The notes under the pieces are model-generated. The model worked only from the letters and a program-made list of their open reading frames with translations. It searched no databases and was not told the origin of the DNA. Below are positions 1 to 41,055 of a DNA stretch of 41,055 bases, piece after piece (position 1 is the stretch's first letter; the number at the start of each line of letters is the position of its first letter). The position numbers and the translations under genes were made by a program. The DNA is taken from NCBI GenBank assembly GCA_016931115.1, contig JAFGFM010000174.1, positions 1-41,055 of the forward strand. The letters run 5' to 3'. This stretch comes from Deltaproteobacteria bacterium. Its GTDB lineage: Bacteria > Desulfobacterota > DSM-4660 > Desulfatiglandales > HGW-15.

Positions 1-33
1 AAAATATATTTTCTCTATATAGTCACCGGGCTC

Positions 34-88
34 GTTCAACCACAGGATAAGATTGTGGCTTCGCACAATCTATCCTTATTCGTTCGGT
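34..88 (-). other. attC-like integron recombination site A
   Basis: Read on the minus strand, the site starts with box ACCGAAC (82-88) and ends with GTTGAAC (34-40), which fits the GTTRRRY core-site consensus. Between them a 12-13 bp inverted repeat (45-57 with 64-75) closes a short loop and leaves one unpaired A, the extrahelical base typical of folded attC sites. The stop codon of the preceding gene (76-78) lies inside the site, as is usual for gene cassettes. The 5' box ACCGAAC is the exact reverse complement of GTTCGGT at the start of the same cassette (see attC B), which is what cassette circularisation predicts. The site was recognised by eye, not by a covariance model. Confidence 0.75.
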
Positions 89-522
89 GTCAATTTATGC
101 CACTCAGCTTTATATTTAACTTTACCTCTTTTACCTGAAACATCTTTATTAAAAGGAACCTTTATTTTCTCTTTGAAATCATATTTGTTGTGATCATAAT
201 CAATAACATACCCTGATACGATTATTCTTAAATATTTAGAGCGAATATCAAACTCGCAATCAACCATTGTTGACATATATTGACCATCATCGGTAGTTGT
301 AAATTCATCCATATCTACACTTTCACCATCAGTCCTTTTTTTCATAAAGAAATTTTCAATTCCACGGATATTATATTTCGGAATGTCATAATGAAATGTA
401 ATTTTATCTTCTGCATTTTCTTTGTCACATTGGATATACTCAATGGATTCATCTGTTTTTATTGAACATGAAGCAGCAAAAGCTGTACATAGTAGAAGAA
501 TAGGTATTATTATAATTTTCAT
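76..522 (-). CDS. Integron cassette gene: small lipoprotein of unknown function
   Basis: The gene encodes 148 residues, starting at MKIIIIPILLL. An upstream in-frame ATG at 573 lies across attC B and is unlikely to be used. The N-terminus is a lipoprotein signal: a hydrophobic stretch followed by a lipobox ending AASC, so the mature protein should be attached to a membrane through Cys. The remainder is hydrophilic and rich in Lys, Asp and Tyr, and I recognise no family. The gene fills one cassette between attC B upstream and attC A downstream, in the orientation expected for cassette genes, and its stop codon lies in attC A. No promoter is visible, so expression probably depends on upstream read-through. 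Confidence 0.7.
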   Translation of the reverse strand: MKIIIIPILLLCTAFAASCSIKTDESIEYIQCDKENAEDKITFHYDIPKYNIRGIENFFMKKRTDGESVDMDEFTTTDDGQYMSTMVDCEFDIRSKYLRIIVSGYVIDYDHNKYDFKEKIKVPFNKDVSGKRGKVKYKAEWHKLTPNE

Positions 523-531
523 TATTTCCAC

Positions 532-598
532 ACCGAACGCGCTGCATAAGCGGATTGGCAAGCTTTTCGCCAATTCCGACTTGATGCTGATGTTAGAG
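532..598 (-). other. attC-like integron recombination site B
   Basis: On the minus strand the site runs from box CTCTAAC (592-598) to box GTTCGGT (532-538). An inner stem CGGATTGGC (551-559) with GCCAATTCCG (569-578) leaves one base unpaired, as in folded attC sites. The stop codon of the upstream gene (593-595) lies inside the first box. The last box, GTTCGGT, pairs perfectly with the first box of attC A, and the first box, CTCTAAC, pairs perfectly with GTTAGAG at the end of attC C. This cross-matching between consecutive sites is the signature of inserted cassettes. Confidence 0.78.
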
Positions 599-1045
599 CT
601 TTTGTTCCTTTATTTTATACTTACCTGGTTCATTAAATATTTGGATTTCGACTTTGTATTTATTATTTTCAATTTCATGACCATTCTCTGCAATATATGA
701 GATTAATAAGCCATTTTTATTTTCAATGATCTTTGGTTGTTCAAATGTGTTTTCATGATGGTCATTGTCATATATAGTTAATGTTTTAATTGCTTTGGTA
801 TAACCTTCATTTGAATAGTCTTGCATCCACTGTATGTATAACCAAGAGCAACCATATAAAAATTCAACGTATATTACTCTATAAAACCCTTTTTCAATTT
901 TATAATCCCAATGTCCCAATGATTGAATGCTTGTAATATGAGCACTATGGGATTGCATCAACCTTTCAAAGGAGAACATTGCTGATGATGCATTGTTTGT
1001 AATAATAAAAAGTAAGAAAATTGTGATTGTAATTATTTTTTTCAT
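593..1045 (-). CDS. Integron cassette gene: secreted protein of unknown function
   Basis: The gene encodes 150 residues, starting at MKKIITITIFLL only a few bases after the attC C boundary. A longer start at 1078 would run through the attC site and is rejected. The N-terminus is a typical Sec signal peptide: Lys-Lys, a hydrophobic core, then a likely cleavage site after NASSA. The mature part has many aromatic residues (FYRVIYVEFLYG, WLYIQW) and I recognise no family. It fills the cassette bounded by attC C and attC B, and its TAA overlaps the attC B box. Like its neighbour it encodes an exported product, which is common among sedentary cassette genes. Confidence 0.68.
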   Translation of the reverse strand: MKKIITITIFLLFIITNNASSAMFSFERLMQSHSAHITSIQSLGHWDYKIEKGFYRVIYVEFLYGCSWLYIQWMQDYSNEGYTKAIKTLTIYDNDHHENTFEQPKIIENKNGLLISYIAENGHEIENNKYKVEIQIFNEPGKYKIKEQKL

Positions 1046-1053
1046 TGCTGCTG

Positions 1054-1115
1054 CTCTAACGCCAGGTTTAACCGGCAAGGCGTCAGCCTTGTCGGCGTTG
1101 AAACCTTTGTTATGT
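1054..1115 (-). other. attC-like integron recombination site C
   Basis: On the minus strand the site begins with box ACATAAC (1109-1115) and ends with GTTAGAG (1054-1060). The two arms, AGGTTTCAACGCCGACAAGGC-like on one side and a slightly shorter copy on the other, form a long imperfect stem with unpaired bases around a GTCA-type tip. The TAA of the upstream reading frame (1110-1112) is inside the first box. GTTAGAG matches the complement of the first box of attC B, so the DNA between the two sites behaves as one cassette. Confidence 0.78.
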
Positions 1116-1475
1116 TTTATTAAAGACTTTGTATGTTGTTCCTTTGGGCAACCACCTAAGATATTTTATAAAATCATCTTCAATTATTTTTCGAGATTGT
1201 TTGCCTGGCTCTTTCTCTTCTATCAATAAATATTGCCCAGAAAATATTTTTAACAAGAAATTAATAATGTTTTTTGCTCTTGTATCTGGGTTGCCAAGAC
1301 ACTCACTATGTGTATGCCAGTCTGCTCCAAATACGCCAACAATATCATCATTTTCACCAAGATCATAAATTTGAAGGTCACCGAAACCATTTGGAAGTTC
1401 TATAAACAGTGACTCCTTTTCCTCTCGGAATTTATATTTTCCTTCAATTAGTAAAGGTTTTATTTCAGGAACAAA
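1110..1475 (-). pseudogene. 5'-truncated integron cassette gene
   Basis: A minus-strand frame runs open from 1475 down to TAA at 1110-1112, about 121 codons, with protein-like composition (for example LPNGFGDLQIYDLGEND, VGVFGADWHTHSE and a final KGTTYKVFNKT). It has no ATG, GTG or TTG near its 5' end and is cut off by an in-frame TAA at 1476-1478. Beyond that I find no second recombination box matching ACATAAC, so the front of this cassette seems to have been deleted or replaced. I recognise no family. The stop codon inside attC C supports it being a former cassette gene. Confidence 0.55.
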
Positions 1476-2005
1476 TTATTCACTTGATCCGGCTATCTTT
1501 ACATTTTGAATGTTATACAGAAAGATGAACCGGGATATTAATAAAAAATAATATAAATCAGGGTGTTAACCCCAATTCAAAACCGAAACCATTTTGATAA
1601 TGAACAGCACCACAAAAAGCGTGCTGAATATAACTACCTATATTTAAAAGGAAAAAATATTTTAAAGCTGATGGATAGTACTTAATTGAATAAAAATAAT
1701 CAAATAGAAAAAGCATTTTGTTAAATACAAGGTTATTGGACAAGTCGAAAAATAAGGCTAAGATTTTTTCGTCACAACAGATCCAGGGTATTAAAGGGTT
1801 TTTGTAGGGTAACGCGGCAGCGTGCCCCAATGGCACAGGCTCTGTGCCACTACGAATAAATTAAATGCTATAGAATGAGAAAGACAAAATGGATTCCTAT
1901 TGCTATGGGAATGACGACTTTAATAGAATAGGTCGCGGGATGAAAAAGAAAAACTTGATTCTCCGATCGGTGTCGGGGAATAATGTGTAAAAAAAATTGA
2001 TTGAA
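1476..2005. other. Non-coding stretch at the edge of the integron remnant
   Basis: I see no supportable gene here. It is AT-rich and contains one copy of the dispersed repeat with TGGATTCC and GGGAATGACGA halves (about 1886-1920) and a GC-rich palindromic patch near 1815-1850 (GGCACAGGCTCTGTGCC). A 92-codon minus-strand frame at 1558-1836 crosses this patch and looks spurious. No integrase gene or attI-like site is visible, although this is the side where one would be expected. Confidence 0.5.
1886..1920. repeat. Dispersed short repeat (TGGATTCC...GGGAATGACGA), copy 1
   Basis: About 35 bp with an imperfect inverted repeat (GGATTCC/GGGAAT) ending in ATGACGACTT. Related copies lie at 2545-2597, 2602-2637 and 38745-38776, so this is a genome-type dispersed element and not a gene. 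Confidence 0.6.
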
Positions 2006-2108
2006 TTATTCCTGCCATATTTTCAATTTCTCAATTCCTTTGAAATGCTTTTTTCTTGCTTCTAAAGTAATCAATAACAATATCAGTATCGATCAGGATA
2101 TTTTCCAT
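2006..2108 (-). pseudogene. PIN-domain (VapC-type) toxin remnant with the core deleted
   Basis: The reading frame starts at ATG 2108, overlapping the antitoxin stop by 16 nt as in normal vapBC operons. It begins MENILIDTDIVIDYF, a typical PIN N-terminus with the first catalytic Asp (ILIDTDI). After about 17 residues the frame is lost. In another frame the sequence continues EARKKHFKGIEKLKIW and ends at TAA 2006-2008, which resembles the usual end of PIN proteins (a ...KHFxxIxGL... motif). About 100 residues of a normal PIN domain, including the other acidic active-site residues, are missing. The gene is therefore an internal deletion derivative and should be inactive. Confidence 0.68.
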
Positions 2109-2314
2109 TGATTTATTATATCTCTGCCGCTAAGGACTTCTTTAATATCATCTTCTGACCACACATGATCATTATTAATTAGAGCATCCAGTTTTTTTCT
2201 TTTCACTTTAGCGGAGATGACAATTCTTATCTCATCACCTACTTCAAAAGGCAGATCCTTTAATTCAATAAAGCCCCTTTTTTTAATTATTGTCTCGTAC
2301 ACATGTGTTTCCAT
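2093..2314 (-). CDS. Antitoxin of a decayed VapBC-like module
   Basis: A 73-residue acidic/basic protein. Its N-terminal half (KKRGFIELKDLPFEVGDEIRIVI) reads like a small beta-rich DNA-binding antitoxin of the AbrB/VapB kind. The C-terminal half (WSEDDIKEVLSGRDIINQW) looks like the flexible toxin-binding tail. It starts at ATG 2314 and its last codons overlap the start of the PIN remnant, the standard antitoxin-toxin arrangement. The antitoxin frame is intact while the toxin is not, so it is now an orphan. The exact antitoxin family is an inference from context. Confidence 0.7.
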   Translation of the reverse strand: METHVYETIIKKRGFIELKDLPFEVGDEIRIVISAKVKRKKLDALINNDHVWSEDDIKEVLSGRDIINQWKIS

Positions 2315-2677
2315 TTTACCTTACCTGCCTTTAGATGTTTATTTTTTGTTTCACATTATACAATCAGGAAAAATAATGTATCAACTTAAATAATGAAGGA
2401 ATGAAAAACCGCGATAAAAAAGGGAATTTACCCATTAACTGACCGCGATTTTTTGAATGCCAATAAATTTATTAGTTGTGTATTCAGCCCACCTTTCATG
2501 GGAATAACAGACAAACAGAATAGTCGTAGAATGATTAAGTAAATACTGGATTCCCGTTGCTATTTATCCAGTATTTTATGCGGGGCGGGAATGACGAATA
2601 TAAAATGGATTCCCATCTTCATGGGAATGACGACTTTATGAAATAAACCTGGAAATAACACGATTAATAACAGACTA
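2315..2677. other. Intergenic stretch with dispersed repeats
   Basis: No gene is supported. Two adjacent copies of the TGGATTCC/GGGAATGACGA repeat (2545-2597 and 2602-2637) occupy its right part. The first copy contains an insertion between its halves and carries a longer inverted repeat (ATACTGGAT...ATCCAGTAT). The rest is AT-rich sequence without recognisable signals. Confidence 0.5.
2545..2637. repeat. Dispersed short repeat, copies 2 and 3 in tandem
   Basis: Two copies of the GGATTCC...GGGAATGACGA element, at 2545-2597 (with an extra internal hairpin) and 2602-2637. Copy 3 is nearly the same as the copy at 1886, sharing AAAATGGATTCC, ATGGGAATGACGACTT. Confidence 0.6.
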
Positions 2678-2784
2678 TTAAAAATATTTATTTTTGTATG
2701 CTTCAACAAATATATCAGGGGAAATACTGGCTTGCTTTAAAATACTATAACTTCATCACCTGAGAGGATGGGCAGCTCAGGCAT
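2678..2784 (-). pseudogene. HicA toxin remnant with the core deleted
   Basis: Starting at ATG 2784, which overlaps the hicB-like stop codon by 8 nt, the frame reads MPELPILSGDEVI, a typical HicA N-terminus, then meets TAA at 2737. In a shifted frame the DNA continues ILKQASISPDIFVEAY up to TAA 2678-2680, which resembles the usual HicA ending (...LRxILKQAGISxEEF...). The middle, including the dsRBD-like fold and the catalytic His region, is gone. This is an internal deletion product, presumably inactive. Confidence 0.62.
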
Positions 2785-2983
2785 TAGCAGATACCTTAAA
2801 TGTTGTAAGAATAGATCGAGGAATAGGGTTTAAAGGGAATTCCTCAAGATATAGTTCTGTTGCTTCCTTAAGATTTATAACCGCCTCCTCAATTGTTTCT
2901 CCCTGGCTAGCGGTACCAATCTCAGGGCATTCTGCAACATACAGATTATCTTCTTTATGTATCACTGCTGTGAATGTATTCAT
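2777..2983 (-). CDS. HicB-family antitoxin (UPF0150-like)
   Basis: A 68-residue protein with the compact HicB N-terminal fold: MNTFTAVIHKEDNLYVAECPEIGTASQG, then ETIEEAVINLKEATELYLEE. This is the classic pattern of a beta strand, the A-E-CPE-LG-A/S-QG motif and an amphipathic helix. It lacks a long C-terminal DNA-binding domain, as short HicB proteins do. Its known role is to bind and neutralise the HicA mRNA interferase and repress the operon. The partner gene immediately downstream (stop/start overlap) is a deleted remnant, so this antitoxin has no intact local target. Confidence 0.82.
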   Translation of the reverse strand: MNTFTAVIHKEDNLYVAECPEIGTASQGETIEEAVINLKEATELYLEEFPLNPIPRSILTTFKVSANA

Positions 2984-3105
2984 TATTTTGTTCCTTCTCT
3001 ATTTTAAAAATTTAAACATATTATCTTTAACATAATTTAAAAATACAAGCCTTTTTTAGCACAGAAAAACCTGAGCTCAATCAGAATTGAAAGCACAGTT
3101 TACAT

Positions 3106-4320
3106 CTAATATAGAAACCCGAAAAGCCATAAAGGTATAACGTTCTGATTGCCGATCTCTATGTCATCCTTGACTATATATGAATTATCCTGTGCTTCTA
3201 TTTGTGATCTGCCTTTACTCCTTCCTCCAACTTCGAACAGATATTTATTATCAACCAAAAAATCTCCCTTTTTAGGGATAGCAATTGTCGAACCGCTCCC
3301 TTTTATCTGCTGGGCGAAAAAGGTCTCACGAAGTATTCCCCTCATGGCTTCAATGCCGATATTACCTGCAAGCGCCTTAAGAAGGTTTGTATTTTCAATA
3401 TATATCTTGGAAGGTTTTCTCACCAACCGATATCCCGATTCAGCAGGAAGCAAACTTATCAGAAGGCGGGCGCGTTCCAGGGCATCCAGATATATATATA
3501 CAAACTCCTTGGATATATTCAGGTCACGTGACATCTTTTCAATATTTGGTGTAAAAGGCTGAGATGTTGCAACCAGCCACAGTATACGTTTAATTACCGG
3601 TATATATGCTGTCTTGACTCCTATGGATGAAGGAATATCTTCATAAAAAATCTTCTCCAGGATATTAAGCATCCTGGGAAGATATTCTGTGATTCCTTCA
3701 AGAAAATAAGGATATACCCCGTGATCAATATAATCTCTGAAATATCCAAGTATCGGCCCTTTTTCTGAGATACCTTTTGCCAGTTCAAAATGCTTTTCCA
3801 GAAGAACAGGTAATGATATCTGAGGAGAGAAAATACCCTCTGCAAAAAAAAGATATTCCCTGAAAGATAGACCGCTTAAGGTATAAAGCACCGCTCGTCT
3901 TGAGAGGTCACTGATACCAGATTGAAGTGCAATCGCAGAACTGCCTGAAAATCGTATCTTTGCTTCCGGAAAAGCATCATAAATATTTTTAATCTCCTGT
4001 GCCCAGTTATTGAATTTATGAATTTCATCAATAAAAATGGATTGTCCACCAAGTTTAAAAAATGACGAAGCGATTTCATAGATGCCTAATGCCTGAACAC
4101 GTATGTGGTCAGCAGAAATGTAGAGATGCTTATTGTCAGATTCACCTTCATCAACAAGGCGTTGAAGAAGTATAGTGGTCTTTCCTGTGCCTCTGGCTCC
4201 AATTATCCCTGATAGCCTAATATCCCAATTTATTTTTTCAATGAAGGCCCTTCTTTTGGCTCGAGATATCAGTTTCAGTAGCCTTGTCTGAATTTCAAAA
4301 AATTCACTTAAATCGATCAT
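3106..4320 (-). CDS. AAA ATPase with C-terminal DUF4143 domain
   Basis: A 404-residue protein of the ATPase/DUF4143 family, which is widespread in anaerobic bacteria and archaea and of unclear cellular role. The Walker A motif GARGTGKT is at residues 41-48 and Walker B (SIFIDEIH) is around 95-101, followed by a sensor-like GSSA near 126. The C-terminal half carries a winged-helix-like segment (PNIEKMSRDLNISKEFVYIYLDALERARLL) and a nuclease-like end (FLVDNKYLFEVGG). The length is normal and the frame intact. The ATG is only a few bases from a good TATAAT box, with no ribosome binding site, suggesting a leaderless mRNA. It stands alone between the decayed HicBA locus and uvrA. Confidence 0.85.
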   Translation of the reverse strand: MIDLSEFFEIQTRLLKLISRAKRRAFIEKINWDIRLSGIIGARGTGKTTILLQRLVDEGESDNKHLYISADHIRVQALGIYEIASSFFKLGGQSIFIDEIHKFNNWAQEIKNIYDAFPEAKIRFSGSSAIALQSGISDLSRRAVLYTLSGLSFREYLFFAEGIFSPQISLPVLLEKHFELAKGISEKGPILGYFRDYIDHGVYPYFLEGITEYLPRMLNILEKIFYEDIPSSIGVKTAYIPVIKRILWLVATSQPFTPNIEKMSRDLNISKEFVYIYLDALERARLLISLLPAESGYRLVRKPSKIYIENTNLLKALAGNIGIEAMRGILRETFFAQQIKGSGSTIAIPKKGDFLVDNKYLFEVGGRSKGRSQIEAQDNSYIVKDDIEIGNQNVIPLWLFGFLY

Positions 4321-4324
4321 AAAA

Positions 4325-4347
4325 ATTATACCATAATGTAAACAATG
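4325..4347 (-). promoter_or_regulatory. Extended -10 promoter with operator-like repeat, leaderless start
   Basis: On the minus strand TGGTATAAT (extended -10; TATAAT at 4330-4325) lies five bases from the ATPase ATG, so transcription should begin at or next to the start codon. The 10-mer GTAAACAATG occurs on the plus strand at 4338-4347, inside the spacer, and again at 4371-4380, consistent with a binding site for a repressor, perhaps the ATPase itself. There is no good -35 hexamer. Confidence 0.5.
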
Positions 4348-4540
4348 TTATATTTATATTAAATCGTAAGGTAAACAATGCGGTATATTGATAAAATAGT
4401 CAACTATAGATTACGAAAAAATTTTCTAGGCACAGGAAATTCCAAAATCCTATTCATCAGGGACAGAGAGTTAAAAGCTGCCGCCGTCGTCACAGACTAT
4501 GGCGGGCCAGGCAAGTCTCAAAGCTGAAGGTTAAAACAAC

Positions 4541-7354
4541 TTAAAGCACCTTCTTAAGGTAGGCGGCTGTATAAGAGCTCTCCGAATTAATAATCTCCTC
4601 AGGTGTGCCAGTTGCTACAATATTACCACCCGCATCTCCCCCTTCAGGGCCAAGGTCTATTATGTAATCTGCTGTCTTGATCACATCAAGGTTGTGTTCT
4701 ATCACGATAACGGTGTTGTTCAATGATACAAGGTATCTCAATACCTCAACGAGTTTTTTTATATCCTCAAAATGGAGCCCGGTCGTGGGTTCATCAAGCA
4801 GGTAGAGTGTCTTGCCTGTGTCTCTTTTAGACAGTTCCCGTGCGAGTTTTATCCTCTGTGCCTCACCGCCGGAAAGTGTGGTAGCAGACTGACCCAGCTT
4901 CACATAGCCAAGCCCTACCTCTACAAGGGTCTTAAGCTTGTTTTTGATATTGGGGATATTTTCAAAGAATTTAAACCCCTGGTTAATGGTCATATCCAGC
5001 ACCTCAGCGATGTTCATTCCCCTGTACTTTATCTCTAATGTATCCCTGTTGAATCTGCTCCCCTTGCAGGTCTCGCAGAGCACATGGACATCGGGCAGAA
5101 AATGCATCTCTATCTTTATTAGCCCGTCACCATTACATGCCTCGCATCTGCCGCCCTTAACATTGAAACTGAACCTGCCGGGGCTGTAACCCCTTATCTT
5201 TGACTCGGGGAGCATGGCAAAGAGATCCCTGACATATGCAAATATGCCTGTATAGGTGGCAGGGTTTGAGCGCGGTGTCTTGCCTATGGGGGTCTGGTCT
5301 ATGCTTATTACCTTGTCTATGTATTCTATACCTTTTATCTCTTTCACCTTACCGACTCCTCTTTTTGACCTGTAGAGTCTCTGGGCAATGGCAGGGTAGA
5401 GGGTCTCATTAATAAGTGTGCTTTTGCCTGAACCTGATACACCTGTGACGCATATGAATTGCTCCAGGGGAAATTCAACATCTATGTTCTTGAGGTTGTT
5501 CTGCTCTGCACCGCGGATCACAAGTTTTTTACCACTGCCTTTTTTTCTTTTATCAGGCACAGGTATTTTAAGCCTGCCTGAAAGATATTTACCTGTGATT
5601 GACACTTCTGATTTTAAAAGCTCTTTTGGCGTCCCGCTGAATACCACCTCGCCGCCGTTTATGCCTGCGCCCGGACCCATATCAATTACCCAGTCGGCAG
5701 ACTCTATGGTTTCAGAGTCATGCTCGACAATGAGTACGCTGTTACCAAGCTCCTTTAGCCTCATGAGATTATCAAGCAAAAGCCGGTTATCCTTCTGGTG
5801 AAGTCCAATACTCGGTTCATCCAGCACATATAGAACACCGGCCAAGCCTGAGCTTATCTGTGTTGCAAGCCTGATCCGCTGGTTTTCACCTCCTGACAGC
5901 GTTGCTGATGACCTGTCCAGACTCAGGTATGAAAGGCCCACATTATTGAGAAAGGTGATTCTGTCCTTCAGCTCTTTGATTATTCGTCTGGCAATATTCT
6001 CTTCTTTTGGTGTCAGCGAAAGGGTGTTAAAGAATTCTTGTGCCCTGCTGATGGAAAAGGCAGTGAGTTCATTTATGGAATGTCCGCCCACCTTTACTGC
6101 CCTGCTTATCTCCTTGATCCTTGAACCCCTGCACGCTGGGCAGTCCATAACGCTCATGAATCTCTCTATCTCTTCCCTTGCCTGTATGGAATCTGTCTCC
6201 CTGTATCTCCTTTCAAGGGAAGGCAGCACCCCTTCAAACGGGCGTTTATACTCATAGCGCTTCCCCTCCTTTTCAAAACAGAAACTAATCTCCTCGGCGC
6301 CTGAACCCTGCATCAGGATATCCTGTATCTTTTTACCGAGGCTTCCATAGGACTGGTATATGTCAATCTCAAAGTGTTTGCACAGGGATTCAAGCATCTG
6401 CTGGAAATAGAGGGAGTTTCTTTTTGACCAGGGAGAGATTGCCCCCTCTCTTAAGGAAAGGGATGGGTCAGGCACAACAAGGTCAGTGTCAAGATATCTC
6501 TTTTTACCCAGGCCGCTGCATTCAGTGCAGGCCCCATGGGGGTTATTAAATGAAAACATCTGAGGCGTAAGCTCTGGTATGCTTATGCCGCATTTCCTGC
6601 ATGCGGCATTAGTGCTGAAAAATATCTCTTCAGCCCCAATAACATCGATAATGGCCTGGCCATTGGCCATCTTAAGGGCAAGCTCCATTGAGTCGGTCAG
6701 GCGGTTTTTTATCTCATTAGTGATAATGAGTCTGTCAATTATTACACTTATATCGTGCTTTTTGTTTTTATCCGGGATGATCTCTTCTTCAAGAAGCCTG
6801 ACCTCATTATCTATCCTGATGCGTGTAAAGCCATCCTTTCTCAGGTTGTTAAAGAGCTTACCGAATTCGCCCTTTCGCCCCTCCACAAGGGGCGCCATGA
6901 TCTGGATTCTTGTATTCGGTTCAAGTGCAATGATCCTGTCCACAATGGCCTGTGTTGTCTGTGAGGATATCTCTATGCCGCAAACAGGGCAGTGGGGATG
7001 ACCTATCCTTGCATAGAGCAGCCTGAGATAATCATAAACTTCCGTGACTGTGGCAACAGTTGAACGGGGGTTTCTTGCTGAGACCATCTGCTCTATGGAT
7101 ATTGCCGGTGAGAGACCGTCTATGCAATCCACATCAGGCTTATCCATCTGCTCAAGAAACTGCCTTGCATAAGCAGAAAGGGATTCTACATAGCGTCTCT
7201 GCCCCTCAGCATAGATGGTGTCAAAGGCAAGGGATGATTTCCCTGACCCTGATAGGCCGGTAATCACAACCATTTTATCCCTCGGGATATCAAGGCTTAT
7301 GTTCTTAAGATTATGTACCCTTGCGCCCCTTATCCTGATAACACCTGCAGTCAT
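4541..7354 (-). CDS. uvrA: Excinuclease ABC subunit A
   Basis: A 937-residue UvrA, full length compared with about 940 in E. coli. It is the damage-sensing ATPase of nucleotide excision repair, working as a dimer with UvrB. Both ABC modules are present: Walker A GLSGSGKS at residues 33-40 and GVSGSGKS in the second half, signature motifs LSGGENQR and LSGGEAQR, and matching Walker B segments ([20 protein letters not shown]). Zinc-binding Cys pairs are visible (CPVCG, CRKCG/CTEC, CEAC...CETC). The start is three bases after the pdxA stop codon, so it is probably translated with pdxA from one mRNA. No SOS (LexA) box was sought or recognised near it. Confidence 0.97.
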
Positions 7355-7357
7355 CTC

Positions 7358-8365
7358 TCATTTACCCGCATGTTTCTTTCTGTTAAACGCCATGCGGGCA
7401 GCCATGAGTATTGCTGCCTTAAGGCTCATATGGTCAGCAATGCCTTTACCTGCAATATCATATGCTGTGCCATGATCCACAGACGTCCTTATGATGGGTA
7501 GACCCAGTGTGACATTTACACCGTCTGAAAAATGGATAAGCTTAAGCGGGATGAGCCCCTGATCATGATACATGTTTACTACAGCGTCATATTGGCCTGT
7601 TATTGCTTTGGGATAGAGCGTATCAGCGGGAAGGGGGCCTGTAACATCAAATCCCATATCAATTGCCTTTTGGACTGCAGGGCGGATGCATGTTATCTCT
7701 TCAGTGCCAAAAAGACCCTCCTCCCCGGCATGCGGGTTAAGGGCCGCTACTGCAATACGAGGAGAGCTGATATTGAAATCTCTTTTCAGGGAAAGTGCTG
7801 TTATGGATATTGTTTTAAAAATATTTTCAATGGAGATCTTATCAGGGACATCCCTTAGAGCGCAGTGAATTGTTACCAGCGTTACCCTGAGTTTATCCCC
7901 TGCAAGCATCATGACAAAATCACGGGTATTTGTGAGATGCGCAAGCAACTCTGTGTGGCCATCAAAGTTAAACCCTGCCCTGTTCATAAGCGCCTTGTTT
8001 ATAGGGCAGGTCACTATGCCTGAAATTTTCCCTTTCACAGCCATGTCAACAGCAGAGAGTATGTATTCCACCATGGCCCTGCCACCCGCAGGGGAGGGTA
8101 TGCCTGGCACAAAATCAGCCTCTTCAAGTGAGGATAACCTTATAACCTCCAGCCGGCCCTTTTGACCAACAGCCTCTTCAGGAGAGGTGATTTCATTTAT
8201 CGTGATAGATTTATCAATATAGTTAGAAAGTACTCCTGGGTCGCCAATGATAATTGGCCTGCATATCCTGAATATATCATCCTCATGAAATACTTTTGCG
8301 ATTATCTCCGGCCCCACACCCGATGGGTCTCCCATTGTTATGCCTGTTACAACTCTTGTATCCAT
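7358..8365 (-). CDS. pdxA: 4-hydroxythreonine-4-phosphate dehydrogenase
   Basis: A 335-residue PdxA, the NAD-dependent metalloenzyme that oxidises 4-phosphohydroxy-L-threonine in the DXP-dependent route to pyridoxal phosphate. It begins with the family motif [15 protein letters not shown]. The three metal-binding His regions are visible: [20 protein letters not shown] and [11 protein letters not shown], and the C-terminal [10 protein letters not shown] is also present. It lies 14 bases after the response-regulator gene and 3 bases before uvrA, so the three minus-strand genes are probably co-transcribed. No pdxJ is in the window. Confidence 0.95.
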
Positions 8366-8379
8366 AATGTGATTATATT

Positions 8380-9720
8380 CTACTCCTGTTCGTTCATTTT
8401 CTTGATAAGTGTATTTCTGTGTATCCCTAAGATTCGTGCGGCATCCTTCCTGCTCCCCTGAACCTTCTTCAGGACATCGTTGATAAAATCCTTTTCAAAT
8501 ATATCAACCGCATCCTTAAGTGGTATATCCCTTATCTCCTTCTTGTTAAGGCTGAAGTCTGAAATGTTTTTTGGAAATATCACATTACCCTTTGTAATGG
8601 TAGCCATGCGTTCTACAAGGTTCTGGAGTTCCCTTACATTTCCGGGCCATTCATAATTTTCAATAAGTATCTTTTCAGCCCCGCCTGAGAATTTTTTCAC
8701 AGGTTTTCCATTGGATTTGGAATAAACCTCAAGAAAATGGTTGAGCAGAAGCGGGATATCCCCGCGCCTCTCTCTTAATGGCGGTATCTCAACAGGAAAG
8801 ACATTCAGCCGGTAAAAAAGGTCTTCTCGGAAATGGCCGGTCTGTATGAGCCTTTTCAGGTTTTTATTGGATGCGGCAATAAACCTTACATCGATCTTGA
8901 TCAGCTTTGTGCTGCCAAGCCGTTCTATCTCCTTTTCCTGTATCACCCTCAGGAGCTTTGCCTGCATGGCGATATCCAGGGTGTCCACATCATCCAAAAA
9001 GACAATCCCTTTGTCTGCCAGTTCAAGCTTCCCGACCTTTACTGCGGACGCACCTGTAAATGCCCCTTTGCTGTGGCCGAATATCTCACTCTCCATCAGG
9101 GTTTCAGGGATAGCAGCACAGTTAATAACAACAAAGGGCTCATCCTTTCTATTGCCAAGCCTGTGTATTGCCCTTGCCACCAGCTCCTTGCCTGTACCGC
9201 TCTCACCCTGTATCAGCACTGCGCCATCGCTGTCACTGATGGTGGAAATAAGTTCAAAGATCTCAATCATCTTTGGGTCCTGCCCCACAATCTTTTCAAA
9301 GGGCTGGAATCTTTCAAGTTCATCCTTGAGATAGGTCACCTTTCGGAGCAGGCGGTGTTTTTCTATTGCCCTGCTTACAACATTGATGATCTCTTCAACA
9401 ACAAAGGGCTTTACTATATAGTCATATGCCCCGAATTTCATCGCCTCCACAGCGGTCTTTATATCCTTCACAGCGCTTACCATGATGACCTCTACATCAG
9501 CATCTATACCCTTGAATTTTTTCAATAGATCAATGCCGTTTGAATCAGGAAGCAGGATATCGAGCAGTACCAGGTCTATTGATGTCTCTCCAAATATTTG
9601 TAATGCCTTTTCTCCTGATTCGGCAAGACTTATATTATAGTCTGAACCCAGAACCATTTTAAATGACTGCAAAACCCCGTACTCATCATCTACAACAAGG
9701 ATAGAGGCCTTTTTATCCAT
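8380..9720 (-). CDS. NtrC-family sigma-54-dependent response regulator
   Basis: A 446-residue protein with three domains. The receiver at residues 1-120 has acidic pocket D11/D12, phospho-acceptor D54 in LLDILLPD and K104 region IVKPF. The AAA+ domain, about 145-380, has Walker A GESGTGKE, the sigma-54 contact loop GAFTGA, and arginine finger region LRERRGDIP. A Fis-type helix-turn-helix is at the end (RKDAARILGIHRNTLIKKM). GAFTGA means it should activate sigma-54 promoters. A sensor kinase is encoded in the operon transcribed away from it (12716-14716), making that the likely partner. The space between them holds several palindromes suitable as enhancer sites. Confidence 0.93.
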   Translation of the reverse strand: MDKKASILVVDDEYGVLQSFKMVLGSDYNISLAESGEKALQIFGETSIDLVLLDILLPDSNGIDLLKKFKGIDADVEVIMVSAVKDIKTAVEAMKFGAYDYIVKPFVVEEIINVVSRAIEKHRLLRKVTYLKDELERFQPFEKIVGQDPKMIEIFELISTISDSDGAVLIQGESGTGKELVARAIHRLGNRKDEPFVVINCAAIPETLMESEIFGHSKGAFTGASAVKVGKLELADKGIVFLDDVDTLDIAMQAKLLRVIQEKEIERLGSTKLIKIDVRFIAASNKNLKRLIQTGHFREDLFYRLNVFPVEIPPLRERRGDIPLLLNHFLEVYSKSNGKPVKKFSGGAEKILIENYEWPGNVRELQNLVERMATITKGNVIFPKNISDFSLNKKEIRDIPLKDAVDIFEKDFINDVLKKVQGSRKDAARILGIHRNTLIKKMNEQE

Positions 9721-9943
9721 TGTAATTTTCCCTTTCTAATATATAGGTTATCGCCCCTGCACAAGGCCAAAAATACAAATTCTTAAATTAATGATAACAA
9801 TTGTTCATGGATAAAATCTTAAACTGAGACAAGAAACAAATTTTTTTGTATCTCTATCAGAAAAACAGCTATTTGCACATTTATTTGTGCATGCATGCAC
9901 AATTATTTGTGCGTTTTCTTATTTTATTCAGCCCTGTCACATC

Positions 9944-9960
9944 TCTGTTTCTGAAACAGA
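9944..9960. promoter_or_regulatory. 17-bp perfect palindrome, candidate enhancer site
   Basis: TCTGTTTCTGAAACAGA is perfectly symmetric around 9952. Its dyad form and its distance from the putative -24/-12 element suit dimer binding by the adjacent Fis-type response regulator. Assignment to that regulator is inference. Confidence 0.5.
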
Positions 9961-10070
9961 AATCATGGTGTCTTATATATAAAAGTAAATAACCAATAAT
10001 ATTAAGTTATTACCATGGAAAATATTCCGGAAAAATAATTTACTGCACTGCTCCCATGGAAGCCGGGTCA

Positions 10071-10086
10071 TGGCATAGTTGTTGAG
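10071..10086 (+). promoter_or_regulatory. Candidate sigma-54 (-24/-12) promoter
   Basis: TGGCATAGTTGTTGAG aligns with TGGCAC-N5-TTGC(A/T) with correct spacing. GG at -24 is kept, but the -12 element reads TTGA instead of TTGC, so the match is imperfect. It lies about 50 bp before the acyltransferase ATG and downstream of the palindromes. Confidence 0.4.
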
Positions 10087-10138
10087 TCAGCAGTTTACAA
10101 AGAGTTTTTTGACAACCTTAAAATAAAAAGGGGGCACA

Positions 10139-11122
10139 ATGGGAAGAGTTGGATTGAGTAATTTCCTGCAGGCAAGGTTTAATATCTCCATGTATATGAC
10201 TTTTGGATGGGGGCTGGCCAGGATATATATCTTTATCCTGGGCAGAATATATTACCTGATTAGAAGAGGTGAAAAGCAGATTATCGAAAGATCGATCACA
10301 GATGTTGTTACCCTTATAAATCGCGACAACGAAAGGGATGAGATCATAAAAAAGGTCATTTCCGGTATTTTATTCCACTACTATGAAAAGCTGTTTATTG
10401 CCTATGAAGAGAAAAAAAGGGCCACACAATTTCTGACCCGTAATATTTCTGCAGGAAATATCTCCACTATAAAAAACGGCTTGAATAAGGGGAAAGGGGT
10501 TGTTTTGATTACAGGCCATTATGGTGCCATAGAGTATATCCCCACACTTTTGGCAGTTAACAATGTTAACATATCCATGATTGCCAAATTCAAAACAGCA
10601 CAGCTCAGGGAAAAGATTTTTAAACAGGCTGACAAATATGGTATCAGAATGATTGACGCAGATACCAGAGGTAATGTATTAAATAAGGCAATAAACGAGC
10701 TCAGAGAAAACAGGGTTCTTGTAACCCAGTGTGATGAATTTGATGAATGGCGGCCATCAGAAAATATTAAGACGACATTTCTTGGCCATGTTACAGGACT
10801 TGACCGCACCATCAATATACTCATTAAGAGGGCAGGGGCTGAGGTCGTGTTCGGCCTGTTACACAGGTACAGCCTTAGTCATTACTCTCTTATTCTTTAT
10901 TCCTATGAACAGATGGTTGGGATATTACCATCCATGCAGTTAAAGACATCTGGTGAAATGGTTTTAAAGATGCTTGAGCAGTTTATTTTCAGGTATCCGG
11001 AACAATGGTATCAATGGAAAAAATACCCGGAGCTGATTGGTTCCCGAATAGTTTTAAGGCACAGGGCAGAAACTGAGCTATCCCATCCGGTAATGCTGCC
11101 TCTGCTTGAGACTCAGGTTTAA
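10139..11122 (+). CDS. LpxL/HtrB-like lysophospholipid acyltransferase family protein
   Basis: A 327-residue membrane-associated acyltransferase homologue. The catalytic HX4E motif is in ITGHYGAIEYIP (H127, E132), and the family's C-terminal PEQWYQW motif is near residue 287. The N-terminus has a hydrophobic, aromatic segment (YMTFGWGLARIYIFILGRIYYLI) that probably anchors it to the inner face of the membrane. Relatives transfer acyl chains to lipid A, but the surrounding genes are not lipid A genes, so the acceptor here may be different. The start has a good Shine-Dalgarno stretch (AAAAAGGGGG). It is the first gene of a four-gene operon with a radical SAM protein, a histidine kinase and an epimerase-like protein. 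Confidence 0.8.
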   Translation: MGRVGLSNFLQARFNISMYMTFGWGLARIYIFILGRIYYLIRRGEKQIIERSITDVVTLINRDNERDEIIKKVISGILFHYYEKLFIAYEEKKRATQFLTRNISAGNISTIKNGLNKGKGVVLITGHYGAIEYIPTLLAVNNVNISMIAKFKTAQLREKIFKQADKYGIRMIDADTRGNVLNKAINELRENRVLVTQCDEFDEWRPSENIKTTFLGHVTGLDRTINILIKRAGAEVVFGLLHRYSLSHYSLILYSYEQMVGILPSMQLKTSGEMVLKMLEQFIFRYPEQWYQWKKYPELIGSRIVLRHRAETELSHPVMLPLLETQV

Positions 11123-11156
11123 AAAGTTACATAATTAAACAGGAAAGGGCTGTATA

Positions 11157-12695
11157 TTGATACTATTCATAGAACCTGTCTCCAAAAACATTGGCATGTA
11201 TGTCCCGGCCTACCCCCTTCCCCTTCTTGAGATTGCAGGTTATGTTAAAAAACAAAGGCCAGGAAGTGATATAAAAGTGATATCTTTACCAATGGATTAC
11301 GGGCTTCCGCTGAATCCGGCTGGCAAGGAAAAGCTCTACAATGATCTGCTGCAAGACATCTCAATGCTTAAACCCCTGGGGATAGGTATATCATGCACAG
11401 CCATATCACAGGCAGAAGAAACAATAAACTTATGCGAGAGGATAAAAAAATCAGACCCCGGAATATTTACTTTTATAGGGGGATATTTCCCGACCCTCTA
11501 TTATGAAGAAATATTCAAGAGAACAGATGCAGTTGATCTTATTGTGAAGGGGGAGGGAGAGATACCTGCCCTTAATATCATAGAGAGGCTTGAAGAGGGT
11601 AAAGACCCCAGAGAGATGGAGGTTCCCGGCCTTATATGGAAAGAGAGGGGGAAGCTGGTGTGTACCCGTGACACTGAACGGTTCAAACTCAATGAAAAGG
11701 CTCCCCTTGATCTTTCACTGTTAAGAAAACCTGATGCCTATGATGTGCTGCCATATTCATTCAGCAGGGGGTGCCCCTATAAGTGCAATTTCTGCATGGA
11801 GGATTACATCAGGCCAAAGAGAGTTGCTGTGCCTTATGAGATAGTGGAGCAGGATCTAATCAACCTTGCAAGCGCATGCACGGCAAGGGAGATTGTGGTC
11901 TGTGATGCCCTGTTTAAATCATATGACCTTGTTCCATTATTAAGGAAATTGGATATGAAGATCCATTTTGAAACCAGGTGTGATGTTTTTGACCCTGACA
12001 TTATTCCTCAAATACACGATGTGTGCGGCACCCTTGTGCTGGGTTTTGAATCAGCAAGCTTCAGCACACTTACAAGGATGAACAAGGTTAAGAGCCGTGA
12101 CCATTATGAAAGATATTTGAATAATACTATTTCTATCTTTAAAAAGGCGGCTGAATATGAAATACCCCTGATGATGTTCATGATTGCTGGTTATCCGGGT
12201 GATACTGAGGCTGACCTGATAGAGAGTTATAATTTTGTGGAAAAACTCAGTTCATACAGCGGCAGGGCAGGGCATATCTTCAAGATCGGGGAGTGTCATG
12301 TGTACCCGAAAACAAAGATACATGACCTTGCTCTTTCATTGCCTGATGTTGTGTTTGATGATGATGGTGTATTTAGCCAGAATATTGTGAGAAGGCCCTC
12401 ATGTGTCCTGAACTTTGAGAAGGTCATTGCATACACAGAGAGGATATACAGGCTATCAAACAATACTGAAAAATTACAGAATGCCTTTTTGAAAATGGTT
12501 CCATTTTTCAGGTTCCCTGCATCATCCCTGACAGACCCTGTTATACCTGATCACTGTTATAAAGATGGTGAGCGGGATATACTTAATGCAAACAGTGATC
12601 ACCTTGAATCACTCAGAGAGGTGCTTTCTACCCTGATGAGAGCAAAAAATAATGAATTGTCAGGTGAGAGAAGCGGAAGGGTTATAAATCTATAA
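11157..12695 (+). CDS. B12-binding-type radical SAM protein
   Basis: A 512-residue protein with an N-terminal Rossmann-like cobalamin-binding-type region (GIGISCTAISQAEETINLC, FIGGYFPTLYYEE, DLIVKGEGE at about 80-140). A radical SAM core follows, whose CxxxCxxC is C206/C210/C213 in SRGCPYKCNFCMED. The DxHxxG cobalamin signature is not evident, so a bound cofactor is uncertain. The start is TTG at 11157 with AGGAAAGGG seven bases upstream. The later part contains MMFMIAGYPGDTEADLIESY, typical of this superfamily's barrel end. It may act on the product of the acyltransferase or epimerase neighbours; the substrate is unknown. Confidence 0.85.
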   Translation: MILFIEPVSKNIGMYVPAYPLPLLEIAGYVKKQRPGSDIKVISLPMDYGLPLNPAGKEKLYNDLLQDISMLKPLGIGISCTAISQAEETINLCERIKKSDPGIFTFIGGYFPTLYYEEIFKRTDAVDLIVKGEGEIPALNIIERLEEGKDPREMEVPGLIWKERGKLVCTRDTERFKLNEKAPLDLSLLRKPDAYDVLPYSFSRGCPYKCNFCMEDYIRPKRVAVPYEIVEQDLINLASACTAREIVVCDALFKSYDLVPLLRKLDMKIHFETRCDVFDPDIIPQIHDVCGTLVLGFESASFSTLTRMNKVKSRDHYERYLNNTISIFKKAAEYEIPLMMFMIAGYPGDTEADLIESYNFVEKLSSYSGRAGHIFKIGECHVYPKTKIHDLALSLPDVVFDDDGVFSQNIVRRPSCVLNFEKVIAYTERIYRLSNNTEKLQNAFLKMVPFFRFPASSLTDPVIPDHCYKDGERDILNANSDHLESLREVLSTLMRAKNNELSGERSGRVINL

Positions 12696-12715
12696 ATCCA
12701 GCAGAGTATTCTTAT

Positions 12716-14716
12716 ATGAATAAAGAGGTAAGCTGTATAAATTCAAGGGCTATAATCAACTATGTTAAAAAAAACATGGGTGACCTGGATTATCTATTAA
12801 AAGATCTTGATCTGGAAATAGATATATTACCTGATCCTGAATCATATCTCTGCGATGAATCCAACTGGATTTCATGCACTGTTGCTGCAAGGCTATATGA
12901 AAGGGCAAGGCTCTATTTTAAGGATGAAATGACCGCCTTTCATATAGCACGATATGCGGCAGAGAATTTTCATCTGGGTTACGGGCAGAGGATTATTGTA
13001 AAGGCCTTCTTTACAATAAAAATGGGGCTTAAGAACCTTCAGAGGATTAATGATAAATGGAACAGGAACAAGAGGGTTGAACTGGTTGAAATCAAAAGTA
13101 ACAGCGCCATTGTCAGGCTTCACTGGGCAAAGGGGATGGATGTCTCAAAGGATATATGCCTCTATAACCAGGGTGCCTACAGTTATATGCCTGTCATATG
13201 GGGAGGCTTCCCCATTTCAGTAGAAGAAAAGGGGTGTTTTTTCAATGGCAACCCCTATTGTGAATATCATTTAAGCTGGTCATCAAAGAATAACATTAGG
13301 ATCTTTGTTTCAAGATTTTTCTCATCCCGGTCAGTGTTAAACGATACCATTAAAGAGATGGAGAGGGACAAGCTTGTTATTGAACACAAATTTGAAGAGG
13401 TAAACCGGCTGAATATAGACCTTAATAACAGGGTAAAGCAGCTGCAGGCAATACAGGAGACAGGCAAGGCTATTCTTTCTGTTCTGAACCTGGATGACCT
13501 CCTTACTGTGATCATGAATACCCTCGCCAGTGTATGCAATATACAAAGGGCACTTATACTCCTTGTGAATGAACAGAAGGGCGCTCTGGAGTATCTACAT
13601 GCAACAGGGTTTGAGGGTGAACTCCCTGAAATCATAAAAAGATACAGGGTGCCCCTTAGCAGGGTGAATAATATGCTTGTCAGGGTCTTAAATTCAGGCA
13701 GATCAGAATATGTACCTGATGTTGAAAAATCACACCTGCGAAAGGAAAATATTGTCTTAAGCTATGGTAAATCCCGATCAGTTAATGTTGTACCACTTAT
13801 AACAGGGGCAAAGGTGATAGGTGTTATTGCAACCGATTCACTTGAGGTGGATGGCGTTCCAGGAGAAACGCGCGATGCACTTGAGATTTTTGCGCCTCAG
13901 ATCGCTATAGCAATAGAAAATGCAAGGCTTTACAAACAGCTCCAGGAGCAGATGATTGAATTGAAGCGTTCACATGCACTTTTAAGCAGGGCGGAAAAGC
14001 TTGCATTCCTCGGGGATCTGGCTGCAAGGCTTGCCCATGAAATCAAAAACCCAATGACAGCCATAGGCACCTTTATACAGATGCTGCCCTACAAAATAGA
14101 TGATGAGGAATACAGGGTAAATTTTCATAAGATCGCCCTTGAGGAGACAGACAGGGTGAATAACCTCATTTCTGAGCTTCTTGACCTTGTGAATATAAGG
14201 GAATCCAGGTTTGAATCAACAAGTCTGCATGAACTGATAGAAAAGATGATCCTCCTTGTATCACCCAAGAGCAATGCAAATAGCATAAGGGTGAAATCTA
14301 TTTTTGATCCTGCAATAAAAAAGGTATGGATCGATGGTGAGAAGATCAAACAGGTGATATTAAACCTGCTTTCCAATGCAGTGGAGTTCACACCTGAACA
14401 TGGAATGATAACGATCACTACAAAAAAAATCATGGAAACTAAAAATGGCCCTGGCATTCAAATAATAGTTGAGGATACAGGTGAAGGTATTCCTGAAAAC
14501 CTGATAGATAAGATCTTTGACCCATATTTTACAACAAAGCACAGGAGCGGGGATCACAGGGGTACAGGCCTGGGGCTATTTATTGTTCACCAGAATATAG
14601 TGGATCATGGCGGCACAATAGAGGTGAAAAGCAGGGTGAAAGAGGGGACAAGATTTATTATCGACCTTCCCGTTCACCCTCAAAATACAAAGAAAATTAT
14701 GGAAAAGCAGTTATAG
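12716..14716 (+). CDS. Sensor histidine kinase with unusual N-terminal sensor and GAF domains
   Basis: A 666-residue protein with no clear membrane segment. Residues 1-190 form a sensor-like region ending in CFFNGNPYCEYHLSW, which resembles the Cys-containing end of V4R/heme-NO-like ligand-binding domains. A short coiled coil is near 205-245. A GAF domain spans about 250-420, then HisKA with phospho-acceptor His at about 441 (LAHEIKNPMTAIG), and HATPase_c with N box (LSNAVEFT), DTGEGIPENL and GTGLGLFIV. It has no receiver domain. The gene starts 20 bases after the radical SAM gene and its stop abuts the next ATG. The NtrC-type regulator divergently encoded at 8380-9720 is the likely partner, so this cytoplasmic kinase probably reports on the operon's own metabolite. 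Confidence 0.88.
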   Translation: MNKEVSCINSRAIINYVKKNMGDLDYLLKDLDLEIDILPDPESYLCDESNWISCTVAARLYERARLYFKDEMTAFHIARYAAENFHLGYGQRIIVKAFFTIKMGLKNLQRINDKWNRNKRVELVEIKSNSAIVRLHWAKGMDVSKDICLYNQGAYSYMPVIWGGFPISVEEKGCFFNGNPYCEYHLSWSSKNNIRIFVSRFFSSRSVLNDTIKEMERDKLVIEHKFEEVNRLNIDLNNRVKQLQAIQETGKAILSVLNLDDLLTVIMNTLASVCNIQRALILLVNEQKGALEYLHATGFEGELPEIIKRYRVPLSRVNNMLVRVLNSGRSEYVPDVEKSHLRKENIVLSYGKSRSVNVVPLITGAKVIGVIATDSLEVDGVPGETRDALEIFAPQIAIAIENARLYKQLQEQMIELKRSHALLSRAEKLAFLGDLAARLAHEIKNPMTAIGTFIQMLPYKIDDEEYRVNFHKIALEETDRVNNLISELLDLVNIRESRFESTSLHELIEKMILLVSPKSNANSIRVKSIFDPAIKKVWIDGEKIKQVILNLLSNAVEFTPEHGMITITTKKIMETKNGPGIQIIVEDTGEGIPENLIDKIFDPYFTTKHRSGDHRGTGLGLFIVHQNIVDHGGTIEVKSRVKEGTRFIIDLPVHPQNTKKIMEKQL

Positions 14717-15859
14717 ATGCGGATAAGAAAAATAATCATAGCAAAGGTAAAACTTCCTTTTAAATGTGAGTTTTCACATTCATTAAGAAAAAGACTCTGG
14801 GTGAATAACATTGCTGTTATTCTCCTTGGAGAAAATGACAGGGTACTGGGGGCAGGAGAGGGTGCCCCGAGGTCCTATGTGACCGGTGAAACCCCTGAAA
14901 CTGCTGAAAAGGATATACTTTATCTTATTAACAGGAAAGTGTTTCCTTTTGATCTTGAGTGTGTGGAACAGATATGGGCATTGATAGATGAACTACCTGT
15001 TGGAAAAGAGATGAATGCATCCATATGTGCCCTTGAAATGGCCCTGCTTGATGCACTGGCCAGGTATGAAAACAGGCAGCTGATAGATTATTTTTCAAAG
15101 GCCTGTTTTTCGGATACTATTTTCTACGGGGCAGCCATACCCCTCGGGAATGAGGAGGTCGTTGAAATGGCATGTGAGAGGATAAAGGCCCTTGGCATAT
15201 CAAAAATTAAGCTGAAACTGGGTCATGATTATTCGCACAATCACACGCTTTGTGAAATAGTAAAAAGGATTTTCAGCGAGGGTTATGACCTCAAGGTCGA
15301 TGCAAATGGTGCATGGGGCCTTGAAACAGGTGAAGGGCACCTTGAGCTTTTAAACAGGTATAATGTGCGATTGCTTGAACAGCCAATGTCCCCTGATGAC
15401 CACGATATAATTAAGTTGAGCCGGAAAGCTTTAGAGCGTGGGATTGAACTGATGGCAGATGAGTCTGCATGTACGCTTGATGACCTTGTTGCCATAAATG
15501 GAACCGGATGTTATCAGGTGATCAATATCAGGATGTCCAAATGCGGAGGGTTCAGACGTTCCATGAACATGATAGATTATTGCCGAAAAACAGGCATGAA
15601 GTATCAGATAGGCTGCCAGCTGGGGGAGTCAGGCCTTTTATCTGCTGCCGGGCGCACACTCTCACTTCTTTCAAATGATGCACTCTATTATGATGGTTCA
15701 TATGATAACCTGCTTCTCGCCCATAACATAACCGGCAGGGATGTATCATTTGATTACAGTGGAAAGGCTCGGGCCTTAAATAGCCCCGGGCTTGGTGTGG
15801 ATATAGATATGGAGAGGGTTAAAGGTCTCGCAGAAAGGGTTTTAACAATAGATGTGTAG
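14717..15859 (+). CDS. Enolase-superfamily (MLE subgroup) dipeptide-epimerase-like enzyme
   Basis: A 380-residue two-domain protein of the muconate lactonising subgroup. The barrel catalytic set is complete: KxK at K165/K167 (KIKLKLG), metal ligands D195 (DANGAW), E221 (LLEQP) and D248 (MADES), and opposite base K275 (IRMSKCGG). This two-Lys arrangement suits racemisation or epimerisation at an alpha carbon, as in L-Ala-D/L-Glu epimerases, or o-succinylbenzoate synthase-like reactions. The C-terminal YYDGSYDNLLL corresponds to the segment that fixes the substrate amino end in dipeptide epimerases. No men genes are nearby, so menaquinone synthesis is unlikely. Its ATG directly follows the kinase stop codon, implying translational coupling. 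Confidence 0.85.
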   Translation: MRIRKIIIAKVKLPFKCEFSHSLRKRLWVNNIAVILLGENDRVLGAGEGAPRSYVTGETPETAEKDILYLINRKVFPFDLECVEQIWALIDELPVGKEMNASICALEMALLDALARYENRQLIDYFSKACFSDTIFYGAAIPLGNEEVVEMACERIKALGISKIKLKLGHDYSHNHTLCEIVKRIFSEGYDLKVDANGAWGLETGEGHLELLNRYNVRLLEQPMSPDDHDIIKLSRKALERGIELMADESACTLDDLVAINGTGCYQVINIRMSKCGGFRRSMNMIDYCRKTGMKYQIGCQLGESGLLSAAGRTLSLLSNDALYYDGSYDNLLLAHNITGRDVSFDYSGKARALNSPGLGVDIDMERVKGLAERVLTIDV

Positions 15860-16246
15860 AAATAATCCTGTATATGGCATTGAATTTGCAAATTAGATTA
15901 TCAAGGAAATGGAGTCTCCCTCCTTTACTTCATTCCTAATCTCTGAAAAAAGACCCTGTCAGGGCTGCCTTGACAGGGTCTTTTTTGTTTGATGTAATAA
16001 ATTAGATTAAACAAAAAAAATATCAATATGTTACATGAAGGGTTGCAGGGATTTCTGAAATGGCATATTCTGATTTCTCTGCATATTAATCTCCCTTTAC
16101 ATATGATGTCTGACATACAAAATTGAAAAATAGACAGAATTTTGACGCAGCACATAATACGGGTAAGAAATAACAGATCCCTTGACCTGTTTCTCTGTTT
16201 TGTCGTAACATCCATTTTAAAAATATCAAATCTAATGGAGAATAAA
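15860..16246. other. Intergenic region between the epimerase operon and gpmI
   Basis: Besides a strong hairpin terminator at 15946-15986 this stretch has no supported gene. The frame open from 16142 into gpmI has no ribosome binding site at its first ATG-like codons and is treated as leader sequence. Confidence 0.5.
15946..15986 (+). terminator. Strong intrinsic terminator of the acyltransferase-epimerase operon
   Basis: Stem GACCCTGTCA (15952-15961) pairs perfectly with TGACAGGGTC (15971-15980) around a 9-base loop. It is followed by six T and preceded by six A, so it could act in both directions. It lies about 90 bp after the last gene of the plus-strand operon. Confidence 0.9.
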
Positions 16247-17878
16247 ATGTCCCTTGAACTAACGCCCCTGAAAAATTTTAAAGGAAGAAAAGGCCCGCTG
16301 CTTTTTATTATCATGGATGGAATAGGTATTGGTAATAATGATGAGGCCAATGCCGTTTATCTTGCGAATACGCCTCTCCTGGATCGTTTATTCAAGTCGG
16401 AGCTCTATACCCAGCTCAAGGCACATGGAAGGGCTGTGGGGCTTCCCAGTGATGATGACATGGGTAACAGCGAGGTGGGTCACAATGCACTTGGCGCAGG
16501 GAGGGTCTTTGAGCAGGGGGCAAGCCTGGTTAATACAGCCCTCAGGAGCGGAAAGGTATTTGCGTCAAAAATATGGCATGATATAGAAGCCCGCTCAAAA
16601 AATGGTGGAACGGTTCACTTTATCGGGCTTCTTTCAGATGGTAATGTCCATTCTCATATAGATCATCTTAATATCTTTATCGATAAGTGTTCGGAATCAG
16701 GGATAAAAAAAGTTAGGGTACATGCCCTGCTGGATGGAAGGGATGTGGGCGAAAAGAGCGCGCTCAACTATATTTTCCCGATTCAGAAGAGGCTTGATGA
16801 TATTTCAGGGGATAAAGGCCTTGACTACATGATCGCGTCAGGAGGAGGGCGCATGAAGGTCACCATGGACAGGTATAATGCAGACTGGAATATAGTAAAA
16901 AGGGGATGGGATGCGCATGTGCTTGGTAAAGGCAGAAGGTTCAGATCGGCTAAAGATGCGATTGAGACCTATTATGCTGAAGACCCTGAAATTACAGACC
17001 AGTACCTGGATTCTTTTGTGATTGCAGACAAAGAGGGTATCCCATGCGGTACAATAAAGGATGGCGATTCGGTTGTATTCTTCAATTTCAGGGGCGACAG
17101 GGCCATAGAGATATCAAGGGCCTTTACTGAAAAGGATTTCACGGAGTTTGACCGCGGCCCATTACCGGACATGTTGTATGCGGGTATAATGGAATATGAT
17201 GGCGATACACATATCCCGACCAATTACCTTGTGCAGCCCCCTGCCATAGAGCGCACGGTGAGTGAGTATTTATGTTCAAGCGGAGTAACATCATTTGCTG
17301 TATCAGAAACCCAGAAATTCGGCCATGTAACATACTTCTGGAATGGAAACAGGTCAGGGTATATAGATGAATCACTGGAAAAGTATATAGAAATCCCGTC
17401 TGACAGGATACAGTTTGATAAAGCACCCAGAATGAAGGCCAATGAGATCAAGGATGCGGTTATCACTTTACTTGAGACAGGAAAATACAGATTTGGCAGA
17501 CTCAATTTTGCAAATGGCGATATGGTCGGACATACAGGTGTAATGGATGCAGCCATAACAGCCGTAGAGACAGTGGACAGATGCGTTGGCGAGCTTCTTG
17601 ATGTTGTTAAAAAACTGGATGGCATTGCAGTGGTAACGGCTGATCACGGCAATGCGGATGTCATGTTTACAATAGGAAAGGATGGAACAAAGAGCGTAAA
17701 GACATCACATACCCTTAATCCTGTACCCTTTATCATTGTTGATCCGCAATACAAAGGCGAATACAGGATGGCTCAACTTAAGGAGAGGGGGTTATCCAAT
17801 GTGGCAGCAACCCTGCTTAACCTGTTAGGATATGAAAAGGTAGAGGATTATGACCCATCTTTGATTGAGTTTTTATAA
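16247..17878 (+). CDS. gpmI: 2,3-bisphosphoglycerate-independent phosphoglycerate mutase
   Basis: A 543-residue enzyme interconverting 3- and 2-phosphoglycerate in glycolysis and gluconeogenesis. Alkaline-phosphatase-fold motifs are all present: metal ligand D24 in IIMDGIG, phospho-Ser S75 in DMGNSEVGHN, HSHIDHL, DGRDVGEKS, the bridging domain GRMKVTMDRY, NFANGDMVGHTG and TADHGNADVM. I chose ATG 16247 because GGAG lies seven bases upstream. An ATG at 16235 overlaps this ribosome site, and further upstream extensions lack family similarity. It converges with the oxidoreductase operon, with stop codons only about 8 bp apart. Confidence 0.95.
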   Translation: MSLELTPLKNFKGRKGPLLFIIMDGIGIGNNDEANAVYLANTPLLDRLFKSELYTQLKAHGRAVGLPSDDDMGNSEVGHNALGAGRVFEQGASLVNTALRSGKVFASKIWHDIEARSKNGGTVHFIGLLSDGNVHSHIDHLNIFIDKCSESGIKKVRVHALLDGRDVGEKSALNYIFPIQKRLDDISGDKGLDYMIASGGGRMKVTMDRYNADWNIVKRGWDAHVLGKGRRFRSAKDAIETYYAEDPEITDQYLDSFVIADKEGIPCGTIKDGDSVVFFNFRGDRAIEISRAFTEKDFTEFDRGPLPDMLYAGIMEYDGDTHIPTNYLVQPPAIERTVSEYLCSSGVTSFAVSETQKFGHVTYFWNGNRSGYIDESLEKYIEIPSDRIQFDKAPRMKANEIKDAVITLLETGKYRFGRLNFANGDMVGHTGVMDAAITAVETVDRCVGELLDVVKKLDGIAVVTADHGNADVMFTIGKDGTKSVKTSHTLNPVPFIIVDPQYKGEYRMAQLKERGLSNVAATLLNLLGYEKVEDYDPSLIEFL

Positions 17879-17886
17879 TTCCTCTT

Positions 17887-18432
17887 TTATCTTTCATGAA
17901 GGGCGTACTCTGCGCCCCTTTCAATACCTTTTTTATTAAGATCAACAAGGCCGGCGCTTTTGGACTTCAACACATCGCTCATCCCGCCAGCTAGTGACTC
18001 AAGGGAGGTAACCCCTGTTTTTGCCGCAAATGCACCAAGCATGATCATGTTTACTGCACGTTCACTGCCAAGTTCAAGGGCGAGCTTATTGGCAGGGATA
18101 TAAATCACCTCTATATCCTCCCTTTCAGCCTTTGCATCTACAAGTGAGGAGTTAACCAGCATGATTCCACCTTTTCTGATTATGCCCTGATACTTGAGCA
18201 TGGAGGGTTTATTGAGGACAATGGCATAATCGGGCGCAGATGCAACCGGTGATGCAATCTCTTCATCGGAGATACATACAGTGCAGTTGGCAGTGCCGCC
18301 GCGCACCTCTGCCCCGTATGAAGGGAGGTATGTAACGTTTTTTTTATCTCTCATGGCAGCATAGGCCAGGATATATCCCATTGAAAGGACTCCCTGCCCG
18401 CCTGACCCTGCAAAAGCTGTTTTGGTAATCAT
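17887..18432 (-). CDS. 2-oxoacid:ferredoxin oxidoreductase gamma subunit (Vor/Kor C)
   Basis: A 181-residue gamma subunit with the family start KTAFAGSGGQGVLSMGYILA and the PSYGAEVRGGTANCTV motif. It completes the alpha/beta/gamma/delta set of a ferredoxin-dependent 2-oxoacid dehydrogenase that makes acyl-CoA, CO2 and reduced ferredoxin, or runs in reverse for carboxylation. It is the last gene of the minus-strand operon, 17 bases after the beta subunit. The substrate (branched-chain oxoacid or 2-oxoglutarate) is set by alpha and beta. Confidence 0.92.
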   Translation of the reverse strand: MITKTAFAGSGGQGVLSMGYILAYAAMRDKKNVTYLPSYGAEVRGGTANCTVCISDEEIASPVASAPDYAIVLNKPSMLKYQGIIRKGGIMLVNSSLVDAKAEREDIEVIYIPANKLALELGSERAVNMIMLGAFAAKTGVTSLESLAGGMSDVLKSKSAGLVDLNKKGIERGAEYALHER

Positions 18433-18449
18433 CTCTCAATAACCCTTTC

Positions 18450-19199
18450 TCACTTATTCTCTGAATTATCCTTTATTACACCGATAGGGAATGTCTTTGT
18501 CATATACTCATCTATCCATTTGCATGAATCAACAGGCGACATCTTCCAGTTTGTGGGGCATGGCGACAACACCTCTACCAGTGAGTATCCGAGCCTGTCC
18601 ATCTGTATCTGAAATGCCTTTTTTATTGCCTTTTTTGCTGCCCTTATATTTTTGGGAGAGGTAACAGAGACCCGTTCAATATAAATTGTACCGTCCAGAA
18701 GCGCGAGCATTTCGCTCAGCCTCAAAGGGTTACCGTCCCTTTTTGTATCCCTGCCGCCCGGTGTTGTTGTGGATTTCTGCCCCACAAGTGTGGTTGGCGC
18801 CATCTGGCCGCCTGTCATGCCGTAGGTTCCATTATTGATAAAGATCGTAGTAATATTTTCACCCCTGTTTGCCGCGTGTATGGTCTCAGCAGTTCCTATT
18901 GCTGCCATATCACCGTCACCCTGGTATGTGAAGACTATCCTGTCAGGAAGCACCCTCTTGAGCCCGGTTGCAACAGCAGCACCTCTCCCGTGGGCAGCCT
19001 CGCCCACATCAATATCAAAATAGTCATAGGCAAGCACAGCACATCCGGCAGGAGGCACGCATATGGATCTGTCAGCTATATCAAGCTCTTCTATAACCTC
19101 TGCCACAAGACGGTGGGTTATGCCGTGACCGCAGCCAGGGCAGTAGTGAAAAACTGCATCCTTAAGGTACTTTGGTCTTTTAAAAATAGTTTCTGTCAT
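18450..19199 (-). CDS. 2-oxoacid:ferredoxin oxidoreductase beta subunit (thiamine diphosphate binding)
   Basis: A 249-residue beta subunit carrying the thiamine diphosphate site: GDGD at residues 94-97 followed by the Asn pair in IFINNGTYGMTGGQ. CPGCGHG (20-26), C48-53 region PPAGC and a further Cys near the C-terminus occur as in relatives. The length matches stand-alone beta subunits of VOR/KOR enzymes. It lies between alpha (36 bp upstream) and gamma. Confidence 0.93.
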   Translation of the reverse strand: MTETIFKRPKYLKDAVFHYCPGCGHGITHRLVAEVIEELDIADRSICVPPAGCAVLAYDYFDIDVGEAAHGRGAAVATGLKRVLPDRIVFTYQGDGDMAAIGTAETIHAANRGENITTIFINNGTYGMTGGQMAPTTLVGQKSTTTPGGRDTKRDGNPLRLSEMLALLDGTIYIERVSVTSPKNIRAAKKAIKKAFQIQMDRLGYSLVEVLSPCPTNWKMSPVDSCKWIDEYMTKTFPIGVIKDNSENK

Positions 19200-19235
19200 A
19201 TGTGATCCCTTGTACTAAAACCTGATAACGATAGG

Positions 19236-20297
19236 CTATCGGGGATAATATTTTTTTATCTGTTCATATATGTCTGCGGGTGTGGATACTGGACCCCCTG
19301 GCCGTCCGTGAAAATGTATCCTGCTACTGCCGTTTAATGATAGCCTTACATCCTCAATCATCTGGCCTGTGCTCATCTCATAGACCAGAAATTCGGTGTT
19401 ATTTGAGGCTGCCTCCCTTAAGGATCTTTCAGGGAAAGGCCACAGGGTAACAGGCCTTAAAAGCCCTGCCTTTATACCCTCTTCTCTTGCCCTGTCAACA
19501 GCGCTTTTTGCTATCCTGGCCGCAATGCCATAGGCAATCACTGTGAGTTTTGCGTCGGATGTTTTGTATGATTCTGCCATCTGGATCTTATCTTTTATTT
19601 GCTCATATCGTCTAACAAGCTTCCAGTTGTGGGCCTCTTCAACATTTACATCCAGCAGAAGGGATTTGATAACACGCCTTGGCCTCCCCTTTGCCCCGTC
19701 TATCTTCCATGTTTTTTCAGGCAGGGTGGATATATCCCTGTATTCAGGAAATACAACCGGTTCCATCATCTGCCCCATCATCCCGTCAAGGAGTATCATT
19801 ACAGGGGTGAGGTATTCATCTGCATAATCAAATGCCTTTGTCACAAGGTCGCAGATCTCCTGACCCGAGGCAGGGCCAAGAACAATGTTCCTGTAATCAC
19901 CATGACCTCCTCCCCTGGTAGCCTGAAAATAATCACCCTGAGAAGGGGCGATATTTCCAAGGCCCGGACCACCTCGCATGCAGTTTACTATAACAGCAGG
20001 AAGCTCAAGTGCGGATAAAAATGAGATGCCCTCCTGTTTAAGGCTTATACCGGGGCTTGATGAACTTGTCATGACCCGTGCACCCGCCATTGATGCCCCT
20101 ATAAGCATATTTATTGCCGCTATTTCGCTCTCTGCCTGTATGAATGTGCCGTCATCAAGCTTTGCCATAGCGCCTGCCATGTACTCGGTAAGTTCATTCT
20201 GGGGGGTAATGGGGTATCCTGCATAAAAACTGCATCCGGCCCTTACAGCGGCCTCTCCTATAACATGGTTTCCACTCATAAGTACTTTTTCAGTCAC
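19236..20297 (-). CDS. vorB: 3-methyl-2-oxobutanoate-type ferredoxin oxidoreductase alpha subunit
   Basis: A 353-residue alpha subunit. The N-terminal pyrimidine-binding domain has GYPITPQNELTEYM, QAESEIAAINM and MTSSSSPGISLKQEG, and GGPGLGNIAPSQGDYFQATRGGGHGDY is also present. This series fits VorB-type enzymes acting on branched-chain 2-oxoacids better than pyruvate enzymes, although a 2-oxoglutarate enzyme cannot be excluded. It overlaps the ferredoxin gene upstream by 8 nt. In an anaerobe the complex links amino-acid or acyl-CoA metabolism to ferredoxin. Confidence 0.9.
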   Translation of the reverse strand: MTEKVLMSGNHVIGEAAVRAGCSFYAGYPITPQNELTEYMAGAMAKLDDGTFIQAESEIAAINMLIGASMAGARVMTSSSSPGISLKQEGISFLSALELPAVIVNCMRGGPGLGNIAPSQGDYFQATRGGGHGDYRNIVLGPASGQEICDLVTKAFDYADEYLTPVMILLDGMMGQMMEPVVFPEYRDISTLPEKTWKIDGAKGRPRRVIKSLLLDVNVEEAHNWKLVRRYEQIKDKIQMAESYKTSDAKLTVIAYGIAARIAKSAVDRAREEGIKAGLLRPVTLWPFPERSLREAASNNTEFLVYEMSTGQMIEDVRLSLNGSSRIHFHGRPGGPVSTPADIYEQIKKYYPR

Positions 20298-20520
20298 GGT
20301 AAACCTCTATAGCAACATCAGGACAGATGGTTGCACACATTGCACATCCTGTACATTTCGGGTCATCACTGCTATCTGTACTTTTTGAAGGATAATATCC
20401 CTGATGGTTAAGGGTTTCAGATACAGCAATAATATGTTTCGGGCATACTGAAATACAAAGATAGCAACCCTTGCACAGTTCGCTGTTTATTTTTATTCTT
20501 CCTTTATTTTTATCAGCCAT
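20290..20520 (-). CDS. Ferredoxin-like delta subunit with two [4Fe-4S] clusters
   Basis: A 76-residue protein with two CxxCxxCxxxCP motifs: C16/C19/C22/C26 and C56/C59/C62/C66. Each should bind a [4Fe-4S] cluster, with the proline after the fourth Cys conserved. A 20-residue insertion with a Ser/Asp-rich part separates them, common in VorD/KorD. It is the first gene of the operon and overlaps the alpha subunit gene, so it is the electron-transfer subunit of that complex. Confidence 0.93.
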   Translation of the reverse strand: MADKNKGRIKINSELCKGCYLCISVCPKHIIAVSETLNHQGYYPSKSTDSSDDPKCTGCAMCATICPDVAIEVYRD

Positions 20521-20752
20521 TATAGTCCCAAGTCAGTTGTATGAAACTTTTATTTAACATTTGCCGGCATTTGCCGACTTAATTTATATAACCCGGGGAA
20601 ATTATTTCCAGGTAAAACAGGTAAATTAACACCTTAATCAATCTTGCGAATCTGTTTTTTTACTTGATATTTTTCAGGTTTGTCAATTTTTTTTGATAAA
20701 AAAGATTATTTGCTGTATTACTTGTTTATAATTTATTTTAAAAGGCTTCCAA

Positions 20753-21595
20753 ATGACCATAAATAAGGCCGATTTTTATTCTCTCAGAGCTATCAGGGAT
20801 AACTCCCTTCTAATTAGTATTGCCCATGAATATCTAGCAGAAAATGTATACCTTATAAAGTTCGGAAAAGAGATTAAAAAGTCTCTTGCCCATCTTAAGG
20901 ATGATATCAAATTTCTCAAAAAGGAATTTCCAGGCAAATTTACAACAGAGGTTAATACTGATGTCATAATGAAGAGTTTTGACAGGACTGCAGAGGGTAT
21001 GCTTTCAGGAAGTGATTCGGTTATATCAGAATGTAAATCAGGTAAGCTCGGGGAGAGCCTTGGCTCAGACATAAAAAAGGTCACCGAGGCCATAGAAAAA
21101 ATCTGGAACCAGGTTAAAGGGAGTGATGTAAAGTACACAAAGAGCGATCAGATATCCGGTTTTTTCGGCAGGCTCAATCTATTGTCAGGGGCAGTAAAGT
21201 TTATTACAGGTGTCTTCCGGGTTTTATTGCTTATTTTTGTTATTCTTTTAGCCGGGTTTTCATACCTTTTTTTCACAATGGAAAAGGAGTCCCCCTTACT
21301 TAAAGAAAACAGGGAGATTACCGTATTTATCCAGGATAAAAAGGTGATACTAAAGGGAAAAGAGGATACAAAAAAAGATGCCCAGGTGCGCCTCAAATCC
21401 CTTAACAGCCGCAGCCTTTTAAGGGAAGATAAGATTGCCATACTTGACCTGGAGACAAAGATACAGGTGTGCAATAATGAAATAAATATCATCGAGGGGC
21501 AGATAGAGTCCGAATACCGGCGGATGGATGAAAATAACAAAAGGATCGAAAAGATCAGGGCCAAATCCTTTATTGACAGGCTAATAAGGAGATAG
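20753..21595 (+). CDS. Coiled-coil protein with one central membrane segment, function unknown
   Basis: A 280-residue protein. Residues 1-140 are a charged, mostly helical domain (YLIKFGKEIKKSLAHLKDDIKFLKKEF). A single strongly hydrophobic helix spans about residues 155-175 (VLLLIFVILLAGFSYLFF). The C-terminal 100 residues form a long Lys/Glu-rich coiled coil. There is no signal peptide and I recognise no family. It lies divergently from the ferredoxin oxidoreductase operon and converges with the acyl-CoA ligase gene, only 12 bp apart. Membrane tethering of a coiled-coil scaffold is the simplest reading. Confidence 0.65.
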   Translation: MTINKADFYSLRAIRDNSLLISIAHEYLAENVYLIKFGKEIKKSLAHLKDDIKFLKKEFPGKFTTEVNTDVIMKSFDRTAEGMLSGSDSVISECKSGKLGESLGSDIKKVTEAIEKIWNQVKGSDVKYTKSDQISGFFGRLNLLSGAVKFITGVFRVLLLIFVILLAGFSYLFFTMEKESPLLKENREITVFIQDKKVILKGKEDTKKDAQVRLKSLNSRSLLREDKIAILDLETKIQVCNNEINIIEGQIESEYRRMDENNKRIEKIRAKSFIDRLIRR

Positions 21596-21607
21596 CCCCT
21601 CCCTCTT

Positions 21608-23398
21608 TTATAATACATGCCTTACAGGATGCTCTATAAGCAGGCTGCTATCATTTTTACTGTTCGTTAAAGATTTTTTCATCTCCTCTTCCTTTAATAC
21701 CTTTTTAAGTATCTTTCCCACAGTACTTTTAGGCAGGCTTTGCCTGAATTCCACCTTTACTGGCAGCTTATATTTGGCAAGCCTTTTAGCGCAGTAATCT
21801 ATCAGCGCCTTTTGTGTTAAACTTCTCCCCTCCTTCAGCACTGCAAATACCTTTACCACCTCTCCGCGGCTCGGATGCGGTATCCCTATTACAGCGGCCT
21901 CGAGTATATCAGGGTGTGTATATAAAACCTCTTCTATATCCCTGGGGTACACATTGTATCCCCCTGATATGATCAACTCCTTTATGCGGTCAACAATATA
22001 GAAATACCCATCCTCATCCATCCGGGCAACATCGCCGGTATAGAGCCATTCATCCTTTAATACCGCTCCTGTTTCCCTGATATTTTTATAATACCCCTTC
22101 ATAACCTGCGGCCCCCGGATAATAAGCTCTCCGCACTCACCCTGGGGTACATCTGTCTTGCCATCTTTAATGCTGACAATGCGGCAGTGGGTGTTAGGAA
22201 AAGGTATTCCTATACTGCCTGCCTTTCTTGTGCCTGAAAATGGATTAACGCATACGATTGGAGATGACTCGGTCAGGCCATATCCCTCAAGTATGACTGC
22301 ACTGGTTTTTGCCTCAAATTCCTTTATTGCTTCAACAGGCATTGGGGCGCTGCCTGAAAAACATGCCCTTATGGAGCTCATATCAGCCTTTGCAATATCA
22401 GGGTGGCTTAAAATATTTATAAACATGGTGGGCACCATTGGGGCAAAGGTGGGTCTCTGTTTTGTAATTGCCTTAATAAGATTTTCTGCCTGGGGTTTTG
22501 CCACGATAACATTCTCCCACCCCATCAGGATAGAAAAATTCATACACGCAGTTAGGCCGAATACATGAAAGAAGGGAAGCGCCCCCAGCATTACCTCCTC
22601 GCCCTCTTTAAACCGGGGCAGCCATGCCTTTAACTGCTGCACATGATTACTAAGGTTTCCATGGTTCAGCATAACCCCCTTTGAAATCCCAGTTGTTCCG
22701 CCTGTATATTGGTACATTGCCACATCGTCTAAAGATATTTTTATTTTTGGTGCAGGGGGTGACGGTTTTTTTATAAGTTTATTAAAGCAATAGAGATTAT
22801 CCGCCTTTTTAACTGAAGTTGTAAGCCTCTTTATTTTGCCAAAGAGCTTGAACAAAATTTTTTTAAAAGGAGGCAGGAAATCACCAGCGGTCGCGTAAAT
22901 GATCTGCTTAATCTGTGTTCTGGGTCGCAGCTCTATCATCCTGTTTGCAAGGAGATCAAGGGTAATCAGTATCTTTGCCCCTGAATCATTAAACTGGTGT
23001 TCAAGCTCCCTGTCAGAATAGAGGGGATTATTCATAACAGCAATTCCACCGATCTTAATGATTGCATAATAACAGATAACGCATGAGATCAGGTTTGGCA
23101 GCAGGATAGCCACAGCATCACCCTTTCTGACACCGAGGGAATAGAGATGAGCGCTGATTCTATCAACCATGCTGTTGAGTTTTCTGTATGATACCCTGTA
23201 CCCTTCAAAATTTAATGCACTATTATTGGGGAAACGTTGTGCGCTTGTTTCAAGAAAATCAGGGAGCAGGGCATTCGTGAATGATATCTCATGCGGGACA
23301 CCATTTTCATAGTGGTTTAACCAGGGCCTTCTATCGTATATAGATGTCACTTTCATATTGCCTCCTGCCAGAATAGTTAAGTCGTTTGATGTTTTCAT
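21608..23398 (-). CDS. FadD-like long-chain acyl-CoA ligase
   Basis: A 596-residue AMP-forming acyl-CoA synthetase that activates fatty acids with ATP and CoA. Motifs in order are YTGGTTGISKG (P-loop-like), YGLTESSP, YTGDVARMDEDGYFYIVDRIKELIISGGYNVYP, and the catalytic Lys in PKSTVGKILKK. Two starts are plausible: ATG 23398 with AAGGAG, and ATG 23356 (MKVTSIYDRRPW) with AGGAGG. The second fits the usual N-terminus (RRPWLNHYENGVP), so the true protein may be 582 residues. The C-terminus has an extra tail (about 20 residues) beyond the usual end. It is a single gene here, likely part of fatty acid use. Confidence 0.9.
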   Translation of the reverse strand: MKTSNDLTILAGGNMKVTSIYDRRPWLNHYENGVPHEISFTNALLPDFLETSAQRFPNNSALNFEGYRVSYRKLNSMVDRISAHLYSLGVRKGDAVAILLPNLISCVICYYAIIKIGGIAVMNNPLYSDRELEHQFNDSGAKILITLDLLANRMIELRPRTQIKQIIYATAGDFLPPFKKILFKLFGKIKRLTTSVKKADNLYCFNKLIKKPSPPAPKIKISLDDVAMYQYTGGTTGISKGVMLNHGNLSNHVQQLKAWLPRFKEGEEVMLGALPFFHVFGLTACMNFSILMGWENVIVAKPQAENLIKAITKQRPTFAPMVPTMFINILSHPDIAKADMSSIRACFSGSAPMPVEAIKEFEAKTSAVILEGYGLTESSPIVCVNPFSGTRKAGSIGIPFPNTHCRIVSIKDGKTDVPQGECGELIIRGPQVMKGYYKNIRETGAVLKDEWLYTGDVARMDEDGYFYIVDRIKELIISGGYNVYPRDIEEVLYTHPDILEAAVIGIPHPSRGEVVKVFAVLKEGRSLTQKALIDYCAKRLAKYKLPVKVEFRQSLPKSTVGKILKKVLKEEEMKKSLTNSKNDSSLLIEHPVRHVL

Positions 23399-23798
23399 TT
23401 CTACTCCTTAACGATGTTCAATCCACAGCAGGATATAACAACTATTGTGCCAGAGTTGAAAGCTGGTAATAAGTGACTGATAATACAATAATTATTATCA
23501 ATAGAAAACCTTGGAAAATACATTCATTATAATAATTACAGGCAAATTATGTATATTGCCGAGCAAAAACTGGACAAAAAATACAGTAAATGGCCTTAAG
23601 TTAATATAACTCGAAAAAAATATCTGAAGTCTTTCTGCCTTCTGTCTCATTTACATTATTATCAAAGCCTTACGATATTTGTTTGCCTTTATTAATTACA
23701 CTTTTACAAATACAGGAATTATTTGATAATTTGAAGCCAAGAGGATATAACATAGTATTTATTGATAAATATAATTCTATTTTTATCTAGGTGTCGAA
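23399..23798. other. Intergenic AT-rich stretch
   Basis: About 400 bp with no convincing gene, hairpin terminator or repeat. It separates the acyl-CoA ligase start from the nucleotidyltransferase and probably holds both promoters, which I cannot place with confidence. Confidence 0.4.
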
Positions 23799-24137
23799 GT
23801 GGTTAACAGGAAAAAGATACAAGCTTTCACTAATGAAGTTGGACGCAAATTCCAGCCTGAAAAGATCATGCTTTTCGGCTCCTATGCTAATGGAGCACCT
23901 TCATCTGATTCAGATGTTGATATCCTGATTATTTTATCATTTAAAGGAAGAAATCCTGAAAAGGCCACTGAAATATGGTTGGCTACAAAACCTGATTTTC
24001 CGGTTGATGTTATGGTGCGCAAGCCTGAAGAAATCAATGAGCGTTTGAAACTCGGAGATCCTTTTATCCGTGAAATTATGCAAAATGGGGTATCTCTTTA
24101 TGAATCAGATAACCAGCGAATGGATTATCAAAGCTGA
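23799..24137 (+). CDS. MNT-type nucleotidyltransferase (MntA-like antitoxin)
   Basis: A 112-residue minimal nucleotidyltransferase with the signature GSYANGAPSSDSDVDILI (GSxxxG at 27-32, SDVD at 38-41) and a third acidic residue, D70, in FPVDVMV. The start is a GTG. Proteins of this type, paired with HEPN partners, can act as antitoxins that AMPylate the HEPN ribonuclease. The 3' end overlaps the start of the HEPN remnant by 38 bp, the normal arrangement. The catalytic residues appear intact although its partner is destroyed. Confidence 0.82.
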   Translation: MVNRKKIQAFTNEVGRKFQPEKIMLFGSYANGAPSSDSDVDILIILSFKGRNPEKATEIWLATKPDFPVDVMVRKPEEINERLKLGDPFIREIMQNGVSLYESDNQRMDYQS

Positions 24138-24274
24138 GGGTGATTACAATTTATTATGCAGTGGAGTATCGGTATCCAGGTGAAACATCTGATAAAGAAA
24201 CTGCAAAAAAGGCATTTAGTATTTGTAAGCATCTCAGGTCAATTATCAGACAGGGATTGGGGCTTGCCGGGTAA
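24100..24274 (+). pseudogene. HEPN toxin remnant with the core deleted
   Basis: ATG 24100 opens MNQITSEWIIKAEGDYNLL, a typical HEPN N-terminus (EW..KAE.D). The frame then stops at TGA 24181. In another frame the sequence continues AVEYRYPGETSDKETAKKAF and ICKHLRSIIRQGLGL, matching the usual HEPN C-terminus, and ends at TAA 24272-24274. Roughly 70-80 central residues are missing, including the expected RX4-6H ribonuclease motif. The junction is near 24150-24160. Confidence 0.68.
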
Positions 24275-24279
24275 AATAC

Positions 24280-24312
24280 AAGGCGGTTGAAGATAAAACA
24301 TTCAACCACCTT
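24280..24312. terminator. Hairpin between the HEPN remnant and lepB
   Basis: AAGGCGGTTGAA (24280-24291) pairs with TTCAACCACCTT (24301-24312) with one mismatch and a 9-base loop. There is no T run after it, so terminator function is uncertain. It sits just before the lepB stop codon. Confidence 0.3.
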
Positions 24313-24361
24313 AGAATTGCATGATAAATGATGTTGTTTTGGATTTAAGAATTAAACCTGA

Positions 24362-25012
24362 CTACTCGATAACCCTTCCTATCCTCTCCCATCGCACATG
24401 CCATTCGTTTTTATCCCATGACCAGTACTTAATTAATGCCTTACCCACCAGATTTTTTTTAGGTACAAAACCCCAGAAGCGGCTGTCATGTGAATTATCC
24501 CTGTTGTCACCCATTACAAAATAGGAATCTTCAGGCACGCGAATCGGGCCGAAATTGTCCCGCGCAACCGATTCAGCAGGAAAAACCTGCCTGTCCTTAT
24601 GTATCTCATGAGGGTTCTTATAAATAGAACCGTTTATATATACCTCTTTATCTATGATTTTGATTTCATCCCCGGGCAGGCCTATGACCCTTTTAATAAA
24701 GTCCATGGATGTATCCACAGGGTATTTAAAAACGATTACATCTCCACGCTCAGGCTCTCTAACCGATGGCAGTCTCAGATCGGTAAAAGGGATCTTGATG
24801 CCAAATATAAACTTGTTTACCATCAGATGGTCCCCTATCAGGAGGGTATCTTCCATTGAACTGGATGGGATCTTAAATGACTGCACCAGGCATGTCTTTA
24901 TTACCAGGTATAGAAAAATGGCCCAGAGAATTGCCTCGACATACTCCCTCAGTTTTGACTTTGTTTCAATTTTGGCATGATCAAGAGCCGGTGCATAGTT
25001 AACATTTTCCAT
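24362..25012 (-). CDS. lepB: Signal peptidase I
   Basis: A 216-residue type I signal peptidase that cleaves Sec and Tat signal peptides at the outer face of the inner membrane. One N-terminal membrane helix (AILWAIFLYLVIKTCLV) is followed by the catalytic Ser in IPSSSMEDTLLIGD (S52) and the general base Lys K107 in DFIKRVIGLPGDE. The conserved MGDNRDNSHDSRFWG box is present. It is the third gene of a minus-strand group after an ECF sigma factor and a 59-residue protein. A role for that sigma factor in controlling secretion capacity is possible but not shown. Confidence 0.95.
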   Translation of the reverse strand: MENVNYAPALDHAKIETKSKLREYVEAILWAIFLYLVIKTCLVQSFKIPSSSMEDTLLIGDHLMVNKFIFGIKIPFTDLRLPSVREPERGDVIVFKYPVDTSMDFIKRVIGLPGDEIKIIDKEVYINGSIYKNPHEIHKDRQVFPAESVARDNFGPIRVPEDSYFVMGDNRDNSHDSRFWGFVPKKNLVGKALIKYWSWDKNEWHVRWERIGRVIE

Positions 25013-25036
25013 TTGTTTTAATCTCCTCTGATGAAT

Positions 25037-25216
25037 TTAAAATGCAGGTATAGTCTTGAATATTCCGAGTAATGCGCCAATCCCCATCATTGCATAGCGT
25101 ATTGATGAATGAGTAGAGAGCCATTGAATAATGGGATTTTTTGACTCTTCGTATGCATAAACACTCTTCATGACCTTTAATACAAAGTCTGTTGATGGTT
25201 CATATTTTTCTTTCAT
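25037..25216 (-). CDS. Small 59-residue putative membrane protein overlapping the sigma factor gene
   Basis: The ATG at 25216 lies inside the sigma-factor gene, whose last codons overlap it by 17 nt. The ribosome site GGAGGTG sits 7-8 bases upstream, so translation is probably coupled. The protein begins MKEKYEPSTDFVLKVMKSVY, continues with a charged helix (AYEESKNP) and ends with a hydrophobic segment (RYAMMGIGALLGIFKTIPAF) that could be a membrane helix. It is too short for a standard anti-sigma domain but occupies the usual anti-sigma position. A regulatory partner of the sigma factor is an inference. The reading frame is supported by the Shine-Dalgarno match and tight packing. Confidence 0.65.
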   Translation of the reverse strand: MKEKYEPSTDFVLKVMKSVYAYEESKNPIIQWLSTHSSIRYAMMGIGALLGIFKTIPAF

Positions 25217-25766
25217 GACCTACACCTCCGACATAAATGTTCATTAACTTTTTTATCCTGGCCCTGGCCCTTAATAAACGTGTCTTTACTGTAGAGATGG
25301 GTATCCCAAACTCACAGGCTATTTCGTCCATAGTGGCCCCCTTTAAACTTTTCATAATTGTTTGCCTGAATGGTTCAGGTAATTGTTTGAGTGAGGCTGT
25401 TAATATCTGCAAATCTTCCTGCCTGATCAGTTCCTCTTCAACATTATCATTAGGGACCGGCAATGTTTTTAGTTCATCAACCGGTACATTTTTTACAATT
25501 CGATTATCACGAAGATAATTGACACATTTATTGCGTGCAATAACAAAGAGCCATGCCGCAAATGGGGTGCCTTTTTCAGTATCGAATCCGTCCAGTGATT
25601 TATAGACAGAAAGAAATACCTCCTGACCTATATCCTCTGTTATGTTCGGATCACGAACCAGCCTGTAAATAAATGAAAGGAGGTTTTTATGGTATTTTTG
25701 AACAAGCCTTGCATAGGCATCGATCTTACCATCCTGGATAAGCCTTATTATTGTATTGTCACTCAT
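25200..25766 (-). CDS. ECF-type RNA polymerase sigma factor
   Basis: A 188-residue group 4 sigma factor. Region 2 spans about residues 10-80 with DIGQEVFLSVYKSLDGFD and WLFVIARNKCVNYLRD. Region 4 is about 125-175, with a helix-turn-helix (ATMDEIACEFGIPISTVKTRLLRARARIKKLM). There are no region 1 or 3 domains. It has a good ribosome site (GGAG, 7 bases) and is first in a small operon with the 59-residue protein and lepB. Upstream is a GGAACTT-N16-TACTAA element that resembles an ECF -35/-10 pair, suggesting autoregulation. Confidence 0.93.
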   Translation of the reverse strand: MSDNTIIRLIQDGKIDAYARLVQKYHKNLLSFIYRLVRDPNITEDIGQEVFLSVYKSLDGFDTEKGTPFAAWLFVIARNKCVNYLRDNRIVKNVPVDELKTLPVPNDNVEEELIRQEDLQILTASLKQLPEPFRQTIMKSLKGATMDEIACEFGIPISTVKTRLLRARARIKKLMNIYVGGVGHERKI

Positions 25767-25793
25767 CGGGGCTCCATTACCTTCTTTATAACA

Positions 25794-25822
25794 TTAGTAC
25801 ACATGGCTAAATAAAAAGTTCC
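25794..25822 (-). promoter_or_regulatory. Candidate ECF-type autoregulatory promoter
   Basis: On the minus strand GGAACTT (25822-25816), then 16 bases, then TACTAA (25799-25794). This matches the common ECF/RpoE pattern of GGAACTT plus about 16 bp plus TCTRA, with one mismatch. The ATG of the sigma factor lies 28 bp further down, giving a sensible leader. Confidence 0.55.
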
Positions 25823-25883
25823 CGGAAAAATGATTTTAGAGAAAAAAGCTGTTATATGACAACATTGTATGAAGGTAAATTAT

Positions 25884-25962
25884 CACGCAAAGCCGCAAAG
25901 AACACCAAGAAAAACAATTTATTTTAAGTATTTACCTTTGCGACTTTGTGTCTTTGTGTGAG
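25884..25962. repeat. Inverted repeat of the CGCAAAG...CTTTGCG type, copy 1
   Basis: Left arm CACGCAAAGCCGCAAAG and right arm CTTTGCGACTTTGTGTCTTTGTGTG are near-complementary around an AT-rich loop. A related copy lies at 40365-40452 (AACCGCAAAGAGGCAAAG...). Elements of this type are frequent intergenic repeats. Confidence 0.55.
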
Positions 25963-26015
25963 ATTCAGCTTTTTTACGAAACCATCATTATTTGGTATTC
26001 AGTTTATTTTTTAAC

Positions 26016-26072
26016 TTGTTCTCATGGTCCCCGTGGGAACACCGGGTTTGATGCTTAGCATCCTTTTACCAC
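26016..26072. repeat. Dispersed repeat (GGGAAC...GACC family), partial inverted copy
   Basis: Contains TTGTTCTCATGGTCCCCGTGGGAAC, the reverse complement of the element seen at 33054-33105, 39281-39333 and 39386-39440. The other half is diverged here (GATGCTTAGCATCC). Confidence 0.55.
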
Positions 26073-26169
26073 TTTATACCAACATCAATCAACCCTGTTT
26101 TTCTAACTGTTAACATATCTTGACATTTTTTATTTCCATGCGGTATGAGACTACATATGATAAAAGGAT

Positions 26170-26193
26170 GGTATCTCTTATTATAGAGATACC
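26170..26193. promoter_or_regulatory. Perfect hairpin/operator upstream of the TRAP operon
   Basis: GGTATCTCT and AGAGATACC pair perfectly across TATTAT. At about 70-90 bp upstream of the receptor gene it could be an operator or mRNA leader hairpin. No T run follows. Confidence 0.4.
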
Positions 26194-26296
26194 AATCCAT
26201 TTCATCCCGGAAATAATATAAAAAATTGCAAAGACGAATATCAAACATACAGGAGGATGAAAAATTAAAAAGATCCATTTACTACTGGTTTTTTTT

Positions 26297-27280
26297 ATGT
26301 TGGCCTCTGTTATCCTTTACCTCTCTTTGGGTTCATGCGCCAATCAGGGAAAAACACTTGAACTATCAATGGTCAATTTTGTCTCCGATGTCCCTCCAGG
26401 TGCAAACTGGGCCCATCTCTTTATAGATAATGTAGCAAAGATGTCCAATGGAACTATTAAGATCAGGTTCCTCGGGCCTGAATCCATACCATCATCTGAT
26501 GCCCCTGCGGCAGTAAAAAGGGGGACTGTAGATATTGCAAGCGCCCTTGCAGCATTCTGCGATGCCCTTGTTCCAGGCGCAAGCTCAATAGGCCGCGCGG
26601 AATACAGCCCAATGGAGCTGAGGAATGGTCCAGCATTCAAGTATTACCAAGAACAGTTTGCAAGCCATGGCTTATATTATCTGGGCGCATCAGTAGCCTC
26701 TCTTCCTCAGGTGCAGGCTGTGTTTTATCTGAGAAAGGATATAAAGACCCTGAAAGACTTTGAGGGGCTTAAGATAGCATCCATGGGAGGCTCCAACAGG
26801 ATGTTTATCGAAAAACTCAAGGCCGTATGCGTGCCCATAGATTTCCCTGACTACTTTACCTCCATGGAGCGTGGAACAGTAGATGGCTACAACATCGGTA
26901 TACCCGGTATCCAGGACTTCAGTCTTACACCGGTCACAAAGGTCATGCTGGATGAGCCGATTGGTTCATGTGCAGCAATGATGATTATGAATATGGATAA
27001 ATACAGGAGTCTTACTCCTGAACAGCAGGGAATATTGAACAGGGCAATGATTCAGGCAGAGATTGATGGCGCTACAATGTTCACCGAGGTTGTAGGCAAG
27101 GTGAAAAAGGATATTACAACCGAAGGCGTTAAGATTATTCGTCTTTCTTCTTCCGACTCAAAACAATTCTATCTTGATTATCGAAATACCATGTGGGAGG
27201 AAGATATGCAGAGATGGCCTGATATTATTCCTGAATTAAAGTCATGGCTTGTTAACCCCGCATTTTCAAGGGCGAACTAA
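26297..27280 (+). CDS. dctP: TRAP transporter substrate-binding lipoprotein (DctP family)
   Basis: A periplasmic solute receptor of about 327 residues, probably for an organic acid. It has NGTIKIRFLGPESIPSSDAPAAVKRGTVDIA and DFEGLKIASMGGSNRMFIEKLKA, a typical DctP core, and the lipobox LGSC, so it is probably a lipoprotein, as in some TRAP systems. At ATG 26297 the signal is short. The same frame extends back to ATT 26264 (KKIHLLLVFF), placed well after GGAGG, and ATG 26257 would open the same frame if one A were removed from a run of five A. The usual partners dctQ and dctM follow. Confidence 0.85.
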   Translation: MLASVILYLSLGSCANQGKTLELSMVNFVSDVPPGANWAHLFIDNVAKMSNGTIKIRFLGPESIPSSDAPAAVKRGTVDIASALAAFCDALVPGASSIGRAEYSPMELRNGPAFKYYQEQFASHGLYYLGASVASLPQVQAVFYLRKDIKTLKDFEGLKIASMGGSNRMFIEKLKAVCVPIDFPDYFTSMERGTVDGYNIGIPGIQDFSLTPVTKVMLDEPIGSCAAMMIMNMDKYRSLTPEQQGILNRAMIQAEIDGATMFTEVVGKVKKDITTEGVKIIRLSSSDSKQFYLDYRNTMWEEDMQRWPDIIPELKSWLVNPAFSRAN

Positions 27281-27286
27281 AGCCAA

Positions 27287-27310
27287 ATGGTGAATGGTGA
27301 ATGGTGAATG
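27287..27310. repeat. 7-bp tandem repeat (ATGGTGA)
   Basis: Three perfect units of ATGGTGA-type sequence (atggtgaatggtgaatggtg) in the short gap between the receptor stop and the small permease gene, ending just at a possible dctQ start. Confidence 0.6.
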
Positions 27311-27340
27311 CACCTGTATAAAGAATGCTTAAAGGAAAAT

Positions 27341-27901
27341 ATGAAAGCTTTGCAAAAAGCAGAATATATATTCGATAAGATTATAGACTGTATGCTCACT
27401 CTAGCCGCAGCTATTGTTGTCCTGGATGCCCTGGCAGTCTCAATGGATGTTATTTTGAGAAAGGTCATAGGCTTTACCTGGGCGCCCCTTTATGAGATCA
27501 TCACATACAGCCTTTTGTGGATGACCTTCCTCGGTGCAACAGCTATCATGAGAAAGAATGGCCATGTAAAAATGGATTCCATCACGAGCATCCTTTCCCC
27601 AAAAAATGAGGCCCTTTTGAATGTGATAAGCCATTCTATATGCATACTGGTTGCAGCCATAATGCTGTTTTATACCATAAAACTTACAACAGCAGATTAT
27701 CAGGCCAATTTTATCCTGGCATCCATACTGAATCCGCCCAAATGGCCTATTGAAATAATCATCCCCATTGGTTTCTTTATGCTTTTTCTTCAGCTCATAA
27801 GAAACACAAGGGATTTTTATAAAAGATATTCGCTTCTGTCAGACAAGGAAGAACCTGATAACAAAAGGTCTCACGTGGAAAAGGTCTCTTCACACAATTA
27901 G
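27341..27901 (+). CDS. dctQ: TRAP transporter small permease (DctQ family)
   Basis: 186 residues with four hydrophobic helices (about MLTLAAAIVVLDALAV, LLWMTFLGATAIM, ISHSICILVAAIMLF, IIIPIGFFMLFLQLI). It includes the DctQ pattern of a Trp-rich second helix and ...RKNGHVKMD. I prefer ATG 27341, with AAAGGA five bases upstream, over an ATG at 27308 inside the 7-bp repeats. The protein joins the large permease in the membrane. The gap to dctM is 14 bp. Confidence 0.88.
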   Translation: MKALQKAEYIFDKIIDCMLTLAAAIVVLDALAVSMDVILRKVIGFTWAPLYEIITYSLLWMTFLGATAIMRKNGHVKMDSITSILSPKNEALLNVISHSICILVAAIMLFYTIKLTTADYQANFILASILNPPKWPIEIIIPIGFFMLFLQLIRNTRDFYKRYSLLSDKEEPDNKRSHVEKVSSHN

Positions 27902-27915
27902 CCGGAGGTATTGCC

Positions 27916-29229
27916 TTGGAATGGTATTTTGCCATACTGCTGATGTTCGGGTTGCTGGTTATCCTCATGGGAACAGGCATGCCCATATCATTTGCCTTCA
28001 TATTCATCTGCATCATAGGCGGATACATTTTCTGGGGAGGCGAAGCCGGCCTCGAACAACTTGCCATGAGCTTTTACAGTTCGGTTACCAATTATAATTT
28101 TCTACCCATACCTCTTTTTATTCTCATGGGTGATATAGTCTTTACATCAGGCTCAGGAACACGTCTTATTGATGCCATAGACCAGATACTTGGTAAACTC
28201 CCGGGCAGGCTCAGCATACTTGCTATTGGCTCCGGCGTTCTTCTCGGGACAATGATCGGAATAAGCGGGGGCTCCATAGGCATACTCGGAAAGGTGCTGG
28301 TTCCGGAAATGAATAGAAGGGGATACTCCAGGGCAATGTCCATTGGGCCTATCGTATCAAGCGGAACCCTTGCTATCCTTATACCGCCCAGCGCCCTTGC
28401 AGTTTTCCTGGGTGCAGTTGCGCAGGTTTCCATTGGTAAACTGCTTCTTGCCATCATCGTGCCAGGTCTCCTCGTAGCTGCCCTGTTCATAGGGTATATA
28501 ATTATACGTTGCGCTCTCAATCCCTCGCTGGCACCGAATTATGATATACCAAAAGTATCAGTCTCACAAAAGATCAGGGTTATATTTACACAGATAGCTC
28601 CTGTTGTACTGGTGATTTTTGCGGTAATAGGCAGTGTATTTACCGGAATCGCAACCCCCGGAGAATCTGCAGCATTAGGGGTAATAGCCTGCTATATTTT
28701 GGCTGCATTATACAGGAAACTATCCTGGGAAACTATCATGGTCTCTGCGCAGGATACTATCCACGTGACAGTAATGATCTTTTTCATTGTCGTAGGCTCT
28801 ATAACCTTCAGCCGCATTCTTGCCACAACCGGCGCTATTTCCGGTCTTATCTCATGGGCAACCGGTCTCGAAGTTCACCCTGTAATGCTTGTTATTGCAA
28901 CCCAGCTTATACTTATATTCCTGGGTGCGTTTATGGACCCTGCAAGTATTGTCATGATTACTGTCCCGGTCTTCTTCCCTCTGGTAAAGGCGCTTGGTTA
29001 TGATACTCTCTGGTTTGCAGTAATTTCCCTGATAAACATACAACTTGGTTTGATCAGCCCCCCATTCGGTATGGACTGTTTTACCATGAAGGCCATTGCA
29101 CCGGCAGATGTAACACTCGGTGATGTATTAAGGTCCTCCATGCCCTTTATGCTTCTGGGTTTTCTTGCTATGACGCTGGTCATGATATTTCCTCAGATCG
29201 GGCTATTTTTGCCTGATCTGATGCAGTGA
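27916..29229 (+). CDS. dctM: TRAP transporter large permease (DctM family)
   Basis: 437 residues and about 12 hydrophobic helices. It has family motifs GTGMPISFAF near the N-terminus, PIPLFILMGDIVF, GISGGSIGILGKVLVPEM, SSGTLAILIPPSALAV and LISPPFGMDCF, all typical of DctM. This is the Na+-coupled transport subunit. It starts at TTG 27916 after GGAGGT (6-base spacing). The operon is receptor, small permease, large permease, then a thioredoxin-like gene. Confidence 0.93.
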   Translation: MEWYFAILLMFGLLVILMGTGMPISFAFIFICIIGGYIFWGGEAGLEQLAMSFYSSVTNYNFLPIPLFILMGDIVFTSGSGTRLIDAIDQILGKLPGRLSILAIGSGVLLGTMIGISGGSIGILGKVLVPEMNRRGYSRAMSIGPIVSSGTLAILIPPSALAVFLGAVAQVSIGKLLLAIIVPGLLVAALFIGYIIIRCALNPSLAPNYDIPKVSVSQKIRVIFTQIAPVVLVIFAVIGSVFTGIATPGESAALGVIACYILAALYRKLSWETIMVSAQDTIHVTVMIFFIVVGSITFSRILATTGAISGLISWATGLEVHPVMLVIATQLILIFLGAFMDPASIVMITVPVFFPLVKALGYDTLWFAVISLINIQLGLISPPFGMDCFTMKAIAPADVTLGDVLRSSMPFMLLGFLAMTLVMIFPQIGLFLPDLMQ

Positions 29230-29262
29230 TGATTTTTCATGCTCTTTAATTAAGGAAAGAAG

Positions 29263-29709
29263 ATGATAAAAACAAAGACGGCCCTTGTTATTACAATATT
29301 GATAATACTCTTTTTAAAGATCACCAGTTCCTATGCCACAGAATTAAAATGGGAAAAAACTGTACAATCAGCCTTTTACAGGGCAATGTCCGAAAAAAAG
29401 AAGATATTGCTCTTTGTTGGAAGAGATGACTGCGGTAAATGCAGATACATGCTAACGCAGGTCTTTGAATCAGAAAAGCCACCGGTAAAGGCATTGCTCG
29501 AAAATAATTTTATCCTGTGGTTTTCAGATGCGGATAAAAACACTGAATGGCATCGTACTGCCAGCGATCTAAGCGAAATTCCATTACCCCTTATTTGTAT
29601 TATTGATCCGGATAGTAATGATAGGGTTTATGAAGATCGAACCACAGGTATACAACATAGTCCTGATTTTTACTCACGCTTGCTGAAATACATTAAGAAG
29701 GGAAAATAA
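29263..29709 (+). CDS. Exported thioredoxin-fold protein (CGKC)
   Basis: 148 residues with a Sec signal peptide (MIKTKTALVITILIILFLK, cleavage probably after SYA). A thioredoxin-like domain has the CxxC at residues 57-60 (DDCGKCRYML), and the family cis-Pro position is EIPLPL. It resembles small periplasmic thiol oxidoreductases. It starts 33 bp after dctM on the same strand, so it may be co-transcribed, but its relation to transport is unknown. Confidence 0.78.
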   Translation: MIKTKTALVITILIILFLKITSSYATELKWEKTVQSAFYRAMSEKKKILLFVGRDDCGKCRYMLTQVFESEKPPVKALLENNFILWFSDADKNTEWHRTASDLSEIPLPLICIIDPDSNDRVYEDRTTGIQHSPDFYSRLLKYIKKGK

Positions 29710-30161
29710 AAAAAATAGAAGACAAGTTATCTACAAGATATTATAAAGCAGTTATTTTGAATCTTGAACTTTGAACATTGAATCTTGAATTATTATTTCT
29801 TGATTTTTCAGATGAATAGCTCTAAGGATAACGCATTATATCTATTAAATAATAATTTGATTTGAAGCCTTTATAAAATAAAGGAGTCGTGTCTTATGAG
29901 TTATCAATCAGATGAATATTTTTTACCGATTCTTAATCGAGGAGTACCGATTTTAAGTTTTTTATAATCGGGTAAGAGCGGGTAGTTTTAAATTAAGGAA
30001 GGTGGAAAATACAATTTATTCAGAATACTTTATATGGGTTATAAAACAGTAGAAATATTATTGGGTATATTTTTTTATTTTACTAAAAAATGTTTGAGGA
30101 AAAATGGGATACGACCAATGTCAAATGAGACCACAATTTTTCATACTAGTGTTTGGTAATT
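29710..30161. other. Intergenic junction of the AT-rich island
   Basis: Contains the dispersed repeat with GAATCTTGAACTTTGAAC (29757-29792) and AT-rich leader DNA. A 23-codon frame at 29896 is not supported. No clear terminator is visible. Confidence 0.4.
29757..29792. repeat. Dispersed TTGAATCTTGAAC-type repeat
   Basis: TTGAATCTTGAACTTTGAACATTGAATCTTGAA is a run of TTGAA-type units forming an almost symmetric element, located just at the left edge of the AT-rich three-gene island. Confidence 0.5.
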
Positions 30162-31211
30162 ATGAAAAAAATTTTTCAAAGTGAAAAATGGAAAAAATAT
30201 TCTGAGCTGAGGACAAGATCAGAACTCAAAAGAAGACGCAAAAAAAAGATATTTTTTAAAAAATATTATAGTAGTGAACACTTTTCATTCAAGCCTAAAG
30301 AAATATCTTATACTGAACAAACTAAAAAAAGAATTAAAAAAACAATAAAAGCACCAACAGATTTTAGTATAGTAAATAATACTGATGAGATGTTACCATT
30401 TTTTAAGGAATATTTTGTAGGCATAAAAGAGGGTAAGCGAATATTTTTTGATATGACAAGTATTACCAGCATGACAGAAGATGCTATACTATATATGTTA
30501 TCTAGATTCCATTATTCCAAAATGAAATATGGACATAATTTTGTGTCAGGGAATGTCCCCAACAATATCGATTGCAGAAGATTGTTGCAAGAGTCAGGCT
30601 TCTATAAGCATGTTTTTTATAATGGGAATATGTCGCCTCCTAGTGGTAAAATATTCGCTATTGAGACCAAACATTTAGTACATGGGGAGACAGCTAAAGA
30701 AGTGATGGATTTTGCAAGAAACCGTTTAAAGAGTAAAAATATAACCAAAGCTTCCTACCCTATAATGATAGAATGTATGGCAAACACACTAAATCATGCC
30801 TTTACAACCAAAGCATCAGGTAGTACTTTATCTAAATGGTGGTTAATAGCAATGCACAGTGAAGAAACAAAAACAATCCATTTTACATTTCTAGATAATG
30901 GATTGGGGATACCTAACACTATTCGTAAAAGGTTAAGTGAGATATTGGTTGGCATTTTTATAGAACTTGATGATAGTGCATTAATTGTATCAGCTTTAAA
31001 AGGCGAATTTAGAACACAAACTAATTTTAAATGGCGCGGAAAAGGGCTACCAAATATTCTAAAATATGTTAGAAATAATGAAATAAAAAATTTAAAAATA
31101 ATTTCAAATCATGGATATGTTTTATGTAATGGTGAAGAGATTAAATCGATAAAATTGGAAAATCGTTTCTATGGGACTTTATTGTCATGGGATATATCTT
31201 ATGACAGTTGA
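30162..31211 (+). CDS. STAS-like domain fused to GHKL ATPase domain
   Basis: About 349 residues. I start at ATG 30162 (MKKIFQSEKW); an in-frame TTG nine bases upstream is possible. The N-terminal 40 residues are strongly basic (ELKRRRKKKIFFKKYY). Residues about 65-160 resemble a STAS-like segment (KRIFFDMTSITSMTEDAILYML, LLQESGF). A GHKL ATPase follows, with N box EC..NTLNHAF near 205, DNGLGIP near 245 and WRGKGLPN near 292. There is no membrane helix and no receiver or HisKA domain. The next gene encodes a DUF4325 STAS-like protein, so the pair resembles an anti-sigma/anti-anti-sigma style switch, but no sigma factor is nearby. Low GC content contrasts with the flanks. Confidence 0.75.
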   Translation: MKKIFQSEKWKKYSELRTRSELKRRRKKKIFFKKYYSSEHFSFKPKEISYTEQTKKRIKKTIKAPTDFSIVNNTDEMLPFFKEYFVGIKEGKRIFFDMTSITSMTEDAILYMLSRFHYSKMKYGHNFVSGNVPNNIDCRRLLQESGFYKHVFYNGNMSPPSGKIFAIETKHLVHGETAKEVMDFARNRLKSKNITKASYPIMIECMANTLNHAFTTKASGSTLSKWWLIAMHSEETKTIHFTFLDNGLGIPNTIRKRLSEILVGIFIELDDSALIVSALKGEFRTQTNFKWRGKGLPNILKYVRNNEIKNLKIISNHGYVLCNGEEIKSIKLENRFYGTLLSWDISYDS

Positions 31212-31244
31212 ATGTATGAAACATTTTATCGAAGGGGATAAAAA

Positions 31245-31583
31245 ATGACTAATATAAAAGATGATGTAAGAATCAGTATAGCACAAGACTATACTATAAC
31301 TCCTTCTGCGAGATATAAAAAAGATGGACCTTTCTCGGGAGAAGATTTTAGAGAAACTTGCTTGGAAAAACATTTTGAAAATAAAGAAGATAATTACAGA
31401 ATAACAATTGTTTTAGATGGTGTTGAAGGGTTCGCTACTTCTTTTTTAGAAGAAGCTTTTGGTGGTTTAGCTAGAAAATTTGGTAAAAAAAGATGTCTTG
31501 CTAGACTTAATTTTATATCTGAGGAAGATAGATTATTAGTTGATGAAATCAGAGAGTACATTGAGGCTTCTACCAATGAATAA
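31245..31583 (+). CDS. STAS-like domain protein (DUF4325 family)
   Basis: 112 residues. The middle has the DUF4325 pattern: FSGEDFRETCLEKHFENKED, RITIVLDGVEGFATSFLEEAF, FGKKRCLARLNFI. This is a strand followed by a helix as in STAS proteins, which often act as phosphorylation-dependent switches. Its gene lies 33 bp after the ATPase and its last codons overlap the start of the membrane protein gene (ATG 31576, stop at 31583), so all three genes are probably one operon. A phosphorylatable Ser/Thr (ATSF) is in the right region. Confidence 0.75.
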   Translation: MTNIKDDVRISIAQDYTITPSARYKKDGPFSGEDFRETCLEKHFENKEDNYRITIVLDGVEGFATSFLEEAFGGLARKFGKKRCLARLNFISEEDRLLVDEIREYIEASTNE

Positions 31584-32145
31584 AAAGCATTCTTTATGCT
31601 ATGTTTTTTGTGGAATATTGATTGGAATCCCACTTGGTATTATTATTACAAATAGTTGCAGTGTAAATTCTCCATTTCTTGATGTAAAGTTAATTGAGAT
31701 TATACAGTTGATTTTAACATTTATAATTGCGGTGTTTATTACATATATAATTAACTCAGTCGTAAATAGGGAATCAAAAAAAGTAGAGCAAATTTACATG
31801 CTTATTGATAATTTCCATTCAAAAATAATCGAAATAAGCACCATCGGAATAAGTTATATGAATAATCCCGATGATGAAAAAGCCACAAATATACTCTCAC
31901 TAATAAAAACGGCGGGAAATTTACTATCGACAATATATGGGTTAAAGAAGCATGTAGTTGTTAAAAAATTGTTAGACTCAAATGACTTACATCGTGATTA
32001 TATTAAGTTAAAATATTTACTCACTGGCCCTCCTTTTAAAGAAATAGATCAGTATTATTCCTTCCAGCAAAAAGAAAAGTTTGAAAGGCAATACATGCTT
32101 CTTTCAAATAAATTATATGATTACAAAATAAATATGTATTCCTAA
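31576..32145 (+). CDS. Two-helix membrane protein with cytoplasmic helical domain
   Basis: 189 residues, starting at ATG 31576 (MNKKHSLCYVFCG); the same frame extends upstream to 31540 but overlaps the DUF4325 gene more. Two hydrophobic helices at about residues 8-25 (YVFCGILIGIPLGIIIT) and 38-60 (IEIIQLILTFIIAVFITYII) are followed by some 130 charged, helical residues without recognised motifs. The 4-codon overlap with the previous gene implies coupling. Two membrane helices plus a cytosolic helical domain is a plausible effector layout, but that is speculation. Confidence 0.65.
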   Translation: MNKKHSLCYVFCGILIGIPLGIIITNSCSVNSPFLDVKLIEIIQLILTFIIAVFITYIINSVVNRESKKVEQIYMLIDNFHSKIIEISTIGISYMNNPDDEKATNILSLIKTAGNLLSTIYGLKKHVVVKKLLDSNDLHRDYIKLKYLLTGPPFKEIDQYYSFQQKEKFERQYMLLSNKLYDYKINMYS

Positions 32146-32162
32146 GTCGTAAAGACCCTGAT

Positions 32163-32189
32163 TAACCAGTTATTATTCACTGGTCTTAA
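32163..32189 (+). terminator. Weak hairpin after the AT-rich operon
   Basis: TTAACCAGT pairs with ACTGG(TC)TTAA across TATTATTC, 18 bp after the operon stop. AT-rich sequence follows but the T run is short, so confidence is low. Confidence 0.3.
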
Positions 32190-32338
32190 TTAATAAAAAA
32201 GTCAGGTAATAGTTAAGCCCTTTTGGTAAATAACGAAAAGATAAGATTAATCAGTGGGTATTATGCTTTAGAATATAATAGCAGAAAATTATATAGGAAA
32301 AAAAAGACTGTGAGTGTCTGGCCTACACTTTTAACATG

Positions 32339-32358
32339 AAAATAGTGTACACTATTTT
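32339..32358. promoter_or_regulatory. 20-bp perfect palindrome upstream of the methyltransferase
   Basis: AAAATAGTGTACACTATTTT is a perfect dyad. It lies about 55 bp before the methyltransferase ATG and looks like an operator for a dimeric repressor (for example TetR-, MarR- or Fur/PerR-type; not assignable). A hairpin role is also possible. Confidence 0.55.
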
Positions 32359-32411
32359 TATCGACTGTTCAGCCTTTGCACTGTATATTTTTAAACAAGG
32401 AAAGAAAATTA

Positions 32412-33044
32412 ATGGATTATGAAAAGAGGAACTTCGACAAAGAAGCCGCAACATGGGATGAAAATCCTGTGAGGGTTAAGCTGGTAAAGAATGTTGCATC
32501 TGCCATATCAAAACAGGTTATTCTGAAAAATACAATGGATGTTATGGACTTTGGCTGTGGTACAGGATTATTGACCTTTCAGATTCAGCCCCTTGTACAT
32601 TCTGTTACCGGAGTTGACAGTTCACAGGGGATGCTGGATGTATATAATAAGAGGATCAATGAACTTAGGCTTAACAATGTTAAGGCATTATATCTCGATC
32701 TTGACAGGGGTGATACTCTCAGCGGGGCATATGATCTTGTTATGAGTAACACGACTATGCATCATATCAGGGATCTAAAACCTCTTTTTCATCAATTTCA
32801 CGACATCATGGTCCCTGGCGGTTGTCTATGCATTGCAGATCTGGATTTGGATGATGGTATGTTTCATGATGATAACACAGGTGTATTCCACTCAGGATTT
32901 GATAGAGCCGCAATGAAAGAGGTTTTTACTGAGGCTGGTTTTGATAATATTAAGGATGTCACAGCCGCTGAAGTTGTGAAACCGATCAAGGGTGGAGAAA
33001 TGAGGACGTTCACCATATTCCTCATGACAGGTAAGAGGAGATAA
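32412..33044 (+). CDS. Class I SAM-dependent methyltransferase
   Basis: 210 residues from ATG 32412 (MDYEKRNFDKEAATWDENP), with AAGGAAAG about 10 bases upstream. An in-frame TTG at 32376 is less likely. Motif I is VMDFGCGTGLLTF, the acidic end of strand 2 is VTGVDSSQGML, and motif IV-like is YDLVMSNTTMHHI, then VPGGCLCIADLDL. The N-terminus NFDKEAATWD is common in small-molecule methyltransferases of this kind. The substrate cannot be told. A perfect palindrome lies upstream. Confidence 0.85.
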   Translation: MDYEKRNFDKEAATWDENPVRVKLVKNVASAISKQVILKNTMDVMDFGCGTGLLTFQIQPLVHSVTGVDSSQGMLDVYNKRINELRLNNVKALYLDLDRGDTLSGAYDLVMSNTTMHHIRDLKPLFHQFHDIMVPGGCLCIADLDLDDGMFHDDNTGVFHSGFDRAAMKEVFTEAGFDNIKDVTAAEVVKPIKGGEMRTFTIFLMTGKRR

Positions 33045-33053
33045 TATCAGCCG

Positions 33054-33105
33054 ATATGACGCAGAGCGTCAAGGGAGATGTTCCCACGGGGACCATGGGA
33101 ACAAG
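33054..33105. repeat. Dispersed repeat (GACGCAGAGCGTC...TTCCCACGGGGACC), copy
   Basis: GACGCAGAGCGTC hairpin half followed by TTCCCACGGGGACCATGGGAAC, another inverted repeat, 10 bp after the methyltransferase stop. Related copies are at 39281 and 39386, and a partial inverted one at 26016. Confidence 0.7.
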
Positions 33106-33145
33106 AGGAAGAAACTGGCACCAGAGGAAGAGGGCATAATGTAGT

Positions 33146-33301
33146 ATGCGATTGTGGGATATTCTGATTAAAATATTATCTGAAGCTGCCGAATATTTAT
33201 CTTCAGTTGAATTGCCAATTATCGGATACCTTGATAAACTCGGGATCATTGAGTTTCATCCCGCAAAGAAAGTAATTATTGTCCAATTAAAGAGTATTTA
33301 G
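33146..33301 (+). CDS. Possible 51-residue small protein
   Basis: A short open frame from ATG 33146 to TAG 33299-33301 reads MRLWDILIKILSEAAEYL, then LPIIGYLDKLGIIEFHPAKK. The composition is protein-like (an amphipathic helix then a hydrophobic strand). It has no strong ribosome site and no recognised family, and could be a remnant. Low confidence. Confidence 0.3.
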   Translation: MRLWDILIKILSEAAEYLSSVELPIIGYLDKLGIIEFHPAKKVIIVQLKSI

Positions 33302-33338
33302 TATATGTTACATGATTAAAATTATGAATGGAGAGAAA

Positions 33339-34307
33339 ATGATCGGAAGAGTTAACCTGAAAATAATTTTGATATCAATATTTATTTTGATATCGCAAAA
33401 TTATTCAACCTTTGCCGAAGATGCCCCGCCGGTTATTAATCTCATCCGCCCCGCAAACGAAATAAAAGTCACTTATGGAACCAATGCGAAGGTTGTGGTT
33501 CAAGCTACGACAACTAACAATGTCCAGCGCATGGCAATATATCTTGATAATGTGGAAAAAATCAGAGTTAACTCCCCTTCAGTTTCTTTTATTCTTGATT
33601 GCTCAGGGTTGTCTATTGGTTCTCACACAATCAGGATAACTGCTGATAATGGTAAAATTAGTGAAAAATCAATAGCTCTTGAGATGATTTACCCCAATAC
33701 AATTATCACCCTTAATTCGATGAATTTTCTTGTTGAACAGGGATCATCTGTTAACATTTCTGCTACAGCTAACGACGGAGGCTTCACCCATTTGGAACTG
33801 GCTATTGACAGCATAGTCAAGGCTACAGTTCAGAAAGCAGGAAACGTAACAAAACTTGGTTATGTACTTCAGACTACCGGAATGTCTATTGGTGAACACC
33901 AGTTTACTGTAATGGCAAAAACAGGGGATGGTATTATTACAGGTCAGGCATATGGTAAAGTAAACCTGGTAGCAGCAGCACAGGTACAACCTCTTTCAAT
34001 CAGGATTTCTCCTCCTGATCCTTCTACTCAGGTTATAAGACCAGGGGCCTTTGTGAGAGTGGCTGCAGCTGCTTTTGGCGGTGGTGAAGGGATTCATATG
34101 ATTCTATATCTTGACAACATTCAACAAACAGAGTCTGCCGGCAGATCACTGGTATATATTATTGATACTGGCAGTTTGAGTATCGGCAAACATGCCATCC
34201 GAATAACTGCCAGGGACAACAAAAATCAAACTACAGAGCTTACGACATCCCTGACAGTGCAGAGGCCTGTGTTGATGGAGAAACCAATCCGCAGACTTCA
34301 AAATTGA
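33339..34307 (+). CDS. Secreted protein with three Ig-like repeats
   Basis: 322 residues from ATG 33339, with GGAG five bases upstream; an in-frame ATG at 33312 would only lengthen the N-terminus. A Sec signal peptide (LKIILISIFILISQNYSTFAE) is followed by three beta-sandwich-like repeats of about 90-95 residues. Each contains a YLDN/AIDS strand and the recurring ending SGLSIGSHTIRITAD, TGMSIGEHQFTVMAK, GSLSIGKHAIRITAR. No catalytic motif, anchor or Cys is obvious. A periplasmic or surface adhesion/structural role is inferred from the repeats. Neighbouring genes are also exported. Confidence 0.7.
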   Translation: MIGRVNLKIILISIFILISQNYSTFAEDAPPVINLIRPANEIKVTYGTNAKVVVQATTTNNVQRMAIYLDNVEKIRVNSPSVSFILDCSGLSIGSHTIRITADNGKISEKSIALEMIYPNTIITLNSMNFLVEQGSSVNISATANDGGFTHLELAIDSIVKATVQKAGNVTKLGYVLQTTGMSIGEHQFTVMAKTGDGIITGQAYGKVNLVAAAQVQPLSIRISPPDPSTQVIRPGAFVRVAAAAFGGGEGIHMILYLDNIQQTESAGRSLVYIIDTGSLSIGKHAIRITARDNKNQTTELTTSLTVQRPVLMEKPIRRLQN

Positions 34308-34466
34308 GATTATTGTGAATATATATAAATCTGGGATTATGCAGGTTACAAAGATAATAGGTTATAGTTGAGGAAAGTCTGAGGAACAGTACTATTAAGA
34401 CTGTTTTTTCTGGGTGTGCAAAATAATTCATCTTGTAAATATCACTATTTTGAAGGAGGAATACAA

Positions 34467-35006
34467 ATGAAGACAGCCGTGTTTACCATTTTATTCTTAG
34501 TGTATTCAGGCTTTGCATGGGCTCAAACTTCAATCGACGCATTTGGTGACAGTATTTTATTTTCAAAACCAAATGAGAAGGTCTGGACCCTTGTTAAAGA
34601 GGTTGATCCTGGTGAAGGCACGAAAGGAATTCGTGTTTTCAAACATGAAAAGATCACTGGTGACAAAGGGGTGTCAACTGAACCTGCTATATCCCTGATC
34701 TTTGAAGAGGTCCCAAAATCAATGAATGCCGCTGCCTATGCACTGAAAGGAATAGAGGATATTGAAAAGTCTTTAAAAATAACATGGAGTCTTCTTGGCG
34801 GATATCCTGATTACTCATCTGATCAGCATTCTATTGTATATAAGGCAAGGTACATAAAATCGGGTATCCCTCACAGGGTTTATCTCTGTTATATCCTTTA
34901 TAATAATACAGGTGTTGTTATTATTGCTGACTCTGCAGAGGATGTTTTTAAACAGGTGGATGAGGATATGCTTGCATTTATTAAATCTGTGGTCATACGA
35001 TCATAA
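34467..35006 (+). CDS. Exported protein of unknown function
   Basis: 179 residues from ATG 34467 after GGAGG. A clear signal peptide (MKTAVFTILFLVYSGFAWA, cleaved before Q) precedes a soluble domain with alternating strands (FGDSILFSKPNEKVWTLVKEV, RVYLCYILYNNTGVVIIAD) and the final helix VFKQVDEDMLAFIKSVV. I recognise no family. It is the second of two exported proteins here, 160 bp after the Ig-like protein. Confidence 0.7.
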   Translation: MKTAVFTILFLVYSGFAWAQTSIDAFGDSILFSKPNEKVWTLVKEVDPGEGTKGIRVFKHEKITGDKGVSTEPAISLIFEEVPKSMNAAAYALKGIEDIEKSLKITWSLLGGYPDYSSDQHSIVYKARYIKSGIPHRVYLCYILYNNTGVVIIADSAEDVFKQVDEDMLAFIKSVVIRS

Positions 35007-35114
35007 AAAAATATTGCAGTGTTTTTCTTTTTGGTATTTTATGTAAGTTAATATTGTTTGTACCCTTGTCTTAACAGGGCAATTTATTAATCAACATAAT
35101 CAAAGGAGGGAAGT

Positions 35115-35804
35115 ATGAAGAGGTATAGCGCTGAATTCTTTGGTACATTTTGGCTTGTTCTTGGCGGGTGCGGCAGTGCTGTTCTGGCTGCTGCCTTTCC
35201 GAATGTCGGTATCGGTCTTCTTGGTGTCTCTCTTGCCTTTGGCCTGACTGTACTTACAATGGCCTTTGCCATAGGGCATATATCAGGCTGCCACCTTAAT
35301 CCGGCAGTCTCTATTGGTCTATGGGCTGGGGGCAGGTTTCCAGCCAAGGATCTGGTCCCATATATTATTGCCCAGGTTCTAGGTGGCATTGCTGCTGGCG
35401 GAATTTTATACCTGATTGCCAGTGGCAAAGCAGGCTTTGATGTGTCAGCAGGTTTTGCATCAAACGGCTACGGCCCACATTCACCCGGCGGATACAATAT
35501 GCTGGCTGCCATTATCTGTGAAGTGGTTATGACCATGATGTTTCTTATAGTTATCCTTGGTGCTACTGACAGCAGGGCGCCACAGGGTTTTGCGCCTATC
35601 GCAATCGGGTTGTGCCTGACCCTTATACACCTGATAAGCATTCCTGTTACCAATACCTCGGTCAATCCTGCGCGCAGTACAGGGGTTGCAGTATTTGTGG
35701 GCGGATGGGCTGTTGCACAGCTCTGGCTTTTCTGGGTGGCGCCTATTGTTGGAGGTGTTATCGGTGCAGTAATTTACCGCTTTATTGGCTGTAATGAAAG
35801 ATAG
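35115..35804 (+). CDS. aqpZ: Aquaporin Z-type water channel
   Basis: A 229-residue aquaporin, close to E. coli AqpZ in length (231). The two NPA boxes are at residues 62-64 (HLNPAVSIG) and 184-186 (SVNPARSTG). The selectivity filter residues appear to be F42, H172, T181 and R187, which is the orthodox water-channel set rather than the glycerol type. Six hydrophobic helices are visible. A strong ribosome site (AAAGGAGGG) precedes the start. Confidence 0.95.
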
Positions 35805-35967
35805 GTTTATTATACTCGACAATGTGCCCTTCTTTAAAAGGAGGGCGCAGTATATAAAAGGTGCATTATAAACACTGTGTCTTAAGGCAGACATCCCTGT
35901 TGTATTTGTGGAAAAGACATAACTCTTAGATACCTGTCATCAACTCTACTAAAAAGGAACTCTTATC

Positions 35968-37368
35968 ATGTTAGCAAATCTAGGGTCTTTATTTGCAGAT
36001 AAATTCAGGAAGATAATCCCTGATTCCTTTATATTTGCATTAATTTTGACTTTTATTACCGGAATCCTTGGAATGATTATAATAGATGATATTTCTCTAT
36101 TAGCAATTATCAAGGCCTGGTATAAGGGCTTCTGGGATCTTTTACAGTTTTCAATGCAGATGGTACTGATCCTGGTTACCGGATATGCAATAGCCATATC
36201 AGGCCCGGCAGTAAAAGCAATCGATATCCTGGCCTCAAAAATAAAAAAACCGGTAATGGTTTATATAATAGTTGTATTTATGGGCGGGATCTTTGTACTT
36301 ATAAGCTGGGGCTTTATCGTGCTGACAGCGGTTCTGGCAAGGGAGCTTGCAGTAAGGGTAAAAAAGGTTGATTACCGCCTGCTTACCGCCTGTGTCTATG
36401 TATCTTTTTTGCCATGGCATGGAGGGCTTTCCGGTTCTATTCCTCTCACAATGAATACGCCGAATAATTTTCTTATTGAAAGCGGTATTGTTACATCTAC
36501 TATACCTACCTCTCTGACCCTTGCGAGCAATATGAATATCATCTGTGGAATGGCTCTTCTCATTACCCTCCCTGTTCTTATGATACTGCTTATCCCGGGA
36601 GATGATAAGATTCTGTCCTTTGATGATCTCAGGGAAGGGGATTTACAGGAAAAAGAGATGAACATCGCTGAAGAGGCGGAGGCATTAAAGCTTCCAGGGA
36701 AGAATATATCTGATATCCTGAACAACAGCCTTGTCATACAGTTTTTAATCTCCCTGGCAGGTCTATGGTATATTATCTGGCACTTTTCTGAGCGGGGTTT
36801 TGACCTGAATCTAAATATTATGAATTTTATTTTTATTATAATCGGTCTTTTATGCCATAAAACACCTGCAAGGTATGCAGTTGCAATGAAGAGATCATGC
36901 AGTAATGTCTCTGGCATCATATTACAGTTCCCCTTTTACGCAGGGATAATGGGGATTATGATCTATACAGGATTGGGAAAGGTAATCTCTGACTGGATTG
37001 TGGGATTCGCAAGCGTTACAACCTTTCCGTTCATATCTCTTATGATAGGGGGCATAATGAATATCTTTATCCCGTCCGGCGGCGGTGAATGGGCAGTAGT
37101 AGGGCCAACTGTTATGGAGTCTGCACAGACCCTGGGGGCAAGTTTACCGCCTGATGAACTGGCGAAATTTCTGGCCAGGTCTTCCATGGCTGCAGCCTAT
37201 GGGGATGCCTGGACCAATATGATCCAGCCCTTCTGGACGCTTACATTTTTGCCTGTAGTAGCAAAGGGAATAAAGATGCAGGCAAGGGATATAATGGGGT
37301 ATACCTTTATCGCATTGATATGGTCAGGGATAATATTTGCAGTATGCGTGAGTTTTCTGCCTGTTTAA
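35968..37368 (+). CDS. atoE: AtoE-type short-chain fatty acid transporter
   Basis: 466 residues with at least 10 hydrophobic helices. Family motifs include PDSFIFALILTFITGILG near the start, FLPWHGGLSGSIPLTMNTP, and FIPSGGGEWAVVGPTVM in the C-terminal half, characteristic of the AtoE/TIGR00366-like short-chain fatty acid (acetoacetate/butyrate) uptake family. Its 3' end nearly adjoins an AraC-type regulator. The ligand is inferred from the family only. Confidence 0.9.
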   Translation: MLANLGSLFADKFRKIIPDSFIFALILTFITGILGMIIIDDISLLAIIKAWYKGFWDLLQFSMQMVLILVTGYAIAISGPAVKAIDILASKIKKPVMVYIIVVFMGGIFVLISWGFIVLTAVLARELAVRVKKVDYRLLTACVYVSFLPWHGGLSGSIPLTMNTPNNFLIESGIVTSTIPTSLTLASNMNIICGMALLITLPVLMILLIPGDDKILSFDDLREGDLQEKEMNIAEEAEALKLPGKNISDILNNSLVIQFLISLAGLWYIIWHFSERGFDLNLNIMNFIFIIIGLLCHKTPARYAVAMKRSCSNVSGIILQFPFYAGIMGIMIYTGLGKVISDWIVGFASVTTFPFISLMIGGIMNIFIPSGGGEWAVVGPTVMESAQTLGASLPPDELAKFLARSSMAAAYGDAWTNMIQPFWTLTFLPVVAKGIKMQARDIMGYTFIALIWSGIIFAVCVSFLPV

Positions 37369-37376
37369 GGGGTTCT

Positions 37377-38180
37377 ATGTTGCATCAATACTGTCAAGAT
37401 ACAGGGTATCAGGGCGTAACTTTGCAGGAAAGTAAATATAGAGAATATATGCCTTCACCGGGTTTACAACATTTATTAAAATGTTACTGGTCATATTCTG
37501 CTGATTTTTCAGCAGGGATACCGGACGACATAAACCCGGTTATCCCTGATGGTTGTGTGGATATTATTTTTGATATAAATCTTTGCACCCAGTCGCAGTG
37601 TTTTGTGGTTGGGCCAATGACAAAGCCGATACATAATTCACAAAACAACCTGTTTGGTGTAAGGTTCAAACCGGGAATGGCAGGATCATTGTTTCGATCG
37701 CCACTTAAGGAGATGACAGACCAGATATTTACAATTAATAAAATAGGCAAAGTAAAAACAGATGAGATTGCAGACCATCTTGCGAATGAAACCTGCTTAG
37801 ATAATAAAATAAGCTTTTTAGGCTCAGTTATTGAGAAATCATTATCAGATTTGCCACTGCTCGAAAGAGAGATACAATATGGTATTCATGCCATTGAATT
37901 ATCAAAGGGCATGATAAATATTCAGAAGATTACCAGCCGGATCGGCTGGAGCAGGCAGCATTTCACAAGAATGTTTTTAAATCATATCGGGTTAACGCCT
38001 AAATTCTTTTCACAGGTTATAAGGATAAACCGGCTCATAAAGATCTATAGGGATAAAAAGAGGTGTCATAGTCTCAGCGACCTTGCTCAAATAGGAGGGT
38101 ATTTTGACCAGTCACACATGAACAACGAATTCAGGAAAATCACTGGGATTACTCCGCAAAAATTTCTAAAAAATGTATGA
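37377..38180 (+). CDS. AraC-family transcriptional regulator
   Basis: 267 residues from ATG 37377 (MLHQYCQDTGYQG), nine bases after the transporter stop. An in-frame start at 37320 lies inside the transporter gene and is rejected. The N-terminal domain has IPDGCVDIIFDI and FGVRFKPGMAGSLF, the pattern of the small sensory domain common in this AraC subfamily. The C-terminal double helix-turn-helix includes ITSRIGWSRQHFTRMFLNHIGLTPKFF and LAQIGGYFDQSHMNNEFRKITGITPQKF. Location suggests control of the upstream transporter or the genes downstream. Confidence 0.85.
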   Translation: MLHQYCQDTGYQGVTLQESKYREYMPSPGLQHLLKCYWSYSADFSAGIPDDINPVIPDGCVDIIFDINLCTQSQCFVVGPMTKPIHNSQNNLFGVRFKPGMAGSLFRSPLKEMTDQIFTINKIGKVKTDEIADHLANETCLDNKISFLGSVIEKSLSDLPLLEREIQYGIHAIELSKGMINIQKITSRIGWSRQHFTRMFLNHIGLTPKFFSQVIRINRLIKIYRDKKRCHSLSDLAQIGGYFDQSHMNNEFRKITGITPQKFLKNV

Positions 38181-38267
38181 ATGTTCCATTCTTACAATAC
38201 AGATGAACAAGGTTCTTTTATCATCTGCCTGTTATCATGTGATCACTCAATATATGGAGGTATTTTT

Positions 38268-38675
38268 ATGAGCTCTAGATCAATCGCCTTATTGTCCTTG
38301 TGTCTGGTTGTAAGTTCATGTTCAAATACAAAAATTGGTGATGACAATGATCAGGTAAATTACCCATTCACGGGTAACTGGCAAGGTAATGGGAAAGATT
38401 CTGAAGGTAATGGGTTTACCTTTGCGGGCAGGGTAATGCATTCCGGGGTTAACAGATATAGGATTATGATCCTTGATAAACTGGATACACTGAAAGAACC
38501 TATACATATTATGGATGGTGTACTTGAAAACAACAGGTTCATATATACTGCCGATAATGGACTCTATGAAGGCGAAGGAATGCTAAACAAAGATATGTTT
38601 GAAGGATTCTATAAGGGGCCGGTTGATGGCACATATACGATGTGGCGGATTAACAATGAAACCGGTAGTAAATAA
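38268..38675 (+). CDS. Small lipoprotein of unknown function
   Basis: 135 residues from ATG 38268, with GGAGG upstream; an earlier in-frame ATG at 38181 is unlikely. The signal ends in a lipobox VVSSC. The mature part has a beta-rich, Gly/Asn-rich composition (FTGNWQGNGKDSEGNGFTF, YEGEGMLNKDMFEGFYKGPVDGTYTMW), as in small beta-barrel or repeat-type lipid-anchored proteins. No family recognised. Confidence 0.68.
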   Translation: MSSRSIALLSLCLVVSSCSNTKIGDDNDQVNYPFTGNWQGNGKDSEGNGFTFAGRVMHSGVNRYRIMILDKLDTLKEPIHIMDGVLENNRFIYTADNGLYEGEGMLNKDMFEGFYKGPVDGTYTMWRINNETGSK

Positions 38676-38698
38676 TATTTTCTGTCATAAATTACTCG

Positions 38699-38776
38699 TC
38701 ATGCCCCGATTTATCGGGACATCCAGTAGCTTTAGCTTTTAAAAAAAATGGATTCCTGCCTTCGCGGGAATGACGA
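38699..38776. repeat. Dispersed repeat pair after the lipoprotein gene
   Basis: 38699-38728 (CATGCCCCGATTTATCGGGACATCC) and 38745-38776 (ATGGATTCCTGCCTTCGCGGGAATGACGA) are two GC-richer imperfect hairpins; the second is the same family as at 1886 and 2602. Confidence 0.6.
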
Positions 38777-38804
38777 TCATATATATTAACTGAGGAGAAG
38801 GAGC

Positions 38805-39230
38805 ATGGAATCAAGAATCACAATAATCACACTTGGTGTCACTGATTTTCAAAGGTCTTATCATTTTTATACTGAACTTGGTTTTAAGACCGATGCAAAG
38901 CCAACAGACCATATTGCCTTTTTTAAAACCAGCGGGACTGTCCTTGCCATATATCCTTTGGATAAGCTTGCAGAGGACATCAGCCCGGATATATCTATTG
39001 AAAAATCCGCGTTTTCAGGAATTACCCTTGCCCATAATGTGAAGCAGAAAAATGATGTAAATGCAGTTTTAATTCAGGCACAAGAGGCAGGAGGAAGGAT
39101 TGTCAAGCCTGCACAGGATGCATTCTGGGGCGGTTATCATGGATATTTTTCAGACCCGGATGGTTATTTCTGGGAGGTCGCCTATTTTGATCAATTCAAA
39201 TATGATGAAAATGGTAATCTGGTATTGTAA
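38805..39230 (+). CDS. VOC/glyoxalase-family protein
   Basis: 141 residues with the paired beta-alpha-beta-beta-beta pattern of vicinal oxygen chelate proteins: ITIITLGVTDFQRSYHFYTELGF at the start and GGYHGYFSDPDGYFWEVAYFD at the end, closely matching the family's last strands. The metal-binding residues expected at the starts and ends of the repeats are partly present (E in WEVAY). The substrate is unknown. It has a clean ribosome site (GAGGAGAAGGAG) 5-6 bases upstream. Confidence 0.85.
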   Translation: MESRITIITLGVTDFQRSYHFYTELGFKTDAKPTDHIAFFKTSGTVLAIYPLDKLAEDISPDISIEKSAFSGITLAHNVKQKNDVNAVLIQAQEAGGRIVKPAQDAFWGGYHGYFSDPDGYFWEVAYFDQFKYDENGNLVL

Positions 39231-39250
39231 AATATTTTACCTTCTAAAAT

Positions 39251-39465
39251 AGAGGGTTGATAAATATTTTCCTGAATCTCATGATGACGCTGAGCGTCAA
39301 AGCTTGCATTCCAACGGAGACCTTTGAAACGAGAAAAAATGATCTACCTCCTGAATGAGAGGGTTGATTTATTTTTTACTCGATGTCATGATGACGCAGA
39401 GCGTTAGAGCTGGTATTCCCACGGAGACCATGGGAACGAGAAATATCCCTGTATGAACAAATAAA
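39251..39465. repeat. About 107-bp diverged tandem duplication with embedded dispersed repeats
   Basis: Two units, from AGAGGGTTGAT at 39251 and again at 39358, share the same order: that start, GATGACGC(A/T)GAGCGT, (T)ATTCC(C/A)ACGGAGACC and GAAACGAG/GGAACGAG. Their embedded elements (39281-39333 and 39386-39440) are the same family as 33054. Confidence 0.6.
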
Positions 39466-39476
39466 TACTTGGTTTA

Positions 39477-40361
39477 ATGAAAATGAATCTTCAAAAATTG
39501 CTGCGGTCAGAAGGCTTAATAATACTCGATGGAGCAATGGGCACTGAGCTGGACAAAATGGGGAATTATACCCGGTGCGAAAATAATGTTTCAAACCCTG
39601 GTAATGTTATGCAGGTTCACAAAAACTACATCAGGGCTGGGAGCATGGCAATCATCACCAACACCTGCACCATGAACCGAATATTTATTGAAACACATAA
39701 GCTTAATATTGATACTACCGCAGTGAACCTTGCAGGGACAAAAATTGCAAGGGAGGCGATCGGGGAGGCAGGATTTGTTCTTGGGGATATCTCTGCAACC
39801 GGCCAGATGCTGGAACCTTATGGCAATTTTACTGAAGAGGCTTTTTTTGAGGCGTATGCGGAACAGGCTGGGGTTTTAAATCAAGGAGGGGTAGACGGCT
39901 TTATTATAGAAACAATGTTTGACCTGCGTGAAGCTATATGCGCACTTAAGGCATGTAAAAAGGTATCGGATAAGCCTGTTCTTGTATCCATCTCCTATAA
40001 CACAGAAGAGGAGGGCGGCAGGACCATAATGGGCAACTCGGCAAAGGAATGCGCAATGGTTCTATCAGATGAAGGGGCAGATGCAATCGGTGCAAACTGC
40101 GGTAATATAGGCCCTTTCGAGATGGCAAAAATAGTACAGATAATCGCAAGCAATACAAGGCTTCCGGTTATTGCCAAACCTAATGCAGGTAAACCAAAAT
40201 TGATCGATGGTAAGACTATATTTGACATGAGCCCGATGGAATTTTCAGATGGCCTATCCCAATGTATAGAGGCCGGTGCAAAAATACTGGGCGGCTGCTG
40301 TGGAACAACACCGGAGTATATCCGCACATTTTCCAAAAACATGGTTGAAGTGACAGAATAA
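39477..40361 (+). CDS. Homocysteine S-methyltransferase family protein
   Basis: 294 residues, one domain only, as in the N-terminal part of cobalamin-dependent methionine synthase. The zinc-binding Cys set is C208 (ANCGN) and C274/C275 (GGCCGTTP). It has LDGAMGTEL at the start and the family NTCTMN near 62-67. Such stand-alone proteins methylate homocysteine from a donor such as a methyl-corrinoid protein or betaine; the donor is unknown here. The start ATG 39477 has no strong ribosome site, and ATG 39483 is an alternative. No corrinoid protein gene is adjacent. Confidence 0.85.
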   Translation: MKMNLQKLLRSEGLIILDGAMGTELDKMGNYTRCENNVSNPGNVMQVHKNYIRAGSMAIITNTCTMNRIFIETHKLNIDTTAVNLAGTKIAREAIGEAGFVLGDISATGQMLEPYGNFTEEAFFEAYAEQAGVLNQGGVDGFIIETMFDLREAICALKACKKVSDKPVLVSISYNTEEEGGRTIMGNSAKECAMVLSDEGADAIGANCGNIGPFEMAKIVQIIASNTRLPVIAKPNAGKPKLIDGKTIFDMSPMEFSDGLSQCIEAGAKILGGCCGTTPEYIRTFSKNMVEVTE

Positions 40362-40364
40362 AAT

Positions 40365-40452
40365 TGAACCGCAAAGAGGCAAAGGACGCTAAGAAAGACA
40401 AAAATTATTATTGATAAAGTATTAAAAGCTTTTCTTCGTGTCCTCCCTGCGC
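40365..40452. repeat. Inverted repeat of the CGCAAAG type, copy 2
   Basis: AACCGCAAAGAGGCAAAGGACGCTAAGAAAGACA and CTTTTCTTCGTGTCCTCCCTGCGCC form diverged inverted arms around an AT-rich loop, as at 25884-25962. Confidence 0.5.
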
Positions 40453-40536
40453 CTTCTTATTATTTCCCTTTACTTGCTATGAAAACCTGTTATTTTTACC
40501 CCTGTTGAATTTCCATAAAACGAGGTATTTTTTATC

Positions 40537-40863
40537 ATGAATATTGAAGGTGATCTTGTCCTGATATACTTCAAGGATGAGCCAGGGGTATACGCAAGGA
40601 TAGAGCGAATAGAGCCTGATATAAAAAAGGACTGGTATCAGGTGACACTGCTCCTTTTAACCATTCCCCATCAGGTTATCACATGGATACTGCGTGAAGA
40701 GTATATAAATGGTGAGCTCTTTACAATGGGCGGTAACAGCATGAGGCTAACCAAGATAGAACGTCTCCCAATAGAGGAAAAAGATACGGGTAGCAGTGAT
40801 ACAGAAAATGGCAAAACCGAAAAAAAACCCGGAAAGGTCCTCACCTTTAAGAAGAAAGATTAA
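40537..40863 (+). CDS. Conserved-looking hypothetical protein
   Basis: 108 residues. Residues 1-75 form a compact strand-rich domain (EGDLVLIYFKDEPGVYARIERIEPD, WYQVTLLLLTIPHQVITWILREEY, FTMGGNSMRLTKIERL), ending in a charged, disordered-looking Lys/Glu tail. I recognise no family. It may bind nucleic acid or a protein partner because of its small beta fold and basic tail, but this is only a guess. Confidence 0.6.
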   Translation: MNIEGDLVLIYFKDEPGVYARIERIEPDIKKDWYQVTLLLLTIPHQVITWILREEYINGELFTMGGNSMRLTKIERLPIEEKDTGSSDTENGKTEKKPGKVLTFKKKD

Positions 40864-40876
40864 AACAATAAATAGC

Positions 40877-41055
40877 TTATCCGCTAATCTTGCTAAAAGA
40901 ATGGAGCTTTTTGATAAACCCTGAAAGGGTATTATCCTCTGAGACCATCCCATCTTCCTTATTTCTTTCAGCAGGCAGTATATTTTTATTTATATAGCTA
41001 ATGGCATTCTGAAAATTAACGCGGGATACTGAACCGATATGGTCTATTACCCCGG
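40877..41055 (-). CDS. 3' end of a minus-strand gene, truncated by the window edge
   Basis: A minus-strand frame is open from the window edge (41055) to TAA 40877-40879, giving about 59 residues. It includes GVIDHIGSVSRVNFQNAIS, NILPAERNKEDGMVSEDNT and FIKKLHSFSKISG. I do not recognise the family, and the start lies outside. It converges with the preceding plus-strand gene, 13 bp apart. The reading frame is unbroken and helical-looking. Confidence 0.5.
   Translation of the reverse strand, partial: GVIDHIGSVSRVNFQNAISYINKNILPAERNKEDGMVSEDNTLSGFIKKLHSFSKISG

What the first reader, a model, noticed from the sequence alone, without database searches (positions are those of the whole stretch)
34..1115. 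Integron gene cassettes with three attC-like sites
Seen: three sites (34-88, 532-598, 1054-1115), each with RYYYAAC/GTTRRRY-like boxes, long stems with unpaired bases and gene stop codons inside. The end box of one site is complementary to the first box of the next (GTTAGAG with CTCTAAC; GTTCGGT with ACCGAAC), as cassette insertion predicts. The pattern fits two complete cassettes encoding exported proteins. Established: attC boxes and extrahelical bases define integron cassettes.
Basis: partly seen in the sequence, partly recalled or inferred. Interest (0 to 1): 0.75.

Follow-up and report, generated by a model that had tools for sequence, protein, structure and literature searches.

The report
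Integron cassettes capped by IS91-type element
The left end of this contig is a short run of integron gene cassettes with no integrase beside it; two of the three reported recombination sites are genuine, and the third is mostly the end of a jumping element that, across this bacterial phylum, tends to land on the edge of exactly such sites.

Summary
The boxes, hairpins and box-to-box complementarity are real and not chance: none of 400 shuffles gave a single linked pair, and none appeared in 12 segments covering 1600-38600. Sites B (532-598) and C (1054-1115) are attC sites on the minus (cassette) strand. They flank an intact cassette whose stop codon lies in B's R'' box. No integrase lies on this contig (a CALIN). 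The genome's only intact IntI sits at the end of another contig; further attC sites lie on several more.

Site A (34-88) is a hybrid. Only its R'' box (82-88) belongs to the cassette. Window 1-81 is the conserved end of an IS91-family element (about 2.4 kb: HUH transposase plus tyrosine recombinase), and its hairpin is polarised opposite to B and C. The same end occurs in 41 of 395 genomes sampled from the phylum. Over 87 distinct flanks it abuts [AG]C[CA]TAAC, i.e. the attC R'' box, in 49 of 83 cases just behind a gene's stop codon. In several complete copies, joining the flanks restores an attC.

The array is ordinary. An IS91-type element preferring attC R'' boxes was not found described in the papers I could search. 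A second repeat (1463-1544) heads several arrays and may be attI-like.

The parts
1..81 (-). End of an IS91-family element (remnant or beginning of a copy; the contig breaks inside it). Hairpin about 38-75; internal box GTTGAAC (GTTGGAC in most copies) at 34-40.
   Evidence: 94% identical to C168:23141-23221 beside a truncated IS91 transposase; same end in 41 of 395 genomes; sequence conserved past the GTT in all but about three copies
82..88 (-). R'' box ACCGAAC of the 147-aa cassette's attC, the junction with the element
   Evidence: exact complement of GTTCGGT at the cassette start; equals the target logo of the element
79..519 (-). Cassette ORF, 147 aa, lipoprotein-like signal (MKIIIIPILLLCTAFAASC); reading frame runs into the element, stop at 76-78
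   Evidence: no Pfam or NCBIfam match over cut-off; no relative in 85 genomes of the order
532..598 (-). attC site B, three unpaired bases on the 3' arm of the + strand
   Evidence: body 92% identical to an attC on C90 that has other boxes and other genes
593..1045 (-). Complete cassette ORF, 150 aa, signal-peptide-like N-terminus; stop TAA inside the R'' box CTCTAAC
   Evidence: no relative in 85 genomes of the order
1054..1115 (-). attC site C
   Evidence: best window hit of the independent attC model though weak (10.6 bits); body 85% identical to C25:2803-2865
1110..1475 (-). Cassette ORF without a usable start codon (about 120 aa), probably truncated; stop inside the R'' box ACATAAC of site C
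   Evidence: its first box GTTCCTG does not match ACATAAC
1463..1544 (-). Site D: dispersed repeat heading this and other arrays, possibly attI-like

Best explanation
This is the left end of a chromosomal cluster of integron cassettes without a neighbouring integrase (a CALIN) in what is probably a Desulfobacterota genome. The cassettes were placed there by an integron integrase, most likely the long IntI encoded on another contig, by bottom-strand recombination at attC R' boxes (inferred). The last cassette's attC was then hit at its R'' box by an IS91-family element: the element's conserved hairpin end now follows ACCGAAC and the contig breaks 81 bp into it. Across the phylum this element family (IS91-type HUH transposase plus a tyrosine recombinase, unit 2.33-2.45 kb) preferentially sits with that end against attC R'' boxes. 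In complete copies its far end is the reverse complement of its internal box (GTTGGAC...GTCCAAC), so the split attC regains an R'' box and the unit looks like a gene cassette inserted backwards. Shown: sites, chain, element end, target logo, restored attC in some copies. Inferred: that the element's own enzymes make these insertions, and that the IntI on C146 built the array.
For: Chain and folds beyond chance. One intact IntI in the genome, 382 bits against cut-off 265, C146:5186-6625; its family stands beside attC arrays in Geotalea, Geomobilimonas, Kuenenia and others, with strong covariation of the attC stem. Further attC sites in the own genome on C90, C168, C25, C62, C39, C180 and C176. 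Element end: C168 copy next to an IS91 transposase (NF033538, 216 bits). Six G053 copies on one contig, 99.8% identical over 2.45 kb. Logo over 87 distinct flanks: AAC in 78, T/G/C before it in 86, A or G at -7 in 66. Open frame of at least 90 codons ending near the junction in 49/83, against 14/83 on the reverse strand. Flank joins give attC in G427:C42 (-22 kcal/mol) and three G053 copies (-16 to -26).
Against: Only 81 bp of the element are in the window, so no transposase is seen there; in G001:C146 the same end is a short remnant. G225 copies sit in ordinary sequence at xAAC, so attC is preferred, not required. Only 4 of 16 complete copies (7 of them in G225) give an attC join by my strict test (control 22/320). 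The independent attC model was not significant in the window. Array and intI are on different contigs. Copies were found by the hairpin end, so constant orientation is partly by construction.
Confidence: 0.8

Rival explanations
1. Site A is a plain third attC of the array, and the similarity left of it is a shared neighbouring cassette.
For: It has an R'' box complementary to the cassette start, a hairpin and a GTT box, and passes my attC scanner.
Against: Body, GTT box and some 30-40 bp beyond it are conserved together in almost all copies from many genera, while the sequence before AAC differs every time. The hairpin's unpaired base is on the opposite arm from B and C. IS91 genes lie inward in fuller copies.
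Confidence: 0.07
2. The element is itself a gene cassette (start G|TTGGAC, genes forward, own attC GTCCAAC...body...G|TTRRRY) inserted backwards by the host IntI through top-strand recombination at R'' boxes, rather than by its IS91 transposase or its tyrosine recombinase.
For: Read on the opposite strand, the unit has every mark of a cassette including complementary boxes, and its unpaired base is polarised that way. Top-strand recombination shifts the crossover to the R'' box (PMC2727003).
Against: Top-strand recombination is normally rare (PMC2727003), yet all copies found are in this orientation. G225 carries 12 copies at non-attC xAAC sites. xAAC resembles the IS91 target as I remember it (GAAC/CAAG).
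Confidence: 0.2
3. The IS91-type element has no taste for attC; it simply uses an extended sequence such as [AG]C[CA]TAAC, which is frequent in cassette arrays.
For: Copies outside attC use the same xAAC core.
Against: Excess of junctions just behind gene stop codons, and several restored attC; but these do not separate sequence from structure.
Confidence: 0.35

Closest known systems
CALIN (cluster of attC sites lacking an integron integrase; described in PMC8618304)
   Same: Chained attC sites with small orphan ORFs and no integrase nearby
   Different: Contig end prevents seeing the full array; the last attC is occupied by an IS91-family end
IS91 family / ISCR elements (HUH transposase, rolling circle; PMC9330008)
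   Same: Transposase family, no target duplication, one end abutting a short fixed target ending in AAC
   Different: Tyrosine recombinase partner, complementary cassette-like boxes at both ends, preference for attC R'' boxes
IS1111-attC group (ISKpn4, ISPst6; Tetu & Holmes 2008, Post & Hall 2009, cited in PMC11187229)
   Same: Insertion sequences that home to one end of attC sites
   Different: Those use a DEDD transposase guided by a seekRNA; here the enzymes are HUH transposase and tyrosine recombinase
Group IIC-attC introns (PMC7923331)
   Same: Mobile element associated with attC sites
   Different: Retroelement with reverse transcriptase; none in the element here

Membership tests
attC site (B and C) | R'' and R' boxes with AAC...GTT and a foldable bottom strand with unpaired bases on the R''-L'' arm | tested here: met
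   definition in PMC2727003
attC site (B and C) | R' of one site complementary to R'' of the next | tested here: met
attC site (B and C) | match to an attC covariance model | tested here: inconclusive
   own model from other genera: site C 10.6 bits, E 0.9; B not listed; IntegronFinder's model not available
attC site (B and C) | recombination by an integron integrase | not testable with these tools
   needs experiment
attC site (A, as member of this array) | sequence after G|TT is that of the next cassette and differs between copies | tested here: not met
   same sequence follows in almost all copies
CALIN | at least two attC sites without integrase nearby | tested here: met
   sites B and C; no intI on this 41-kb contig; region left of position 1 unseen
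Complete integron | intI and attI adjacent to the array | tested here: not met
   intI is on C146; attI role of site D unproven
IS91 family (element end 1-81) | HUH transposase of the family adjacent to this end | tested here: met
   in C168 and in complete relatives; the transposase itself lies outside the window
IS91 family (element end 1-81) | insertion next to a fixed short target without duplication | tested here: met
   xAAC in 78 of 87 flanks; at most the AAC is shared by both junctions
IS91 family (element end 1-81) | rolling-circle transposition | not testable with these tools
   needs experiment
IS1111-attC group | DEDD transposase | tested here: not met
   element genes are Zn_Tnp_IS91/Y2_Tnp and tyrosine recombinase
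Group IIC-attC intron | intron-encoded reverse transcriptase at the site | tested here: not met
   no such ORF in the complete units; no Rfam hit in the window

The most novel reading that the evidence does not exclude
A phylum-wide group of IS91-type elements with a tyrosine recombinase partner has specialised on the R'' box of integron attC sites and carries cassette-like boxes, so that each insertion re-forms an attC on one side and leaves an attC mimic on the other: a transposon that lives in cassette arrays and may itself move as a backwards cassette.
Probability: 0.45. Interest if true: 0.62.

Novelty: new variant of a known kind. Interest (0 to 1): 0.48.

Why it matters
The attC-homing elements I found described use IS1111-type transposases or group II introns. 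An HUH element with the same taste would be a further, independent solution. It would show how arrays are interrupted or inverted without the integrase, would warn that some attC predictions are transposon ends, and explains why contigs break at such places. The cassette array on its own is ordinary.

Tried and rejected
Rfam gathering scan: no hits. The R1 attC model is too specific for these AT-rich sites. My first reading of site A as the third attC, with the same next cassette on C168, was dropped. Site D as a long attC was considered and set aside because the repeat extends left of its AAC. Whether C146 continues directly into another array contig could not be tested. Structure predictions of both cassette proteins had mean pLDDT 53 and 44, so no fold search was run. 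Cassette protein relatives: none in 85 genomes of the order and none in viral contigs for the 147-aa protein. Papers: no report of attC-targeting IS91 elements in the held library, which lacks many subscription papers.

Full report
Observation. The window is an entire contig (C228, 41,055 bp, of a 5.18-Mb, 240-contig genome), so nothing to the left can be read. On the minus strand, reading right to left, lie: site D (1463-1544), a cassette ORF without a start, site C (1054-1115), a 150-aa ORF, site B (532-598), a 147-aa ORF, and site A (34-88). Stop codons lie in the R'' boxes of C and B. The box links C-B and B-A are perfect. In a chain test none of 400 dinucleotide shuffles gave even one link, and 12 overlapping segments over 1600-38600 gave none. 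Folding is better than shuffles for A and C (z -3.4 and -3.8) and weaker for B (z -1.9, 15 of 200 shuffles as good); but B's body recurs at 92% on C90 with other boxes and other genes, in a second chained pair.

Integrase. The genome has one intact integron integrase, 479 aa with about 160 extra N-terminal residues, on C146; the catalytic motifs and the integron-specific stretch are present by eye. Its contig ends at the stop codon. Relatives (80 loci) come from Desulfobacterota, Nitrospirota, Geobacter-type and anammox bacteria, from which I infer that the window's genome is Desulfobacterota. In Geotalea, Geomobilimonas, Kuenenia and others canonical arrays stand divergently upstream of intI, and their attC stems covary strongly (covariation score 0.416 against 0.129 in shuffles). 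In the nearest relatives a conserved site of about 100 nt follows the 3' end of intI instead, and in L025, L027 and L037 attC sites lie beyond it with the same polarity as intI.

Site A. Searching 1-1460 in relatives showed that 1-84 is a repeat of its own. The copies continue unchanged through the supposed R' box (GTTGGACAAGCCCGG...), so this GTT is not a recombination junction, while the sequence before AAC is different each time. In C168 the end lies beside a truncated IS91 transposase and a broken tyrosine recombinase. In G053, six copies on one 48-kb contig define a 2.45-kb unit with both genes whose far end is GTCCAAC, the reverse complement of the internal GTTGGAC. Units of 2.33-2.45 kb with the same rule occur in G225, G427, G221, G414 and G342. 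A model of the end (R3; the window copy was one of its 15 seeds) found it in 41 of 395 genomes of the phylum, often in many copies and often at contig ends, which explains the break of C228. The hairpin has modest covariation support (2 of 12 pairs change on both sides).

Target. Of 87 distinct flanks, 78 end in AAC. Position -4 is T (60), G (14) or C (12); -5 is C (49) or A (32); -6 is C (56); -7 is A or G (66). The commonest 7-mers, GCATAAC, ACCTAAC and GCCGAAC, are typical attC R'' boxes. An open frame of at least 90 codons ends near the junction in 49 of 83 flanks, often with the TAA of TAAC as its stop, against 14 on the reverse strand. Joining flanks yields well-folded attC in G427:C42 and in three G053 copies, and the independent attC model recognises a G053 site re-formed with the element's GTCCAAC box (L221:5375-5441, E = 1.7e-6). 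Copies in G225 are in ordinary sequence at xAAC. So the element follows a short xAAC rule with a strong preference for R'' boxes; whether this is an extended sequence preference, hairpin recognition, or mere availability of arrays is open.

Interpretation. The array itself is an ordinary CALIN with orphan cassettes. CALINs are known and may arise by off-target insertion by an IntI elsewhere in the genome, loss of intI, or rearrangement (PMC8618304). What is not ordinary is the occupant of site A. The closest known analogues, IS1111-attC elements (PMC11187229) and group II introns at attC (PMC7923331), use different enzymes. The same transposase-plus-integrase pair is annotated in plasmids of other bacteria, so the gene pair itself is known; the attC preference is what I did not find described.

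Site D. An 80-bp repeat, part of a longer leader of roughly 190 bp, occurs at about ten places in this genome and more in its sister species. On C39 and C176, and in G067, its GTTNNNN is matched exactly by the R'' box of an attC-like site behind the next gene, and C180 carries a chained array behind it. Its tail GTGAATAAATTGTT resembles the intI-adjacent tail TGATAATAACTTGTT of relatives. This could be a family of attI-like platforms used in trans, but other copies lack the GTT, no copy was seen beside intI, and a plain leader or promoter repeat is not excluded.

Limits. The literature held is incomplete. The target of classical IS91 (GAAC/CAAG) is from memory. Signal peptides were judged by eye.

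Noticed in passing
window 1463-1544 (-); C39:2218-2297, C180:33243-33322, C176:983-1054 and others: Dispersed repeat with tail GTGAATAA(A/T)TTG|TT heading cassette-like genes, about ten copies per genome in this genus; resembles the attI-like site downstream of intI in relatives. Possibly many attI-like platforms served by one integrase in trans, or a plain leader repeat.
   Followed up: partly
L021:8806-8900, L022:9443-9585, L027:9432-9558, L037:9443-9575: Conserved 100-nt attI-like site directly downstream of a long IntI in Desulfobacterota, with cassettes running in intI's own direction (inverted layout).
   Followed up: partly
L016:5186-6625 (C146): Integron integrase with about 160 extra N-terminal residues, conserved over the full length across several phyla; role of the extension unknown.
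   Followed up: partly
L019:3239-4519 (C39): ORF of 426 aa that looks by eye like a group II intron reverse transcriptase, about 1 kb upstream of a cassette array headed by the site-D repeat.
   Followed up: no
L221:7865-8800 (G053:C178): Cassette ORF next to an element copy that looks by eye like a TIR-type protein, possibly defence-related.
   Followed up: no
L316 (G368:C10) and L317 (G436:C33): Element ends whose hairpin runs straight into TTATTC|GTT, so that both sides look like xAAC junctions; possibly solo hairpins.
   Followed up: no
window 2777-2983 (-): Weak HicB-like antitoxin match below the Pfam cut-off; partner not checked.
   Followed up: no
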